Origin: an uncultured Bacteroidales bacterium | GTDB taxonomy: Bacteria > Bacteroidota > Bacteroidia > Bacteroidales > FEN-979 | Assembly (NCBI GenBank): GCA_903903985.1 | Contig: CAIVAT010000034.1 | Coordinates: 1 to 64,000 of the forward strand | Length of the DNA: 64,000 nt | Direction of reading: 5' to 3' | Shown: positions 1-64,000 of the stretch, in pieces | How the letters are laid out: the number at the start of each line of letters is the position of its first letter | Position numbering within the stretch: the stretch's first letter is position 1 | The notes under the pieces: generated by a model | Databases searched by the model: none | What the model was told of the DNA's origin: nothing | What the model saw: the letters and a program-made list of their open reading frames with translations, nothing else | Position numbers and translations under genes: made by a program

Positions 1-2
1 CC

Positions 3-98
3 GATCTAGCGTTAAATGAATTTTATCAAAAAGATAGAAGATTTTTAGGATTAAAAAATATCGCAGGAACAAGTTTTGTTTTTATTAAGTTTGATTGA
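3..98 (+). CDS. 3' end of an unidentified protein (partial)
   Basis: This is an open frame of 31 codons that enters from the left window edge and stops at TGA 96-98. The residues are mixed hydrophobic and charged and end in a short Phe/Val/Ile-rich stretch, as many globular proteins do. The other two forward frames hit stops within the first 18 bases, so this is the only frame on this strand that could be a gene tail. Nothing identifies the family. The coding nature is plausible but unproven. Confidence 0.35.
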   Translation, partial: DLALNEFYQKDRRFLGLKNIAGTSFVFIKFD

Positions 99-327
99 TT
101 TGAATTTGAGACACGCAACAAGCCGGCTTGTGCAATACAACTCGGTTAATCGGCCAACCGATCACATGCATCAAATACAATCAAGTGAATACGTTCAAAC
201 CAAAAATGAGTGTTGTGAAAATTCCGGCATTTCTTATCCAACGCATTGGGCATAGCGGTTAAACGTCAGATGCAAGTTAAAATAAGGCTTTAATATAAAA
301 ATAGTTGATTTTTCAAGAAGTATCTTA
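99..327. other. Intergenic stretch with two small palindromes
   Basis: No gene is seen. It contains a perfect 14-bp palindrome at 118-131 (ACAAGCCGGCTTGT) and a small ATCGG/CCGAT hairpin at about 154-167. A GTTAAAC heptamer at 258-264 follows ATCCAAC at 236-242. These fit the loose consensus of integron recombination boxes, but they are too close together and the pattern does not recur downstream, so no attC site is called. Confidence 0.4.
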
Positions 328-777
328 ATGAACTTAAAAAGCTATGTAAACAGGGTTCTAGGGGCACCAGATACGATAGGGCAACTTAATATATCAATTG
401 AAAAGGCGTTTCATGCCAGATCTTTTAAATTGTTTTGGCGTTATTGGAATCCTTTATATGGATATATATTATCAAAATATATCCATAAGCCATTATCAAA
501 AAAGATGAACGATAAGATTTCAACATTAATAACATTTGTGTTGAGTGGTTTAATTCTACATGATTCATGGTTCATGCCTCTATATTATATTTTATTTAAT
601 AAATTTGTCTTTTTCCCTGTAACAATTATTTTTTTTTGTTTTGGGATAATTTTGATAATTGAAGATTCATTCAGGTTAAGAAAAAATATTCTTGACGATA
701 AGGCACATGTTTTGATTAATATAGTTTACGTTGTTGGAATTAGTGTTGTTGGAGGGTTAATATCTGCCTTAATTTGA
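328..777 (+). CDS. MBOAT-like membrane protein, C-terminal-type fragment
   Basis: A 149-residue membrane protein. Residues 30-80 contain FWRYWNP, then a PL pair, then SGLILHD. This order resembles the active-site half of membrane-bound O-acyltransferases (MBOAT), in which a histidine in a 'sGxxH' segment is catalytic. Full MBOAT enzymes have about 400-500 residues, so this is either a short family member or a remnant. Hydrophobic segments lie at about 65-80, 85-110 and 130-149. The DNA is conspicuously AT-rich compared with the housekeeping genes, suggesting transfer. The next gene starts at or just after this stop, so the two are probably co-transcribed. Family assignment comes from motif order only. 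An acyl acceptor cannot be predicted. Confidence 0.6.
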   Translation: MNLKSYVNRVLGAPDTIGQLNISIEKAFHARSFKLFWRYWNPLYGYILSKYIHKPLSKKMNDKISTLITFVLSGLILHDSWFMPLYYILFNKFVFFPVTIIFFCFGIILIIEDSFRLRKNILDDKAHVLINIVYVVGISVVGGLISALI

Positions 778-782
778 AAGCC

Positions 783-1454
783 ATGAAGGTAAAATATTTG
801 ATAAAACACTTTGTTGGCACATTTTTATTTTTTACAATCCTATTTATTAGTGCAGGGCGAATGGATTATTGGCAAGGACTGATTTATGTGATAATTGGCC
901 TGGTAATGTTTTTTTTAAATTACACGATTCTACGGATAGACACTGAATTATTAAATGAACGTTCATCACCCGGAGAAGGCACTAAGAAATGGGATAAGGC
1001 CATCCTGGGATTATCATTCCTGGTAACAATTTCAATGTATATGATTGCAGGATTTGATTCCGGCCGTTACCATTGGTCTCCTGAGTTCCATTGGAGCATC
1101 TATCTCCTGGGGATCATCATGACAATTGCCGGACAACTTATTTTTCTCATCGCTCAGAAGCAAAATGAATTTTTTTCAAGTACTGTCAGAATTCAAACCA
1201 ACAGAGAACATGATGTTTGCGATACCGGGTTATATAGAATAGTCCGACATCCTGCTTATCTTGGATCGATCATTCAGTTAACAGGATTTCCATTACTCTT
1301 TGGTTCAAATTGGAGCATAATACCCATCTGCATAATGATCATCCTATTTATAACACGGACAAGTTTGGAAGATAAAACTTTGAAAAATGAATTGAAGGGT
1401 TACCTTGATTATTCTGATAAAACCCGATATAAGATCATGCCATATGTCTGGTGA
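783..1454 (+). CDS. Isoprenylcysteine carboxylmethyltransferase-like integral membrane protein
   Basis: This membrane protein of about 223 residues has four or five hydrophobic segments. Its C-terminal third carries the signature of the ICMT/PEMT-like membrane methyltransferases: GLYRIVRHPAYLG at about 155-167, followed by a hydrophobic stretch and a polar tail. In that superfamily the His-Pro and following residues help bind S-adenosylmethionine, and methyl acceptors range from prenylated proteins to lipids. An in-frame TTG at 774 overlaps the stop of the upstream gene (TTGA) and could be the true, translationally coupled start. The ATG at 783 is used here. With the MBOAT-like gene it may form a small lipid- or envelope-modifying pair, which is inference. 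Confidence 0.75.
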   Translation: MKVKYLIKHFVGTFLFFTILFISAGRMDYWQGLIYVIIGLVMFFLNYTILRIDTELLNERSSPGEGTKKWDKAILGLSFLVTISMYMIAGFDSGRYHWSPEFHWSIYLLGIIMTIAGQLIFLIAQKQNEFFSSTVRIQTNREHDVCDTGLYRIVRHPAYLGSIIQLTGFPLLFGSNWSIIPICIMIILFITRTSLEDKTLKNELKGYLDYSDKTRYKIMPYVW

Positions 1455-1591
1455 ATATTTTAAACGACTAATTTAAAAGAATAAAACAAAGCCCAGTTGC
1501 TAATGTGCCAAATTTACATGGTGGTGGTAGTGACTTACAGGAATTTGTTTCATACAGATAAACTTATTAACCATTAATTCAAAATCCTGCT

Positions 1592-2002
1592 ATGAAAAGT
1601 TGCCCAAAATGCAATTCTGAAATTGACGATAATTTCGATTTGTGCTGGAATTGTCAATATAGCTTTGTTGATGATAAAGTTCTTGACAACAGCGATTTTA
1701 TTTCGATATGCCCAAAATGCAATCAGGAGGTAAAATCCTATTTGAATTCCTGTCCATATTGTCATTGTGATTTACGAGAAAACTATCACGAAAGTGAAGT
1801 AAAACAAAATGATGACAAACCTGTTGATTGTTTGAGATGTAAGATTGCTCTTGATTTTCATGGGAACTTTAAATTTAATGACGATACCAGAGCCGGATCA
1901 ATTGGTAATTTGCTTGAAGTATTTATAAACAAAGAATCGTTTGATATTTATAGTTGCCCTAAATGCGGGAAACTCGAATTTTTTCTGCCAGGATTTGAAT
2001 GA
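1592..2002 (+). CDS. Triple zinc-ribbon protein
   Basis: A 136-residue soluble protein with three Cys4 zinc-ribbon knuckle pairs: C4/C7 with C18/C21, C40/C43 with C54/C57, and C80/C83 with C122/C125. The first two are compact ribbons of the kind found at the ends of many bacterial membrane and regulatory proteins. The third is split by about 38 residues. No catalytic domain or transmembrane segment accompanies them, so the protein probably mediates protein or nucleic-acid contacts. It is AT-rich and stands alone, with about 140 bp upstream and 157 bp downstream free of genes. Confidence 0.75.
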   Translation: MKSCPKCNSEIDDNFDLCWNCQYSFVDDKVLDNSDFISICPKCNQEVKSYLNSCPYCHCDLRENYHESEVKQNDDKPVDCLRCKIALDFHGNFKFNDDTRAGSIGNLLEVFINKESFDIYSCPKCGKLEFFLPGFE

Positions 2003-2159
2003 ACATCCTTGCCGCAGAGCAGCAAGGCATCAAACTGGTAAAATATTTCTCTTCTCGTCGCAAGACGGGCTGAGGCAATTAAATTAAACTTGCAATAACG
2101 AGCCTGCAGCATTTTGCTGCATATCAGTTGTAACAATAGTTTTCCTAAATGATACCGCC

Positions 2160-2912
2160 ATGCTGAAAACATTAAAGATAATGACGCTCCTATGCCTCCT
2201 GTTAATCAGTTCCTGTAAAAAGCAACAAAACGAACCTTATACGAGGCCTGACAATCTGGTCATTGGAGACTATACCAACACACTGCGCCAGATATTCGAT
2301 ACGGTTATCGTTTACCAGGGATTTCCGGCAAGTATTGACCTTGACATGGATAATGATCAGGTTGACGATGTGAGGCTGATCAGTACGAATTGGGGCTCTG
2401 TTGGCCTGGGGCATCACCCGAGGTCGGAGATATGGTGCCTGACGAACAATGTTTCCATTTCAGGTTTTTACACCACTGACACCACCTTCTTTTCCTTTGA
2501 CCAGTCCTCCTATATTGGAAATGACAGTATCGTGAATATTGATGAATACTACCGCTATTCGTGTCATACGATCAGTGACCAGGATTCGGTTGTTAATATT
2601 GCCTCCGGCGTCTATAAAATTTCTGTTAAAAGTGAACATGATAAAATCAACAAACTGGACATGTTTAAAACAGATTCACTAGTACTCATTGATGATTCCT
2701 ATTCTTTCCCTCCATTTACCATTTATAAACAGGATACGGTCATCCAAAAATACGAGTATGTTTATAACAACTGCAGCACCTTCCCGCAGGATGATGTCCA
2801 CTACATAGGCATCAGGATAGTGAAAGGAAATGAAGTAAAATATGGCTGGATTAAATTATCGGTGATCGATATAAACAAAATCATCATTTATGAAACCACG
2901 GTGCAAAAATAG
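2160..2912 (+). CDS. Predicted lipoprotein of unknown function
   Basis: A 250-residue protein with a classic lipoprotein signal: a basic start, a Leu-rich core and the lipobox LISSC, giving a predicted lipidated Cys19 followed by KKQQ. The mature part is Asp- and Thr-rich with alternating hydrophobic beta-strand-like segments and an acidic DMDNDQVDD patch near residue 62 that resembles a calcium-binding loop. No catalytic motif is recognised. It probably sits in the outer membrane or periplasm. The intergenic DNA just upstream (2100-2135) has a GCAGC/GCTGC hairpin. Confidence 0.75.
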   Translation: MLKTLKIMTLLCLLLISSCKKQQNEPYTRPDNLVIGDYTNTLRQIFDTVIVYQGFPASIDLDMDNDQVDDVRLISTNWGSVGLGHHPRSEIWCLTNNVSISGFYTTDTTFFSFDQSSYIGNDSIVNIDEYYRYSCHTISDQDSVVNIASGVYKISVKSEHDKINKLDMFKTDSLVLIDDSYSFPPFTIYKQDTVIQKYEYVYNNCSTFPQDDVHYIGIRIVKGNEVKYGWIKLSVIDINKIIIYETTVQK

Positions 2913-3027
2913 TATACGGTGTTAGAATGATTATTGTATCAATGATTGCCCAAAATCAACTCACTGCATGTTTTTCAAATCTGTAAACTTCCCGATCTTC
3001 GGCCAATTCAAATAAAGCAAGTAAGGT

Positions 3028-3396
3028 ATGATTAACCCATATTTCTATTTATATTATACAATTTTCAAACTAACCTATAAGACCAACAAGGATATCATTG
3101 AATGGTCAAGCATGATTACGATAAGTGTTCTTATTTACTTCAATTTCATTTCATTATTAATTCTGACGATTCCTAAACCTGATATTGTTCAATACAAATA
3201 TTTTGTATTTTACTGGGCAGGATTAACTCTTTTGATTGCTAACTATTATATATTCATCTATAAAAAGAAATATGTTAAAATTGTAAATCAGTATAAAAAA
3301 GAATCAAGATTCTTCAGTGTTATTGGTGGAATGACAGTAATATCCTATATCATCCTTTCAGCATGGTATTTTATCTACCTGGTTCAAAACAATTAA
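3028..3396 (+). CDS. Small integral membrane protein, unknown
   Basis: This is a 122-residue protein with three clear transmembrane segments: about 25-48, 58-78 and 97-118. Short basic loops separate them, including a KKKYVK stretch near residues 77-82. No family signature is seen. It is very AT-rich, as are several neighbours, and has no obvious operon partner. The start ATG follows a GTAAGG stretch. It is likely a real gene, judging from codon pattern and the coherent membrane topology, but no function can be assigned. Confidence 0.6.
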   Translation: MINPYFYLYYTIFKLTYKTNKDIIEWSSMITISVLIYFNFISLLILTIPKPDIVQYKYFVFYWAGLTLLIANYYIFIYKKKYVKIVNQYKKESRFFSVIGGMTVISYIILSAWYFIYLVQNN

Positions 3397-3582
3397 CGTT
3401 GCAAACTTTTTCAATCCAAATCGATCAGTTTCAATCTCTTTCAGGGCTATGGATGGGGTTTAGCCTGCTTTGACCAGAAATAACAGGTTACTTGGTTTGA
3501 TTGGGTCATTCAAATTACTAATAATGAAGGGTAAGAAAAATCAAATAAACAGTTCAGTGCAGAACAAAGGCAACTCAATCGA

Positions 3583-4260
3583 ATGATAAGAATTCCCGGT
3601 GGCGAAATAGCATTAAGGGATGACAGAATAAACCTATCATGGAAGGTGATCATACACCCTTTCCTTTTAGGGAAATATCTGATCACCCAGGATATTTATT
3701 TTAACATAACCGGAAAAGAACCCTTTGCTCATAAGGGAAACCGAAAACCAGCAGAGAATGTTTCATGGTTTGATGCCGTTTGTTTTTGCAACCTGCTTTC
3801 TCAAAAATCGGGATTCACCGAATACTATATTATGCATGGTGACAGTGAAGAAATAATCTGCCGGCCGGAATCACAGGGCTATCGGCTTCCCTCTGAGGCA
3901 GAATGGCAGTATGCATGCCAGGCAGGCGTTGTGAATCCCAGGTATGGAGATATAAATGATATTTCCTGGTACAAGGAAAATTCCAGGGGAGCAACTCATG
4001 AGGTTGGGAAAAAGGAACCAAATGCGTGGGGCCTGTATGACATGTTGGGTAATGTTTGGGAATGGTGCTGGGATATTTATGATGAAAAGGAATATGGATC
4101 CTACCGGGTGATTCGTGGCGGTGGCTGGAATGATCCTGAAAGGGGTTGCCTGGCGACAAACCGACGTCGCAGTCACCCATCATTTAAAATCGATGATCTT
4201 GGATTTCGCATAGCCAGTTCCGGTAAACTACCGATGACTGGTGAATTATTTGAATTTTAA
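3583..4260 (+). CDS. SUMF1/FGE-sulfatase-domain protein
   Basis: A 225-residue single-domain protein of the formylglycine-generating-enzyme superfamily. Landmarks in order are MIRIPGG at the start, ENVSWFDAVCFCN (about 64-76), RLPSEAEWQYA (about 102-112), WGLYDMLGNVWEW (about 148-160), VIRGGGWND (about 174-182) and LGFRIA near the end. True sulfatase-activating FGEs use a pair of cysteines after the RGGS motif. Here only one Cys is found at that place and the other position is Asp, so sulfatase activation is unlikely. Many such domains act instead as binding modules or in metabolite biosynthesis. There is no signal peptide, so it is probably cytoplasmic. Confidence 0.85.
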   Translation: MIRIPGGEIALRDDRINLSWKVIIHPFLLGKYLITQDIYFNITGKEPFAHKGNRKPAENVSWFDAVCFCNLLSQKSGFTEYYIMHGDSEEIICRPESQGYRLPSEAEWQYACQAGVVNPRYGDINDISWYKENSRGATHEVGKKEPNAWGLYDMLGNVWEWCWDIYDEKEYGSYRVIRGGGWNDPERGCLATNRRRSHPSFKIDDLGFRIASSGKLPMTGELFEF

Positions 4261-4273
4261 AAATACAAATTGA

Positions 4274-4420
4274 ATGAAAAAAAGGCATCTCCTGCTTTAC
4301 AACCGGAACAAGACCGTCAAGGATGAAGCATTACAAATATTCTGGTTTGAAGCGATTACAAAGGAATCTTTGACTACCTTGCAACAACATGAACAATATT
4401 CATTGAAAAATAAACAATAA
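4274..4420 (+). CDS. Small 48-residue ORF
   Basis: A short frame running from ATG 4274 to TAA 4418. It starts 13 bp after the SUMF1-like gene and ends 11 bp before the Imm-like gene. The peptide is basic at its N-terminus (MKKRH) and contains a hydrophobic/aromatic core near QIFWFEAI. Its tight position between two + strand genes and sensible residue composition support coding. It is too short to classify, and it could also be the decayed remainder of a longer gene. Confidence 0.4.
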   Translation: MKKRHLLLYNRNKTVKDEALQIFWFEAITKESLTTLQQHEQYSLKNKQ

Positions 4421-4431
4421 AAAAAAAGGCC

Positions 4432-4839
4432 ATGAACACACTGTTATCTGTTTTATTGATTTTCAGCCTGGGAACACCGGAGTTGCTGCTGATCCTGATT
4501 TGCCTCGCTGTATTAATTGTTCCTTATTTTATTCCTGCAATTATTGCCAGGAAAAAGGTCAATTTCACCGGAATTTTATTGTTAAATATATTCCTGGGAT
4601 GGACATTACTGGGTTGGATCGGGGCTTTGATTTGGGCTATAACCGATAAAACACCTGAAGAAATTGCTGATGCAAAAAATATCAATTTAAATGTCACGAA
4701 TTCAGATAAGAAAAACAAATGTGCTTTCTGCGGCTTTGAATCATATGAAAAGACAACATTTTGTTCGGTATGCTCAAAGGATGAAAAAGGGATGACCCTT
4801 GAAGATTATAAAAATAATCTTTCAAAATCAGGACAATAG
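4432..4839 (+). CDS. Superinfection-immunity (Imm)-like membrane protein with zinc ribbon
   Basis: A 135-residue protein. Residues 20-75 contain two transmembrane segments in the pattern typical of the T4 Imm superinfection-immunity family: PYFIPAIIARKK, then an LLNIFLGWTLLGWIGALIWA block. A C-terminal cytoplasmic zinc ribbon follows, with CAFCGF at about 99-104 and CSVCS at about 113-117. In phage T4, Imm blocks DNA entry of a second phage at the inner membrane. Many bacterial homologues are simply small membrane proteins of unknown role. The added ribbon and location in an accessory region make an exclusion or defence role possible, but that is inference. Confidence 0.75.
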   Translation: MNTLLSVLLIFSLGTPELLLILICLAVLIVPYFIPAIIARKKVNFTGILLLNIFLGWTLLGWIGALIWAITDKTPEEIADAKNINLNVTNSDKKNKCAFCGFESYEKTTFCSVCSKDEKGMTLEDYKNNLSKSGQ

Positions 4840-4910
4840 TCGTATTTTTCACCAGTTAATTCTGCAATGCGGCTGCAGTAAAAGCATCGTCCAGTCTTAA
4901 AAACAGATTT

Positions 4911-5609
4911 ATGCGGACCGTGGTTCTTACCATTGGATTCTTTGTCTGTACAATGTTTATTTATGGACAGCAGGCGGAGTATCCTTCGCAAGAACATCTG
5001 CCAAGACATTATCTTTCACTGAACCCTCTGAATATTTTGTTTTTTCAGCAAGCTGGTTTGACTTATGAATACAAACCCGGTCGATTGGGTATTGGCATTA
5101 CTGCGGGGTACATTTATCCCAACAGGAAAGAGTACAGCAACTGGTTCATTGCAGGCCCGGTGGAATATGGCTCCCTGGGTTATTATTCAGGATTTTTTCT
5201 TGTTCCCCAGGTTAATGCGTATTTGACAAAACCAAAAAAGACAGGCAACACGGCCCTGGTGTATTTGTCGCTCAAAGGTGTTTACAAATACATGACCGTT
5301 GATTCGACAGAAAGCTATGCATGGGATACTCATTCAGATGATTATTACTGGGTTTACAGAAAACAGGTGGACAGGGTGAACATTTTTGGGTTCTTCGTTG
5401 ATTTCGGGATTAAATACGTATGGAAACATTTCTTTTTTGATGTCAATATTGGCCCGGGGATGATGTATGTAAATCATAATCTTGTTATTGCAGGACAAAC
5501 ATCCGGTCACCCTTCAGACGTTAGCAACATACATCCGCCCCGTTCAGAAAAATTCAATGAACAGCATTTAACCTTAAATTTCAGCTTGAATCTTGGAATA
5601 CCTTTTTAA
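4911..5609 (+). CDS. Predicted outer-membrane or periplasmic beta-rich protein
   Basis: A 232-residue protein with a Sec signal peptide (hydrophobic core at residues 4-18, probable cleavage after IYG at about 20). The mature chain has alternating aromatic/hydrophobic strands, for example LGIGITAGYIYP and FFDVNIGPGMM, and ends in a Phe (LNLGIPF). These are typical of small Bacteroidota outer-membrane beta-barrels. Many Tyr and Trp residues would form aromatic girdles. No specific family is recognised. It stands alone after a 71-bp gap. Confidence 0.6.
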   Translation: MRTVVLTIGFFVCTMFIYGQQAEYPSQEHLPRHYLSLNPLNILFFQQAGLTYEYKPGRLGIGITAGYIYPNRKEYSNWFIAGPVEYGSLGYYSGFFLVPQVNAYLTKPKKTGNTALVYLSLKGVYKYMTVDSTESYAWDTHSDDYYWVYRKQVDRVNIFGFFVDFGIKYVWKHFFFDVNIGPGMMYVNHNLVIAGQTSGHPSDVSNIHPPRSEKFNEQHLTLNFSLNLGIPF

Positions 5610-5667
5610 CCGGCAACCTTGAAATAATAATGATCATCCTCGTCTCAATCGACGGGAATTAACCCAG

Positions 5668-5720
5668 CCACCTCAACCCCGTCCACTACTCCTGAAGGAG
5701 AAGCGGTGCAGGGGATGAGG
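5668..5720. repeat. Intergenic palindromic element (CCTCA...TGAGG family), degenerate copy
   Basis: An imperfect inverted repeat with outer arms CCTCAACCCC and GGGGATGAGG around an inner CTCCTGAAGGAG hairpin. A stronger relative lies at 35381-35456 and a more distant GC-rich one at 60605-60685. It has no coding capacity and is probably a non-autonomous dispersed element. Confidence 0.6.
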
Positions 5721-5784
5721 CTATTAAAAATCGACACATATCCGGCCCTCAACCGAAAAGTGGTCGGCCTTCCGTTTTTCAATC

Positions 5785-7032
5785 ATGAATATGACAAGAA
5801 AACTCATACTATTTGTTGTTATCCTAATTATAAACCAATCTTGTACACTTATTTACCGGGAAGCAAGATACGGTCAGCCAAATATTGATGCCTATAAGAT
5901 TTTTCCTTATGATACTATTAAAACAGGTGAAACGATTTTTCATTTTAATGAGGGCAATAAAGCCATCCTAAATGAGGCGATTCTAAATCCGGAAGAAATA
6001 AAACACATAAACACAAACATACATGACAGTTTATTTACACTGGATTATTTCCTGATGAAAACCGGTACAACTGCTTTTATTGTTATTCGCAATGACTCAA
6101 TTCTGTTTGAAAAATATTACAGCGGTTACAATAGAAGCAAAATCTCAACTGTTTTTTCTGTATCAAAATCAATAACCTCCCTCTTGGTTGGATTGGCTAT
6201 AGATGACGGATATATTTCAAGTGTTCAGGATCCAATAACTAAATATATTTCTGAATTAAAGGGCAGAGATCCGAAATTTGAACATCTTACTATTGAGCAG
6301 TTATTGAACATGCGTTCGGGCCTGAAATTTAAGGAATCCTATGCTAACCCGTTCTCCGACATGGCCAGATATTATTATGGCGTAAGCCAGATGCGGAAAA
6401 TAAGCAAGTTGAAATTCGAAACCGAACCCGGCGAAAAATTTAATTACCAAAGCGTGAACACTGCCCTTTTGGGAATTGCTGTTGAGAAGGCTTCAGGGGT
6501 TCCGCTTGCCAGGTATCTTGAAGAAAAGATATGGATACCTTTAGGGATGGAAAACGGTGCTACATGGAGTCTTGACGATAAAAGACACCGAGTTGCCAAA
6601 GCATATGGAGGATTAAATACATCCGTAATTGATTTAGCAAAAATCGGGCGTTTGTATCTCCATAATGGGAATTGGAATGGTAAGCAGATTTTATCAGAGG
6701 AATGGGTTAAAAAATCAACAATGCCAAATGCATTAAGTAATGGGTACCAGTATCAGTGGATATTTGTTCCTTCTATCTTTGAGAAAAACTATCCTGACTC
6801 TGCAAGTGCAATGAGAGCATGGAATAATCCAACAAATAAATATTCAAAATACCCTCATCGAATGTGGAAAGATGCATCACACGAAACTAGCTGGGCTATC
6901 CTGTATTTTTATCCTTATTTTTTTGCTTATGGCATTTTTGGTCAGACGCTGGCGATATGTACTGAAAAGAATTTAATCATTGTAAGGCTCGGCAAAGGAG
7001 GAGATTTTAAATCATTCATATATATTTACTAA
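5785..7032 (+). CDS. Serine hydrolase of the beta-lactamase (class C / DUF302-type) fold, lipoprotein
   Basis: A 415-residue beta-lactamase-superfamily hydrolase. The signal ends in a lipobox-like INQSC (Cys at about 20), so it is probably a lipoprotein facing the periplasm or surface. The catalytic SxxK is S125-V-S-K128. The second motif Tyr is at 221 (Y-Q-S), and the sequence around it, FNYQSVNTALLG, is typical of 'serine hydrolase' class C-like proteins. A C-terminal GQTLAI replaces the usual K/H-T-G motif. Family members include D-amino peptidases, esterases and 6-aminohexanoate hydrolases. True beta-lactamase activity is not implied. The gene is AT-rich, with a palindromic element just upstream, suggesting acquisition. 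Confidence 0.85.
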   Translation: MNMTRKLILFVVILIINQSCTLIYREARYGQPNIDAYKIFPYDTIKTGETIFHFNEGNKAILNEAILNPEEIKHINTNIHDSLFTLDYFLMKTGTTAFIVIRNDSILFEKYYSGYNRSKISTVFSVSKSITSLLVGLAIDDGYISSVQDPITKYISELKGRDPKFEHLTIEQLLNMRSGLKFKESYANPFSDMARYYYGVSQMRKISKLKFETEPGEKFNYQSVNTALLGIAVEKASGVPLARYLEEKIWIPLGMENGATWSLDDKRHRVAKAYGGLNTSVIDLAKIGRLYLHNGNWNGKQILSEEWVKKSTMPNALSNGYQYQWIFVPSIFEKNYPDSASAMRAWNNPTNKYSKYPHRMWKDASHETSWAILYFYPYFFAYGIFGQTLAICTEKNLIIVRLGKGGDFKSFIYIY

Positions 7033-7213
7033 GCACCAAGTTATAGTGAAAGGCGAACCTGATTAGCGTGCTTCGAAGAAACGCTGGAGTAACTGAAACG
7101 AAAAATGATTGAGAAAAATATACTTCAGAACACCATTCAAATGTAACTGCCAACACCCGATCGGTGGCTTCCGATTTGCTTCAGGGGTATTGGAATTGAA
7201 GAAAACCGACAAG

Positions 7214-7663
7214 ATGAAAAAACTAATTTCAACAAAACCAGCCTGGTTATTCCTGGTGTATGGCATCATTGACGTCCTTTGCACCGGCGCAGGGATGGGT
7301 GTTCCTGTCTTTTGCATATTGCTTGGTTTTTTTTCGGGATGGTTCATAATGAATATAATGATGTTGCGAACCAATGACCTGAATGAAATTCTGACAATGT
7401 CATTCAAATATGCTTCAGCAACAACTTTTATCACATTTCTTCTGATGCTGATCACCTGGGGTGGAGCAATCATGGTCTTTTTCAGTCACAGTTATCATTA
7501 TGAAAACTTCGGACATCCGTTCATTTTATACGATCCGAAATTAAGTTTTTTCGGATGGCTGGTTTTAATGATCGTTGTTTCGCCATTGCTGCAATTACTG
7601 ACAACCGTTTTCTCATTATATCTGACCTTGATGATCAATAACAGAACGAGCAGAACATCCTGA
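7214..7663 (+). CDS. Small integral membrane protein, unknown
   Basis: The ATG at 7214 (MKKLISTKPAW) is preferred over the upstream ATG at 7109, because the extra 35 residues are Cys/Pro-rich, not conserved-looking and overlap what seems to be degenerate sequence. The product of about 149 residues has three to four transmembrane segments: about 9-27, 30-46, 65-88 and 115-140. No family is recognised. It sits between the serine hydrolase and the DUF1579-like gene on the same strand, with wide gaps on both sides. Confidence 0.6.
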   Translation: MKKLISTKPAWLFLVYGIIDVLCTGAGMGVPVFCILLGFFSGWFIMNIMMLRTNDLNEILTMSFKYASATTFITFLLMLITWGGAIMVFFSHSYHYENFGHPFILYDPKLSFFGWLVLMIVVSPLLQLLTTVFSLYLTLMINNRTSRTS

Positions 7664-7852
7664 TATGCCTGTGAAAAAATCGCGGCAGCCCTTTGGGACA
7701 TCCCGGCAAAACCAAAGAACCGTTCACCTGGGCTGGGCTTGCCAGGGAAATTCATTGGTCCTCAATGATTCCCGGTATAACCCGGTGTAATAACCATGAA
7801 CTGGTTCACAGCTAAAACTTGATTTATATGACAACCCTTTAACAACAATCAT

Positions 7853-8377
7853 ATGAGAAATAAAGTACTTCTAATTATTGCATTTTGTGGGTTTATGACC
7901 TTGTGCCATGGACAACAAGGTTCAGCCTGGAATAAATGGAATTGGTTAATGGGTGAATGGTCTGGTGAAAGCGATGGCCAAACTGGCCGGGGAGGTGGCA
8001 CTTTTTCGTTAAATCCCGGGCTTGATAATAAAATCCTGATAAGAAAAAATCATGCTGAATATCCTGCTACGGATAATAAGCCACAAATAATCCATGAAGA
8101 TTTGATGATTGTATATCTGGATCCTACCGGGAACCCATCAAACGCAGTGTATTTTGATAACGAAGGACATACGATAAATTATGCGATCGCATACCCGAAT
8201 AAATCAATTGTTCTGACAAGTGATAAAACCAAAAATGCACCTGTTTTCCGTGTGACCTATGAACTGATTGATAATCAAAGTATCAAAGTGAAATTTGAAA
8301 TGTCGCAGGATGGTGAAACCTTTTTGACTTATACTGAAGGTAAATGCAAAAGAACCGGAAAGTCGGGAGAACAATAA
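7853..8377 (+). CDS. Secreted DUF1579-like protein
   Basis: A 174-residue protein with a Sec signal peptide (cleavage probably after CHG at about 20). The mature protein starts with WNKWNWLMGEWSGES, the 'W-L-x-G-x-W-x-G' opening characteristic of the DUF1579/THAP4-like lipocalin-type beta-barrel group. Further strands follow, with NAVYFDNEGH near 103-112 and a charged C-terminus. Relatives are small ligand-binding barrels of unknown substrate, exported in Bacteroidota. No catalytic residues are evident. Confidence 0.7.
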   Translation: MRNKVLLIIAFCGFMTLCHGQQGSAWNKWNWLMGEWSGESDGQTGRGGGTFSLNPGLDNKILIRKNHAEYPATDNKPQIIHEDLMIVYLDPTGNPSNAVYFDNEGHTINYAIAYPNKSIVLTSDKTKNAPVFRVTYELIDNQSIKVKFEMSQDGETFLTYTEGKCKRTGKSGEQ

Positions 8378-8511
8378 TCCGCCTGTCCCACCGGCATTCA
8401 AACATATTTGCACAATAATTCTTTAATTTTGATACGATTATCGACCACACCTTCATGCACCAAACCGTTATAATGATTGAACATATAGTAAACCGTAGTT
8501 CATTTATTTAA

Positions 8512-8520
8512 AAAGGAGGA
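8512..8520 (+). promoter_or_regulatory. Strong Shine-Dalgarno (AAAGGAGGA)
   Basis: An AAAGGAGGA stretch lies 4 bp before ATG 8525. Bacteroidota genes usually rely little on such sites. Its presence settles the start of this gene and hints at foreign origin or high expression. Confidence 0.7.
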
Positions 8521-8524
8521 CAAA

Positions 8525-9010
8525 ATGACCACACAGAACAAAAATGATTCAACATGCTGTCCAAAGTTTGATCCATTACCATGGGATGACAAAACCTTCG
8601 AATGGACGGATAAAAAATTCATCAGGGAAAGTGTATTTACTTTTTTCTACATTCCCATGAATTTCAGCCATGTGATGAAAAAACTGAATGAACAAGTTAC
8701 GAAAGCCGGTGCCGAAATACCAGATTGGCTCTGCCTTTCAGATCATACTTCCAGGTGGAACATGGATTTGTACCTTGCTGTTGACCGGGTAATAGCTGGT
8801 GCTGAGAACCTTACTTTAACCGGCACATTTTACTGCAAAGTCTATGAAGGGCCTTTCAAGGATACAGAAAAATGGATCAAGGAATTTGAAGCCATCGTGA
8901 AATCCAAAGGATACAAGCAAAAGAAGTTGTTTATGTGGTATACTACCTGCCCGAAGTGTGCCAAGAAATATGGGAGCAACCATGTGGTACTTTTATCACA
9001 GGTTGAATGA
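8525..9010 (+). CDS. Conserved protein of unknown function with Cys motifs
   Basis: A 161-residue soluble protein. It opens with a CCPKFDPLPWDDK block (about 11-23) and closes with WYTTCPKCAKKYG (about 138-150). Between them are the YIPMNFSHVM and GTFYCKVYEGP segments. I recognise this arrangement as a conserved bacterial family usually labelled simply 'hydrolase'; I know of no characterised member. The CPKC and CC pairs could bind a metal or be redox-active. There is no signal peptide. A strong ribosome-binding site fixes the start. Confidence 0.65.
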   Translation: MTTQNKNDSTCCPKFDPLPWDDKTFEWTDKKFIRESVFTFFYIPMNFSHVMKKLNEQVTKAGAEIPDWLCLSDHTSRWNMDLYLAVDRVIAGAENLTLTGTFYCKVYEGPFKDTEKWIKEFEAIVKSKGYKQKKLFMWYTTCPKCAKKYGSNHVVLLSQVE

Positions 9011-9255
9011 TCCAGGAAAAATTTTGCGGAGTTAAAACAGCAACCTGCTGCTGAAATCATGAGGAGATTTCATGGTGGCACTGGATAGTCGCTTCTTTTT
9101 AACCCAGGATACCCCTTGCGTTATCTGCCGGTGAACCCTGATACGCCAGAATGGTCATGGTCCTTTTAAATCAGTATATTCTGAAAAACTATGATCCTGA
9201 TATTCAATAATATTCAGGGCATGGGTAACAGACAGCAATAAAGAGCATCAAATAC

Positions 9256-9675
9256 ATGCAAACAACCAGGAGCAACGACATTGACAGCTATATTGCCGTG
9301 TTTCCGTTGGAAACCCAGGAACTGTTAAAGCAGCTTCGGGCGGCTATCAGGGAAGCAGCACCGGAAGCAGAAGAGGTAATCAGTTACAAAATGCCTGCAT
9401 ATAAACTTCATGGAATCCTGGTATATTTTGCAGGGTGCAACAATCATGTCGGGTTTTATCCCACATCAACAGGCACTGAGGCATTTAAAAAAGAATTATC
9501 GGGGTACAAGGGAGGAAAAGGTTCAGTGCAATTTCCAAAAGACAAGCCAATACCGGTTGAACTGGTCAGGGAAATCGTAAAATTCAGGGTAAAGGAAAAT
9601 CTGGAAAAGGCAAAAATCAAGTCAAAAAAACATCATGGATCAATCAAAGGCGAAAGGTCTCCTGAAGGATCATGA
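9256..9675 (+). CDS. DUF1801 (YdhG/frataxin-like fold) protein
   Basis: A 139-residue protein with the standard DUF1801 layout: an IDSYIA helix near 9-14, LRAAIREAAPEAEEVISYKMPAY at about 28-50, GILVYFAGCNNHVGFYP at about 53-69, then GKGSVQFP and a C-terminal VREIVKFRV helix. The family includes B. subtilis YdhG, described as an iron chaperone, and has a frataxin-like fold. The Lys-rich tail after residue 120 is extra. The gene faces the DUF1295 gene convergently, with a 10-bp gap. The cellular role is not predictable. Confidence 0.85.
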   Translation: MQTTRSNDIDSYIAVFPLETQELLKQLRAAIREAAPEAEEVISYKMPAYKLHGILVYFAGCNNHVGFYPTSTGTEAFKKELSGYKGGKGSVQFPKDKPIPVELVREIVKFRVKENLEKAKIKSKKHHGSIKGERSPEGS

Positions 9676-9685
9676 AACAGGCCGG

Positions 9686-10465
9686 TTATAAAAATTTGAT
9701 GAATGGCACAAAAGCGGCTGTTTTGGCCTTGTAATCTGCCCAATCGGGATTTTCTTTGTATTTTTTTTCAAGCATGGGCACACCTGAAACAAAGCGCAGC
9801 AATATCGTGATGATGACAGGGCTGATCATTGTACACCATCCATTAGGAAAGCTGAGTGCATAAAAAGTGATCCCCCACCAAACGAGGGATTCTCCAAAAT
9901 AATTTGGGTGGCGTGACATTGACCATAACCCTGTTGTCATTAATTTTCCTGCATTGGTTGGATTTTTTTTAAATTCGGCCAATTGATAATCAGCAATAAC
10001 CTCAAACAGGAATCCAAAGCCAAAAATAAACAGTCCTATCGAATCCAATAATCCCAAGGGTCCACCTATGCCCGAGTTAATAAACCAAATGGGAGTTGAA
10101 ATAACCAGCATGAGCAGACCCTGCAGCAGGAAAATCTGAAAGTAGCTCCGGAGGAAAAAATATTTCCAGGAATTGCGCCATGCTTTATACCGGAAATCCT
10201 CGCCCTTTCCGCTGTTTCGAACCAGGATATGAAATGATAAGCGCAGACCCCATAACAGCACAAGCAGGCTGACAATCATTTTCCGGAGGTCGACTTCTCC
10301 TGATTGAATTATTGTGTAAACGGTGATGATGATAAAACCAATTCCCCATGCAACATCCACAATGGAATTGTCTTTACGGGCCAGGGCCAGGATAAAAACA
10401 ATGGTCATGTACAGGCAAACAACCAGTCCGACGTCAATAAGAATATCCTGAAAAGGCAGAACCAT
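9686..10465 (-). CDS. DUF1295 / steroid 5-alpha-reductase-like membrane protein
   Basis: A 259-residue polytopic membrane protein of the DUF1295 branch of the 5-alpha-reductase/ICMT superfamily. Diagnostic features are VDVAWGIGF (about 36-44), LWGLRLSFHI (about 71-80), the GLWSMSRHPNYFGE motif (about 179-192) for cofactor binding, and a PMLEKKY helix near the C-terminus. About six or seven transmembrane segments are visible. Family members are NAD(P)H-dependent reductases or methyltransferase-like lipid enzymes, and the substrate is unknown. A heptameric array lies 8 bp before its start, in the gap separating it from the FakA-FakB fusion gene. Confidence 0.85.
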   Translation of the reverse strand: MVLPFQDILIDVGLVVCLYMTIVFILALARKDNSIVDVAWGIGFIIITVYTIIQSGEVDLRKMIVSLLVLLWGLRLSFHILVRNSGKGEDFRYKAWRNSWKYFFLRSYFQIFLLQGLLMLVISTPIWFINSGIGGPLGLLDSIGLFIFGFGFLFEVIADYQLAEFKKNPTNAGKLMTTGLWSMSRHPNYFGESLVWWGITFYALSFPNGWCTMISPVIITILLRFVSGVPMLEKKYKENPDWADYKAKTAAFVPFIKFL

Positions 10466-10472
10466 TATAAGG

Positions 10473-10507
10473 TTTACGATTTACGATTTTTGATTTTTTA
10501 TTTACTA
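10473..10507. repeat. Heptameric tandem array (TTTACGA / AATCGTA family), 5 units
   Basis: Five consecutive 7-bp units: TTTACGA, TTTACGA, TTTTTGA, TTTTTTA, TTTACTA. On the minus strand the unit reads as the AATCGTA family. It sits 3' of the fusion gene (stop at 10538) and just before the DUF1295 start. Confidence 0.75.
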
Positions 10508-10537
10508 TTGTGCTTCGGGTTCACCAGTTACCAATAT

Positions 10538-12340
10538 TTATTCAAGCATCAGCGAAATACAAGCAACTCCGGGGCCCGTGTTTGCAACAAGCGCAGGAGA
10601 GGCATGATCAATGAAGGCAGGTTTTTTCCCGGTCAGTTTTTCCATTTCCCCGGCATACCACCGAGCAGCTGCAGGGTTATTTGCATGGGTGATGGCATAT
10701 TCCCAGATTTTTTTCCCACGAATTGTCCTGGTAATGTTATCCATTACCTTGTTCATGCAGCCCTGGCCTGAAAAGGATTTTGAAAACAGTGAAGCTTTCC
10801 CGTCCTGATCAATGGCGATTGCTGGTTTAAGGTCAAGCATTTTAGCAAAAAAGCTTTTGAATGGGTTTACCCTGCCGCTGCGAACGATATATTTAAGTGT
10901 TGTAACGCTGACACGTACCACCGATTTCAATTTCCACTCTTCGACCAGATTAACCAATTCATCATGGGACGCACCGTTTTCAATCGCCCTGGCCGTGCGA
11001 AGCACAATCAGTCCAAGGCCGCCAGTAAGCGTATTCGAATTCAGCACATTTATTTGTTTTCCGGTTCGGGTGATCACATCCTTCGAGCCTTTATCGCTGC
11101 TGGAATAGGTACCGCTCAATGCCTGACTGAGGTGAATCCCAATGATGGAGTTATAGTGGGTGGCAAGGTATTCGAATTTATTTTGAAACTCTTTTGATGC
11201 AGGCTGAGCGGAAGATGCGTTCACACCTGATTTTTCCTGCATGGCATAAAACTGGGGCGGATTGATGGTGAGGCGATCGAGGAAGTATGTTTCTCCGAAA
11301 TGGACAGAAAGCGGAACAACATGAATCTGGTACTGGTCAATAATGTCTTTCGGTAAATCGCAGGATGAATCAGTAACCAGGGCGATATCCTGTTTCCGGT
11401 TGAATTGAATTTCATTTTGCATCACCATATCGTCAACTTTCTGATAGGTGATATTTCCGAATTGCTGCAATTGTGAAAACACCTCTGCCGGGAAATCAGT
11501 ATGGATATGTACCCTGATTTTCTGGGTGCTGCCGGCAACCACCAATGAGTCTCCGCAATGCTGGATATAGTTCCTGATCTTATGTTTATCCAGCTGGTTA
11601 CCTGAAAGTAAAGCTTCTGTACAAAACCGAAAGTTGATCACATCATGCGGCATTTCAACAGTTTCAGTGGCATTACTGACGGTAAGATCCTGGGTTCTCA
11701 TTGCTTTTTCCGCACCCATGGTGAAAAAATCCATAAATCCTTCCAACCAGAACACAAAGCCTTTTGCTCCTGCATCAACAACATGCGATCGGGCAAGCAC
11801 TTCCAGTTTGCCGGTGGTGGCGGCCAGGGATTCAAGGGCTTTGTTGTAAGCTGCAACCAACAATTTTGTAAAATCGTCAAAGGTATCCTTCAACAGGTAA
11901 ACGTATTCCGCCCAATCTTTGATTACAGTAAGAATGGTTCCTTCCACTGGGTTTGCAATGGCATCATAGGCATAGGCAACAGCCTTTTTCACGCTTTCGG
12001 CAAATGACTGGACCGTCAATGCTTCATTGGGATTGATTTCATTGCTGAAGCCATAGAGGAACTGGGCAAAAATGATCCCTGAGTTCCCCCTTGCACCTAT
12101 TAACGCGGCATCGGCAAGAGCAACAGCGGTTTGCTTGAGATTTTCGGTCGGAATGATCGCGTCCATGATTGAACGCATGGTGGAAGCAAGGTTGGTGCCA
12201 GTATCGGCATCGGCCACCGGAAAAACATTGATTTTATTTAGTAGTTTTTGATGTTCGAATATCCGTTGCGCACCGGCTAGAAAAGAGTAGTAGAGTTGTT
12301 TTCCGTCAAGCTCTTTTATCTTCTGAACAGTTTCTGTCAA
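10538..12340 (-). CDS. Fused fatty-acid kinase: FakA (DAK2 + middle domain) joined to FakB (DegV)
   Basis: A 600-residue protein. Residues 1-205 form a DAK2/DhaL-type kinase domain with the Mg-ADP motif DADTGTN at 44-50 and ALIGARGNSG near 97. The FakA middle domain follows, with Cys240 (FRFCTEALL) and H278-x-H280 (VHIHT), matching the Cys/His/His zinc site known from FakA. From about 316 to 600 comes a DegV/FakB domain: TDSSCDLP, a GVNASSAQP fatty-acid-binding loop and SGTYSS. In Gram-positives, FakA phosphorylates fatty acids presented by separate FakB proteins. Here donor and carrier are one chain, and FakB occupies the position of FakA's C-terminal domain. It probably activates exogenous fatty acids. 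Confidence 0.85.
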   Translation of the reverse strand: MTETVQKIKELDGKQLYYSFLAGAQRIFEHQKLLNKINVFPVADADTGTNLASTMRSIMDAIIPTENLKQTAVALADAALIGARGNSGIIFAQFLYGFSNEINPNEALTVQSFAESVKKAVAYAYDAIANPVEGTILTVIKDWAEYVYLLKDTFDDFTKLLVAAYNKALESLAATTGKLEVLARSHVVDAGAKGFVFWLEGFMDFFTMGAEKAMRTQDLTVSNATETVEMPHDVINFRFCTEALLSGNQLDKHKIRNYIQHCGDSLVVAGSTQKIRVHIHTDFPAEVFSQLQQFGNITYQKVDDMVMQNEIQFNRKQDIALVTDSSCDLPKDIIDQYQIHVVPLSVHFGETYFLDRLTINPPQFYAMQEKSGVNASSAQPASKEFQNKFEYLATHYNSIIGIHLSQALSGTYSSSDKGSKDVITRTGKQINVLNSNTLTGGLGLIVLRTARAIENGASHDELVNLVEEWKLKSVVRVSVTTLKYIVRSGRVNPFKSFFAKMLDLKPAIAIDQDGKASLFSKSFSGQGCMNKVMDNITRTIRGKKIWEYAITHANNPAAARWYAGEMEKLTGKKPAFIDHASPALVANTGPGVACISLMLE

Positions 12341-12360
12341 TATTTAAAGTTTTAAAAATG

Positions 12361-12368
12361 CAAAGGTA
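12361..12368 (-). promoter_or_regulatory. Predicted -7 box (TACCTTTG) of the FakA-FakB gene
   Basis: On the minus strand this reads TACCTTTG, matching the Bacteroidota TAnnTTTG -7 element, 20 bp ahead of the start codon. No clear -33 TTTG is present at the expected distance. Confidence 0.5.
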
Positions 12369-12460
12369 ATATTATTATTGAAATGATATTTTGCCGTTTT
12401 TTTTGTTCCGTTTCGAAATCCTGATCTCCGTATTTTGTTTATCCGTGGGAATGATATAAA

Positions 12461-12492
12461 AAGGCCCCCGTTCAGATCAGAGCGGAGGCCTT
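12461..12492 (-). terminator. Rho-independent terminator after the repeat-protein gene
   Basis: A 12-bp stem (AAGGCCTCCGCT paired with AGCGGAGGCC-like arms, with two G-U or mismatch positions) has an 8-nt loop and, on the minus strand, is followed by a T-run (CCTTTTTAT). It lies 20 bp beyond the stop of the 1934-residue gene. Confidence 0.8.
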
Positions 12493-12511
12493 GGAGGGTT
12501 TGAATTCCTGG

Positions 12512-15500
12512 TTAGTTTTTAAGGCAACGCACGGCTGCAGTAGTTGTCTTGTAATTAAGATTTTCGCTGAAAGCCAGGGTCTGATAAATCAGGCTGCGAT
12601 AGTATGCCCAGGTTCCTGTTGTATATTGTGTTGAAGTGTAAAAATACCCATACTTGCCGATATTGCTGTATGTACCCAGGCCGGTGGTCTGATTAAAAAA
12701 CAACTGTCCGTTTGGCAATCCGGTAAAGCCGGATGTATTGGTTCCTGGGTAACTGGATGTTTGCCAGTGAGTTGTACCAGCCTCTTTTAATTTGCCGCCC
12801 GATGCTAAATCGCCACCAAGAGTGGTTGAAAGAGTTGCGAAATCTGCAGAAGATGGCACATGCCAGCCTTCCGGGCAAATGCCTTGCGCACCTTCGGTAG
12901 TTACATATTGCATCAATTCATCCCATTTATACAAGCCTCCGTATACATCACAATTCGATTCGACGTCTTCATAACAATATTTTTCTATGACCTGGTTATT
13001 GGACTGTACAACCGTTTTGTCAATCCGAACACCGATGTTCAGATTTTCCTTCAGCCAGCATTGTGTTCCGATATATACCGTGTAATATGTTTTTCCTGAA
13101 TAGGTGATGGATGGAAGTCCAGGACATGGAACACCGGGAGAAACGTTCATTACGATGGTATTGGAGGTGGCCGGGCTTCCTGATACGCAATTGGTGATGC
13201 TGGAAGTAAAGATGCATATGACGTTGTCGTTGTTGAGCGGCGTATAAGTATAGGTACTGAGGTTGCTTCCGACAACTGTACCATTAACTTTCCATTGATA
13301 AACCGGGTTTGTGCCTCCGTTGATGCCGGATGCTGTATATGTTACTGATGTATTCGGTTGTACCGGGTTGGCAGAGGCAGCAATGGTCACACTTGCCACC
13401 ACATTTGCATTTACACTCATGTTCAGCGCATTTGAAATAGCCGGATTTCCTGAAGAACAGGACAAGCCAGAAGTAAGAACACAGGTCACCACATCTCCGT
13501 TTATTGGTATATAACTTAAGGTCGGACAGTTGGTTCCTGTTCCATTTCCGTTTACCTTCCATTGATAGGAAGGTGATGTACCTCCATTTGTCGGAGTTGC
13601 TGTGAATGAGACAGATGTGCCCTGACAAACTGCGCCTGTGGGGTTTGCCGAGATGATCACGCTTACCGGATTCACAGGATTGATTGACATGGTGATGGAA
13701 TTCGAGCAGGCAGGGTTTCCAGTGGCACAAACCTCGCTTGATAAAAGATGGCAGGTTACTACATCCCCGTTAACCGGAGGATAGGAATAAGTAATATTGT
13801 TTGTTCCGACATTCGCACCATTTACTTTCCATTGATACACAGGATTCGCTCCACCATTTACCGGGGTTGCATTAAAGGCAACAGATGACCCTGCACAGGT
13901 AGGATTTGCTGACGCTGCAATGCTTACACCAGCCGGCAGTATGGGATTGGCTACCATTATAATTGAGTTGGATGATGCCGGGCTCTTGGTCACACACAAC
14001 AGGTTTGAATTCATGACACAGCTAACAACATCTGAATTTAATGGATTGTAGGAATAAGAAGGGCTGTTGCCACCCACATCCTCTCCATTGACTTTCCACT
14101 GGAAAACAGGGTTTGTTCCTCCTCCGGTATGTGTTGCGGTAAAATTAACCAATCCGCCAGCGCAGAATGGATTTGTTGAGGCTCCAATGCTAACATTTGC
14201 TTCATAACTTGAAATGACTTCCATCGTTATGCTGTTAGATGTTGCAGGATTTCCTGAAATACAATCTTCATTTGAATTCAGAACACAGGTGATAATATCT
14301 CCGTTCACCGGATGTAATGAAAAAACAGGATTATTGGTTCCGGCATTGTTGCCATTGACTTTCCAGTGGTATATAGGCGATGATCCCTCATTTACCGGTA
14401 TCGCGGTATATGTTACCAAAGTGCCTTCACATGTAGGATTGGCGGATGAACTGATGGCAATACTCACTGGAAGGGGCTCCTTGACAACCATGGAGAGGCT
14501 GTTGGATGTTGCCGGGTTTCCGACAACACATGGCAGATCGGAAGTAAGAATACATACGACCTCGTCTCCATTTTCAGGGTGATATGAATAGATTGCACTG
14601 TTGGTTCCAGCAAGGTTGCCATTGACTTTCCATTGATAAACCGGGTTTGTTCCTCCGTTCAATGGCGTTGCGGTATATTCGACTAAGGTTCCTTCGCACA
14701 CAGAACCTGCAGGATTAGCATAAACAGTCACTCCGGCCTGCAGGTTGGCATTGGTGTTTGTAGTTATTGTAATCGCATTTGAAGTTGCAGGATTATTCGT
14801 GACACAAAGCTGATCCGAGGTCATCAAGCATAATACGACATCACCGTCCTTAGGAATAAATTCAAATGCTGGATTATTGGTGCCTGCTTCGAGGCCATTC
14901 ACTTTCCACTGGTAACCAGGAGTTAATCCGCCGTTCACCGGTGTTGCGCTGAATACGACCGAAGTTCCCGGACAAACCGTTCCTGAAGGATTGGCTGAAA
15001 TACTTACTCCTGCTGTATTTTCCGGGTTTATCGTGATGGTAACGATGTTTGTCGGCAAAGGACCACCACAAGTTCCCGTTGCATTTTGCAAAAGACGGAA
15101 ATAGGTTGTTACCGTCAGGGTTAACGGCTGGTAGTTGAGATTTGTGGCACCAGGGATATCTGTGAAATTATTGTTATCCAGAGATTTCTGCCATTGGTAT
15201 TCGGGTGATGTGCCATTCAGCGGTGATACGCCATTCAAGGCAAGCGGTGTCATATTCGTACAAAGCACCTGATCGGAACTGATCGAACCAACAGCAAGCT
15301 GGAGGTTCACTCCCATGGTAATGGCGTTTGATGTAGCAGGATTTCCTGAAACGCAAGGACCATCGGATGTGAATTTGCAGGTGACCACATCATTGTTTGC
15401 AGGTATATAGCTGAAGTGGGCAGTGTTTTGTCCAACATTGCTTCCATTGACCATCCATTGAAACAACGGTGCAACTCCACCATGATCCGTTGCTGCGCTG

Positions 15501-18316
15501 AATGTGACTTCTGTTCCCCCGCATACCGGATTGGCCGAAGAAGTGATCGAAATACCGACCGGGAGCAATTGGTTGACAGCGAGTTTAACAATGTTTGAAT
15601 TCGCAGGATTACCGGTTGTACAGTTTGCATTTGAGGTTAAGATGCAGGATACAACATCATTGTTTGCAGGGTTATACGTGAAGGAATCACCACCTGTTCC
15701 AATACTGTTCCCATTCAGCATCCATTGATAAGTAGGGGCAGTGCCACCATTGATAGCTGATGCATTGAACGTTACTGCCGTTCCTTCACACACAGGGTTT
15801 GCAGATGCCGCAATTGAAACACTCACCGGAAGCAATGGTGATACAAGCATGCTGATCGTATTGGATACGGCCGGATTGCCCTGAGGGCATTCAATAGCAG
15901 AGGTTACCCTGCAGCTGACATGATCATCGTTGACCGGCATGTATTCAAAGACATCGCTGTTTGTTCCTGCATTGATTCCATTCACCATCCATTGGTATGA
16001 TGGGGTTGCGCCGCCATTATTAGTGGTTGCACTGAAAGTAACTGAAGTCCCTGCGCAAACGGAGTTTGCAGATGCAGAAATTGAAATCCCGACCTGCAAC
16101 AGTGGATTTACACTCATGATCACTGCGTTGGAAGTTGCAGGATTTAATGATGTGCAGTTGGCGTTTGATGTCAAAACACACGTTACAACATCATTGTTTG
16201 CCGGAATATAAGTAAGCGTTGCACCTCCTGTTCCTGTGTTGTTTCCATTAACAATCCATTGGTACAGGGGTGATGTTCCCTCATTGACAGGTGTTGCTGT
16301 AAACATAACAGCTGTTCCTGCACATACGTTATTGGCCGATGGAGCAATTGATACACTGACCGGGAAATACAAGCTGACATGCATGGTTACCGTATTTGAT
16401 GTCGCAGGACTTCCAGTGGCACATGTCGCATTGGCAGTCACCACGCAAGTTACCAAATCATTGTTTTCCGGTGTATAGGCATATTGATCACTGTTTGTTC
16501 CAGCTTCAACTCCGTTTACCTTCCATTGGAATACCGGTGAGGTACCGCCATGGATTACCGCCGCATTGAAGGTAACCGATGTCCCGGTACATACAAAATT
16601 CGTTGAAGGTGTAATCGTGACGCCAACAGGAAGGGAAGGGTTGACAATCATTGAAATGGCATTCGATGTTGCAGGGCTTCCATTGGAGCAAGGAGCATTC
16701 GAGGTTAAGAGGCAGGTTATAACATCATTGTTTGCAGGCATATATACAAAAGTTCCGCCGTTCTGACCGGCATTGGCACCATTCACTTTCCATTGATAGA
16801 AAGGCGCTGAACCACCATTCACCGGATCGGCAGTGAAAGTAACCAAAGTTCCTTCGCATACAGGATTGGCTGAAGAAGTGACAGAAATACTTACCGGAAA
16901 AGTAACGCTCACAGTGACAGTATGTTCCGAAGCCTTGGGTCCGTTACAACCTTCTGCAATAGCGGTAATGACTGAAGTACCACTCCAGGCCCCCGTATAA
17001 TTTACAGTTCCTGTAACCGGGTTGATGCTGTTCCCTGCAGCAACACTTGTGGCATCAAGCGTGTAATTGATTGCCGTCGAATTGATTGCAGTGGCGGGGT
17101 ATGGAACTGTGGCAGTTCCCTGACAACGGGATGAGGCCGGCCCGGCAGCAAACACCGGTGTCCCAACTTCTTCGCGGGAATTTACTTTACCATTCATATA
17201 ATAGGACGGCATCGGAAGGTCAGCCAGAATATTCTGGCCTCCGTCAAGGTATTGACAGGATGCTCCATTATCAAACCAGGTCAGGTCTGTCGAACCACCG
17301 GAAAATGTAAAGTTCAACGTAAAAAGAACGGTGTTATCCGGATAGGAAACACCCACATTTCCAGAACTATTGACAGTGACTACCCCTTGTTCGGATCCAT
17401 TGAATGTGAGGCCGGGAAAACCCGATGTATTGGTCGCTCCGGTATAGACCAGCGCAGATGAACTATAATGAAGGGTCAATGCAATTGCTCCGATATTGTT
17501 GAACCCGGCAACCTTTACAGGAACAACGATAGCGCTTCCCGGACAGGCTGATAGAACCGGAGCCGTGGTAACCGGTGCACCGGAAAACTCATTGGTTGTA
17601 AAAGTCCGTTCATTTCCATACGTTGTTTCGATGCTGTTTGTAGCAAAGGCCCTTAAGTAGTAGGTTGTACTTGCGCTCAGCCCTGTGAGGTTGCTGATAA
17701 AATCACCCGTTCCATTACCATTCATTGTTTTATTGTCGGTAATCGTGGGGTGAACGGAAGTACTCCAGCATACACCGCGCTCAGCCACCAGTGAGCCACC
17801 ATCTGAGGTAACGGACCCGCCGCTTTGTGCATTGCTTTGAGTGATGTTTGAAACAGGTGCCGTATTTAACAACGGATGGCATCCTCCCCACCTGGGCATC
17901 CCATCGCAAAAGAAAAGCTGTTGTCCATAGGCTCCCGAAGGAATTGTAGCCCAGGCAGAACCATTCCAAAAAAGCATATCTCCGGGATTTGAACCTTGCG
18001 GAGTAGAAACAGAGACCCATTTCCCACCGTTCCAGTAGTAATAACCCTGGGTTACACTATTTGGCGAAGTACCGGCAGTAGCGGTATTAAATACCAGCAG
18101 GCCGATGGCAACAGGGGTCGTGACAGGTGCAGTTAAATTGAGCGCCGTTAAGGCAACCCTTGGAGGCAGGAACCCTTTTACAGGCGATTTCACATCAAGC
18201 ATGGCCGATGGATCAGGCGGATTGCCGTCTGCATTTATTCCAACCTGCGCACGAAGATGCAGGGAAAAAAACATGAATAAAAAGGTAAACCCGAATAGTA
18301 TTATTTGCTTTTTCAT
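12512..18316 (-). CDS. Giant secreted repeat protein: cohesin-like domain, 14 Ig/PKD-like repeats, FISUMP C-terminal domain
   Basis: The start is set at MKKQIILF (18316), because this begins a proper signal peptide; the upstream 17 codons do not. About 1934 residues. The N-terminus resembles Bacteroidota tail-fibre-like proteins (VGINADGNPPDPSAMLDV, then GFLPPR). An FnIII-like 'STTYYLRAFATNS' segment and a cohesin-like beta-domain (ALTLHYSSSALVY) follow. Next come fourteen repeats of about 89 residues with the pattern SANPVCxGTxVTF...YQWKVNG...NNDVVTC...NPATSN; one (the seventh) is divergent. The last 200 residues match the FISUMP domain (IGTQCWLKENL, CPEGWHVPSS, AAVRCLKN). No T9SS sorting domain is visible. 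It is probably a surface adhesin or carbohydrate-binding scaffold. Confidence 0.85.
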   Translation of the reverse strand: MKKQIILFGFTFLFMFFSLHLRAQVGINADGNPPDPSAMLDVKSPVKGFLPPRVALTALNLTAPVTTPVAIGLLVFNTATAGTSPNSVTQGYYYWNGGKWVSVSTPQGSNPGDMLFWNGSAWATIPSGAYGQQLFFCDGMPRWGGCHPLLNTAPVSNITQSNAQSGGSVTSDGGSLVAERGVCWSTSVHPTITDNKTMNGNGTGDFISNLTGLSASTTYYLRAFATNSIETTYGNERTFTTNEFSGAPVTTAPVLSACPGSAIVVPVKVAGFNNIGAIALTLHYSSSALVYTGATNTSGFPGLTFNGSEQGVVTVNSSGNVGVSYPDNTVLFTLNFTFSGGSTDLTWFDNGASCQYLDGGQNILADLPMPSYYMNGKVNSREEVGTPVFAAGPASSRCQGTATVPYPATAINSTAINYTLDATSVAAGNSINPVTGTVNYTGAWSGTSVITAIAEGCNGPKASEHTVTVSVTFPVSISVTSSANPVCEGTLVTFTADPVNGGSAPFYQWKVNGANAGQNGGTFVYMPANNDVITCLLTSNAPCSNGSPATSNAISMIVNPSLPVGVTITPSTNFVCTGTSVTFNAAVIHGGTSPVFQWKVNGVEAGTNSDQYAYTPENNDLVTCVVTANATCATGSPATSNTVTMHVSLYFPVSVSIAPSANNVCAGTAVMFTATPVNEGTSPLYQWIVNGNNTGTGGATLTYIPANNDVVTCVLTSNANCTSLNPATSNAVIMSVNPLLQVGISISASANSVCAGTSVTFSATTNNGGATPSYQWMVNGINAGTNSDVFEYMPVNDDHVSCRVTSAIECPQGNPAVSNTISMLVSPLLPVSVSIAASANPVCEGTAVTFNASAINGGTAPTYQWMLNGNSIGTGGDSFTYNPANNDVVSCILTSNANCTTGNPANSNIVKLAVNQLLPVGISITSSANPVCGGTEVTFSAATDHGGVAPLFQWMVNGSNVGQNTAHFSYIPANNDVVTCKFTSDGPCVSGNPATSNAITMGVNLQLAVGSISSDQVLCTNMTPLALNGVSPLNGTSPEYQWQKSLDNNNFTDIPGATNLNYQPLTLTVTTYFRLLQNATGTCGGPLPTNIVTITINPENTAGVSISANPSGTVCPGTSVVFSATPVNGGLTPGYQWKVNGLEAGTNNPAFEFIPKDGDVVLCLMTSDQLCVTNNPATSNAITITTNTNANLQAGVTVYANPAGSVCEGTLVEYTATPLNGGTNPVYQWKVNGNLAGTNSAIYSYHPENGDEVVCILTSDLPCVVGNPATSNSLSMVVKEPLPVSIAISSSANPTCEGTLVTYTAIPVNEGSSPIYHWKVNGNNAGTNNPVFSLHPVNGDIITCVLNSNEDCISGNPATSNSITMEVISSYEANVSIGASTNPFCAGGLVNFTATHTGGGTNPVFQWKVNGEDVGGNSPSYSYNPLNSDVVSCVMNSNLLCVTKSPASSNSIIMVANPILPAGVSIAASANPTCAGSSVAFNATPVNGGANPVYQWKVNGANVGTNNITYSYPPVNGDVVTCHLLSSEVCATGNPACSNSITMSINPVNPVSVIISANPTGAVCQGTSVSFTATPTNGGTSPSYQWKVNGNGTGTNCPTLSYIPINGDVVTCVLTSGLSCSSGNPAISNALNMSVNANVVASVTIAASANPVQPNTSVTYTASGINGGTNPVYQWKVNGTVVGSNLSTYTYTPLNNDNVICIFTSSITNCVSGSPATSNTIVMNVSPGVPCPGLPSITYSGKTYYTVYIGTQCWLKENLNIGVRIDKTVVQSNNQVIEKYCYEDVESNCDVYGGLYKWDELMQYVTTEGAQGICPEGWHVPSSADFATLSTTLGGDLASGGKLKEAGTTHWQTSSYPGTNTSGFTGLPNGQLFFNQTTGLGTYSNIGKYGYFYTSTQYTTGTWAYYRSLIYQTLAFSENLNYKTTTAAVRCLKN
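13130..16905 (-). repeat. 14-unit coding tandem repeat (about 267 bp each)
   Basis: The DNA encoding the Ig/PKD-like repeats, about 3.8 kb. Units are of similar length and keep in-frame cysteines (VC..., VTC..., C.GNP), suggesting one disulfide per repeat. Divergence between units is substantial, so recent slippage is not evident, apart from one atypical unit at about 15020-15300. Confidence 0.85.
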
Positions 18317-18953
18317 TTGGAATGTTATTAAAATTATACAACCTCTATATGACTGCTTTCTACGCAAAACCCTTTGGAATGTTTCATTTATCTGAAAATA
18401 TCAAAAAAATTCAACCCAGGACCCATCAATCAAAATATCAAATATTTGTGATAAAATGTTATGTTTCAATTTTGTCATTGCCATCATATTGCACTTTTTT
18501 TCTTTGTTTTCAGTAATTGTTAAATAAAACAGGTTCTCTTATCGATACAAAATTACAGCGTATAATGTTGATTGTCAATTGGGTAAAACCGTATAAATCC
18601 TTTATGGGAAAACGGAATTAAAAATTCCCGGCAATTTATATCAGGCTACAAATCAATAAATAGCATGCAAATTCTGGCGTGCATTATTTTGCCATTCAAA
18701 CAGGAAAAAGGAGGTTCAGACAACTATTTATTAAGTGTGTTTCACTTTCCCAGGTATCAACGATTGCCAATAAACAAGGTTCCGGACACTTCTGCAGATG
18801 ATGCTGGAATACAAAGCTTTAAAATGGATAAGGATCAAAGAAAACATTTTCCCGGCAAAATAAACCCGCGACAATAAAGGGATTCAGAATGAAGGTCCTG
18901 AAAGGTGAATCGGGGGATGGAATTTCCTCCGCGGAAATTAGGGTGGTGAGAAG
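18317..18953. other. 637-bp AT-rich intergenic region
   Basis: No gene is supported; the short frames lack coding character. It must hold the promoter of the giant repeat protein. A TAATTTTG-like -7 box on the minus strand at 18548-18555 is the best candidate, about 230 bp upstream. The right part (18900-18950) has an AATTTCC/GGAAATT inverted repeat that may end the permease transcript. Confidence 0.4.
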
Positions 18954-20243
18954 CTACCGCCTTGGAGCAAGAAACCGGTTAAACAGCAACAGGCCGATGA
19001 TGGTAACAACACCGATCATGCTGAATGTCAGCCACAACAATGATGGCTGGTTCATCTTTTCCACAAATCGCACATAAAGGGCTGCACCGAGAATGCCTCC
19101 GACTCCGCTTCCGATCACCCCATACATAAAAGACCAGCCCTGATACAGCGCTTTCTTATCCTGTGGCGCGATCAGACCCACATACGCGATAAATTTAGGA
19201 TGGGCGATCATCTCACCCAGGGTGAAAACGAACATGGAGGCAAGAAAAATCCAGCCACTTGGTGAAATGGCCAGCATTCCCATACCGATTGAACCGAGAG
19301 AAATTCCAAAAATCATGGTCGGCAGTGGTTTGGTATTGCGAACGAGGCTTGAAACCAGGAGCTGGAGAAGAATGATCGCCCCGGCATTCATCACTGTAAC
19401 GTGTTCCGCATCAAATTTCCAGGAAGGATTATCCACAAACCATGAAAGAAAAGTGTTGATGAGGCTATTGAAGCCTGTCATGTCGACTTTTTCCTTCAGA
19501 TACCATAAAACTGAATCATATACCTGGAAATACATGATCCAGAATCCTGAATAAATCACGATCATGGTAATAAACCTGTAATCGCGCAAAACAGTAAGCA
19601 TCTCCGTAAATACCTGTCGCGGTGGCTTTGCAGCCCGTGCACCGGTGGGTTCGTTGTAAACGAAATAGTTCAGCAGCAACAGCCAGCCGGTGCCAATTGC
19701 CGCCATGAAAAAAATATAGTTGTAGGAGACAGACTTCAGGTATGGCACAAGGATCAAGGGGAACAAGAATGCCCCCAGATTGATGGACCAGTAGTATATT
19801 CCGAATCCCAGTGACGAAGTTGATTCATCAGTTACGCGGGCGATGGTTCCTGAAATCATGGGTTTAAAAAAACCTGCTCCCAATGCAACCAGGATCAGGC
19901 TGCTGAATACCGTGACATAGGTTGTTGAAACCCCGGCAAACCAATATCCAAGGCTCATGGTGAAAAAAGCAAAAAAAAGTACTTTCCGGTACCCGAACCG
20001 GTCGCCAATTGCCCCTGATAAAATTGGCAGGAAATAAAGCAGCGGCGTAATGGTGCTCTTGATCACTCCGACACTTTCCTTTGAAAAACCGAGTCCTCCC
20101 TCCTGTTTCGACAAGACCAGGTACACTGACAATACCGACATCACCCCATAATAGGAACCGCGTTCGAAAAATTCCATGGAGACAGCTGTCCAGAAATTCT
20201 TAGGGAAGGATGAAAGGCTTTTTGAATCGGCAGATTTCGTCAT
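18954..20243 (-). CDS. POT/PTR2-type MFS transporter
   Basis: About 429 residues with 11-12 transmembrane segments. The start chosen is ATG 20243 (MTKSADSK), since the 45 residues further upstream run into the divergent promoter. The first helix carries E24-F-F-E27-R28-G-S-Y-Y, a variant of the ExxERFxYY proton-coupling motif of peptide transporters. The GDRFGYRK loop near residue 86 is a typical MFS signature, and GAGFFKPMISGTIARV follows near 130. It is transcribed divergently from a NahK-like kinase and a GH20 hexosaminidase, so an amino-sugar or glycopeptide cargo is plausible. The substrate is inferred, not shown. Confidence 0.8.
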   Translation of the reverse strand: MTKSADSKSLSSFPKNFWTAVSMEFFERGSYYGVMSVLSVYLVLSKQEGGLGFSKESVGVIKSTITPLLYFLPILSGAIGDRFGYRKVLFFAFFTMSLGYWFAGVSTTYVTVFSSLILVALGAGFFKPMISGTIARVTDESTSSLGFGIYYWSINLGAFLFPLILVPYLKSVSYNYIFFMAAIGTGWLLLLNYFVYNEPTGARAAKPPRQVFTEMLTVLRDYRFITMIVIYSGFWIMYFQVYDSVLWYLKEKVDMTGFNSLINTFLSWFVDNPSWKFDAEHVTVMNAGAIILLQLLVSSLVRNTKPLPTMIFGISLGSIGMGMLAISPSGWIFLASMFVFTLGEMIAHPKFIAYVGLIAPQDKKALYQGWSFMYGVIGSGVGGILGAALYVRFVEKMNQPSLLWLTFSMIGVVTIIGLLLFNRFLAPRR

Positions 20244-20291
20244 AAAGCAAGTTCCGGTTATTTGCAGCGAAAATACCGAAAAAATTCTTAG

Positions 20292-20299
20292 TATTTTTG
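20292..20299 (+). promoter_or_regulatory. Predicted -7 box (TATTTTTG) of the nahK-like gene
   Basis: TATTTTTG fits TAnnTTTG and lies 50 bp before the kinase start, in the 105-bp divergent gap shared with the permease. The nearest upstream TTTG (20261-20264) is 27 bp away, longer than usual, so the -33 element is uncertain. Confidence 0.4.
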
Positions 20300-20348
20300 G
20301 TGGACCATTGCCATTACGAGTTGGTTTGTTATAAAAGTACTGACATTC

Positions 20349-21446
20349 ATGAATGATCTGATAAGCATTGCACGCCAATTCATCATTGAAGGCACCATAG
20401 TCTCTGTAAAACCCTTTGGGTCAGGCCATATAAATGATTCGTTCCTGGTGAAGACCCTTCCGGAGGCTGCTCCTGATTATGTGCTTCAGCGGATCAACCA
20501 CACAATCTTCCGGAATATACCTGATCTAACCGACAATATTTTAAAGGTGACCCAGCACATCCGGCAGCAGCTGCATGCCAGTGAATCCATTTCAGACACT
20601 TTCCAGGTCATCCGGCTCATCCAGGCGCATTCCGGCAGTTTTTTTATTCACGACGAAGAGGGAAACTTCTGGCGGTTGTACAATCATGTACGCGGCAGTA
20701 AAAGTTATGATATCGTTGCAAATCCCGACCTGGCCTATGAAGGTGGCAAGGCATTCGGTATTTTTCAATATCTGACATCCGGCATTGATGCATCATCCCT
20801 CCATGAGATTCTTCCTGATTTTCATAATATCGCAAAGAGAATTTCAACATTCAGGGAAACAGTCCTGCGCAATCCGGCAGGCCGTTTAAACGAGGTTATT
20901 AATGAAATTGCCTTTGTGGAAGCCCGTTCAGAACAGATGCATGCAATCATGCGACTAGGTGAACAAGGGTATATCCCGGTTCGGGTCACACACAACGATA
21001 CGAAATTCAACAACATCCTTTTTAACCAGGACAATAAAGCAATTTCAATCGTTGACCTCGATACTGTAATGCCAGGTTATGTCCTGTACGATTTCGGCGA
21101 TGCCATCCGCACCGGTTCAAACATGGCGGCAGAGGATGAAGCAGATCTTGCAAAGGTGAATATTGACTTGCATCTGTTCGAAGCTTATTCAAAAGGATAC
21201 CTCGGGATTGCCAGAAAATTCCTTCACCCGGCTGAAATCAGCCATCTTGCCTTTTCGGCTAAATTCATGACCTACATCATCGGGCTGAGGTTTCTGACTG
21301 ATCACCTTGTTGGCGACCGGTATTTTAAAATCGGTTTCCCCGGGCACAACCTGCAGCGGGCAAGGGCCCAATTCAAATTACTAGAGCGTATGGAAGAGCA
21401 ATTCTTCCCCATGCAGGAAATCATCCGGAAACAAGCCATGAATTAG
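20349..21446 (+). CDS. NahK-like N-acetylhexosamine 1-kinase (aminoglycoside phosphotransferase family)
   Basis: A 365-residue APH-fold kinase. The N-terminal nucleotide loop is FGSGHINDSF (23-32). The catalytic loop is THNDTKFNNILFN near 214-226, with the presumed base Asp at about 216. The Mg-binding IVDLDTVMPG lies near 233-242. The GHIND opening and HNDTKFNN loop are characteristic of NahK-like proteins, which phosphorylate GlcNAc or GalNAc at O1. In Bacteroidota these are often labelled mucin desulfatase or kinase. The adjacent hexosaminidase would supply the free amino sugar, which strongly supports this reading. The permease opposite may import it. Confidence 0.8.
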   Translation: MNDLISIARQFIIEGTIVSVKPFGSGHINDSFLVKTLPEAAPDYVLQRINHTIFRNIPDLTDNILKVTQHIRQQLHASESISDTFQVIRLIQAHSGSFFIHDEEGNFWRLYNHVRGSKSYDIVANPDLAYEGGKAFGIFQYLTSGIDASSLHEILPDFHNIAKRISTFRETVLRNPAGRLNEVINEIAFVEARSEQMHAIMRLGEQGYIPVRVTHNDTKFNNILFNQDNKAISIVDLDTVMPGYVLYDFGDAIRTGSNMAAEDEADLAKVNIDLHLFEAYSKGYLGIARKFLHPAEISHLAFSAKFMTYIIGLRFLTDHLVGDRYFKIGFPGHNLQRARAQFKLLERMEEQFFPMQEIIRKQAMN

Positions 21447-21591
21447 CCTTATACACCAATTGCGATCCATATTTATATTTCTGTGGCAACCTGTAAACCA
21501 GGATCAGGAAAACTGAGTTAACCTTCAATGATTCATCCGTCAATGGTTTTTTTTGCTTATTTTGCATAAAAATACATTTAACAACTTGCTT

Positions 21592-23955
21592 ATGCGCCAT
21601 TTTGCCGTTTTATTGCTGCTTTCACTGTGCCCACTTGCTTTTTGGGGGGAAAATCGTCCTGATTCTAACCTGGTATCCATCGTTCCGAAACCTGTGATGA
21701 TGAAAATGGGGACCGGCCAGTTCGTGATCAGTCAGTCTACGCTTGTCCTTGTACCTGGCAATGACGAGGAGATCGCGAGAATTGCCAGGTTTTTTACAGA
21801 AAGGATCAGCTATTCAGGAGGACCCTTGCTCCAGGTGAGGGTGATGACCAGCGATGACAAGAAACTACCTGCTGTGGTATTGGGACGGCAAGATAAAACC
21901 TCATCCTCAAATACAGAGGGTTATGATTTGAAAATTACGCCCAAGCAGGTCTTGCTTACTGCACCCACTGGCAGTGGCATTTTCCACGGAGTACAGACCC
22001 TTTTGCAACTGCTTCCATCCGGGATTTCCGGGCAAAACCCCTCCAATACATTTAATCAGCTGGCTTTACCTTCTCTGAGGATCGTTGATTTCCCCAGATA
22101 TCCATATCGTGGCATGCACCTGGACGTTTCACGTCATTTTTTTCCGAAAGAATTCATCAAGCGCTACATTGACCTGATAGCAATGTACAAAATGAATACG
22201 TTCCACTGGCACCTGACTGATGACAATGGATGGCGGATTGAAATCAAAAAATATCCAAAACTCATGCAGGTTGCAGCCTGGCGTGTTGATCATGAGGACA
22301 AGCCCTGGGATGAGCGACCGGCGCAACAACCCGGAGAAAAGGCGACTTATGGCGGATATTATTCACAGGATGAAATCCGGGAGATCGTTCAGTATGCGGC
22401 CGACCGCTATGTTACCATTATTCCCGAAATTGAAATGCCTGCACATTCTTTAGAAGTTCTTGCCGCCTACCCTCAATTTTCATGTACGGGGGGTCCATTT
22501 ACCGTTCCCCCGGGAGGGTATTGGCCCAACGTTGACATTTTATGTGCCGGGAACGATTCGGTCTTTACGTTTTTAGAAGATGTCCTGACAGAAGTCATGG
22601 AACTTTTTCCGTCAAAGTACATCCATGTTGGTGGTGATGAGGCAGACAGAACCAACTGGAAGAAATGTCAGAAATGCCAGGAAAGGATTAAAACAGAGGG
22701 ACTTAAAGACGATAAGGAGTTGCAAAGTTATTTCATGAAAAGGATAGGCAAGTTCATTGCATCGAAAAACCGGAAGATGGTCGGGTGGGATGAAATCCTT
22801 GATGGCGGACTTGCTCCGGAAACCACGGTGATGTCATGGCGGGGTGTGGAAGGCGGTATTGCTGCAGCACGACAGGGCCACGATGTTATTATGACACCCA
22901 ACTCTCATTGCTATTTTGACTATTACCAGGCAGATCCGGCTTCAGAGCCCAAAGCCATCGGTGGTTTGATCACCCTTAAAAAGGTTTATTCCTTTGAGCC
23001 AATGCCGGCAGAACTGACAGCAGAAGAAGCCAGGCATATCCTCGGCGCACAGGGCAACCTGTGGTCGGAATTTATCCCCACACCCGCTCAGGCTGAATAC
23101 ATGGCTGTTTCGCGCATGATCGCACTTTCGGAAGTGACGTGGTCTCCCAAAAATATGCGCAACTGGGGAGATTTTCAGCACCGCATGATTGTCCAGTATA
23201 AACGGCTCAGCAACATGAAAGTGAATTACAGCAAGGGTTCTTTTAAAGCTGATGCCAGGACGGAATTTGATAAAAAATCGAATTCATTACGATTGATCCT
23301 TGGTTCGGAGCAGTTGAACGTGCCCATCCGTTATACCCTGGACGGAAATGATGTGAATCTGTCCTCCCAGCTCTATGAGGGGCCGGTTGTAGTGAAAAGA
23401 AACGGGGTCATCAAAGCCGGGCTGTTCGTTGACGGACAAATGAAGGAAAAAGCCATTGAAATGCCCCTCATTTTTCATCTTGCTGTCGGCAGGCCTGTGA
23501 AGTATCTCCAATCGTATTCTGACCGCTATCCGGGCAAAGGGGACATGACGCTTACCGATGGATTGCGTGGATCTATTAACCACCGTGATGGCCTGTGGCA
23601 AGGATTTCTTGGCAACGACCTTGACCTGATCATCGACCTGGGCCATGAAGTTCCGGTGAATTCTATTCAGGTCAACTTTCTACAGAACCAGCACAGCTGG
23701 ATTTTTTTACCGGTTATTGTTGAATACTCACTATCTTCTGATGGTAAAAAATATCATTCCTTCAATGAGGTTCTGAATAAAATATCGCCAAAAGAGGACA
23801 AGGCCATCATTCAGCCATTTAATTTTCAGTTCATGAAAAACACAAAGGCAAGATTTATAAGGGTGAAGGCTAAGAACCTTCAAAAATGCCCGGCCTGGCA
23901 TGAAGGGGCAGGTGAGCCCTGCTGGATGTTTACAGATGAGATCGTCGTATTCTGA
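21592..23955 (+). CDS. Secreted GH20 beta-N-acetylhexosaminidase
   Basis: About 787 residues, starting at ATG 21592 (MRHFAVLLLL), which gives a signal peptide; the upstream in-frame ATG adds 13 unneeded residues. Domains are a GH20b N-terminal domain (about 30-160), a GH20 catalytic barrel (about 165-530) and a C-terminal region including a discoidin/F5-F8-like carbohydrate-binding part (about 640-787). Catalytic evidence includes YPYRGMHLDVSRHFFP, HWHLTDDNGWRIE, and HVGGDEADRTNW with the D349-E350 pair. The enzyme removes terminal GlcNAc or GalNAc from glycans outside the cytoplasm. It follows the NahK-like kinase by 145 bp and converges on frr with a 3-bp gap. Confidence 0.93.
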   Translation: MRHFAVLLLLSLCPLAFWGENRPDSNLVSIVPKPVMMKMGTGQFVISQSTLVLVPGNDEEIARIARFFTERISYSGGPLLQVRVMTSDDKKLPAVVLGRQDKTSSSNTEGYDLKITPKQVLLTAPTGSGIFHGVQTLLQLLPSGISGQNPSNTFNQLALPSLRIVDFPRYPYRGMHLDVSRHFFPKEFIKRYIDLIAMYKMNTFHWHLTDDNGWRIEIKKYPKLMQVAAWRVDHEDKPWDERPAQQPGEKATYGGYYSQDEIREIVQYAADRYVTIIPEIEMPAHSLEVLAAYPQFSCTGGPFTVPPGGYWPNVDILCAGNDSVFTFLEDVLTEVMELFPSKYIHVGGDEADRTNWKKCQKCQERIKTEGLKDDKELQSYFMKRIGKFIASKNRKMVGWDEILDGGLAPETTVMSWRGVEGGIAAARQGHDVIMTPNSHCYFDYYQADPASEPKAIGGLITLKKVYSFEPMPAELTAEEARHILGAQGNLWSEFIPTPAQAEYMAVSRMIALSEVTWSPKNMRNWGDFQHRMIVQYKRLSNMKVNYSKGSFKADARTEFDKKSNSLRLILGSEQLNVPIRYTLDGNDVNLSSQLYEGPVVVKRNGVIKAGLFVDGQMKEKAIEMPLIFHLAVGRPVKYLQSYSDRYPGKGDMTLTDGLRGSINHRDGLWQGFLGNDLDLIIDLGHEVPVNSIQVNFLQNQHSWIFLPVIVEYSLSSDGKKYHSFNEVLNKISPKEDKAIIQPFNFQFMKNTKARFIRVKAKNLQKCPAWHEGAGEPCWMFTDEIVVF

Positions 23956-23958
23956 TAG

Positions 23959-24522
23959 TTACACCGTCATGATATCCTTTTCCTTGATTTCAAAGATTTT
24001 ATCGGCTTTTGCAATGTATTCATCAGTAACTTTCTGAATATCAATTTCAAGTTTATCTATCTCATCCTCAGGGACACCATCTTTTTTAAGTTTTTTAGCG
24101 GTTTCATTGGCCAACCGGCGGATATTCCGGATGCTTATTTTGGCATTCTCAGCCTCTGATTTTGCTTTTTTCACCAGGTCGCGGCGGCGTTCCTCAGTTA
24201 ATGGCGGAACCATGATCCGAAGGATTTCACCCTCATTTTTAGGATTAAATCCAAGATTTGCTGCCTGAATGGCCTTGTCGATGAGGCCAAGCACACTTTT
24301 ATCCCAGGGCTGCACGATGATCTGCCGTCCATCAGGTGTACTGATATTGGCAGCCTGATCAATGGGTGTCATCACTCCGTAATAATCAATTCTTACCCCG
24401 TCGAGCATCTGTGCACTGGCTTTCCCTGCCCGTAATTTCTGAAGTTCTTTTTCGAGATGCTGAACCGCCAGGTGCATGCCCTCATTGGCCTCATCAAGGG
24501 TAAATTCTATCTCATCGTTCAT
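23959..24522 (-). CDS. frr: Ribosome recycling factor
   Basis: A 187-residue protein of standard length. It contains LRAGKASAQMLDGVRIDYYG (about 31-50), PWDKSVLGLIDKAIQ (about 77-91), NPKNEGEILRIMVPPLTEERRRDL (split across about 95-118) and a charged C-terminal helix. With EF-G it separates ribosomal subunits after termination. It lies 149 bp downstream of pyrH on the same strand, the usual order. The intergenic gap holds a nonamer array. The start ATG is at 24522 (MNDEIEFTL). Confidence 0.97.
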   Translation of the reverse strand: MNDEIEFTLDEANEGMHLAVQHLEKELQKLRAGKASAQMLDGVRIDYYGVMTPIDQAANISTPDGRQIIVQPWDKSVLGLIDKAIQAANLGFNPKNEGEILRIMVPPLTEERRRDLVKKAKSEAENAKISIRNIRRLANETAKKLKKDGVPEDEIDKLEIDIQKVTDEYIAKADKIFEIKEKDIMTV

Positions 24523-24564
24523 AAATAGTGCGGGTTAAGATTGATATATTTAAAACAAAGAATG

Positions 24565-24670
24565 CAAGTCAATCAATGAATGCAATGCAATCAATGCATT
24601 CAATGCAAAAATAAAAAAATCAAACTAATAATCAAAAACAATAAAGTTCCCTGCATTGCCTGCATTAACC
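24565..24670. repeat. Nonameric tandem arrays in inverted arrangement, 3' of pyrH
   Basis: The left arm has about five 9-bp units of the form CAATGCAAT (24565-24609). The right arm has two units, GCATTGCCT and GCATTAACC (24653-24670), in the opposite orientation. They are separated by A-rich DNA, and the right arm ends 1 bp from the pyrH stop. Sequence and layout match the element at 25393-25501. Confidence 0.75.
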
Positions 24671-24671
24671 C

Positions 24672-25379
24672 TTAGCAAACTACTGTTCCAATAGCTTCAC
24701 CATTCATGAGTTTGAGCAGGTTCCCCTGCTGGTTCATATTGAATACCACGATGGGCATTTTATTCTCACGGCAAAGCGTAAACGCCGTAAGGTCCATGAT
24801 TTTCAAACCTTTTTCATAGGCCTCATCGAATGAGAGGGTACTGAATTTAAGGGCTGATGGATCCTTTTCGGGGTCGGCGGAATAAATTCCATCGACCCGG
24901 GTCCCTTTCAGTATTGCATCTGCCTGAATCTCAATGGCACGCAAAGCGGAGGCGCTATCGGTAGTGAAATAGGGATTACCGGTACCGGCTGCGATGACAA
25001 CCACCTGGCCAGCCGTAAGATATTCAATGGCTTTCCTGCGGCTCATTGCTTCACAAATCGGGTCAATGGCAAGGCCAGACAGCAGTTTTGCCCCGAGGCC
25101 CATCTTCTCGAGGGCCGCCTGAATGGCCATGCTGTTGATCACCGTAGCCAGCATGCCCATGTAGTCGCCCTGTACACGATCCATTCCTTCGCTTGTTCCT
25201 GCCAATCCGCGAAAAATATTTCCGCCGCCGATCACAATGGCAACCTGTACCCCGGCGTCGACCACTGTTTTAATTTCACGGGCATATTCGGCCAAACGGG
25301 CAGGGTCAATCCCATAACCCTGGCTACCTTCCAGCGCTTCACCAGAAAGTTTTAAAAGAATGCGTTTGAATTTTATCAT
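24672..25379 (-). CDS. pyrH: UMP kinase
   Basis: A 235-residue amino-acid-kinase-fold protein of typical length. It has the N-terminal LLKLSGEAL (about 8-16), IVIGGGNIFRG (about 48-58), the GTGNPYFTTDSASALRA nucleotide/UMP loop (about 131-147) and GTRVDGIYSADPEKDP (about 163-178). It phosphorylates UMP to UDP in pyrimidine synthesis. It stands between secA and frr, flanked on both sides by related nonamer arrays. Confidence 0.97.
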   Translation of the reverse strand: MIKFKRILLKLSGEALEGSQGYGIDPARLAEYAREIKTVVDAGVQVAIVIGGGNIFRGLAGTSEGMDRVQGDYMGMLATVINSMAIQAALEKMGLGAKLLSGLAIDPICEAMSRRKAIEYLTAGQVVVIAAGTGNPYFTTDSASALRAIEIQADAILKGTRVDGIYSADPEKDPSALKFSTLSFDEAYEKGLKIMDLTAFTLCRENKMPIVVFNMNQQGNLLKLMNGEAIGTVVC

Positions 25380-25392
25380 GTTTTTTAGTTAA

Positions 25393-25501
25393 AATGCAAA
25401 CAATGAAAACAATGCAAAAATTAAATAATAAAACTACAAATAAAAGATTAAATCAAGAGATCCCTGCATTTCCAACATTGTCGGCATTGCTTTCATTAAT
25501 T
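25393..25501. repeat. Nonameric tandem arrays in inverted arrangement, 3' of secA
   Basis: The left arm is three units, AATGCAAAC, AATGAAAAC, AATGCAAAA (25393-25419). The right arm is four units, GCATTTCCA, ACATTGTCG, GCATTGCTT, TCATTAATT (25466-25501), in opposite orientation and running into the secA stop codon. It is the same class as the array 3' of pyrH. Confidence 0.75.
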
Positions 25502-28500
25502 TTCTCCAGTTCCGTGACAATTTTTATATTTCTTTCCCGATCCGCAGGGACAAGGATCGTTCCGTCCGACTTTCTTTTCCACTTTAACAGGCTGGGCATG
25601 GGTTTTTTCCTGGGTATTTGAATTTGATTGCGACAACAGGTCAGAACGTTCTTCTTTCATGCGTGCACGATCAAGTTTACGGGGAGCCTGTGCCTCCTTG
25701 ACATTTTCGACCTGAATCGGAACATCGGCCTTGATAAGAAAGGAGGTAATCTCCTTGTTTGTGCGCTGCACCATGCTCTTGAACAGTTCGAATGATTCGA
25801 ATTTATAAATGAGCAAAGGGTCTTTTTGTTCATAGGCTGCATTCTGAACCGATTGTTTCAGATCGTCCATCTCGCGGAGATGTTCTTTCCAGGCATTGTC
25901 GATCATGCCAAGCACAATCCCTTTTTCAATGCTCAGCACGACCTCCTTCCCCTTGTCCTCATAGGCTTTTTTCAGGTTTGCAACGGCCTGCATGGTTTTT
26001 AACCCATCCGTAACCGGAATGGCGATATTTTCATAGCGTGTTTCATTTTCAAAAACATCCTTGATTACCGGGTATGTTTTTTGAGCAATGTGATCACACT
26101 TTGATTTATAGCGTTTATATATGTAAGAATAAAGTTTATCGACCAGTTCATCATTGCTGAGTGATCCGAAGTCTGCTTGCGAAATGGGGGAATCAGCAGC
26201 AAATTCTTTGAGCAAATCCAGGTTGAAACTATGGAAATCACGTTTTTCCTGCGCATCGAGAACAACCGTTTCGCAAACGTCATAGATCATGTTTGAAATA
26301 TCGACTGCCAGCCGATCGCCAAAGAGGGCATGGTGACGTTTTTTATAGATGGCTTCACGCTGGATATTCATCACATCATCATATTCAAGCAAGCGCTTGC
26401 GGACCCCAAAGTTGTTTTCTTCGACTTTCTTCTGGGCACGTTCAATGGAATTGGTGATCATCGAATGCTGGATGACCTCCCCCTCTTTGATACCCATCCT
26501 GTCCATGATTTTTGCAATCCGGTCGGAGCCAAACATGCGCATCAGGTCGTCATCCAGGGAAACAAAGAACTGCGAACTGCCCGGATCTCCCTGCCTTCCT
26601 GCCCGGCCGCGCAACTGACGGTCGACACGCCGCGATTCATGACGTTCGGTGCCGATGATCGCCAAACCTCCTGCCTGCTTCACCCCGGGGCCAAGCTTGA
26701 TGTCGGTTCCACGGCCTGCCATGTTGGTGGCAATGGTTACGGTACCCGCACGGCCTGCTTCCGCTACAATTTCTGCTTCGCGTGCATGTAATTTGGCATT
26801 CAAGACATTATGCGGAATATTTTTCCGTTTAAGCATACGGCTCAGCAGTTCAGAGGTCTCTACCGAGGTCGTACCAACGAGACTTGGCCTTCCTTCCTTC
26901 ACCAGCTTCTCAATTTCATCAATTACCGCGTTGAATTTCTCACGTTTGGTTTTATATACCAGATCTTCACGGTCATCGCGAACAATTTTTTTATTGGTTG
27001 GGATTACCACCACGTCAAGTTTGTAAATATCCCACAACTCTCCCGCTTCCGTTTCGGCTGTGCCGGTCATCCCGGCCAGTTTTTTATACATCCGGAAGTA
27101 GTTTTGCAGGGTTACCGTGGCGTAGGTTTGGGTAGCTGCCTCAATTTTAACGTTTTCCTTGGCTTCAATTGCCTGGTGCAATCCATCTGAATAGCGGCGT
27201 CCTTCAAGAATACGACCCGTTTGCTCATCCACGATCTTTACCTTGTTATCCATTACCACGTATTCAACATCCTTCTCAAAGAGGGCATAGGCTTTAATAA
27301 GCTGGTTTACGGTATGAACACGTTCGGTTTTGATGGAGTAATCGAGCATCATGGCATCTTTCTTCTCAAGTTTCTCCAGGTCAGTAAGGTTCTGGCGTTC
27401 CAGTTCGGCAATCAGCAGGCCGATATCGGGTAAAATGTAAAAAGTAGGGTCTTCATAGGACTGGGTGAGCAGGTCGATGCCAAGGTCGCGCAATTCAATT
27501 GTATTATTTTTTTCATCGATCACGAAATAGAGCTGATCATCGATGATGTGCATGTTTTTCATTTGCTCAGCCATGTAAAAGTTTTCTGTCTTGAGCAGCA
27601 ACGCCTTCATGCCGGGTTCGCTCAGGAATTTGATAAGGGCTTTGTTTTTTGGTAACCCGTGATGTGCACGGAGTAATTGTTCTCCGGCTTTTTTGATATT
27701 CTCATCATTTTTGGGATCCTCTGAGAGCGCCTTGGCTTCGGCAAGCAATTTGGTCACAAGATTCCGCTGTGCATTGTATAGTTTGGTAACATTCGGCTTG
27801 AGGTCATCGAACAGCTGATTCTCTCCTTTGGGTGTGGGGCCTGAGATAATGAGGGGCGTACGGGCATCATCGATCAAAACCGAGTCAACCTCATCCACAA
27901 TTGCAAAATTGTGCGGGCGTTGCACCAGTTCTTCCGGATTGCTGGTCATGTTGTCGCGCAGGTAATCGAAACCAAATTCATTGTTGGTGCCATAGGTAAT
28001 ATCGGCCAGATAGGCATCGCGGCGTGGTTGTGAGTTTGGTTCGTGGCGGTCGATGCAATCCACTTTCAGCCCATGGAATTCAAACAACGGCCCCATCCAT
28101 TCCGAGTCGCGTTTTGCAAGATAATCGTTGACGGTAACAATGTGGACCCCTTTGCCCGGAAGTGCATTCAGGTACATGGGAAGGGTGGCAACCAGCGTCT
28201 TTCCTTCACCGGTGGCCATTTCCGCAATTTTACCTTCGTGCAGTACCACACCGCCGATCAACTGGCAATCGTAATGAACCATATCCCAGGTGATCATGTT
28301 TCCTCCGGCCGTCCAGCTATTGCGATAGCGGGCAATGTCGCCGTCAATCTCCACATTTGCTTTTTTAGCAGCTAGATCGCGGTCATTCTGGGTGGCAGTC
28401 ACTTCAACAAATTCATTTTCAAAAAATCTCCGTGCGGTATCTTTCATTACGGCAAATGCCTCAGGGAGTATTTCAAGAAGTATTTCCTGGGTCAGGTCAT

Positions 28501-28786
28501 ATGATTCCTTTTCCAGGTGGTCGAGCACTCCATATAATTTTTCCTTTTCATCAATTTCGATTTCATCGGAATTGAGCTGTTCTTTGAGTTCGTCGATCTC
28601 CTTTTCTTTACCGGAGATATGTTCTTTTATCCTGTGCTTAAAAGCATATGTGTAGGCGCGAAGCTCGTCATTCGACAGGTTTTTGATCTCCTCCCAGGCT
28701 TCAATCGCTTTGTCGACCATCGGGTTGATGCTCTTTATATCCCGCTGAGACTTATTGCCCAGCATTTTCTTAAAAAAATCTAACAT
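25496..28786 (-). CDS. secA: Preprotein translocase ATPase SecA
   Basis: A 1096-residue SecA of the long Bacteroidota type. Landmarks: [11 protein letters not shown] Walker A (about 190-200), [20 protein letters not shown] (about 294-313), [12 protein letters not shown] (about 690-701), [21 protein letters not shown]-type motif VI (split across about 715-735), and a C-terminal SEC-C zinc knuckle [12 protein letters not shown] (about 1079-1090) for SecB and phospholipid contact. It drives Sec-dependent export, the first step for the T9SS cargo in this window. The TlpA-like gene lies 9 bp upstream, so co-transcription is likely. Confidence 0.98.
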
Positions 28787-28795
28787 GGTACGGTT

Positions 28796-30190
28796 TTATT
28801 GTTCCAATAATTTTTGTAAATCGGCCTCCAGCCCGTTGCTGGGTGGTTCGGCCGGATATTTATAAATCTTACCCGCTTTATCAATCAGTACAAACAATGG
28901 GTAAGTGCGTACATCATAGTCTTTCAACACATCCGACTGATCACCGATGTTGACAAATGTCCACACATAATCATTTTTCAGGTTGATAAAATAGAGCATT
29001 TTGCTGAAATATTTATCAGCGGAAACACTGACAAAATCAATTTGGTCCTGGTATTTATCATACAAAGGTTTGATCAGGTCCATTTCAGACAGGCACCCCT
29101 CACAATAGGTCGTCCAGAAGCACAACACCACCGGTTTCCCACGCAGGGTCTTCAGGGAAAGCAACTTTTGTGTACGGTCAGGCAGGGTGAATTCAGGGGC
29201 AAGGGTTCCTGGTTTGAGTTTGGTAAGCAAACTGATCATATCTTCGGCCACGATCCTGTTCCCGGGAAATTTTGTTCGTTCTTTTACTGCATCGATCACG
29301 CCAAGCAGTTCAACCTGTGAATAGTTTGGCATATTATACAAATCCATCGCTCCCTTGAGCATCACCAGTTCGCGCAATTGTTCATTTTTCAATAACGTAT
29401 CTGCCATCATGGCTTTCATAATGCTTTTATAAGGATCTGCCCCCCTGAGCAATGCGTTCAGATCCACCTTACGGATGGTATTGGAAGTGACCGTGAGATA
29501 CCTGGTAAAAAAACTGTTAAAAAAATCCATGTACTCAGGGTTGTTATAAAGGATGGGTCTTTCAGTGAAATATTTTTTCGCCAGTTGCGCCTGGTTGTAA
29601 TACTGTGTGAGTTGTTCAAGGGAAGCCATTTTATACGAGGCGTAATCGAGGAAATAGGAGTTTTTGACCGACCCGAAATGCTGGTTGAGCTGTATGCGGA
29701 AGGTATCGAGCAATACCTTTTTATGGTCCCGGTACAAACCATTGAAATGCTCCATCAGAAATCCACTGTAGATTGAATTAAATGTGTCAACCAGGGTATT
29801 TAGTTCCAGGGAATCGCTCTTAGCCGGTTCAATGGTTAAATTCTGGGACTGAATGAATGGGTTCACCTCCGTATATTCATCGTATCTCATCGGGGCAATC
29901 CGGAAGTCATAAGTTTTCCCGGGTTCCAGGAACATCTCAGTTTTATGGAAATCAATGGAAATACTAACATTGATCGTTTGTTCAAGGTTCATCGACAGTG
30001 AGAAATGGCCGGTTGAGTCGACCCTGGAACTGGCAAGTGGCTTTTCCCAGAAAGTGATGAGATCACCCGGGGCGGTAATCCGGATGATTTTCCGTTCTGC
30101 CCCGGGAGCGGAACCCTGGATGGTGGTTTTTTGAGCAGAAGAAGATAATGAAATGAATAAAATAAAAAACAAGACACCTGATAACCTCAT
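28796..30190 (-). CDS. Exported TlpA-like thioredoxin-domain protein
   Basis: A 464-residue protein with a signal peptide (cleavage near SSA, about 22). The first 120 residues are beta-rich and resemble the DUF4369-type domain found ahead of many Bacteroidota thioredoxins. A helical middle follows. The C-terminal domain (about 325-464) is a TlpA/ResA-type thioredoxin fold with the active-site C-E-G-C in FWTTYCEGCLSEMD (about 361-374) and the cis-Pro strand TYPLFVLID. It probably reduces periplasmic disulfides or substrates. It sits between secA and coaD in the minus-strand block. Confidence 0.85.
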   Translation of the reverse strand: MRLSGVLFFILFISLSSSAQKTTIQGSAPGAERKIIRITAPGDLITFWEKPLASSRVDSTGHFSLSMNLEQTINVSISIDFHKTEMFLEPGKTYDFRIAPMRYDEYTEVNPFIQSQNLTIEPAKSDSLELNTLVDTFNSIYSGFLMEHFNGLYRDHKKVLLDTFRIQLNQHFGSVKNSYFLDYASYKMASLEQLTQYYNQAQLAKKYFTERPILYNNPEYMDFFNSFFTRYLTVTSNTIRKVDLNALLRGADPYKSIMKAMMADTLLKNEQLRELVMLKGAMDLYNMPNYSQVELLGVIDAVKERTKFPGNRIVAEDMISLLTKLKPGTLAPEFTLPDRTQKLLSLKTLRGKPVVLCFWTTYCEGCLSEMDLIKPLYDKYQDQIDFVSVSADKYFSKMLYFINLKNDYVWTFVNIGDQSDVLKDYDVRTYPLFVLIDKAGKIYKYPAEPPSNGLEADLQKLLEQ

Positions 30191-30210
30191 AAACGGACTT
30201 TAAATTCGAA

Positions 30211-30231
30211 AATCGTTAACCGCAAATCAAT
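30211..30231. repeat. Heptameric array (AATCGTA family), 3 units, 3' of coaD
   Basis: AATCGTT, AACCGCA, AATCAAT in tandem, ending 1 bp from the coaD stop. Degenerate but in phase. The flanking AAATTCGA may be a fourth, slipped unit. Confidence 0.55.
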
Positions 30232-30232
30232 A

Positions 30233-30691
30233 TTAAAAATCAACCCCATCCGGCACAAACTGCTTTACCTCGCCGCCATTGCGGATGATGTCCCTGACAA
30301 TGGACGAACTCAGCGAAGCGTACTCCTGTTCGCAAAGCAGGAAAACCGTTTCGATGCCTGGAACCATCAGTTTATTCATTTGACCAATGCTGCGTTCAAA
30401 TTCAAAATCTGCCGCGGTACGCAAACCGCGCAGGATAAAAGCAGCATTTTTCTTTTGGCAGAAATCGACTGTCAGGCCTGAAAAAGTGGCAATTTCGATC
30501 TTCGGTTCCTTTGCAAAAATGAGCTGAAGCCAGGCCAGGCGCTGAGACAGAGAGAAAAAGGATTTCTTCTCCCCGTTTTCACCAATGGCCACGATCACCA
30601 GGTCAAACAGGGGCAATGCCCGTTTGATGACAGATTCATGCCCCCGGGTGATGGGATCAAATGAACCGGGGAAGACTGCAATTCGTTGCAT
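30233..30691 (-). CDS. coaD: Phosphopantetheine adenylyltransferase
   Basis: A 152-residue nucleotidyltransferase of normal length. It has the T/HxGH-type site in PGSFDPITRGHESVI (about 8-22), LRGLRTAADFEFE (about 88-100) and the C-terminal SSSIVRDIIR (about 127-136). It makes dephospho-CoA from 4'-phosphopantetheine and ATP. A TATCTTTG -7 box precedes it. It stands downstream of porT in the same orientation. Confidence 0.97.
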   Translation of the reverse strand: MQRIAVFPGSFDPITRGHESVIKRALPLFDLVIVAIGENGEKKSFFSLSQRLAWLQLIFAKEPKIEIATFSGLTVDFCQKKNAAFILRGLRTAADFEFERSIGQMNKLMVPGIETVFLLCEQEYASLSSSIVRDIIRNGGEVKQFVPDGVDF

Positions 30692-30711
30692 TTGTCATTC
30701 GTTTGAACCGG

Positions 30712-30719
30712 CAAAGATA
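30712..30719 (-). promoter_or_regulatory. Predicted -7 box (TATCTTTG) of coaD
   Basis: The minus-strand sequence TATCTTTG lies 20 bp before the coaD start. No good -33 TTTG is seen at 19-21 bp. It suggests coaD has its own promoter inside the long block. Confidence 0.5.
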
Positions 30720-30790
30720 AATAAAACAGGTGGATAATGCTCCTATAGCATGAGTTTGCAGATTTACAAACTCATTCACGGATCAAAAGG

Positions 30791-31591
30791 TTATTCAAAG
30801 GTGAAGGAGACCTGGAAAATTTTTGAATTGACCTTGTCGATTGACTCGGTATAGATGTTGTTTTCGTGTTTCAAAACATCCATTACCCCGTACATCATTT
30901 TAAGCTCCAGGCCAAATTTGAACCATTCGTTGTAAAAATCAAACCCGACACCCGCTTCCAGATAGATATCATTCTGGTTAAATTTAACGATCTTGTCGTC
31001 TTTATCAGCTTTTTGTTCACGCTTTTTTGCCTGCGACGCCAAATCGAGTGAATACTGGGCCCCCGCGAGAAGATATGGTCTGAAATTATTGTACCGCATG
31101 GCCTTATATTTGATTTCCAGCGGGAAATTGATGTAGGTGGATGGGATTTTCTTGGTCTTGGTAATCCTTTGGATGGAATCTTTTCCGGCAAAGGTGGAAT
31201 ACGTTTCAATTTCGTAGTTGATGGTGCGGTCGCCAAATGACAGGGATGGTACGAATTGCAAATCAAAATGTTTTCCCATCCGCATGTTGCCAACGATACT
31301 GATCACAAAACCCGGGATGGGCGTTGAATTAACAGAGAGAACCCTTGCCGAATCCGGTAAGGGCAGAATATCGGGAAGGTATGTGGAATCAAATACACGG
31401 GTACCCAGGTCGGCAATGGGGCGGATGGATGCAAAACTCTGGTTCACCCCCAGCACAAATCCGAAGTGGAACAAATAATCCTGGTCATAGGTCGGCATGT
31501 TCAATACAACCTTGCGCTGGCCGATTGCGGATATGGGAAAAACAAAGGCAAGGATGACCAGTGACAGGATGAAGGGTCGTGCAGCTTTCAA
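30791..31591 (-). CDS. porT: PorT-like T9SS outer-membrane protein
   Basis: A 266-residue beta-barrel protein with a signal peptide (cleavage near AIG, about 24). Strand-like segments such as HFGFVLGVNQSF and PYLLAGAQYSLDL, and the C-terminal FQVSFTFE ending, fit the PorT family of outer-membrane barrels. PorT was first described in Porphyromonas gingivalis as needed for gingipain secretion by the type IX system. Its placement directly downstream of ubiE is a recurring Bacteroidota arrangement and supports orthology. The presence of T9SS cargo elsewhere in the window is consistent. PorT-like paralogues exist, so the exact orthologue is not certain. Confidence 0.8.
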   Translation of the reverse strand: MKAARPFILSLVILAFVFPISAIGQRKVVLNMPTYDQDYLFHFGFVLGVNQSFASIRPIADLGTRVFDSTYLPDILPLPDSARVLSVNSTPIPGFVISIVGNMRMGKHFDLQFVPSLSFGDRTINYEIETYSTFAGKDSIQRITKTKKIPSTYINFPLEIKYKAMRYNNFRPYLLAGAQYSLDLASQAKKREQKADKDDKIVKFNQNDIYLEAGVGFDFYNEWFKFGLELKMMYGVMDVLKHENNIYTESIDKVNSKIFQVSFTFE

Positions 31592-31637
31592 GGAATTGTA
31601 GCAATTAATGAATAGCAGTAACGGAGATTTCTCTATT

Positions 31638-32339
31638 TTATTTTTCAGCTGTGTAGATGGATGCGATTCCCATGCTTAGTTTGATTTGTTTTGAACTTTT
31701 TAAACCCACTGAATCAAGGATATCCAGGAATTTTTTTCCGGAAGGGAAAGCTGCGACCGATTCGGGCAGGTAGGTATAGGCTTTGCTGTTTCCTGAGATC
31801 AGCCGTCCTAAAACAGGAATGATGTGTTTTGAATATACCGGATAAAGTTGTTTCATCGGGAATGAATCCGGATGAGAAAATTCGAGGATGAGCATGATTC
31901 CACCAGGGCGCAGTACCCGGCGCATTTCCTGCAGCCCCAGCTCAAGGTTTTCATAATTCCTGACGCCAAAAGCTACGGTGATAGCCTCAAAGGAGTTGTC
32001 GGAGAATGGAATTTTTTCGGCATCGGCACATTGCAGGGTGATGGTTTTATTCAATCCCTTCTCCATTAATTTCAGCCGGCCGATTTCTAGCATTTTTTCC
32101 GAAATGTCAATTCCCACTATTCGTTCAGGTTCCAGCGATGATATGGCGATGGCCAGGTCTCCGGTACCGGTTGCAACATCAAGTACCGACACCGGGTTGC
32201 GGCTGCCAAGCAGGCTGACAAGCTTTGTTCTCCAGGCCCGGTCAATGCCGAATGATAACAAATGGTTCAGAAAATCATACTTCGGCGAAATGTCATCGAA
32301 CATTATCCGCACCGCTTCTTTTTTTGAACGTTCAATCAT
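31638..32339 (-). CDS. ubiE: Demethylmenaquinone methyltransferase
   Basis: A 233-residue class I SAM methyltransferase. It has MFDDISPKYDFLNHLLSFGID (split across about 14-34), the SAM loop DVATGTGDLA (about 53-62), an AFGVRNYENLELGL segment (about 125-138) and a LRPGGIMLILEFS strand (about 145-157). These are diagnostic of MenG/UbiE. It methylates demethylmenaquinone in the last step of menaquinone synthesis, expected for an anaerobic or facultative Bacteroidota. It is followed by porT. A perfect palindrome lies just upstream of the start. Confidence 0.95.
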   Translation of the reverse strand: MIERSKKEAVRIMFDDISPKYDFLNHLLSFGIDRAWRTKLVSLLGSRNPVSVLDVATGTGDLAIAISSLEPERIVGIDISEKMLEIGRLKLMEKGLNKTITLQCADAEKIPFSDNSFEAITVAFGVRNYENLELGLQEMRRVLRPGGIMLILEFSHPDSFPMKQLYPVYSKHIIPVLGRLISGNSKAYTYLPESVAAFPSGKKFLDILDSVGLKSSKQIKLSMGIASIYTAEK

Positions 32340-32368
32340 GATGATACATTAAAATGCCAGCAATTTAA

Positions 32369-32399
32369 ACCCTTGGAGGGTCACAGACCCTCCAAGGGT
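32369..32399. repeat. Perfect 13-bp inverted repeat (REP-like)
   Basis: ACCCTTGGAGGGT and its exact complement ACCCTCCAAGGGT are separated by a 5-nt loop (CACAG). It lies between the ubiE start and the tsf terminator. It has no U-run and is symmetric, so it is more likely a dispersed palindromic element than a terminator. Confidence 0.8.
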
Positions 32400-32423
32400 C
32401 GGTTATTGTATGCATTCCTGCAT

Positions 32424-32461
32424 AAAAAAAAAGGGATTACCCAAGTTTTCGGATAATCCCC
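32424..32461 (-). terminator. Rho-independent terminator after tsf
   Basis: On the minus strand a GGGGATTATCC...GGGTAATCCC stem with a short loop is followed by nine T residues. It lies 19 bp beyond the tsf stop and ends the rplM-rpsI-rpsB-tsf operon, so ubiE needs its own promoter or readthrough. Confidence 0.85.
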
Positions 32462-32479
32462 ATTTGCCCCGGAAAAAAA

Positions 32480-33313
32480 TTATGCGCCTAATTGCAGGCG
32501 TTTGAAGCCGGTTACAACCAGATCTTTATCATTTTCAGAGATATACTGGCGAACGGTCTTCTTGGTATCCTTAATAAAATCCTGGTTCAGCAAGGTCATT
32601 TCCTTGAAGAATTTCTGAAGCTTTCCCTGTGCGATTTTTTCAACCATTTCTTCAGGTTTACCTTCCTGGCGGGCCATATCTTTGCCTATTTCAATTTCGC
32701 GATCGATCACTTCCTGGGTTACATTGTCTTTATCGACCGCAACGGGGCTCATGGCTGCCACCTGCATGGCAAGTTCATGACCGATTTCCAGTACATTTTT
32801 AGCATCCTTTTTACTCATTCCGATAACGGTTGCAAGGCGGTTGCCAAAATGGTTATAAGCAAAAACAACTGGTGCTTCGATCACTTCATAATGGGCAATC
32901 TGAATTTTCTCCCCTGTTTTTCCAAGAAGTTCATTCAGTTTTTCTTCAACGGTGGTTGTTCCCAGCGACATGGGCATCAGATCGGCAACCGCGTGGATAC
33001 GTTTTGCAAGGCCCAGTTCAAGAAGATTCCTGGAGAAGTTGATAAATTCTTCCGTTTTCCCTACAAAATCGGTCTCACAATTGACCATGATCACTGCGCC
33101 ATAGGTCTGATCATCGGAAGTTTTTGCAATGACAAAGCCCTGGTTGGCATCACGGTCAGCCCGTTTACCGGCAACTTTCTGTCCTTTTTTCCGAAGATAG
33201 TCAATGGCTTTATCGAAATCGCCTTCTGTTTCCTGCAGGGCTTTTTTACAATCCATCATCCCGGCACCCGACATCTGGCGCAATTTATTTACATCAGCAG
33301 CAGTAATATTCAT
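32480..33313 (-). CDS. tsf: Elongation factor Ts
   Basis: A 277-residue EF-Ts with the conserved VNKLRQMSGAGMMDCKKAL N-terminus (split across about 8-26), NCETDFVGKTEEF (about 78-90), HELAMQVAAM (about 178-187) and LLNQDFIKD (about 243-251). It recharges EF-Tu with GTP. It is the last gene of the ribosomal operon here. A strong terminator follows. rpsB lies 90 bp upstream, with a heptameric array in the gap. Confidence 0.97.
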   Translation of the reverse strand: MNITAADVNKLRQMSGAGMMDCKKALQETEGDFDKAIDYLRKKGQKVAGKRADRDANQGFVIAKTSDDQTYGAVIMVNCETDFVGKTEEFINFSRNLLELGLAKRIHAVADLMPMSLGTTTVEEKLNELLGKTGEKIQIAHYEVIEAPVVFAYNHFGNRLATVIGMSKKDAKNVLEIGHELAMQVAAMSPVAVDKDNVTQEVIDREIEIGKDMARQEGKPEEMVEKIAQGKLQKFFKEMTLLNQDFIKDTKKTVRQYISENDKDLVVTGFKRLQLGA

Positions 33314-33367
33314 AATGAACTTTTATTTTATAATTGAATTAAAATTAAAACGGCGAGTCAGCGAGAA

Positions 33368-33402
33368 AATCGCAAATCGAAAATAGTAAACCGTAAACTG
33401 TA
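33368..33402. repeat. Heptameric array (AATCGTA family), 5 units, 3' of rpsB
   Basis: Five in-phase units: AATCGCA, AATCGAA, AATAGTA, AACCGTA, AACTGTA. The array ends 1 bp from the rpsB stop codon and lies between rpsB and tsf. Confidence 0.8.
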
Positions 33403-33403
33403 A

Positions 33404-34339
33404 TTATTTTTTGTTGCTTCGTCCGGCTGGTTTGCTGATACGTTTGCGTGCCGGTTTGTTTTTATCCTCGGGAGCGGGTTCGAGACCTTTCATCTTGGCT
33501 ACCTTGGTTTCCACAAAATCCTTTTTCACGATCTTGATACCATCTTCATCCACTTCATCTTCATCTGAATCGAGCAGGTGAGAACCCATTCTGCCTTCGA
33601 GTTCATCGCTTTCGCCGCGTTCGTCGCTGGCTTCTTTCTTATCGCGATCGAGTTTACGTTCCATCAAACCCTCTTCCATGGCCCTGACCATGGTGTCGAC
33701 GATCAAAGAAATTGATTTGGAGGCATCGTCATTTGCCGGAATCGGAAAATCGACCGTTCTCGGGTCGGAATTTGTATCGACGATGGCGAAGGTTGGAATG
33801 TTGAGTTTCTTAGCCTCGGCCAGGGCGATATGTTCTTTCAGGATATCGACAATAAAAATAGCAGACGGGAGGCGGTTCAAATCAGCGATGGAACCAAGGT
33901 TCTTTTCCAGTTTGGCACGTTCACGCGTGATCGTAAGGCGTTCTTTTTTCGAAAGGTTGGTATAGGAAGGTGAACTCATCAGTTTGTCGATGGAGATCAT
34001 CTTGCGCACGGCCTTGCGGATGGTGGCAAAATTGGTGAGCATTCCACCGGGCCACCGTTCGGTCACATAGGGCATGTTGATCCTTTTCACATGTTCGGCA
34101 ACAATGTCCTTGGCTTGCTTTTTGGTAGCAACAAAAAGCACTTTTTTCCCTGCTTTGGCAATTTGTTTCAAGGCGGCGGCAGCTTCGTCGACCTTGGCCA
34201 TGGTTTTATACAGGTCGATGATATGGATCCCGTTGCGTTCCATGAATATATACGGAGCCATTGCCGGGTTCCATTTGCGGCGCAAGTGACCAAAATGGAC
34301 ACCTGCATCCAGTAATGCATCAAAATTCGTTCTTGACAT
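33404..34339 (-). CDS. rpsB: Ribosomal protein S2 with C-terminal extension
   Basis: A 311-residue S2. The first 225 residues are canonical: LLDAGVHFGH (about 9-18), KWNPAMAPYIF, RWPGGMLTNFATIRK (about 94-108), LPSAIFIVDILKEHIA (about 157-172) and PIPANDDASKSI. The remaining 85 residues are an extension: an acidic stretch (DEDEVDEDG) followed by a Lys/Arg-rich end (KPARKRISKPAGRSNKK). Such tails on S2 occur in some Bacteroidota. The role is unknown; extra rRNA contact is plausible. Confidence 0.97.
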   Translation of the reverse strand: MSRTNFDALLDAGVHFGHLRRKWNPAMAPYIFMERNGIHIIDLYKTMAKVDEAAAALKQIAKAGKKVLFVATKKQAKDIVAEHVKRINMPYVTERWPGGMLTNFATIRKAVRKMISIDKLMSSPSYTNLSKKERLTITRERAKLEKNLGSIADLNRLPSAIFIVDILKEHIALAEAKKLNIPTFAIVDTNSDPRTVDFPIPANDDASKSISLIVDTMVRAMEEGLMERKLDRDKKEASDERGESDELEGRMGSHLLDSDEDEVDEDGIKIVKKDFVETKVAKMKGLEPAPEDKNKPARKRISKPAGRSNKK

Positions 34340-34365
34340 ATGATAATTCTATGAATTCTAAAATA

Positions 34366-34752
34366 CTAACGTTTACTAAACTGGAATCTTTTACGGGCTT
34401 TTTTCTGTCCGAATTTTTTACGTTCCACCATACGCGGGTCGCGCATCAGCAGGCCTTTGGCCTTCAAGGGTGGGCGATGTTCTTCGTTGATTTCGCACAA
34501 TGCGCGGGCGATTGCGAGGGCAAGCGCTTCTGCCTGTCCGCGGATACCACCGCCATCAAGGTTTACCTTGATATCGTATTTACCCTGGTTGTTGGTCACC
34601 TCAAACGGTTCGGTTACCTTAAATTGAAGAATCGGCGTGGGAAAATAGTTCTTGAATTCGCGGCCATTCACGGTAATGATGCCCTGGCCTTCCTTCAGAT
34701 AGATACGTGCAACGGCAGTTTTCCTTCTGCCGAGGGTGTTGATAACTTCCAT
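34366..34752 (-). CDS. rpsI: Ribosomal protein S9
   Basis: A 128-residue S9 with the LGRRKTAVARIYL N-terminus (about 6-18), GGGIRGQAEALALAIARAL (about 68-86) and the KKARKRFQFSKR C-terminus, whose terminal Lys-Arg reaches the P site. It lies 1 bp downstream of rplM. Confidence 0.98.
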   Translation of the reverse strand: MEVINTLGRRKTAVARIYLKEGQGIITVNGREFKNYFPTPILQFKVTEPFEVTNNQGKYDIKVNLDGGGIRGQAEALALAIARALCEINEEHRPPLKAKGLLMRDPRMVERKKFGQKKARKRFQFSKR

Positions 34753-34753
34753 A

Positions 34754-35209
34754 TTACTTGATTGAGGTTAATTTCATAGGTTTCGGTTGCTGTGCATTGT
34801 GCAGGTGTTCGGGGCCGGCGTAAACATAAAGGTTCCGGAACAGTTCGCGGCCCAGCCGGTTCTTCGGGAGCATTCCCTTGATGGCCTTTTCCACCACGGC
34901 AGTCGGCTTTTTGGCAAGCAGTTTGACGGGGGTTGATTCCTTTTGCCCTCCGGGGTACCCCGAATGGGTAAGATAAATTTTATCCTCCATCTTCTTGCCC
35001 GTAAGCAGAATTTTTTCGGCGTTGATGATGACAACATTGTCGCCACAATCGACATGGGGTGTGTAATTGGTCTTTGTTTTGCCTTTCAGCAACATCGCCA
35101 CTTTGGCTGCCAGTCGGCCAAGAACCTGACCTTCGGCATCGATAAGCACCCAATCTTTGGTCACGGTGGCCGCGTTTGCGCTTATTGTCTTGTAACTTAA
35201 CGTATTCAT
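34754..35209 (-). CDS. rplM: Ribosomal protein L13
   Basis: A 151-residue L13 with [19 protein letters not shown] (about 20-38), [20 protein letters not shown] (about 41-60) and [21 protein letters not shown] (split across about 113-133). It is the first gene of the rplM-rpsI-rpsB-tsf operon and is preceded by a recognisable promoter. L13 commonly autoregulates its operon, but no leader structure is clear in the 50-nt leader. Confidence 0.98.
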
Positions 35210-35261
35210 GCTTCTTCCTGATTATTTTTAAAAATGAACCTTTTTCTTCCAAAAAGGGGTG

Positions 35262-35292
35262 CAAAGATATTGGTAATTTTATTTACTGCAAT
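35262..35292 (-). promoter_or_regulatory. Bacteroidota-type promoter of the rplM operon
   Basis: On the minus strand: -33 box ATTG (one mismatch to TTTG) at 35289-35292, 19 bp spacer, then -7 box TATCTTTG at 35262-35269. This matches the TTTG-N19-21-TAnnTTTG pattern. It leaves a leader of about 45-50 nt before rplM. Confidence 0.7.
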
Positions 35293-35380
35293 GACATTTG
35301 AGGATTTAAATAATATATTTTTGCATTATCGTTTATTCTGTGACATTTATTTGTAATTTTATGGCTTATTTTGTGACATT

Positions 35381-35456
35381 ACACCTCACCCTAACCCTCT
35401 CCTCAAGGATATGGAATTCCCTTTCCCTTGAGGAGAAGGGGTGAGGGGATGAGGCG
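35381..35456. repeat. Intergenic palindromic element (CCTCACCC...GGGTGAGG), strong copy
   Basis: A nested inverted repeat: CTCCTCAAGG pairs with CCTTGAGGAG across a central GAATTC-containing loop, and outer ACCTCACCC pairs with GGGGTGAGGGG. It lies between the rplM promoter and the Pif1-like helicase. It resembles copies at 5668-5720 and 60605-60685. Confidence 0.75.
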
Positions 35457-35473
35457 CATATAATCCTATCCTT

Positions 35474-37696
35474 ATGGAATACCGTCAAAATGAACAACTA
35501 CTCCTGGCAACAGAATTTGTTCAGTTTACGAACAAAAATATTTTTTTAACAGGCCGTGCCGGAACCGGGAAAACCACCTTTTTACATAATCTCAGGAAGA
35601 TGACACCCAAAAGGATGGTTGTGGTTGCCCCTACCGGTGTGGCAGCGATCAATGCCGGTGGGGTCACCATCCATTCCTTTTTTCAATTGGGATTTGGCCC
35701 GGCGATACCGGAATCGGCCATGCCTAATACACAGGGGAGCCCGCGGGAAAGGTTCCAGCGTAAATTCAATCGTGAAAAAATCAGGCTGATCAAATGCATC
35801 GACCTGCTGGTGATCGATGAAATCAGTATGGTGCGTGCAGATATCCTCGATGCCGTTGACGAAGTTTTACGAAAATATCGAAACCATTCCAAACCTTTTG
35901 GCGGGGTGCAACTGCTGATGATCGGCGACCTGCATCAACTCGCACCGGTGATTAAAGAGGATGAATGGAATATTCTCAAGGATTATTATCCCACGGCCTA
36001 TTTTTTTGATAGCCTGGCACTGAAAAAATCCAACCCCATCACCATCGAATTAAAAGAAATTTTCAGGCAATCGGATGCCCGCTTTATTTCTCTGCTCAAC
36101 CGGGTCAGGGAAAACAAAATTGACAACCAAACACTTTGTGAACTTAACGCACGATACATCCCAGGGTTTAACCCCGGGCTTAAGCCCGGGGTGGAGCCCG
36201 GGGTGGAGCCCGGGGGTGAGTCCTGGGATCAGGAAGGCTACATTACCTTAACCACTCACAACGCGAATGCCTTTGAGATGAACAGGGTGAAATTAGAAGC
36301 TTTGAACGGGAATCCGCGTGTTTTCTCTGCCGGAATCACCGGTGACTTCCCGAAATATAATTTCCCCACCGAGGAAGAACTCAAATTGAAACCTCATGCC
36401 CAGGTCATGTTCATCAAAAACGATTTGTCACCCGAAAAGCAATTCTACAACGGGAAAATAGGTGAAATAACACGAATCGAAGAAGAGGTTGTTTTTGTGA
36501 AATGCCCTGCCGACGCGGAAGAAATAGCTGTTGGCCGGGTGAAATGGGAAAACATCAAATATTCACTTCACGAGGAAACCAAAGAAATCAAAGAGGATGT
36601 CGTGGGCAGTTTCACTCAGATTCCCCTCAAACTGGCATGGGCGATCACCATACATAAAAGCCAGGGGCTTACTTTCGACAAGGTAATAATAGATGCAAAC
36701 GCCGCTTTTGCTTTCGGGCAGGTTTATGTGGCATTGAGCCGCTGCAGGACTTTTGACGGAATTGTGCTCAGCACTCCCATTGCCGTGTCGGGAATTAAGA
36801 CCGATTCCGCGGTATTAAGATATTCAAATGAGACCCGTCAAAACGAAACGGGTGCCGATACCTTATCTGAGTCGAAAAACATTTTTCAAAGAGATTTATT
36901 CATTGAACTATTTGATTTTAGATCAATTAAATACAGATTTACCAATTTGTTCAAGTTGATAATTGAAAATTCAAAAATCCTTGATCCTTCGTTGGTCCCT
37001 GAACTTCAGGTTATTGGAAATACATGTGATGCCGGTTTATTTCAAATTGCAGAGAAATTCAAAACTCAACTGGTAAAATTGCTGACCGCGACGATGCTTC
37101 CCGAAGAAAATCCTGAATTGCAGCAACGTACGAAACAGGCCGCATTGTATTTTATTTCCAATCTGAAAGATCCGCTTTCAGTCAATCTTGGAAAACTCAA
37201 CCTGGACACAGATAATAAAGCGCTCAGAAAACTTTTATCGGAATCATTTGAAAAATTGCAGCTGGAAATTTTCATCAAACTGTCCTGCCTTGAGAATTGT
37301 CAAAATGGCCTGGATACCATTTCCTACCTCAAAACAAGGGCGGATGCATCCTTAGACTTCCGCCCGCATGGCAGGCAAAAAGCACAGCATCAACAGCAGT
37401 ACTCAAAAACCATTATACATCCGGTACTTTTTACGGAACTCAAACGTTGGCGTGATGACCTGGCCGATGAAATGAATATACCGAAATATAGGGTCCTGCC
37501 ACAGAAATCGATGCTGGAACTGATGAACAAACTGCCCGTTACCCTTGAAGGGTTAACACGGGTAAAAGGGATCGGGAAGCTCAAAATGAAACAGTTTGGT
37601 TTGGAGATCATTTCCATCATCAGTACTTATTGTGCCGATCATGATATCATCCCTTCACAAACTGAGATCGCTGTTGCAAAAAGAGATAAAAAATAA
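35474..37696 (+). CDS. Pif1-like superfamily 1B DNA helicase with C-terminal HRDC domain
   Basis: A 740-residue protein. It has Walker A GRAGTGKTT (27-35), VVAPTGVAAINAGGVTIHSF (about 50-69), Walker B LLVIDEISM (about 113-121), LMIGDLHQLAPV (about 149-160), a LAWAITIHKSQGLTFD motif (about 387-402) and YVALSRCR (about 418-425). Residues 655-725 form an HRDC domain (VLPQKSMLEL, then LTRVKGIGKLK). Pif1-type helicases unwind G-quadruplexes and DNA forks. Residues 228-246 (GFNPGLKPGVEPGVEPGG) are a low-complexity insert encoded by a GC-rich palindrome. A second proline/histidine-rich insert lies near 627-640. Confidence 0.9.
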   Translation: MEYRQNEQLLLATEFVQFTNKNIFLTGRAGTGKTTFLHNLRKMTPKRMVVVAPTGVAAINAGGVTIHSFFQLGFGPAIPESAMPNTQGSPRERFQRKFNREKIRLIKCIDLLVIDEISMVRADILDAVDEVLRKYRNHSKPFGGVQLLMIGDLHQLAPVIKEDEWNILKDYYPTAYFFDSLALKKSNPITIELKEIFRQSDARFISLLNRVRENKIDNQTLCELNARYIPGFNPGLKPGVEPGVEPGGESWDQEGYITLTTHNANAFEMNRVKLEALNGNPRVFSAGITGDFPKYNFPTEEELKLKPHAQVMFIKNDLSPEKQFYNGKIGEITRIEEEVVFVKCPADAEEIAVGRVKWENIKYSLHEETKEIKEDVVGSFTQIPLKLAWAITIHKSQGLTFDKVIIDANAAFAFGQVYVALSRCRTFDGIVLSTPIAVSGIKTDSAVLRYSNETRQNETGADTLSESKNIFQRDLFIELFDFRSIKYRFTNLFKLIIENSKILDPSLVPELQVIGNTCDAGLFQIAEKFKTQLVKLLTATMLPEENPELQQRTKQAALYFISNLKDPLSVNLGKLNLDTDNKALRKLLSESFEKLQLEIFIKLSCLENCQNGLDTISYLKTRADASLDFRPHGRQKAQHQQQYSKTIIHPVLFTELKRWRDDLADEMNIPKYRVLPQKSMLELMNKLPVTLEGLTRVKGIGKLKMKQFGLEIISIISTYCADHDIIPSQTEIAVAKRDKK
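36160..36229. repeat. GC-rich palindromic insert inside the helicase gene
   Basis: It contains a perfect 20-bp palindrome CCCCGGGCTTAAGCCCGGGG (36172-36191), followed by two copies of GTGGAGCCCGGG. The insert keeps the reading frame and encodes a Pro/Gly-rich loop between helicase subdomains. Confidence 0.8.
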
Positions 37697-37701
37697 TTCT
37701 G

Positions 37702-39102
37702 ATGCATCATCGACTTTTAACTGATCATCTTTCGCGCATCAAACCTTTCTGCCTCTTTGGCGCCAAAGGGGTCGGGAAAACAACGGTGGTCAGGGAGTTT
37801 GCCGGTAAATTCAGCAACTGCATCCACCTCAATCTGGAGACAGGGGTTGACCGCGCCATCTTCAACTTTGACGTACCCGCCGACGAAACACTCAAAGCAA
37901 TCAGCTTTTTAAAAGGAAAGGAGGTCCGGGGAACGGGGACCCTCATCGTGCTTGATGAGCTTTACCGCTGCCAGGAGGCGATCAAATGGGTGAGGAAGCA
38001 GGCTGATGGGCGGAAGTACAGAGACACTGACAGGAGGACGGGCGGACCGTCGGACAATTTTGCAGGATCCGGAGGACCGTTTATTATTGCAAATTCCTCA
38101 ATAATGACAAAGGAAATGGATATGCTGACCGACCTTGAAAACGGGATCATGCAGCCGCTTTTTTTATATCCCTTTTCCTTTGAGGAATTTCTGATGGTGG
38201 TTGAAGATCCCGCGGCTCTTGAGGCATTCAGGGAAGTGCCGGTACCCTATTATGCCTATGAAAAGTTACTGAACTATTTTCACATCTATTCCATGATTGG
38301 CGGGATGCCGGAAATTATTGGTGAATATGCAGCCAACCGGCATCTTTCGGGGCTTAAAAATATTTATAAACGGGTTGAAGAAAGACTCATCCAGGGACTG
38401 CAGGATGTATCAGCCAGCACGAAAAGCCGGGACCTGGCAGTGGAAGTACTTCAAAACACCTATCCCTTTGCGGCCACCAGGATCAGTTTCAACCGCTTCG
38501 GGAACCTGGAAAAAGGGAGCCGGGAGATCAGCCAGGCATTCAGGATGATGGAACGTGACTTTTTCCTCCAAATGATCTACCCGGTCACCTCCACCACCTT
38601 GCCGCTTGCGCCCGATTTCTCTAAGTTCCCGAGGGTGCAACTGCTTGATACCGGGCTTGTCAATTATTTCTCAGGTATTCAGAAACCCCTGTTCCAATCA
38701 CACGACATGAATGCAATTTTCGAAGGGCAGATTGCCCGGCAGGTAGTGGGGCAGGAGTTGCTGTGTGCGGGAAACCCTGATGCCGGCGCCCGTTCACATT
38801 TAAACTTCTGGATTAGGAACAAGGCCCAATCCAGGGCGGAGGTCGATTTTGTATTTCAATATGATGATTGGCTCATTCCCGTGGTCGTCCGGTCAGGGGA
38901 GCCCGGCCGGCTCAGGTCACTGCATCAGTTTATCGATTTAGCCCCGCATGCCTATGCAGTGCGTTTGCATGCGGGTAAACTGGCTGTTCAGCAAACGCAG
39001 ACCATTCGTGGAAAAAACTTTTACCTCCTGAACCTCCCCTACTTTCTTGCCGGAAAAATCAAAGAACATCTGAAAGGGTTCTTAAGGTTTGCGAATGGAT
39101 GA
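37702..39102 (+). CDS. AAA-type ATPase with DUF4143 domain
   Basis: A 466-residue protein of the AAA_14/DUF4143 family. Walker A is GAKGVGKTT (20-28), Walker B LIVLDEL (about 82-88), a FIIANSS sensor strand lies near 130-136, and the DUF4143 region (about 250-400) ends in AEVDFVFQYDDWLIPV-like nuclease-superfamily residues (about 384-399). Such proteins are common, variable accessory ATPases in Bacteroidota. Their role is unknown, though defence or toxin links have been proposed. A Gly/Arg-rich insert (about 100-128) separates Walker B from the sensor and includes a GGGCGGAAGT repeat. It begins 5 bp after the helicase stop. Confidence 0.8.
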   Translation: MHHRLLTDHLSRIKPFCLFGAKGVGKTTVVREFAGKFSNCIHLNLETGVDRAIFNFDVPADETLKAISFLKGKEVRGTGTLIVLDELYRCQEAIKWVRKQADGRKYRDTDRRTGGPSDNFAGSGGPFIIANSSIMTKEMDMLTDLENGIMQPLFLYPFSFEEFLMVVEDPAALEAFREVPVPYYAYEKLLNYFHIYSMIGGMPEIIGEYAANRHLSGLKNIYKRVEERLIQGLQDVSASTKSRDLAVEVLQNTYPFAATRISFNRFGNLEKGSREISQAFRMMERDFFLQMIYPVTSTTLPLAPDFSKFPRVQLLDTGLVNYFSGIQKPLFQSHDMNAIFEGQIARQVVGQELLCAGNPDAGARSHLNFWIRNKAQSRAEVDFVFQYDDWLIPVVVRSGEPGRLRSLHQFIDLAPHAYAVRLHAGKLAVQQTQTIRGKNFYLLNLPYFLAGKIKEHLKGFLRFANG

Positions 39103-39120
39103 CCGTTTTCCGTATCTTTG
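39088..39120 (+). promoter_or_regulatory. Near-perfect Bacteroidota promoter of gldA
   Basis: -33 box TTTG (39088-39091), 21-bp spacer, -7 box TATCTTTG (39113-39120). It lies partly inside the 3' end of the DUF4143 gene, 25 bp before the gldA start. Confidence 0.8.
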
Positions 39121-39145
39121 CGCGGCTTTTTCAACTATATATCAT

Positions 39146-40147
39146 ATGTCGATCAGTGTTTCCAACATCACCAAAATCTATGGCACCCAGAAGGCGCTTG
39201 ATAATGTGACGCTTGAAATAAAACCCGGTGGGATCACGGGGCTGCTTGGCCCAAATGGTGCAGGGAAGAGTACCCTGATGAAGATCCTCTCCTGTTTCAT
39301 TCCTCCCACCTCGGGAGATGCTTCTGTTTGTGGTTTCGATGTGCTGGAACAGTCCATAGAAGTAAGGAAAAAGGTCGGTTACCTTCCTGAGAACAATCCG
39401 CTGTACCTTGATTTATATGTAAGGGAATTCCTGGGATTTATTGCAGGAACACATCAACTGAAAGGAAATATAGCCCATCGGGTTGCAGAGATGATCGAAA
39501 TGACCGGGTTGCAGTCGGAGCAGCACAAGAAAATCGGTGCACTTTCCAAGGGTTTCCGTCAGCGGGTCGGACTTGCCCAGGCCCTGATACACGATCCGGA
39601 AGTTCTGATTCTCGATGAGCCCACTTCAGGGCTTGATCCCAATCAATTGATCGAAATCCGGAATTTGATTACGCAGGTGGGCAAGACAAAAACGGTGATG
39701 ATGTCAACGCACATCATGCAGGAGGTAGAAGCCATTTGCACGCGGGCGGTCATCATTCACCAGGGTCGCATCATTGCTGATGATTCCACACAAAACCTGC
39801 AGCACGTTGCAACTTCAAGGGTCATCATCATGGTCGAGTTCGACGCACCGGTTCAGGGGTCATTGCTCAATAAAATACCCGGGGTTTTATCGTGTGTGAT
39901 CCCGGGAAGAAAAGATGCAGATCGAATTATTAAAAACGAATCCCGAATTCCGAATATTGGGGAACCTGTTTCCGCCATCGCTGACCATTCATCAACCATC
40001 TGGCATCTGATTTCGGCTCCAGACACAGATATCCGGGCGGAAGTATTCCAGTTCGCGGTAGAGAAAAAATACACCGTGTTATCCCTGCACCGTGAAGAAC
40101 AGAAACTGGAAGAGGTTTTCCAGGAGTTGACAAGGCCCTGGGCCTGA
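39146..40147 (+). CDS. gldA: ABC transporter ATP-binding protein, GldA-like
   Basis: A protein of about 333 residues, starting at ATG 39146 (MSISVSNITK); the upstream ATG at 39089 lies within the promoter. Walker A is GPNGAGKST (35-43), the signature LSKGFRQRVGLAQAL is near 132-146, and Walker B with the D-loop, LILDEPTSGLDP, is near 153-164. The family is ABC-2 type. YLPENNPLYLDLYVREFL after the Q-loop is typical of GldA. In Flavobacterium, GldA works with GldF and GldG in gliding. In non-gliding Bacteroidales orthologues persist. No GldFG genes are adjacent here, so a gliding role is unproven. Confidence 0.8.
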   Translation: MSISVSNITKIYGTQKALDNVTLEIKPGGITGLLGPNGAGKSTLMKILSCFIPPTSGDASVCGFDVLEQSIEVRKKVGYLPENNPLYLDLYVREFLGFIAGTHQLKGNIAHRVAEMIEMTGLQSEQHKKIGALSKGFRQRVGLAQALIHDPEVLILDEPTSGLDPNQLIEIRNLITQVGKTKTVMMSTHIMQEVEAICTRAVIIHQGRIIADDSTQNLQHVATSRVIIMVEFDAPVQGSLLNKIPGVLSCVIPGRKDADRIIKNESRIPNIGEPVSAIADHSSTIWHLISAPDTDIRAEVFQFAVEKKYTVLSLHREEQKLEEVFQELTRPWA

Positions 40148-40172
40148 TCGTGCACTTTTTCCACAGTCTTTT

Positions 40173-40201
40173 TTTGAGATAAATAAATTTTAGTAATTTT
40201 G
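40173..40201 (+). promoter_or_regulatory. Possible metK promoter
   Basis: TTTG at 40173-40176 and TAATTTTG at 40194-40201, separated by 17 bp (slightly short of the usual 19-21). It predicts a leader of about 260 nt. Confidence 0.45.
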
Positions 40202-40336
40202 CAGCCGCAATAGTGGACAGATTTGATTGATTGCAACCACTGGAAAAAAATGCTAAACCAACATTTCCTTCCTACAATCAAAAATCAAATCGTTTATTTT
40301 AATGTTTTACCTGTGGAAGCCTTGATGCGTATTGCG

Positions 40337-40432
40337 TGACAGGGTGACAGGGTAACAGGGTGACAGGGTGACAGGGTAACAGGGTAACAGGGTAACAGGG
40401 TAACAGGGTAACAGGGTGACAGGGTAACAGGG
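40337..40432. repeat. Octanucleotide tandem array, 12 units of T(G/A)ACAGGG
   Basis: Twelve perfect head-to-tail 8-bp units: seven TAACAGGG and five TGACAGGG. They are free of other variation and followed by one degenerate partial unit. It ends 34 bp before the metK start codon. Such a homogeneous array is expected to be length-variable by slippage. Confidence 0.95.
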
Positions 40433-40441
40433 GAACAAATA

Positions 40442-40462
40442 AATCGTAAATCTAAAATCATT
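40442..40462. repeat. Heptameric array (AATCGTA family), 3 units, upstream of metK
   Basis: AATCGTA, AATCTAA, AATCATT in tandem, ending 4 bp before the metK start. This is one of the few arrays of the family at a 5' end. Confidence 0.55.
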
Positions 40463-40466
40463 TAAT

Positions 40467-41810
40467 ATGGGCTATTTATTTACATCGGAGTCCGTTTCAG
40501 AGGGACATCCGGATAAAGTTGCAGATCAGATATCAGATGCCTTGCTTGATGAATTCATGAAATGGGATCCGGAATCGAAAGTAGCATGCGAAACCTTTGT
40601 TACCACCGGGCTTGTTGTTTGCGGTGGCGAGGTAAGGACCAATGGATGGGTTGACGTACAGGAAACAGCGCGTCGTGTGATCCGGCAGATTGGTTATACC
40701 AAGGCGGAGTACCGCTTCGATTGTGATTCCTGCGGGGTGATCTCCACCATCCACGAGCAGTCGGCTGATATCAACCAGGGGGTGGTACGTGAAAAGAAAG
40801 AAGATCAGGGCGCGGGAGACCAGGGCATGATGTTTGGCTATGCCTGCAACGAGATGGAGAACATGATGCCCATGTCGATCGAACTGGCTCATATCTTCCT
40901 GCAGGAACTGGCTGAAATACGCCGGGAAGGCAAGCAGATGAAATACCTACGGCCCGACAGCAAATCGCAGGTCACCATTGAATATGATGACAAGGGAAAG
41001 CCGGTTCGCATCGATACCATCGTGGTGAGTACCCAGCATGACGATTTCATTCAACCTGCATCAAAGACTGTCAAGGCAGAAAAAGCAGCAGAAAAGGCCA
41101 TGCAGGACAAAATCAGGGATGATGTTCAGAAAATCCTGATTCCCAGGGTCAAGAAAACGTTGCCATCAAAGATTCAGAAACTCTTCCAGGGTGATTTCAA
41201 ACTACACGTGAACCCTACGGGAAAATTCGTCATCGGCGGACCTCATGGCGATACAGGCCTTACCGGACGCAAGATCATCGTGGACACTTATGGTGGACAC
41301 GGAGCCCATGGCGGCGGAGCTTTCTCCGGCAAAGATCCTTCAAAGGTCGACCGTTCGGCCGCCTATGCTGCCCGGCATATCGCCAAGAACATGGTGGCTG
41401 CCGGTGTTGCCGACCAGGTACTGATCCAGGTTGCCTATGCCATCGGGGTGGCACAGCCTGTCGGAATCTACGTAAATACCTTCGGTACAGCCAAAGTGAA
41501 AGATAAAAAAGGGTCCATGCTGCCTGACGGAGTGATTGCCGAGAAAATCAGCAAAATATTTGACCTGCGCCCTTATGCCATCGTGGAAAGGTTCGGACTG
41601 AAGAATCCTATTTACCAGCCTACTGCATCCTATGGTCATTTTGGCCGTGATCATTACTCCAGGGAGGTCGAAGTTTTTTATCCCGTTAAAGGTTCAAAAC
41701 CGATCAAAGTTAATGGTACCGGGAAAGAGGTTTACATGAAAAAAGTCGATTTCTTTGCCTGGGAAAAAGTTGATTATGCCGACAAACTCAGGAAAGAATT
41801 TGGCATTTAA
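40467..41810 (+). CDS. metK: S-adenosylmethionine synthetase
   Basis: A 447-residue MetK. It has [20 protein letters not shown] near the N-terminus (11-30), the [12 protein letters not shown] hexapeptide region (about 116-127), the [34 protein letters not shown] block (split across about 252-285) and [12 protein letters not shown]. It is somewhat longer than the E. coli enzyme (384), mainly from an Asp/Lys-rich insert around 150-250, as in other Bacteroidota. It makes SAM for UbiE and the ICMT-like enzyme here. The octamer array just upstream is the most striking regulatory oddity. Confidence 0.97.
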
Positions 41811-41811
41811 A

Positions 41812-42720
41812 TTGAAGATAATCCTCTTCCTTTCTCTGATTTTCCTGTTATTGCTTTCTCATGCAGGAAGTGCGCAAATTGATATTCAGCGCTATACTAC
41901 GGCAACGGATACTTTTTACTGGAAACACTATGTTCATATCGCGAAACCGCCAAGGCTCAACCTGAGGCGGTTTTCGGTTTCACAACCGGCAAAAAAAATC
42001 GATGCCTTCCTGGCTCAAAACCTCAACCGGTTTGCTCAGTTTACCAATGATTCCACTCCTGAATTTTCTGTAAAAGACCTGAAAAAGTGCCTTTACCCTG
42101 TTGAAATTAACGGAGACAAACTCACTGATATGATCTTCAGCGGGCCCAGTGGAGGAGTGTCGGACATGGTGCAGATCTGGATCAATCGCCGGGATCGTTT
42201 TGAACTCGTTTTTGAGGACTACCAGTACATCTCGAAATTCAGAACCGTTGACCATTTACTGGCTGAAATGCAAACCGGAGATCCGGGGAACAAGGACGAT
42301 TATCTCTATTTCACCCGCGATTACCGTGTTGAGCAGGAAAAAGGCGAAATTGCATTTGTTAAAGGGAAGCAGATTGTCGCTTATCAATACACGGAAGAAC
42401 CTTCCGTTTACTATCCGCAGCCTGTTCCGTTTACAGCTTACGCGGATACGATGCTACTCAGGGCTTCCGCATCACACCTGAATGAACCTTTTCTTCCGCG
42501 TCTGGGCACATTCGGGAACATTGTGGCCAAATACCGTACCAAAGCAACCGGAATGGCACTGGCTTATAAATCGAACGGGAAAGGCAACGATTGGTTTTTT
42601 GTGGAGATTTCTCCCTCCGTATCACCGTCAGCATCAATCCTGTATGACGTTGAAAAGTTGCCAACGTTTATCCGCGGATGGGTTTCAAGCCGGTCAATTC
42701 ACCTGTTGGTAACGAGGTAA
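41812..42720 (+). CDS. Exported protein of unknown function
   Basis: About 302 residues. A TTG at 41812, 1 bp after the metK stop, gives a clean signal peptide (MKIILFLSLIFLLLLSHAGSA type, hydrophobic core at about 3-17). ATG codons further upstream would overlap metK out of phase and add polar residues before the core, so TTG is preferred. The mature protein has SVKDLKKCLYPVEINGDKLTD near 85 and an aromatic-rich C-terminal half. No family is recognised. Translational coupling to metK is likely. Confidence 0.65.
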   Translation: MKIILFLSLIFLLLLSHAGSAQIDIQRYTTATDTFYWKHYVHIAKPPRLNLRRFSVSQPAKKIDAFLAQNLNRFAQFTNDSTPEFSVKDLKKCLYPVEINGDKLTDMIFSGPSGGVSDMVQIWINRRDRFELVFEDYQYISKFRTVDHLLAEMQTGDPGNKDDYLYFTRDYRVEQEKGEIAFVKGKQIVAYQYTEEPSVYYPQPVPFTAYADTMLLRASASHLNEPFLPRLGTFGNIVAKYRTKATGMALAYKSNGKGNDWFFVEISPSVSPSASILYDVEKLPTFIRGWVSSRSIHLLVTR

Positions 42721-42726
42721 ACTGGT

Positions 42727-43470
42727 TTAATGCTGAACGATCAGCTTTTTTGTCAGGGTTATTTTTCCGTCAACCAGCAGGGAAGCAAAATAGATCCCGT
42801 CGCTCATATTCAGCGTGCTGATGGTTATTTTGCCGGAAGCAGCCGGCAAAATTTGTTTCTGCAGGATTGTTCCGAGAATATCGCGGATTAAGAGCGTTCC
42901 CTGTGAGCCAACCGGTACCGAATAATTGAACCCGGCCTGTCCGCTGGCAGGGTTTGGATAGCCATCGGAAAGCATTCCCCGGTTTGCAATCGATTCGCCG
43001 ATGCCCAAAGGATAGGAGGTGTATTTGATGGTAACACTGACTGAATCGTTTGCATTTGACCTGCTGAAGAACACCCAGCGCACTACACTTTCACCGGAGG
43101 TTAAAGGATGAAAAGCAGTTTGTCCGTAGTGGCCTATGAATTCGGTATTGGTTTCTCCCACGGCAATGGGCTGATCATTCGGAGAGATAAATGTACCTGA
43201 ACTATAACAGCCACCGGCCCAGCACATCGTTACTTCAGTAGAATCGAGCAGGGTCAACTCGGTTTTCTTGCACAGAACACTCAGGGAACTACTGCTTATG
43301 TTTTTAACATTCAAATAGGTAATGAGTTCAACACTATCAGGTGTTCCGGCCTGAATCAAGATGGAGTTGTTCTCAACCGGGCCCTGTCTGTTTGACAGAG
43401 AGAGGCTTTGTGAATAGCCATAGAAAGTTATCATTGTTAGCAGAAAAACAGCAGACAGTAGTTTTTTCAT
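42727..43470 (-). CDS. Secreted protein with T9SS type A sorting domain
   Basis: A 247-residue protein with a signal peptide (cleavage near SQS, about 22). A beta-rich body of about 130 residues contains two Cys (CKKTEL and CWAGGCY). A C-terminal T9SS type A sorting domain (about 170-247) has the GYPNPASGQAGFNYSV opening, LLIRDILGTIL, LNMSDGIYFASLLVDG and a KLIVQH end. These are the features of cargo exported across the outer membrane and anchored or released by the Por machinery. The function of the body is unknown. It converges with the gene at 41812, 6 bp apart. Confidence 0.85.
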   Translation of the reverse strand: MKKLLSAVFLLTMITFYGYSQSLSLSNRQGPVENNSILIQAGTPDSVELITYLNVKNISSSSLSVLCKKTELTLLDSTEVTMCWAGGCYSSGTFISPNDQPIAVGETNTEFIGHYGQTAFHPLTSGESVVRWVFFSRSNANDSVSVTIKYTSYPLGIGESIANRGMLSDGYPNPASGQAGFNYSVPVGSQGTLLIRDILGTILQKQILPAASGKITISTLNMSDGIYFASLLVDGKITLTKKLIVQH

Positions 43471-43552
43471 AAGATTTTCATTAAATACGGAGATTTCATG
43501 GCAAATTTACGAAATAAACCATTTCGCACCTCTTCCGTACCATAATATTTAT

Positions 43553-43560
43553 TAATTTTG
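43553..43560 (+). promoter_or_regulatory. Predicted -7 box (TAATTTTG) of the Omp28-like gene
   Basis: TAATTTTG matches TAnnTTTG, 26 bp before ATG 43587. No clear -33 TTTG lies at the right spacing. Confidence 0.45.
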
Positions 43561-43586
43561 TAAGGGTATATTGTTAATCTGAAAAC

Positions 43587-45281
43587 ATGAAACAAATTTT
43601 ACTGATTATTGCATTTTCCGGCATCCTGTATGTTGGATTCAGCCAGTCACAACGATTGGTAATCCTGGAGGAGTTCACTTCAGCTACGTGCGGCCCCTGT
43701 GTGAGCAAGAACGCGTTATTCCATACCTGGCAGACTCAGAGTCCAGACAAGTTCACCTCGATTTACTATCATGTGAACTGGCCTGCAGCAGGCGACCCGA
43801 TGAACCTGGCCAATCCGGGAGAGACCTCCACGAGGGTAAGTTTATATATGAACCCTTCAAACATGTATGTACCCTATTCCGTTCTTGACGGGAATTACTA
43901 TAACGGGAGTGCCGCCGGATGGACCATGACGAACATCAACAACAGGTACGCTATTCCTTCCCCTTTTGAAATCAGTATTCAGCACCGGGTTTCAGCCGGC
44001 GAGGATTCGGTTTTTTCGACCATGCTCATCAAATGTACGCAGAACATCACTGCAAGCCTGACTGCACACAATGTCATTATTGAGAAGTGGATCCATTTTA
44101 ACGCAGCTCCATGTGCCAGTTCCAACGGTGAGCGGGATTTTTATAATGTCATGAAAGAAATGATCCCCAATGCTTCCGGCACGACATTACCCACTGCCAT
44201 GGTTCCCGGGGATTATGTTTTGCTTGAAGGAGCCTGGAAAGCCGGCATCGTCTATGATTTCACCCAGTTGGCATCGGTGGGATTTGTGCAGGATAAAAAC
44301 ACTAAGGAAATCTATCAGGCAGCCAACAGCACCACAACCCCGGTTATTCTGCCTTATGGCACTGATTTGCAGGTAATGGATGTCGTCAATATTCCGGTGA
44401 AAACCTGTAAAAACATTCTTTCACCAGCGATAAGGATCAGGAATAACGGAAACAATCCGGTAAACAGCGTCACCATAAAATATAAGATTAACGACGGACC
44501 GTTGAATAGTTTTACCTGGAACGGTACACTGTCCAGCATGCAGAAAACAGTGGTCAGTCTGCCCGAGTATCCGTTTAATTTACTTGCCCTGAATAAGCTC
44601 ACCATTTTTTCCACAAATCCGAACAACATACAGGATGAATACCCGAAAAATGACACCCTGCAATTTACCTTCACGCCATCTGCAGTTTCGACAAACCAGA
44701 TAAAAATAAATTTGAGAACTGACAATTCACCACAGGAAACAACCTGGGAGATCAGGAATTCACTGGATGTTGTTGTCGCGAGCGGCGGTCCTTACCCGCT
44801 TCCGAACAAGCTTTACCAGCAAACCATCACTCTGCCGCAGGCCGATTGTTATTCTTTCACCATCAACGACACCGGTGGCGACGGGATCTGCTGCAGCAAT
44901 GGCAACGGTGGTTATGAAGTTTCCTCAAGCGGGACAATCATCAAACAGGGTGGTTCTTTTAACTACGCCGAGACCTGTGAATTCTGGATGACTGCCCCGG
45001 TATCTGTTGAGGAAAACAGCCTTAACACTCAGTTGACCGTTTACCCCAACCCGTTTGATGGTTCAACAAATATTTCGTTCTCGACCAGGAAAAACAGCGA
45101 AACTGTAATTAAGTTATTCAATGCATACGGGCAGTTGGTGAAATCTGTTTCGCTCGGGCCTCTGAACGCCGGTCAGCACGAGACCGTGATGGATGGACAG
45201 CATTTAAAACCAGGGGTGTATATTCTCCAGCTGAACTCCGGCTCAGAGGTAAGTTCCAGGAGGGTTTCTGTTGTCCGGTGA
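43587..45281 (+). CDS. Omp28-related secreted protein with T9SS type A sorting domain
   Basis: A 564-residue protein with a signal peptide (cleavage near GFS, about 18). The first domain (about 25-240) opens with LVILEEFTSATCGPCVSKN, a thioredoxin-like strand with a CxxC (C-G-P-C) as in Omp28-type lipoproteins of Bacteroidetes. A beta-sandwich middle part includes a Cys-rich DTGGDGICCSNGNGG segment (about 430-444). The C-terminal T9SS domain (about 480-564) has TVYPNPFDGSTNISF, VIKLFNAYGQLVKSV and LKPGVYILQL. It is surface-exposed cargo. The CGPC site may be redox-active. Confidence 0.85.
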   Translation: MKQILLIIAFSGILYVGFSQSQRLVILEEFTSATCGPCVSKNALFHTWQTQSPDKFTSIYYHVNWPAAGDPMNLANPGETSTRVSLYMNPSNMYVPYSVLDGNYYNGSAAGWTMTNINNRYAIPSPFEISIQHRVSAGEDSVFSTMLIKCTQNITASLTAHNVIIEKWIHFNAAPCASSNGERDFYNVMKEMIPNASGTTLPTAMVPGDYVLLEGAWKAGIVYDFTQLASVGFVQDKNTKEIYQAANSTTTPVILPYGTDLQVMDVVNIPVKTCKNILSPAIRIRNNGNNPVNSVTIKYKINDGPLNSFTWNGTLSSMQKTVVSLPEYPFNLLALNKLTIFSTNPNNIQDEYPKNDTLQFTFTPSAVSTNQIKINLRTDNSPQETTWEIRNSLDVVVASGGPYPLPNKLYQQTITLPQADCYSFTINDTGGDGICCSNGNGGYEVSSSGTIIKQGGSFNYAETCEFWMTAPVSVEENSLNTQLTVYPNPFDGSTNISFSTRKNSETVIKLFNAYGQLVKSVSLGPLNAGQHETVMDGQHLKPGVYILQLNSGSEVSSRRVSVVR

Positions 45282-45282
45282 A

Positions 45283-46347
45283 TTATTGATTGCCGGTAAT
45301 CCTGATCTCAAGGGCTCCAACGCCATATTTTGACATGGGGGCATCGAAGAACTCGATGCCCTTTTGCATTTTCAGCAATTCGATGAGCGCGGCCCGCAAA
45401 ACCCCATTCCCCACACCATGAATAAAAATGACTTTTAAAAAATGACCTGCCAGGGCGCTGTCAAGACATTTCAAAAAAAAGTTTTTCTGGAAATCCAGTA
45501 TCTCGGAATTTTCAAGATTTGAAGGATCATCAACCAGTTCATGAATGTGCAGGTCCACGACTGCTTCCTGCGGAGCAACCTGATACCTGGAAATAAACCC
45601 GGGCGTATGCTCCTGCGACTGGGTATTGGGATTTGGAACAGCTGCCATCACCTCCTCGGCAAGAAAATATTCTGTGAGTGAAAGTATTTTTACCACAATC
45701 CCTTTGGTCTGGATGACCGAATGCTCCCGGTAGTTTCCCTCCTTGTAAAACTTCTTTCCCTCTATTTTGAATTCGGAATTAAACGGTGGAAGCAAAGACG
45801 TGCATTGCTCCTTATGGAAAAGGAATTGCAGGATTCCATCAGTCCAATGCGTCAGTTGTTCACGGTTTATGGTTGCCAGCAATAATTTCGAATCGGGGAA
45901 AATGCTGCCGTAATCAACACCGCTGTAGTGACCCAGTGAATTTTTACTGAAGATATTGTACAATATATCGTAGGAACTGTTATTGATAAGAAATATATCC
46001 ACGTTACCAGTGATCAGCCATTTCTGGTCATGCGGAACAAATGCGAGGTACAGATCTTCTGATTTCCGGTCTGCCGCAATGTGGCCAGGCAGATTGCTTG
46101 AGCGGCCATCGCCCGGTTCTTCCGCCTCGACGTCATCGGAGGGCACTTCAATATTATAATGTGACTCGAAAAACCTTGCGGCCGGTTCAGTGGCGTCAAT
46201 TTTAATCAATTCACTGATCATCGTGGGAATCTCAAATCCATCTTCAATTAAAATACTGACCATGCGGCTGTCAATCAACCTGGCTACGATTCCACCACCT
46301 GAAGCATTCAGGAATTTTACTTTATCACCGACTTTTAATGTGCTCAT
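45283..46347 (-). CDS. DUF2027 + Smr domain protein
   Basis: About 354 residues, starting at ATG 46347 (MSTLKVGDKVKFL); an upstream in-frame ATG adds ten Pro/Trp-rich residues without support. The N-terminal 60 residues are a beta-barrel-like segment. A middle DUF2027 region (about 100-260) follows. The C-terminal Smr domain (about 272-354) has VDLHIHELVDDP and FIHGVGNGVLRAAL, the DLH and HGxGxG signatures. Smr domains are associated with nicking endonuclease or RNA-cleavage activity, including in ribosome rescue. The joined DUF2027-Smr layout is characteristic of Bacteroidota. Confidence 0.85.
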   Translation of the reverse strand: MSTLKVGDKVKFLNASGGGIVARLIDSRMVSILIEDGFEIPTMISELIKIDATEPAARFFESHYNIEVPSDDVEAEEPGDGRSSNLPGHIAADRKSEDLYLAFVPHDQKWLITGNVDIFLINNSSYDILYNIFSKNSLGHYSGVDYGSIFPDSKLLLATINREQLTHWTDGILQFLFHKEQCTSLLPPFNSEFKIEGKKFYKEGNYREHSVIQTKGIVVKILSLTEYFLAEEVMAAVPNPNTQSQEHTPGFISRYQVAPQEAVVDLHIHELVDDPSNLENSEILDFQKNFFLKCLDSALAGHFLKVIFIHGVGNGVLRAALIELLKMQKGIEFFDAPMSKYGVGALEIRITGNQ

Positions 46348-46438
46348 AGGATTGGTTTTTGGGGGCCAAGTTGGCAAGAGAACATGGGGTCAAAGGGACG
46401 GGTGGATGGGGGGAAACATTTAGTTTTATTTCAGCATG

Positions 46439-46446
46439 CAAAGGTA
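46439..46446 (-). promoter_or_regulatory. Predicted -7 box (TACCTTTG) of the Smr gene
   Basis: Minus-strand TACCTTTG, about 90 bp before the start; -33 not clear. The same box and context (GCAAAGGTA on the + strand) occurs before the FakA-FakB gene. Confidence 0.45.
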
Positions 46447-46664
46447 GTTTTATTTATCTCTTATATTTTGGTCTTTCAGGAGAACCGATAATTCCCCAAC
46501 TGACATCCTGGTTGGTCCCTTCTTAAATGCTCCGGTTGCCCGCCGATCCTCCTGTGAACTATTTCCTCATTTCCAGATCGTTACGCCAGACATCAGATAT
46601 GATGGATTTTGAATATAAAAAAAATTAGTAACTTGCGCCCAGTATTAACCAAAAAAAAATCATT

Positions 46665-47906
46665 ATGAGGAGAATTACCGTCCTGCTGCTATTCTTTTGT
46701 CTGGCAGCAACCACGTCGTTTGGAGGTGGGTACCAGGTAGGCTTGCACAATGTGCGCAACATCGGCATGGGGCTTATCGGGACTTCGCTAAGCTATGACG
46801 CAAGCAGTTTGTTTTACAATCCTGGCGGCGCAGCATTCGTCAATGAGAAATGGAGTTTTTCGGCAGGTGTCAGTTTGATCTTTGCCAGGGGAACCTATCA
46901 GGCAAAAGATGTCAACTACCAGGCGACACTTAAACATGAATTGAATACGCCATTTTATTTTTATGCCGCTTTCAAACCCACTAAAAATCTCAGTGTCGGT
47001 ATTGCGGTCGATGCACCATATGGAAACAGGCTTGCCTGGAAAGATGATGCCGGTGACAACTGGAAAGGTCGTTACCTCATCAAGGATATTTCGTTCAAGG
47101 CCATCACGTATCAACCAACCATTTCTTACAAGATCAAGGATATTATCGGATTTGGTGTTGGACTCGTTTACGCCACGGGAACCGTCGACATGAACAAGGC
47201 CATCCCGCTGCAGGGAGTAAACGGCGATGGTACGCTCAATATCAAAGGCAGTACCAGCAGTTTCGGTTTCAACGCCGGGATCATGGTTCATCCTGACAAG
47301 GGATGGAGCCTTGGACTTAATTACCGTTCCAAAATTGAAATGAATGTAAAAGGCGCCGATGCTACTTTCTCGGTGCCCCAGTCGCTGAGCAGCAATTTCC
47401 CCAACAACAAGGTGGATGTCATGTTGCCTCTGCCGGCTAACCTTGATTTCGGAGCATCCTATGAATTTGGGAAAAACAACCAGTGGATGATCGGTATCAA
47501 CCTTTGCTATGTTTTCTGGAGCACTTACGATTCACTCGTATTCAATTTCGAGAAAAAAACCGCAGCAGTTAACCGCACAGCTACTCCTGCATTGTATGTT
47601 GACCAAATGATTGAACGCATCGGCGTGCAATTCAAGGCCAGCAAGGTGATTACCTTGAGGGCCGGCGGTTATTATGATCCCTCTCCCGTATCAAACAGCT
47701 ACCTGAACCCGCAAACTCCCAGCCTCACCGAGATTGGAGTTACCGGCGGACTTTCAGTTTATCCATTCAAAGGGTTCAGTGTTGACGCATCCTTCCTTTA
47801 CCTGATGGGTGGAAAACGAAGCGGAACCTATTCGCCCGACAATTTTGCCGGGACCTACCGCACAGGTTTCAGTATCCCCGGGATTGGTTTATCGTACAGT
47901 TTTTAA
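46665..47906 (+). CDS. FadL/TodX-family outer-membrane transporter
   Basis: A 413-residue beta-barrel with a signal peptide (cleavage near SFG, about 20). It then has GGYQVGLHNVRNIGMGLIGTS, the N-terminal hatch pattern of FadL-type channels, and DASSLFYNPGGAAF (about 44-57), a family hallmark. Amphipathic strands run to a terminal GIGLSYSF with Phe as last residue. FadL proteins carry long-chain fatty acids or other hydrophobic molecules across the outer membrane. The next gene encodes a GDSL lipoprotein 10 bp downstream, so a lipid uptake and hydrolysis unit is plausible. Together with the fatty-acid kinase fusion, it points to use of exogenous fatty acids. Confidence 0.88.
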   Translation: MRRITVLLLFFCLAATTSFGGGYQVGLHNVRNIGMGLIGTSLSYDASSLFYNPGGAAFVNEKWSFSAGVSLIFARGTYQAKDVNYQATLKHELNTPFYFYAAFKPTKNLSVGIAVDAPYGNRLAWKDDAGDNWKGRYLIKDISFKAITYQPTISYKIKDIIGFGVGLVYATGTVDMNKAIPLQGVNGDGTLNIKGSTSSFGFNAGIMVHPDKGWSLGLNYRSKIEMNVKGADATFSVPQSLSSNFPNNKVDVMLPLPANLDFGASYEFGKNNQWMIGINLCYVFWSTYDSLVFNFEKKTAAVNRTATPALYVDQMIERIGVQFKASKVITLRAGGYYDPSPVSNSYLNPQTPSLTEIGVTGGLSVYPFKGFSVDASFLYLMGGKRSGTYSPDNFAGTYRTGFSIPGIGLSYSF

Positions 47907-47916
47907 CTTATAAAAT

Positions 47917-49320
47917 ATGAACATTATGAAAAAAATTCTTTTCATTATATTGTCCCTGGCCATGTTAACTGCATGTGAGCGAAAGATCGATGAATTCGCT
48001 GCTTCAGCCAATGGCCTGGATTTCTCGAAATTTGTCTCAGTCGGAAATTCCATGACCGCTGGCTATGCCGATGGTGCGTTGTACCTGAGTGGCCAGCAAA
48101 ATTCAATTCCGAACATCATGGCCACCCAATTCAAAACCGTCGGCGGAGGTGAGTTCACACAACCTCTCATCGGCACCGAAGAGGGTGTTGGATTTACACC
48201 GATTCCGGGTGGCATCTACTGTTATACAAAAAGAGTACTTACCATTGTTCCTGATATGGACTGCTATGGAAATCCGGTTGGGACTGCTTCGCTGAAGCCT
48301 GCTTTCTCCTCCAATCCCGACCAGGCTACCCTGCTCCAGCAACTGTTTGCACCTCCCACGGTTGCAGGCCCTTACAACAACATGGGTGTTCCGGGAGCAA
48401 CCCTGCAGGCAATATTCTATCCTGGTTACGGTTCTGCCCTGGGCAATCCATATTTCAAGCGATTCGCCACTTCTGCAACCACTTCAGTTTTAAAGGATGC
48501 CATGGCCCAGCAACCGACCTTTTTCTACCTGTGGATCGGGAATAACGATGTGCTTGCCTCTGCCCTGGCTGGATCAGATCTCATGCTGACCCCTGCCGAC
48601 ACCTTTGCCAAATATTATCCAATGGCCACAGGTGCGTTGCTGGCTTCCGGCAAACAACCCAAAGGAGTGGTTGCAACCATTCCCGATATTACAAGTATTC
48701 CGTTCTTCACAACCATCTCGAAGCAGCTTCCATGGAATGGCGTTCCCCTGTCTGCCACACAGGCAGCACAGCTGAATGCAGTTTATTCTTTGCAAGGTCA
48801 TTCTGAAATCGTGTGGAAGGAAGGTCTCAATCCGTTTGTTTACCAGAAGGAAAACGGCACGCTAGCCCAGATGCAGGAAGGCGATCTTTTCCTGCTGACC
48901 TTACCAACAGATTCTATCAAATGCAGGGGAATGGGTATAGCAGACACCACGAAACACCCGATGCCCTATGTCTATCCGATCCCCGGCAAATTTGTGCTCG
49001 ACAAAGCGGAACAAGCCAACATCAAAGCGCATGTTGACCAGTACAACACGATCATCCGGCAGGTGGCAGCAACTCAGAACCTGGCTGTGGCTGACATGAA
49101 TACCTACCTCAAATCGTTTACTTCCGGAATGGTGTTCGATGGGATCAAAGTCAGTACAACCTTCGTTACAGGAGGATTGTTCTCCACCGATGGGGTTCAT
49201 TTGAATCCGCGTGGCAATTGTATAGCCGCCAACTACTTCATTCAGGCCATCAATGCCAAATACGGAAGCAACATTCCCCAGGCCAATGTAACCAACTACC
49301 CGGGTCTGATATTCCCGTAA
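47917..49320 (+). CDS. SGNH/GDSL-type esterase lipoprotein
   Basis: A 467-residue lipoprotein with lipobox MLTAC (Cys at about 20). SGNH blocks: FVSVGNSMTAGYADG (about 41-55; the nucleophile Ser is in GNSMT, a variant of GDSL), YNNMGVPGATL (about 148-158), FYLWIGNNDVL (about 205-215; block III Asn), and FSTDGVHLNPRGN (about 424-436; block V Asp and His). Such lipoproteins next to a FadL-like porin are a repeated Bacteroidota pair. The enzyme probably cleaves acyl esters at the surface or periplasm to feed the porin. A second in-frame ATG lies three codons later (MKKILF). Confidence 0.88.
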   Translation: MNIMKKILFIILSLAMLTACERKIDEFAASANGLDFSKFVSVGNSMTAGYADGALYLSGQQNSIPNIMATQFKTVGGGEFTQPLIGTEEGVGFTPIPGGIYCYTKRVLTIVPDMDCYGNPVGTASLKPAFSSNPDQATLLQQLFAPPTVAGPYNNMGVPGATLQAIFYPGYGSALGNPYFKRFATSATTSVLKDAMAQQPTFFYLWIGNNDVLASALAGSDLMLTPADTFAKYYPMATGALLASGKQPKGVVATIPDITSIPFFTTISKQLPWNGVPLSATQAAQLNAVYSLQGHSEIVWKEGLNPFVYQKENGTLAQMQEGDLFLLTLPTDSIKCRGMGIADTTKHPMPYVYPIPGKFVLDKAEQANIKAHVDQYNTIIRQVAATQNLAVADMNTYLKSFTSGMVFDGIKVSTTFVTGGLFSTDGVHLNPRGNCIAANYFIQAINAKYGSNIPQANVTNYPGLIFP

Positions 49321-49333
49321 CAGGTAGTGCACT

Positions 49334-49357
49334 AGCGAAATAGCGAAGTAGCGAAAT
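49334..49357. repeat. Octameric array (AGCGAAAT family), 3 units, 3' of rdgB
   Basis: AGCGAAAT, AGCGAAGT, AGCGAAAT in tandem, immediately 3' of the rdgB stop. Its reverse partner just inside the rdgB end forms the adjacent hairpin. Confidence 0.8.
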
Positions 49358-49380
49358 TATTCAGCTACTTCGCTGTTTTT
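49342..49380 (+). terminator. Hairpin terminator shared with the end of rdgB
   Basis: Perfect 11-bp stem AGCGAAGTAGC / GCTACTTCGCT with an 11-nt loop, followed on the + strand by GTTTTT. It ends the FadL-GDSL transcript and overlaps the last codons of the convergent rdgB. Confidence 0.7.
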
Positions 49381-49944
49381 ATGCCATTTCACGAGTTTGT
49401 CAATGGCCCTCCCGCGGTGGCTGATCCCGTTTTTAAGGTAGGCGGGCATCTCGGCAAAGGTTTGCCGGTAACCATCAGGAAGAAAGACAGGATCGTAACC
49501 AAATCCGTCTGTCCCGCATCTATCTGCGGTGATCGTTCCCTCGATCTTTCCTTCAAAAGTTTGTTCTTTCCCATTCAGGATAAGGCAGATCACGCAACGA
49601 AAACGAGCTTTACGGTTGGCGTTTCCCGACAATTCCAACAATATTTTACCGATGTTTTCATCAAAACTGCAACCCGCTCCTGCATATCTTGCAGAATATA
49701 CACCGGGGCGGCCGCCAAGGGCCTCAATTTCCAGGCCGGTATCATCAGCAAAGCAGTTTAAACCCGTCAGTTCATAAATGAACCGGGCTTTCTGAACAGC
49801 ATTTCCTTCAATTGTTTCCTGCGTTTCCGGAATTTCAATATCCACATGGGCATCCTTCAAACTGAGAATGTTGAATTCAGTGCCCATGATCTCCCTGATC
49901 TCCCGGAGTTTGTGCTGGTTGTTGGTGGCGAAGAGGAGGTCCAT
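49357..49944 (-). CDS. rdgB: Non-canonical purine NTP pyrophosphatase (HAM1/RdgB)
   Basis: A 195-residue protein with FATNNQHKLREIREIM (about 5-20), NCFADDTGLEIEALGGRPGVYSARYAG (split across about 64-90) and DGFGYDPVFLPDGYR (about 144-158). It cleans the nucleotide pool of ITP, dITP and XTP. The last five residues (SEVAE) are encoded by the arm of the array-derived hairpin, so the C-terminus may have been altered by repeat spread. It lies downstream of ddl. Confidence 0.95.
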   Translation of the reverse strand: MDLLFATNNQHKLREIREIMGTEFNILSLKDAHVDIEIPETQETIEGNAVQKARFIYELTGLNCFADDTGLEIEALGGRPGVYSARYAGAGCSFDENIGKILLELSGNANRKARFRCVICLILNGKEQTFEGKIEGTITADRCGTDGFGYDPVFLPDGYRQTFAEMPAYLKNGISHRGRAIDKLVKWHKNSEVAE

Positions 49945-49951
49945 ATTAAAA

Positions 49952-49975
49952 TTGCGAATAGCGAAATAGTGAAAA
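49952..49975. repeat. Octameric array (AGCGAAAT family), 3 units, 3' of ddl
   Basis: TTGCGAAT, AGCGAAAT, AGTGAAAA in tandem, in the 41-bp gap between ddl and rdgB. It is a relative of the arrays at 49334 and 59207. Confidence 0.7.
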
Positions 49976-49985
49976 TTTCAGGTGG

Positions 49986-50954
49986 TTAGATCACCTCCTG
50001 TATCAGGCGGGTGATCAGTTCTGTGAAATTCCAGCCGTACGCCCGTACCATATTGGGAACGATGCTTGCTTCGGTAAGTCCGGGGACTGTATTGACCTCC
50101 AGGAAATAAAAGTCATTCCCGTTAAAAATATAATCAAAGCGGACAACACCTTTGCAATTTAACTTTTCATACAGCAGCCTTGAAATATTCTGGCACCGGT
50201 CTGTTTCCCGGGTGGAGATTTTTGCAGGTATAACTTCTTCGGCCATTCCCTTTATATATTTTGCTTCGTAATCGAAGTATTCTTTTTTTGGTATGATCTC
50301 TGCCACCGGGAAGGTGATGATCATCCCTTCTGACCTGAATACACCGCATGTGAGTTCTCTTCCCCTGATAAATTCTTCAATGAGAATTTCGGGATCTTCG
50401 TGAAACGCTTTTGCCAGTGCAGGGGCCAATTCCTTTTCATGGCTTACCTTCGACATACCCACGCTGGATCCGCCGTTGTTTGGCTTTACAAAGACAGGGA
50501 GGGAAAGCTGGTCTAAAATCAGCTTTTCATCCAAATTTCCCCCTTTGAACAGATGCATTGACTTTGCAGTAAGGATCCCAAAGGATGCAACAACATCCTT
50601 GCAAAAACTTTTATTAAACGTGAGGGCCGACGTGGTAAGATTGCAGGAAGTGTAAGGAATTCCAAGCATGTCGAGGTACCCTTGCAGCTTTCCATTTTCA
50701 CCTGGAGTGCCATGAATGGCATCAAATACCGCATCAAAACGGATCTTCCGTTTGCCAATGGTCAAACTGAAATCATTTTTGTTGATGGGGAATTTTTTTA
50801 ACCCGATGCGGTAATTCCAGTTTTTACCCCTGAACTCTACCAGAAATGGACAGAACTTGTCACGGTCAATATACAATTCAACCTGTTTTCCACTTTTGAT
50901 GGAAATTCCGTATTCTCCGGAATCACCACCTGCAACAATGGCAATATTCAACAT
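49986..50954 (-). CDS. ddl: D-alanine-D-alanine ligase
   Basis: A 322-residue ATP-grasp ligase. It has the IVAGGDSGEYGISIKSG N-terminal loop (about 6-22), FDAIHGTPGENGKLQGYLD (about 80-98, the HGxxGEDG-like block), FVKPNNGGSSVGMSKV (about 155-170) and FYFLEVNTVPGLTEAS (about 275-290). It forms the D-Ala-D-Ala dipeptide for peptidoglycan. It is divergent from the PASTA gene, with promoters for both in the gap. The ddl-PASTA-cargo-RluD order recurs in Bacteroidota. Confidence 0.96.
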   Translation of the reverse strand: MLNIAIVAGGDSGEYGISIKSGKQVELYIDRDKFCPFLVEFRGKNWNYRIGLKKFPINKNDFSLTIGKRKIRFDAVFDAIHGTPGENGKLQGYLDMLGIPYTSCNLTTSALTFNKSFCKDVVASFGILTAKSMHLFKGGNLDEKLILDQLSLPVFVKPNNGGSSVGMSKVSHEKELAPALAKAFHEDPEILIEEFIRGRELTCGVFRSEGMIITFPVAEIIPKKEYFDYEAKYIKGMAEEVIPAKISTRETDRCQNISRLLYEKLNCKGVVRFDYIFNGNDFYFLEVNTVPGLTEASIVPNMVRAYGWNFTELITRLIQEVI

Positions 50955-50973
50955 AAACGGAAGTTTAAAACCA

Positions 50974-51008
50974 CAAAATTAACACAAAAACATTGCCCCT
51001 TGTGCAAA
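50974..51008 (-). promoter_or_regulatory. Possible ddl promoter
   Basis: Minus strand: TTTG (from CAAA 51005-51008), 23-bp spacer, TAATTTTG (from CAAAATTA 50974-50981). The spacing is 2-3 bp over the usual range. Confidence 0.45.
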
Positions 51009-51030
51009 ATTCAATTTTTGCGTAAGTTTG
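50999..51030 (+). promoter_or_regulatory. Possible promoter of the PASTA gene
   Basis: CTTG (50999-51002; one mismatch), 20-bp spacer, TAAGTTTG (51023-51030). Overlaps the divergent ddl promoter, so the two may compete. Confidence 0.5.
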
Positions 51031-51090
51031 TCGATTCTTTTGAAAAATACAATAAAACTGACCTTTTCGGGTTATCTGATAAATCAGGGG

Positions 51091-51693
51091 ATGGATTTTT
51101 TACATTTTCTCTTTTCAAAAAAATTTCTCAAGCATTTCCTCATTGCTGTGGGGATCACTTTGGTTTTGATCCTGATGATCCTGCAATCGCTGGCATGGTA
51201 TACCAAGCACAATAATTACATCATTGTTCCCGACTTCAGGGGAATGAACTTTTCCGAAGTGCAGTCAAGCCCGGAAAACATCAATTACCAGTTTAATGTG
51301 ATTGATTCGCTTTTTGATGCGGATAAACCCAAAGGATCTATTTTGTCGCAGGATCCGTTTCCCGGGGCCAAAGTCAAGAAAAACCGCATGGTTTACCTGA
51401 CCATCACTTCCATGGTGCCCGAAAAAACGACCATGCCTGAACTGCGCGACCTGACGCTTCGCCAGGCACAATCCATGCTTGAAACGGCAGGTTTGAAGCT
51501 TGGAAAATTGTTTTACATCAAATCCTTCGATGAGGATGCTGTGCAGAATCAACTTTTCAAAGGAAAGCCGATCCATGCAGGGACTGAACTCGATAAGGGT
51601 TCTGTTATCAACCTTACCGTTGGCATGGGTGCCAAGGCGGCAGAAGCCATGATTGATTCATTGAGGTTGGATAGTTTGCAGGAAAATAAATAG
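51091..51693 (+). CDS. Membrane-anchored double-PASTA protein
   Basis: About 200 residues, starting at ATG 51091 (MDFLHFLFSKK); a TTG at 51028 lies in the promoter. There is one N-terminal transmembrane helix (about 15-35), then two PASTA domains: about 45-110 (VPDFRGMNFSEV, then GSILSQDPFPGAKVKK) and about 112-180 (MPELRDLTLRQAQSMLETAG, then VINLTVG). PASTA domains bind peptidoglycan fragments and usually decorate Ser/Thr kinases or PBPs. Here there is no kinase or transpeptidase, only the anchor. The neighbour ddl supports a cell-wall role, but the partner is unknown. Confidence 0.88.
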   Translation: MDFLHFLFSKKFLKHFLIAVGITLVLILMILQSLAWYTKHNNYIIVPDFRGMNFSEVQSSPENINYQFNVIDSLFDADKPKGSILSQDPFPGAKVKKNRMVYLTITSMVPEKTTMPELRDLTLRQAQSMLETAGLKLGKLFYIKSFDEDAVQNQLFKGKPIHAGTELDKGSVINLTVGMGAKAAEAMIDSLRLDSLQENK

Positions 51694-51761
51694 CGATGGA
51701 TCAAGGTTTCGCACCTGGTGAACGATTTAACGGGGCAATAAATAAAAACTTATAATCTGAC

Positions 51762-53738
51762 ATGGTAATGCGCTTTTTCTTATTCCTCATCATACCCCTT
51801 TTTACCTGGGTTTCCGGGCTTTCCCAGGAGGTGCTCACAGGCCTTCAAACAAATCCCATGGTCAAGGCCAAAGCTTTGGAAATCAGCCGGATGAACTTAC
51901 CTGAATCCGGTTTGGATACCCTCCCGGTTAGCCTGCCATTTTTCGATGATTTCTCCGCCAACAGCGTATTCCCATCCCCGAATTTGTGGATCGACCGCTT
52001 TGCCTTTGAGAATGATGACCTGCCTGTTTACCCGGTAAACCTGGGCGCCATGACCCTTGATGCCATCAATGATTCCGGGAACATGTATCAGGCAGCCGTG
52101 CCCGGGCCACTGAATTTCATTGCCGACTACCTGACTTCACGATATATCAGACTCGATTCCGTGTTTTCCCCTGTTCCTCGATCACTGACGCTGGCCGACT
52201 CCATTTATTTCAGTTTTTTCTATCAGCCCCAGGGCCGGGGAAATGCACCGCAAAAAAACGATTCACTGATCCTGGAATTTTTAGTTACCCCGGCTCACGA
52301 CAGCCTCACTCCGGGAGGCACCACCCCTGTTCCCGATAAGTGGCGGCGAATGTGGTTTGCAAATGGAATGCCCCTGGACACTTTTTACCTGAAAAACAAC
52401 AAATGGTTTGTCCAGGTAATGATCCCTGTAACTGATGCCTCTTTTCTTAAAAATAAATTCCGGTTCAGGTTTTACAATTATGTCAGCCTTGCGAGTTCAT
52501 CAGAGCCTAGTTGGCAAAGCAATACCGATCAATGGAACCTCGACAATGTCTATCTTAACCTGGGCCGCAGCAAAAACGATACGGTTTTCCCGGAGTTGCG
52601 ATTTATTTACCGGCCTCCATCCTTGCTCCGGCGCTATGAGTCGATGCCCTATCCCCAGTATTGTGACGATCCGACAAATGAAATAAGGGATACGATCGAT
52701 ATTTTAATGACCAACCGGGATATCATCCCCCATCTATCATCATATAAATATTATGTAACCAATACCGGCAGTTTTTCAAAAACATACAATGGCGGGGATT
52801 ACAATATACAGCCGTATAATGTAATCCCCTACGTGACCTATCAGAAGTTTGCCCACCCGGCAGTCCCCTTCCTGATCCCGATCAGCCAGGCCGACAGCGC
52901 AACTTTCCTGATGAAACACGTGCTGACTGATTTAACTCCCGGATCTGCAATGGGCGACACCATGCAGGCCTATCAGAACTTTTTCAACTATTTCGCTTAT
53001 GATGACGGCACCCCGGAGGCAAGTTACGGACTCACACCGGCAGGCTCAAAACTTGCTTATCGCTTTCAGCTCAATAAGTCGCCAGACACCTTGCGTGCCA
53101 TCCGGATGTATTTCAACAGAACCCTGAGCAATGTCAGCCAGCAACTGTTCTATCTTTGCGTATGGAACGACAACGCAGGCAAACCGGGTGATACCATCTA
53201 TTCAAAACTGTATCTGCCACGGTATACCGACAGCCTCAATAAATTTGCTACCTACCATATCTTCCCCCCGCTGCGTATTACCGGGACGTTTTATGTCGGA
53301 TGGATTCAAACAACTGATGATAATTTGTCGATCGGATTCGATCGCTATAACAACAGTCAGAGCGAGATCTTCTACAACTCATCCGGGGTGTGGAATAATT
53401 CATCCTTTACCGGTTCGCTGATGATCAGGCCGGTGATCGGAAAACCCATTCCGCTGGGAATCGGCGATGTGGAAAAGAACTATTTTAAGATAGCGATCTA
53501 TCCAAACCCATGCAATGCCGGCATTTTACATCTACAAATCCCTGAAACAGCCCCTATAACGAATATTACCGAAGATGCCTCCCTGATCATCACTGACCTG
53601 ATTGGTCACATCAGCTTGAAAACACGATATCAAAAAGAGATCGATGTAAGTTCACTGGCCAATGGGCTCTATTTCCTGGAAATCAGGAACAGTGCAGGCA
53701 TCAGGTCCGGTATTGCAAAATTCATCATTTCACGATAA
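51762..53738 (+). CDS. Large secreted protein with T9SS type A sorting domain
   Basis: A 658-residue protein with a signal peptide (hydrophobic core FFLFLIIPLFTW, cleavage near GLS, about 22). The body is beta-rich with many Asp-Ser-Asn turns. It contains DNVYLNLG, the closing strand of jellyroll modules, near 263-270, and a YFAYDDGTPEASYGL block near 411-425. The T9SS type A domain (about 575-658) has IYPNPCNAGILHL, SLIITDLIGHI and LANGLYFLEIRNSAG. No catalytic motif is identified. Its position between PASTA and RluD genes is conserved in Bacteroidota, which suggests a core but uncharacterised envelope role. Confidence 0.85.
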   Translation: MVMRFFLFLIIPLFTWVSGLSQEVLTGLQTNPMVKAKALEISRMNLPESGLDTLPVSLPFFDDFSANSVFPSPNLWIDRFAFENDDLPVYPVNLGAMTLDAINDSGNMYQAAVPGPLNFIADYLTSRYIRLDSVFSPVPRSLTLADSIYFSFFYQPQGRGNAPQKNDSLILEFLVTPAHDSLTPGGTTPVPDKWRRMWFANGMPLDTFYLKNNKWFVQVMIPVTDASFLKNKFRFRFYNYVSLASSSEPSWQSNTDQWNLDNVYLNLGRSKNDTVFPELRFIYRPPSLLRRYESMPYPQYCDDPTNEIRDTIDILMTNRDIIPHLSSYKYYVTNTGSFSKTYNGGDYNIQPYNVIPYVTYQKFAHPAVPFLIPISQADSATFLMKHVLTDLTPGSAMGDTMQAYQNFFNYFAYDDGTPEASYGLTPAGSKLAYRFQLNKSPDTLRAIRMYFNRTLSNVSQQLFYLCVWNDNAGKPGDTIYSKLYLPRYTDSLNKFATYHIFPPLRITGTFYVGWIQTTDDNLSIGFDRYNNSQSEIFYNSSGVWNNSSFTGSLMIRPVIGKPIPLGIGDVEKNYFKIAIYPNPCNAGILHLQIPETAPITNITEDASLIITDLIGHISLKTRYQKEIDVSSLANGLYFLEIRNSAGIRSGIAKFIISR

Positions 53739-53792
53739 CGAAGCCGGCATCACAATCGCAAACCTGAACAGTTCATCCTTCCGGAAAAAAAC

Positions 53793-54830
53793 ATGGACAA
53801 TAAACCCGAAATCCCAGAAGAAGCAGGTGAATTATACGAACATTTCAGGTTTGTCGTTGACAGGGGGCAAAACCCGTTGCGCATCGATAAGTACCTGATG
53901 GCTAAAATCGAAAATGCCTCCCGGAACCGCATCCAGAACGCCGCTCATGCCGGAAATATCTTTGTAAATGGTGTCATGGCAAAGCCAAATTATAAAGTCA
54001 GGCCACTCGATGTGATCACCATCGTATTGGCTCATCCCCCGCGTGATACGGAAGTTTATCCTGAGAATATCCCGATTGATGTGGTATACGAGGACAATGA
54101 CATCCTGGTGGTCAATAAATCGCCCGGGATGGTTGTGCATCCCGGTCATGGAAACTTCACCGGTACCCTCCAAAATGCACTTTTATTTCATCTGCAACTC
54201 AACAACCCCGGCAATGCCGATGCAAAACCTTTCCTGGTGCACCGCATCGACAAGGACACCAGCGGGATCATGCTTATTGCCAAAAATGAGCTTTCACAAG
54301 CGAAAATCGCCAAACAGTTTTTTGATCATACGATCGACCGTACGTATGTGGCGCTCGTGTGGGGAAATATCGATCATGATGAAGGAAGTATTGATGCACA
54401 TATCGGGCGGGATATCCGTAACAGGTTGGTTCAGGCTGTGTATGATGATCCGGAAAAGGGCCGGCATGCCGTTACGCATTACCATGTTCTTGAACGGTTT
54501 GGTTATGTGACCCTGGTGGAATGCAGGCTTGAAACCGGCCGCACACACCAGATCAGGATTCACTTCAAACACATCGGCCATCCCCTGTTCAACGACGAAA
54601 GCTATGGCGGGGCAGAAATCCTGAAAGGCACCACATTTACCAAATACAAACAATTTGTCAATAACTGTTTTGCCCTGCTGCCGCGTCAGGCCCTGCATGC
54701 TAAATCGCTGGGATTTATCCACCCTGGAACAAACCAGTTTGTGCACTTCGATTCTGATTATCCTCCTGATCTGGCAGCAGCGATTGAAAAATGGAGAAGC
54801 TACGGGAGGATGGGGGCAAATCACGATTGA
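53793..54830 (+). CDS. rluD: RluA-family 23S rRNA pseudouridine synthase (RluD-like)
   Basis: A 345-residue protein. An S4-like domain (about 20-90) with RIDKYLMAKI and RNRIQNAAHAGNIFVNG precedes the catalytic domain. The active-site Asp is in FLVHRIDKDTSGIML (about 147-161), followed by TYVALVWG, ETGRTHQIRIH (about 249-259) and HAKSLGFIHP (about 303-312). It isomerises uridines in 23S rRNA helix 69 if it is a true RluD; RluA-family members are hard to tell apart by sequence. The stop codon is inside a heptameric array. Confidence 0.9.
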   Translation: MDNKPEIPEEAGELYEHFRFVVDRGQNPLRIDKYLMAKIENASRNRIQNAAHAGNIFVNGVMAKPNYKVRPLDVITIVLAHPPRDTEVYPENIPIDVVYEDNDILVVNKSPGMVVHPGHGNFTGTLQNALLFHLQLNNPGNADAKPFLVHRIDKDTSGIMLIAKNELSQAKIAKQFFDHTIDRTYVALVWGNIDHDEGSIDAHIGRDIRNRLVQAVYDDPEKGRHAVTHYHVLERFGYVTLVECRLETGRTHQIRIHFKHIGHPLFNDESYGGAEILKGTTFTKYKQFVNNCFALLPRQALHAKSLGFIHPGTNQFVHFDSDYPPDLAAAIEKWRSYGRMGANHD

Positions 54831-54847
54831 CGATTTTCAATTTACAA
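54820..54847. repeat. Heptameric array (AATCGTA/TTTACAA family), 4 units, across the rluD stop
   Basis: ATCACGA, TTGACGA, TTTTCAA, TTTACAA in tandem. It includes the rluD stop codon (TGA 54828-54830) and runs to the next gene's start region. Confidence 0.6.
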
Positions 54848-54864
54848 TGGAACAGCACAGGGGT

Positions 54865-55638
54865 ATGAAGGTAATTAGAAATAACAGGGCAGGTAAGGTG
54901 AGTTTTTTACAGATCCTGGTTTCGTGCTATTTCTGGGTATCCATGTTCCTGATTTCGGGTATATTATTTCCCGTTGCCATTTTTTTATGGGTTACGACCG
55001 TATTGTTTGATGAAAGGCGGTATATCCTGCATCAGTTTACCTGCAGATGGGCCGATATTATCTTAGGGATCAACCCTTACTGGAAAGTGCATGTGGAGGG
55101 CCGGAATAAAATTGATCCTGAAAAAGTGTATGTGATGGTCTCAAACCATCAGTCGGGGTTAGACATCCTGGTACTTTTCAAACTTAACCGTCATTTCAAA
55201 TGGGTGGCAAAAAAGGGCTTATTCATTATTCCTTTTATTGGATGGAACATGGCCCTGAACGGATATATTTCCATCGAACGGGGCCGTGGAAGGAGTAAGC
55301 TCCAGATGATGGACAAAGCTGCTGAATCCATTCGTGCCGGGAATTCAGTCATGCTCTTCCCTGAAGGAACCCGATCTGTGGATGGAATACTTCAACAATA
55401 TAAAACCGGGGCGTTCAGACTTGCCCTCGAAACCCGTTCCCCGATCATTCCTATTGTGATCAAAGGAACCCATCGGGCCATTAAAAAGGGCGGGCTGCTG
55501 ATTCACAAAAACGATCAGGTCAAACTCGTGGTCCTCGACCCTATTCCTTACGAATCATTCAGCCATATGGACAACAAAGCGCTGGCATCCATGGTTTTTG
55601 AAATTACCAGACGGGAATTGGACTCATTGCCTGATTAG
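54865..55638 (+). CDS. 1-acyl-sn-glycerol-3-phosphate acyltransferase (PlsC-like)
   Basis: About 257 residues, starting at ATG 54865 (MKVIRNNRAGK) behind an AGGGG; an ATG at 54847 falls within a repeat array and is less likely. A transmembrane segment (about 13-40) is followed by the acyltransferase core: NHQSGLD (about 94-100; HX4D), an FIPFIGWNMALNG strand, FPEGTR (about 165-170), and a PIIPIVIKGTH segment. The enzyme acylates lysophosphatidic acid to phosphatidic acid, the step after PlsX/PlsY. Acyl chains activated by FakA-FakB could feed it through acyl-phosphate. Long extensions upstream of 54847 overlap rluD and are not real. Confidence 0.9.
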   Translation: MKVIRNNRAGKVSFLQILVSCYFWVSMFLISGILFPVAIFLWVTTVLFDERRYILHQFTCRWADIILGINPYWKVHVEGRNKIDPEKVYVMVSNHQSGLDILVLFKLNRHFKWVAKKGLFIIPFIGWNMALNGYISIERGRGRSKLQMMDKAAESIRAGNSVMLFPEGTRSVDGILQQYKTGAFRLALETRSPIIPIVIKGTHRAIKKGGLLIHKNDQVKLVVLDPIPYESFSHMDNKALASMVFEITRRELDSLPD

Positions 55639-55796
55639 CCTATCCCTGCTGAAATCATTGGTACCCCTTGCAACCGCCAATTTGACATATCCGGATTGAA
55701 TTATCCTGCCGTTTCGACATATTTCCTGGTGCTTTTTCCGCTGGTACATCTTTTGATTTTTACGCTGAAAACAAACAAAATTCAAACATAAAAATA

Positions 55797-55803
55797 AAGG
55801 AGG
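55797..55803 (+). promoter_or_regulatory. Strong Shine-Dalgarno (AAGGAGG) of the hsp20 gene
   Basis: A near-perfect anti-Shine-Dalgarno complement lies 7 bp before ATG 55811. It is unusual for this phylum and shared with the gene at 8525. No CIRCE-like inverted repeat is seen. Confidence 0.7.
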
Positions 55804-55810
55804 AACAACC

Positions 55811-56236
55811 ATGACACTTATTAAATGGCAACACAGAAATCCGTTATCGGATATGGTCAGCAACATTTTTGACAATGATCTTGGTGATTTTTTCGGAAAG
55901 CGGTTCAGCGATCCGGCAGCCAACATCATTGAAAACAGCGATTCCTTCCACCTCGAAATTGCAGCTCCGGGGATGGTCAAGGATGATTTCAAAATCAACC
56001 TTGAAAACAACGTCCTGACGATCTCGGCCGAAGTGGAAGATCAGAAGCGCGAGGAAGGCAAGAACTTTTCAAGAAAAGAGTTTTATTATGGCTCTTTCAG
56101 CAGGTCTTTTACCTTGCCAAAAACCATCGATGTCGACAACATCAACGCTGAATATGAAAGCGGCATCCTGAAGATCGTGCTCCCGAAAAAAGAGGAGGCA
56201 AAGGTCGAAATGAAAAAAGTGATCAAGATTTCATAA
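55811..56236 (+). CDS. Hsp20/alpha-crystallin small heat-shock protein
   Basis: A 141-residue protein. After an N-terminal arm with MVSNIFDNDLGDFFGK, the alpha-crystallin domain (about 38-130) shows PAANIIENSDSFHLEIAAPG, KINLENNVLTISAE and SGILKIVLPKK (the conserved A/G-x-L-x-V/I-x-x-P-K motif). It ends with the short KVIKIS, the I-x-I/V-type tail motif that docks in the oligomer groove. It is a holdase chaperone. Its gene stands alone, preceded by a strong ribosome-binding site. Confidence 0.95.
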   Translation: MTLIKWQHRNPLSDMVSNIFDNDLGDFFGKRFSDPAANIIENSDSFHLEIAAPGMVKDDFKINLENNVLTISAEVEDQKREEGKNFSRKEFYYGSFSRSFTLPKTIDVDNINAEYESGILKIVLPKKEEAKVEMKKVIKIS

Positions 56237-56264
56237 TTTCAATTTCGCGGATATAGGGAAGGGA

Positions 56265-56299
56265 TTTGTTTATTTTTTCACAAAGTTTTGGTAATTTTG
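56265..56299 (+). promoter_or_regulatory. Possible gcvP promoter
   Basis: TTTG (56265-56268), 23-bp spacer, TAATTTTG (56292-56299), 35 bp before the gcvP start. The spacing is a little long. No glycine riboswitch is seen in the short leader. Confidence 0.5.
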
Positions 56300-56333
56300 C
56301 GATTCACTGAAAAAATCTCAAAATTCCTTCCCT

Positions 56334-59192
56334 ATGATCATCAACAACTTTGCAAGAAGACACAACGGGCCATTTGGCGATGAAACCGGCAAGATGCTCG
56401 AGAAAATCGGCGTTCAGTCACTTGATCAGCTGATCAGGCAGACAGTTCCGTCATCCATCCTGATGAAGGAACCACTAAACCTGCCTGCAGGGATGAATGA
56501 ATACCAGTACCTCAGCCACATCAGGTCCGTTGGCGCAAAAAACAAATTGTTTAAAACCTTTATAGGACTTGGCTATTACAATACCATTGTTCCGGGAGTG
56601 ATTTTAAGAAATATCCTTGAAAACCCGGGCTGGTACACTGCCTATACTCCCTACCAGGCAGAAATTTCACAGGGAAGGCTGGAAGCACTCCTGAACTTCC
56701 AGACCATGGTATGCGATCTTACCGCAATGCCCATTGCAAATGCCTCTTTACTCGATGAAGGAACCGCCGCTGCCGAGGCAATGATCATGCTTTTCAACAG
56801 TCGTTCCAGGGATTCCGTAAAAAGGGGTGCCAACCAGTTCTTTGTTTCAGAGAACCTGTTCCCGCAATCGATCGATGTGATCCGCACCCGTGCCATCCCG
56901 CTTGGGATTGACCTGATCATCGGGAAACAGGATGAATTCACTTTCAACGACCTTGTTTTCGGTTGCATGATCCAGTATCCCAACCAGCATGGAGCCGTAT
57001 GTGATTATAAATCAATCGTTGAGAAAGCACACCTGGCAGGCTCGATGATTGCCGTAGCTGCCGACCTGCTGAGCCTGACGCTGCTCACCCCTCCAGGTGA
57101 ATGGGGAGCGGATATCGTTTTTGGATCCACCCAGCGATTCGGCATACCCATGGGATATGGCGGGCCGCATGCAGCCTATTTCGCAACACGTGATGAGTAC
57201 AAAAGGCAGATGCCCGGCCGTATCATCGGTGTTTCCGTCGATGCAAACGGCAACCGCGCCCTGCGCATGGCCCTGCAAACCCGAGAACAACACATCAAAC
57301 GCGAGAAAGCCACATCCAACATCTGCACTTCACAGGTTTTGCTTGCCGTGATGGCAGGAATGTATGCTGTTTATCACGGCCCGAAAGGCCTCCGCCAGAT
57401 CGCCCGCCACATCAACATTCTCACAGGTGTCCTGTCGCAGGAAATTCAAAAATACGGCTACCTGCAGATGAACGACCATTTCTTCGACACGGTGAGGATC
57501 AAATTGCCCGATGGCGTTTCTGCTGATGCCATCAGGAGGGCTGCACTTGAACACGAAATGAACCTCCGGTACATCGATGAAAAGCACATTGGTGTCAGCA
57601 TCGACGAAACAACAGCCCTTTCCGACATCAACACCCTGGTAAGCATTTTTGCCCGGGCCAACGGGAAAGTGTACACGGAATTCATCTGCGATCCGGCAGT
57701 GTGTGAACGGATCACCACGATCCCGGAAAACCTCACACGGAGTTCTGGTTTCCTCACCCATAACGTTTTCAACAGCTACCATTCCGAAACGGAGATGATG
57801 CGTTATATCAAGAAACTGGAGAACAGGGATCTTTCCCTCAACCGTTCGATGATTCCCCTGGGTTCCTGCACGATGAAACTGAATGCAGCCTCGGAGTTAT
57901 TTGCCCTCAGCTATCCTGAATTCGGCGGCATACATCCGTTCGTACCCAAAGATCAGGCTGAAGGATACCAGTTCCTGATCGGTGAACTCGCCAAAGACCT
58001 GGCAACCATCACCGGTTTCGATTCGGTATCTTTCATGCCAAACTCGGGAGCAGCGGGGGAATATGCAGGCCTGATGGTGATCAGGCAGTACCACATTTCA
58101 CAGGGCCAGGGGCATCGCGATGTCTGTATCATTCCATCCTCGGCGCACGGCACCAATCCAGCCAGTGCTGCCATGGCCGGCATGAAGGTCGTGGTGGTCA
58201 AATGCGATGAAAAAGGGAACACCGATCTCAATGACCTGCTCGAGAAAGCGGTACAATACAAGGATACATTGGCCGCATTGATGGTGACTTACCCCTCCAC
58301 GCACGGTGTGTTTGAAGAGGAGATCCTCGACATCATCAGGATCATTCATGAAAACGGCGGTCAGGTTTACATGGATGGAGCAAATATGAATGCCCAGGTG
58401 GGACTGACCAATCCCGGGATCATCAAGGCTGATGTTTGTCACCTGAACCTGCATAAAACCTTTGCCATTCCTCACGGCGGCGGCGGTCCCGGCGAGGGCC
58501 CGATCGCTGTTGCAAAGCATCTTTCGCCTTTCCTGCCTCAACATGTTTTTGTTGAAACCGGCGGAAAGAACGGTATCACTGCGGTGGCTTCCGCGCCTTA
58601 CGGCAGCGCCCTGATCCTTACCATCTCCTATGCCTACATCAAACTGATGGGCGGCGGCGGATTGACGGAGGCGACTAAAATGGCCATCCTGAATGCAAAT
58701 TACCTTAAATCATGTCTTGAGCCCTACTACCCCATTCTCTATTCGGGAAAAAATGGCCGCTGCGCCCATGAAATGATAGTTGATTGCAATGGCATCAGCC
58801 GGCAAACGGGCATTGGCGCCATCGACATTGCCAAACGCCTGATGGACTATGGGTTTCACGCTCCAACCGTTGCCTTTCCTGTTCATGGTACCCTGATGGT
58901 CGAACCAACTGAGAGCGAACCTTTTTCAGAACTGAACCGGTTTATCGAGGCCATGGTCAGGATCCGTGCAGAGATTGATGAAATTGCCTCCGGAACTGCC
59001 GATAAGGTGGTGAACGTGATCATGAAAGCGCCGCATACCGTTGAAATGGTTACAGCCGATGAGTGGAATTTACCCTATTCGCGGCAAAAAGCAGCCTTCC
59101 CGGTTGATTCGCTCAAAGAAGACAAATACTGGCCGACCGTGACGAGGATTGATGATGCATTCGGAGACCGGAATCTGACGTGTACAGCTTGA
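56334..59192 (+). CDS. gcvP: Glycine dehydrogenase (decarboxylating), P-protein
   Basis: A 952-residue full-length P-protein with both halves fused, as in E. coli. N-terminal half: FARRHNGPFGDETGKML (6-22), SQGRLEALLNFQTMVCDLTA. C-terminal half: PLGSCTMKLNA (about 508-518), SAHGTNPASAAMAG (about 604-617), the PLP-binding Lys in LNLHKTFAIPHGGGGPG (about K707), and PTESE near 861. It decarboxylates glycine and passes the aminomethyl group to lipoyl-GcvH. GcvH and GcvT genes are not in this window, so the system is split on the chromosome. The short leader lacks a riboswitch-sized region. Confidence 0.97.
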   Translation: MIINNFARRHNGPFGDETGKMLEKIGVQSLDQLIRQTVPSSILMKEPLNLPAGMNEYQYLSHIRSVGAKNKLFKTFIGLGYYNTIVPGVILRNILENPGWYTAYTPYQAEISQGRLEALLNFQTMVCDLTAMPIANASLLDEGTAAAEAMIMLFNSRSRDSVKRGANQFFVSENLFPQSIDVIRTRAIPLGIDLIIGKQDEFTFNDLVFGCMIQYPNQHGAVCDYKSIVEKAHLAGSMIAVAADLLSLTLLTPPGEWGADIVFGSTQRFGIPMGYGGPHAAYFATRDEYKRQMPGRIIGVSVDANGNRALRMALQTREQHIKREKATSNICTSQVLLAVMAGMYAVYHGPKGLRQIARHINILTGVLSQEIQKYGYLQMNDHFFDTVRIKLPDGVSADAIRRAALEHEMNLRYIDEKHIGVSIDETTALSDINTLVSIFARANGKVYTEFICDPAVCERITTIPENLTRSSGFLTHNVFNSYHSETEMMRYIKKLENRDLSLNRSMIPLGSCTMKLNAASELFALSYPEFGGIHPFVPKDQAEGYQFLIGELAKDLATITGFDSVSFMPNSGAAGEYAGLMVIRQYHISQGQGHRDVCIIPSSAHGTNPASAAMAGMKVVVVKCDEKGNTDLNDLLEKAVQYKDTLAALMVTYPSTHGVFEEEILDIIRIIHENGGQVYMDGANMNAQVGLTNPGIIKADVCHLNLHKTFAIPHGGGGPGEGPIAVAKHLSPFLPQHVFVETGGKNGITAVASAPYGSALILTISYAYIKLMGGGGLTEATKMAILNANYLKSCLEPYYPILYSGKNGRCAHEMIVDCNGISRQTGIGAIDIAKRLMDYGFHAPTVAFPVHGTLMVEPTESEPFSELNRFIEAMVRIRAEIDEIASGTADKVVNVIMKAPHTVEMVTADEWNLPYSRQKAAFPVDSLKEDKYWPTVTRIDDAFGDRNLTCTA

Positions 59193-59206
59193 AAAAGTTG
59201 CGCCGC

Positions 59207-59230
59207 AGCGAAATAGCGAGGGAGCGAAAT
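59207..59230. repeat. Octameric array (AGCGAAAT family), 3 units, 3' of gcvP
   Basis: AGCGAAAT, AGCGAGGG, AGCGAAAT in tandem, 14 bp beyond the gcvP stop. Same unit as the arrays flanking rdgB. Confidence 0.75.
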
Positions 59231-59388
59231 TTACTGGTTTTTAGATGGTTTCGCGATACCCACCTTGATCCTGTATCCAACCGGATATTTCATTGATGGC
59301 AGTTTCCGCCTGGTTCAGGATTCCCAGGTAGGTCAGGAAACACAACCGTTAGCAGCGCTTTTGCTTTCGGGTCGAGTTCCACGAGAAA

Positions 59389-60579
59389 TCACATTTGATC
59401 AAGGCAATGCCTGATTTTCTGCCAGGTTTGGTCGATGCTGTTGTCGAGGCCGACAGAAAAACGAACGAGTCCTTCTGACAATCCCATTTCCCGCTGAATT
59501 TCTTCGGGAACTTCCGATGAAGTGCTTTTCCCGGAATTGCTGAACAGGGTTTTAAAATAGCCAAGACTGACAGCGAGGTATCCTACTCCTGCTTTTTCCA
59601 TCATCTCCATCAACCTTGCTGCACGCTCTGCGGTAATCATGTCGATGGCAATCAGACCTCCAAAACCAAATTCGGGGTTCATCATTTCCTTCAGTTTAGC
59701 ATGGCCTTTATTTTCAGGAAGTCCCGGATAATTAATCTTTACGCCGTACTCCCTGAATTTTTCCGCAAGGTACATGGCATTTTTGCCATGCTGTTTCATC
59801 CGGATGTGAAGTGTATGAAGGTTCTTCAGGATACTGGATGATCGCAGGGGATCGAGTGCTGGGCCGAGCAACATGGCTGTTCCTGCATTGACATCACACA
59901 GGGAATCAATAAATTCCCTGGAAGCACAAATGGCTCCTGCAACACAATCATTTTTCCCATTGATGAACTTGGTCATGCTGTATACCACTACATGCGCTCC
60001 CAGCTGGCAGGGAGCGACGATCATCGGTGTAAAAGTATTGTCGACCACGAGTTTAATCTTGTGTTCATCAGCGATCTTTGCAAGGGCCGGGATGTCGGAG
60101 ATCTGCAACAAAGGATTGGTCATGGATTCCGTATAGATCATTTTCGTTTCCGGGCGGATGGACTGTCTGACCAGGTCAAGGTTGGTGATGTCAACAAAGG
60201 TGACATCGATGTTGAATTTCCTGACGTAGTTGAACAGGAAAGCAAACGTACCGCCGTAGGTGGTAAGGCTGCAAACGATGTGATCGCCGCTGCTGCAGAT
60301 CTGCAGGATCGAACAGGTGATGGCTGCCATCCCCGATGCCGTTACCCAGGCCGATTCGGTTCCTTCCATTGCGGCAAGTGCGTCGGCGAGATACTTGTTA
60401 CTTGGGTTCCAGTGCCGTGAATAGAGGAAACAGCCTTCGGCTTCCCCCTGGAAAGTGTCAAGCATGGTCTTGGCCTGCATGAAAGTAAAGGTGGCGGAAT
60501 CGCAAACAGAAGGGTTCACATCGCCGTATTCGCCGAATTGCAGGAGATCGAAAATTTTGGTTGAAGGATCGTGGTGCAT
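59389..60579 (-). CDS. PLP-dependent Cys/Met-metabolism enzyme (methionine gamma-lyase-like)
   Basis: A 396-residue fold-type I PLP enzyme of the Cys/Met metabolism family. It has YSRHWNPSNKYLADALAAMEGTE (split across about 53-75), ASGMAAITCSIL (about 81-92), a TESMTNPLLQISDIPALA segment (about 150-167), VVDNTFTPM (about 178-186) and the Schiff-base Lys in VYSMTKFINGKND (about 200-212). The C-terminus has RFSVGLD (about 376-382). Substrate choice among methionine gamma-lyase, cystathionine gamma-lyase or O-acetylhomoserine sulfhydrylase is not decided by motifs. It converges with gcvP, with about 195 bp between them. Confidence 0.85.
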   Translation of the reverse strand: MHHDPSTKIFDLLQFGEYGDVNPSVCDSATFTFMQAKTMLDTFQGEAEGCFLYSRHWNPSNKYLADALAAMEGTESAWVTASGMAAITCSILQICSSGDHIVCSLTTYGGTFAFLFNYVRKFNIDVTFVDITNLDLVRQSIRPETKMIYTESMTNPLLQISDIPALAKIADEHKIKLVVDNTFTPMIVAPCQLGAHVVVYSMTKFINGKNDCVAGAICASREFIDSLCDVNAGTAMLLGPALDPLRSSSILKNLHTLHIRMKQHGKNAMYLAEKFREYGVKINYPGLPENKGHAKLKEMMNPEFGFGGLIAIDMITAERAARLMEMMEKAGVGYLAVSLGYFKTLFSNSGKSTSSEVPEEIQREMGLSEGLVRFSVGLDNSIDQTWQKIRHCLDQM

Positions 60580-61089
60580 GAATTTTGAATTTTAGATTTA
60601 TTTACCCCACCCTAAATCCCTCCCCAACAAGGGAGGGACTTACGCCCCCTTCCCTTTTTGGGGAAGGGGGTCGGGGGGATGGGGCCTAAAGGTTATTTCA
60701 TTGTAAAAGTAATGATTCTTCCCTTTCTGAAGGATCATTAACCAGGGTGGATCATGAAGTTTCTTTCGAATTATAAATAATTAACCTTTTTTATTTGGTA
60801 TTTACCTATTTTTAATATATCTTTATAGCTTAAAATGAATAGCCGGCAAAGGGCGAAGATAAACAAATCAAAAGCTTGATTTTTCTTTCCTGAAACTGCC
60901 AATCCTTATGCTATTATAACTTACTCCCCCTGATTTGCCGAAAAGTTTAAAGGCAAAAAATTATATGAATCTTCCAGGATAAATAGTTTGAGATAATCAA
61001 TACTTTTTTCATTGACTGTATGGAATACAACGCATGATGACCACCATATATCTGATGAATATTAATATTAATTATTAAAAACCTCCATT
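60580..61089. other. 510-bp intergenic region
   Basis: From the left it holds a short heptamer-like stretch (AATTTTG, AATTTTA, GATTTAT; 60581-60601), a GC-rich palindromic element (60605-60685), and about 400 bp of AT-rich DNA that must contain the promoter of the large gene starting at 61090. No exact TAnnTTTG box is seen near that start; TAGTTTG at about 60986 is one base short of it. Confidence 0.5.
60605..60685. repeat. Intergenic palindromic element (CCCTCCCC...GGGGAAGGGGG), GC-rich copy
   Basis: Two adjacent hairpins: TCCCTCCCCAACAAGGGAGGGA-type inner arms and CCCCCTTCCC...GGGGAAGGGGG, with outer CCCCACCC and GGATGGGG. It is a relative, in layout, of the elements at 5668 and 35381. Confidence 0.7.
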
Positions 61090-64000
61090 ATGAAAAAGAT
61101 GTTTACTTTATTTATTGCATTGACCCTTTGGGCAGGAAGCTCATTGGCGCTCGTAAATGGGTATACATTTACAGGTTCTTCAGGAGTTTACACACCTATC
61201 AGCGGCGGGGTTGTACTTGGAACAATTTCCAATGATGACCAGGTATTCAACGCCAGCACTATCGGGGCTTCACCCCCTGTGACGAGCACCGGGTTCCCGA
61301 TTGGTTTTAACTTTACATACAACGGTAATGTTTATGACAGGTTTGCCGTGAATACAAATGGCTGGATTTTATTGGGGACAGGAACCTTCACGATTGCGGG
61401 GTCCACTTCGCCTATCAGTGTAACAGGTCCGGCAGGGTTTGCCAGCGCTATTTCTGCATTGGGGATGGATTTGCAAGGCCAAACCGGGTCTGAGCTTTCC
61501 TGGAAAACGGAAGGGGTGTCACCCAACATGGTTTTGACTGTCCAATGGACCGGGTACAGGAGCTGGAATGCAACCGGAGACAACTATAATTTCCAGATAA
61601 AACTTTATGAGTCTTCCAATGAAGTTAGATTCTGGTATGGACAGTTTACAAAGAACACAACAGCCCGCAATGCCCAGGTTGGGATAAGGGGCGCAACCAA
61701 TTCCGACTTTCACAACAGGGCGACGGCGTCAAACTGGGCCGCCACGTCAAAGGGCACATTGAATACGGAAACATGTACTCTGTCGCAGACTGTATTACCT
61801 GGTAACGGTCTTATTTTTGTCTTTAATCCCCTTCCTACTCTTCCGGGTTGCGCGAACAATGTTTCTCCGGCGGATCTGCTTGGGAATATACCGATTACGG
61901 CTACCTTGAACTGGTCTGCCGGGAGTGGCGGGGCGCCCACATACTACCGCCTGTATTTCGGGACAAACAACCCCCCGACCAACATTGTCAATGGCACCAA
62001 TCTTGGTCTGGTTACGACCTATGACCCTACTCCCGACCTGTTATATATGACAGATTATTACTGGAAAATTGTCCCTGGGAATACACAGGGTGAGCCAATA
62101 GGTTGTCCGATATGGAAATTTACCACCGGGCCTGATCCCACCATCATCCTATTCCCCTATTGTGAAAGTTTCGACGGGGTGGATTTCGCTCCTTACGGTT
62201 GGACCAATAAAAAAACAGCCGGCTCCGGTACCCCTGGAATATGGGACCGCCAGACATCAGGAACCTACCCTACCTGTGCACCATACTCGGGCGCTGGAAT
62301 GGCCAGGTATAGCTGTTATAGTCTGTCATCCGGAACGGCGGGCATCCTGGTTACCCCCCCGATAAACCTCCCGTCAGACCTTTACAGGGTTACGTTCTGG
62401 ATGTACCGCGACAGCGGATATCCGGGATATTCAAATGAGGTTGTCAATGTTTTCTATAACACATCGCCTACCAGTACCGGTGGCACTTTGCTTGGAACAA
62501 TACACCGCTCGTATTCTTTGAGCCCGCCGGAAGCGGTTGCCAATGAGTGGTATCCATACTATTTCGACCTGCCGCCAGGCTCGGGCGGACCCGGACGATA
62601 CATTGGTTTTGAAGCAGTCAGCCAGTATGGGAATAATATTTTCCTGGATGACGTGTGCGTCGTGGAACAACCGCTTTGCCCGGCTCCGGTCAACCTGACG
62701 GCTTCGAATATTACAACCAATTCGGCCGATATTGGCTGGTCAAGTCCCGGTTCGTACTGGGATGTGGAATACGGGGCGGTTCCATACCTGTTTACAGGGA
62801 CACCTACATTTTCCACAACATCCAACCCTTATCCATTGGGAGGTTTGACCGCCAATACCTCCTATGCCTACAAAGTGCGTAACGTTTGCGTAGGCGGATT
62901 GTACAGTACATGGTCAGGGCCCTATGTCTTTACAACGATGTGCAATTCTGTTGCTTTACCCTATTCCGAAAACTTTGACGGGGTTGTAGCACCTGCCATC
63001 CCACCCTGCATGACTGTGACCAATGACAACGGGGACGGAGTCAAATGGACAACCTACGCAACGAATCCATTATCCTCCCCAAATTCGATGTCTATCGGGT
63101 TTAGCACATCACTTGCCATGAATGACTGGTTCTTCAGTCCGGGCCTGAACCTGACGGCAGGGGTCAACTATACTGTGAAATTCTGGTACAGGGCGCAATT
63201 GGCAACCTACCCGGAAAAGCTGCAGGTACTCTGGGGCACATCGCCCAGCGCTGCAGGAATGACCGGCGGTACCATATGGGATAATCCCAGCGTTGTCAAT
63301 ACTACTTATGCAGCAGACAGTGGCACTTTTACACCCCCGGCAAACGGAGTTTACTACGTTGGCTGGCATGGTTACAGCAATGTAAATATGTACCGGCTCT
63401 ATGTGGATGATGTTTCAGTTAAAGCCGGTGCCTATATCAATGCAGGTACGGACAAGTATACCGTGTCTGCAGGCACTCTTACTTTTGGCACATCCGGTTC
63501 GGATTATCCTCCCCTGCCTGCGGGTTTCTTCGGGCCGGGATCTATGCCCTTCGAAGGCACAATTTTCCTCCAAGGCCATCATTCCAATGGTTCAAAGGAC
63601 CCTGACGGAGATGTTTCCATCAACCGGACTGTACCATTGGCTTTTGGATCCCCGCCATCCGTGGGGACAGTTCCCACTGAAATGACCCAGCTCAGTCTAA
63701 GCAGCTCGGCACCCATCCTTGTTCAATATGATGTGCCGCCCATGCAACCTGATTCATTTTTTGATGTTTTCTTTGAAATTCCATTATCGGGTGTCCCGCC
63801 AATGGGAACCTCTCAAATTACGCTGCAAAATCAGTATGGGGGTATGTTTTTGTTAAATCAATCCGTTCAGCCGGTCATTACGTTTGTGAATACCATGAAT
63901 CCGTCGGAGGTTTATACATTCGATCCGGAGGGGATGGGACGTCCTGCTCTTTCTTACTCTTCAACCGTGGCATATCCCTGGACACTTTCGCCAATCCCCG
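61090..64000 (+). CDS. Large secreted multidomain protein with anchor-J/MAM-like and FnIII domains (3' end outside window)
   Basis: An open frame of at least 970 codons runs from ATG 61090 off the right edge. It starts with a signal peptide (MKKMFTLFIALTLWAGSSLA). A beta-sandwich domain of about 230 residues comes first (NTNGWILLGTG; QVGIRGATNSDF), then a CANNVSPADL/FnIII-like part (about 255-345), then two 'choice-of-anchor J'/MAM-like jellyrolls opening with YCESFDGV (about 357) and YSENFDGV (about 632). Between them lies an FnIII domain (CPAPVNLTASNITTNSADI, about 535-620). Such Bacteroidota proteins are usually T9SS cargo with a sorting domain at the C-terminus, which cannot be seen here. 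It is probably a surface adhesin or binding scaffold. Confidence 0.9.
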   Translation, partial: MKKMFTLFIALTLWAGSSLALVNGYTFTGSSGVYTPISGGVVLGTISNDDQVFNASTIGASPPVTSTGFPIGFNFTYNGNVYDRFAVNTNGWILLGTGTFTIAGSTSPISVTGPAGFASAISALGMDLQGQTGSELSWKTEGVSPNMVLTVQWTGYRSWNATGDNYNFQIKLYESSNEVRFWYGQFTKNTTARNAQVGIRGATNSDFHNRATASNWAATSKGTLNTETCTLSQTVLPGNGLIFVFNPLPTLPGCANNVSPADLLGNIPITATLNWSAGSGGAPTYYRLYFGTNNPPTNIVNGTNLGLVTTYDPTPDLLYMTDYYWKIVPGNTQGEPIGCPIWKFTTGPDPTIILFPYCESFDGVDFAPYGWTNKKTAGSGTPGIWDRQTSGTYPTCAPYSGAGMARYSCYSLSSGTAGILVTPPINLPSDLYRVTFWMYRDSGYPGYSNEVVNVFYNTSPTSTGGTLLGTIHRSYSLSPPEAVANEWYPYYFDLPPGSGGPGRYIGFEAVSQYGNNIFLDDVCVVEQPLCPAPVNLTASNITTNSADIGWSSPGSYWDVEYGAVPYLFTGTPTFSTTSNPYPLGGLTANTSYAYKVRNVCVGGLYSTWSGPYVFTTMCNSVALPYSENFDGVVAPAIPPCMTVTNDNGDGVKWTTYATNPLSSPNSMSIGFSTSLAMNDWFFSPGLNLTAGVNYTVKFWYRAQLATYPEKLQVLWGTSPSAAGMTGGTIWDNPSVVNTTYAADSGTFTPPANGVYYVGWHGYSNVNMYRLYVDDVSVKAGAYINAGTDKYTVSAGTLTFGTSGSDYPPLPAGFFGPGSMPFEGTIFLQGHHSNGSKDPDGDVSINRTVPLAFGSPPSVGTVPTEMTQLSLSSSAPILVQYDVPPMQPDSFFDVFFEIPLSGVPPMGTSQITLQNQYGGMFLLNQSVQPVITFVNTMNPSEVYTFDPEGMGRPALSYSSTVAYPWTLSPIP

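Follow-up and report, generated by a model that had tools for sequence, protein, structure and literature searches.

The array of twelve octanucleotide units that precedes metK, the gene for S-adenosylmethionine synthetase, is probably one copy of a dispersed, polar and G-rich intergenic repeat family, (GGGTRACA)n, and no dedicated contingency switch of metK. At this place the array stands between a SAM-II riboswitch and its gene, and it may be regarded as a largely passive copy that might damp translation through quadruplexes in the RNA. Coordinates refer to the window, i.e. the whole analysed stretch of 64,000 nucleotides from an uncultured Bacteroidales bacterium, whose genome is called G000 in the following; other genomes of the genus are numbered likewise where they have to be told apart.

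The leader of metK

The features of the region, all on the + strand, are the following.

39089..40147, +: ABC transporter ATPase, the upstream neighbour (ORF as listed; the real start is possibly later)
40194..40201, +: predicted -7 promoter element TAATTTTG (fits TAnnTTTG, with TTTG at 40173-40176)
40207..40266, +: SAM-II riboswitch aptamer (Rfam RF01726, SAM-II long loop; covariance-model match)
40250..40339, +: small ORF of 29 codons from an AUG within the aptamer, its stop being the TGA of the first array unit (peptide putative)
40337..40432, +: TRACAGGG array of 12 exact units (direct reading)
40440..40459, +: heptamer-like short repeats AATCGTA / AATCTAA preceding the metK start codon (direct reading)
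40467..41810, +: metK, S-adenosylmethionine synthetase, 447 aa (ORF, Pfam)

Direct reading confirmed the twelve T(G/A)ACAGGG units that a preliminary description had placed 34 nt 5' of metK. The units are exact and contiguous, their R positions read GGAGGAAAAAGA, and 34 nt separate the array from the ATG at 40467. The octamer TRACAGGG occurs 16 times in the window, of which 12 are in this array, compared with a mean of 3.56 and a maximum of 14 in 100 dinucleotide-preserving shuffles of the window. TRF called the array at 40339-40437 (period 8, 12.4 copies) with a score of 163, the top score of the window. A 12-nt tandem repeat at 36173-36215 lies within an ORF of 740 aa (35474-37696), and the same genome has a second, distant MetK-like ORF with 31% identity over part of the protein (C57:22000-22923, L192).

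The SAM-II riboswitch at metK had been overlooked in the preliminary description, and the array sits between its aptamer and the start codon. With 69.2 bits the match exceeded the gathering score of 44; it covered model positions 1-60 of 60 and had an E value of 6.5e-13; the long-loop form of SAM-II has been described from Bacteroidetes (PMC2864571). The predicted promoter element 5' of the aptamer follows TAnnTTTG, the -7 consensus reported for the primary Bacteroides sigma factor (PMC7366714). Because this conserved element stands just 5' of the aptamer, metK transcription probably starts there, which would place the array in the transcribed leader. The earlier reading, which had put a possible promoter on one side of the array and metK on the other, is supported, with the array downstream of the -7 element.

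A readable metK leader was available in 18 of the 19 genomes of the genus, while in the remaining one metK is a fragment at the beginning of a contig. SAM-II reached at least the gathering score in 16 of the 18 loci and the aptamer motif was visible in 17. In all 17 aptamer-bearing leaders TAnnTTTG was found 18-22 nt 5' of the motif, accompanied by the TTTG partner in 5, and the promoter-to-aptamer spacing was equal in relatives with and without an array. The distance from aptamer to ATG ranged from 106 to 254 nt, the latter being that of the window's genome. An array was present in two of the 18 leaders, with 12 units in the window's genome and 5 units in the same interval of G003, and none was seen by eye in the other 16 (about 330 nt each; that of G017 includes an N run), hence, the array is dispensable at metK. 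Since the array is situated between the likely promoter and metK, its unit number alters the leader length (12 units vs 5 in G003). Because the metK genes of the window's genome and of G003 never formed their own group in 200 bootstrap trees, in a poorly resolved region of the trees, the array at metK would have been gained twice, or gained once and then lost.

Among the metK leaders L172-L189, most have heptamer-like repeats (TTCGTAA, ATCGTAA, ATCTAAA) in the last 60 nt, directly 5' of the ATG, as judged by eye, and the G017 leader (L175) carries a GTTGGCA-like heptamer array and an N run between the upstream gene and the aptamer. The AUG of the small ORF belongs to the SAM-II aptamer consensus. 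In the G003 leader (L177) the matching small ORF has 26 codons and its stop, TAG, is immediately 5' of the first unit; similar small ORFs from the aptamer AUG exist in 16 of the 17 aptamer-bearing leaders. A conserved leader peptide from this AUG was considered and rejected, because in a by-eye reading the frame is shifted by indels between species.

The sense strand of the metK array has twelve GGG runs, and the predicted fold of the sense RNA amounts to -16.3 kcal/mol with quadruplexes and -10.5 kcal/mol without them (antisense -0.5); the four-unit form of the unit, RNA or DNA, is written (GGGUAACA)4. Because the sense RNA is predicted to form quadruplexes, reduced translation would be a likely side effect. 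The array might alternatively be a selected leader element, in which the sense-RNA quadruplexes cooperate with SAM-II in setting metK translation. The predicted quadruplexes of the twelve runs are consistent with this possibility, as are the canonical G3+N1-7 motif in 36 of the 46 arrays of G000, the array in the same leader interval of G003, and the finding that SAM-II is able to act at distance in Sinorhizobium meliloti metA, where this has been tested experimentally (Scheuer et al. 2022, PMC9373788). As in the metA case, the aptamer has an AUG nearby, and the start codon in use follows at a considerable distance (74 nt in metA); unlike there, the gene is metK in a Bacteroidales and a repeat array fills the interval (PMC9373788). 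However, unit positions 6 and 7 are the most variable ones after the R position, so that conservation of the unit does not reside in its G runs, which is a point against selection for quadruplexes. Moreover, the G3+N1-7 motif is less frequent in G018 (8 of 15 arrays) and G003 (11 of 17), arrays in tandem gaps of these three genomes have mixed orientation (21 antisense, 16 sense), and 16 of the 18 leaders do without an array. A selected element is unlikely in our view.

Dispersal of the repeat family

The script counted 46 TRACAGGG-type arrays in G000, from fetched stretches plus the window, and an 80-base repeat query gave 54 matches, overlapping ones included. When the matches of this query were grouped by hand into 43 places, 10 of these were less than 200 bp away from a contig end, far above the expected 1.5%, which indicates that arrays break the assembly; hence, the census of 46 is a lower bound. 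Contigs with arrays at their ends are C8, C13, C62, C86, C88, C94, C96, C125 and C189. Array lengths range from 3 to 21 units, with the middle near 10. The preliminary description had singled out the metK array as nearly free of point changes, unlike the others. This distinction disappears at the genome scale, because 11 of the 46 arrays, the metK array and 10 further ones, consist purely of exact units and 7 of the 46 contain an exact run of at least 12. At one locus (L206, C50 near 16953-17031) TAATAGGG and TAACAGGG units alternate; they resemble the site recognised by the homing endonuclease I-SceI, probably by chance.

Phase-variable contingency loci with simple-sequence repeats also have a tandem repeat in the leader, and the metK array had first been read in this way: slippage would shift the unit number and, hence, metK expression, thereby yielding selectable variants. 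The homogeneous 8-bp units in the leader are consistent with such a locus, and so is the finding that presence and unit number at metK vary by species. However, the family differs from contingency loci in its many copies beside unrelated genes, with the same type of array in 45 other places, and 16 other leaders have no array and yet have SAM-II and promoter. The sampled neighbours of arrays are also not surface genes, in a sample that is small and biased to gaps with orthologues. A contingency locus thus appears very unlikely, and the proposal is unsupported for an array that is one of 46 counted ones and without which riboswitch and promoter are kept.

The position of the arrays relative to genes was analyzed with gene calls from a longest-ORF script, in which some neighbours and distances are wrong. 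Two of the 46 arrays of G000 are within a called ORF. Gaps with arrays are tandem in 22, convergent in 9 and divergent in 2 cases, compared with 56, 12 and 22 among array-free gaps of at least 60 bp, i.e. divergent gaps are under-represented (2/33 vs 22/90, p 0.022; convergent p 0.10). Pfam searches with 8 neighbours of 4 gaps, chosen from gaps with orthologues and thereby favouring conserved genes, revealed enzyme, cell-wall or transport genes, among them enolase, GatB/GatE-type and ABC-transporter genes. Since arrays adjoin such genes as well, the essential neighbour, which had been regarded as unusual, is unremarkable. Each unit contains TAA or TGA, and among 12 same-strand ORFs extending into an array, 8 end at the first unit (null 1/3, p 0.019). 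An all-frame stop device was nevertheless rejected as the general role, because tandem-gap arrays occur in both orientations, as given above.

For thirteen array-bearing gaps of G000, the corresponding gap of G003 (9) or G018 (4) also contains an array; arrays of at least 3 units were counted, and both flanking genes were matched in 7 cases and one in 6, with consistent sides. A same-polarity pair was found in 11 of the 13, and the chance expectation for shared gaps is well below one in a rough estimate from 46 arrays and several thousand gaps. Judged from these comparisons, the sites of arrays seem either to be old or to arise repeatedly, with changing unit numbers and variants.

The order of A and G units was compared among the G000 arrays of at least 8 units. 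No pair shared 8 or more units in order (shuffle mean 1.2), and for this reason growth in place appears to be the likeliest origin of the arrays. Pairs sharing 5, 6 and 7 units numbered 28, 19 and 8, compared with means of 16.0, 8.2 and 3.5 and maxima of 32, 20 and 10 in 100 shuffles. Given this sharing above the shuffle means, some copying between arrays may have occurred, but copying as the main route was rejected, because sharing of at least 8 units was absent and that of 5-7 units remained within the shuffle maxima. Carriage by a mobile element was rejected as well, since no common flanking element was seen by eye around the arrays of the genus.

Our preferred explanation of the metK array would then comprise the following steps. 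The (GGGTRACA)n family of this Bacteroidales genus has probably expanded in certain species, with arrays growing in place from short seeds via slippage or unequal exchange and persisting wherever neither coding sequence nor promoters are broken. Between SAM-II and the metK start codon, a spacer of variable length could have taken up an array. The effect would be a leader that is about 100 nt longer and has predicted RNA G-quadruplexes about 30 nt 5' of the start codon. These quadruplexes may damp metK translation and alter the action of the riboswitch over distance.

Beyond this genome the TRACAGGG repeat is rare and patchy. Three consecutive exact units were found in 7 of the 19 genomes of the genus but in none of the 22 searched relatives that belong to other genera. 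Across the phylum, one of 395 sampled genomes had the unit run, namely the window's own, and in a sample of 151 genomes from the phylum to which an Anaerolinea genome belongs, it was likewise present in one, namely this centre genome itself. The reversed unit pattern was absent from the genus, relative and phylum-wide searches. A scan of species genomes gave at least 99 stretches with the repeat; among the matches listed, record titles point to 47 Chloroflexota, 38 Bacteroidota (5 Saprospiraceae), 7 Acidobacteriota, 3 Planctomycetota, 2 Pseudomonadota, 1 Bacillota and 1 Zixibacteria, where the phylum of some record names is our assumption and some Bacteroidota records probably belong to the same species as genomes of the genus. 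Where the repeat occurs, 1 to 94 matches were obtained across nine genomes. Three consecutive TRACAGGG units are also present in six viral-contig stretches (L128-L133).

Polar octamers such as Chi and KOPS are bound by chromosome or recombination proteins, and the arrays could likewise serve as binding sites of such a protein. This would be in line with an 8-bp unit that is fixed apart from one mainly free position, and with its polar, dispersed and intergenic occurrence. However, 12 of the 19 genomes of the genus lack the unit, as do 394 of the 395 genomes sampled in the phylum, and unrelated units obey the same rule of orientation described below, which renders this role most improbable.

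Polarity of facing arrays

In the analysed data, arrays that face each other follow a G-first order that is near-absolute, across unrelated units and at least three phyla (Bacteroidota, Chloroflexota, Acidobacteriota). Among 77 arrays of three genomes, an inverted partner within 150 bp was found on the 3' side in 15 and on the 5' side in none, with four loci counted from both arms. A search for the order TRACARGG...CCYTGTYA yielded 85 forward matches, which fall in 6 of 13 genomes, two of the genus, one of the Saprospiraceae and three of the Chloroflexota, and none in the other 7, which include an Acidobacteriota genome. The matches listed correspond to at least 31 distinct places, to which 4 from other loci are added, giving at least 35. 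The opposite, C-first order was absent from all 13 genomes, and each of the two order patterns detects its own order in synthetic arrays. With looser unit patterns, 13 G-first pairs and 1 opposite pair were found in loci of the genus.

The rule is not restricted to this unit. A search of the analysed loci for facing arrays of any 6-10-nt unit yielded 29 pairs, 27 of them with a G/C-skewed unit, and the G-rich arm came first in 27 of 27, several of which share a locus or genome with another pair. Pairs without TRAC..GG types were G-first in 15 of 15, and a separate search that left out 33 Bacteroidales loci and L128 gave 5 of 5 facing pairs in G-first order (p 0.06). Unrelated 7-9-nt arrays also face each other with the G-rich arm first at L031, L086, L090, L073, L062 and other loci (Acidobacteriota, Chloroflexota). 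Selection for hairpins was rejected as the cause, because ordinary hairpins in the same loci have no such bias (66 G-first, 51 C-first, 24 equal; p 0.20). Plain slippage treats both strands alike and, therefore, does not predict the G-first order. This directional rule is the strangest property of the repeat family.

The arrays also lean towards genes with one end. Leaving aside arrays in ORFs, without both neighbours or with a neighbour more than 400 bp away, the 5' end was nearer to a gene in 41 of 56 arrays (27 of 32 in G000, 7 of 12 in G003 and 7 of 12 in G018). The median distance to stop codons was 9 nt for the 5' end and 46 nt for the 3' end (p 1e-4), and the distance to start codons 37 and 68.5 nt, respectively (p 0.012). 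The excess of 5'-nearer arrays depends on same-strand 5' neighbours and falls to 16 of 27 without them. The metK array is oriented against this leaning, its 3' end being 34 nt from the gene and its 5' end about 190 nt from the ABC gene; measured to the small ORF instead, the first TGA of the array is the stop of that ORF.

It might be possible that a strand-polar DNA process builds G-rich repeats outward from gene edges irrespective of gene direction, for example a templated or slippage-prone 3'-end extension at breaks, similar to telomere addition. Such a process would act in scattered lineages of several phyla, and two-sided arrays would meet with the G-rich strand first, comparable to fused telomeres. 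It would account for the at least 35 G-first places vs none in the opposite order, for the 27 of 27 pairs over many units, and for the 5' ends being closer to both stop and start codons. However, no enzyme was found, and end joining by Ku was rejected, because Ku was detected in 0 of the 19 genomes of the genus while the Bacillus subtilis control was positive. In many facing pairs the two arms are separated by unique sequence, a remainder that is not expected from simple break filling. The excess of 5'-nearer arrays is small once same-strand 5' neighbours are removed and weak in G003 and G018, and the one opposite-order pair under looser patterns does not fit. Hence, we regard the strand-polar process as decidedly unlikely; if true, the metK copy would show quadruplex-forming RNA placed by it between SAM-II and its gene.

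Known systems and meaning of the repeat

The closest known kind to (GGGTRACA)n are the quadruplex-forming intergenic repeats GGGAATC and GGGGA(C/T)T of Xanthomonas and Nostoc (Rehm et al. 2015, PMC4692102), for which 70 and 75 convergent pairs were reported in two Xanthomonas and to which the authors could assign no role. As described there, both kinds share short G-rich units, a dispersed and intergenic occurrence that is scarce between divergent genes, convergent close pairs, and a gene context that is often common to related species. The Xanthomonas/Nostoc repeats lie nearer to their 5' neighbour, a tendency that is found here in G000, is weak in G003 and G018 and is opposite at metK. The unit is a heptamer there (GGGNATC or GGGGA(C/T)T) and an octamer with a built-in TAA or TGA here, their lengths peak at four units whereas the present arrays are longer, and quadruplexes have been measured there, in other phyla, but are predicted here, where one copy stands between SAM-II and metK (PMC4692102). 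Because unit length and four-unit preference differ, (GGGTRACA)n was not filed as a member of that type.

Another comparable case is the TAACTGA heptamer repeat of Beggiatoaceae, Cyanobacteria and Bacteroidetes (MacGregor 2015, PMC4679880). In that description, it also forms tandem arrays between genes, has stop codons within its unit, is patchy over distant phyla and has some arrays before essential genes. The unit and its length are different, it is not G-rich, and in the Guaymas Beggiatoaceae the arrays are mostly sense and a few nt from start codons (PMC4679880). A tree-of-life survey of short tandem repeats reports a high repeat density in Bacteroidota, and its passages on this subject do not mention the GGGTRACA/TRACAGGG unit (PMC12699852). 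Among the literature titles listed, none names a TRACAGGG repeat family, which is weak evidence of absence.

Collectively, our data support the notion that a clean repeat 5' of an essential gene does not by itself point to a switch if dozens of similar arrays exist in the genome. As Bacteroidetes are reported to be without classical SD sequences (PMC7366714), the natural insertion between the SAM-II aptamer and metK is useful for the question how SAM-II acts over distance in the absence of such signals. The array at metK, located behind a riboswitch, is otherwise a curiosity. It is the polarity of facing arrays that merits further attention; the G-first order represents a sharp constraint on how bacterial intergenic repeats originate.
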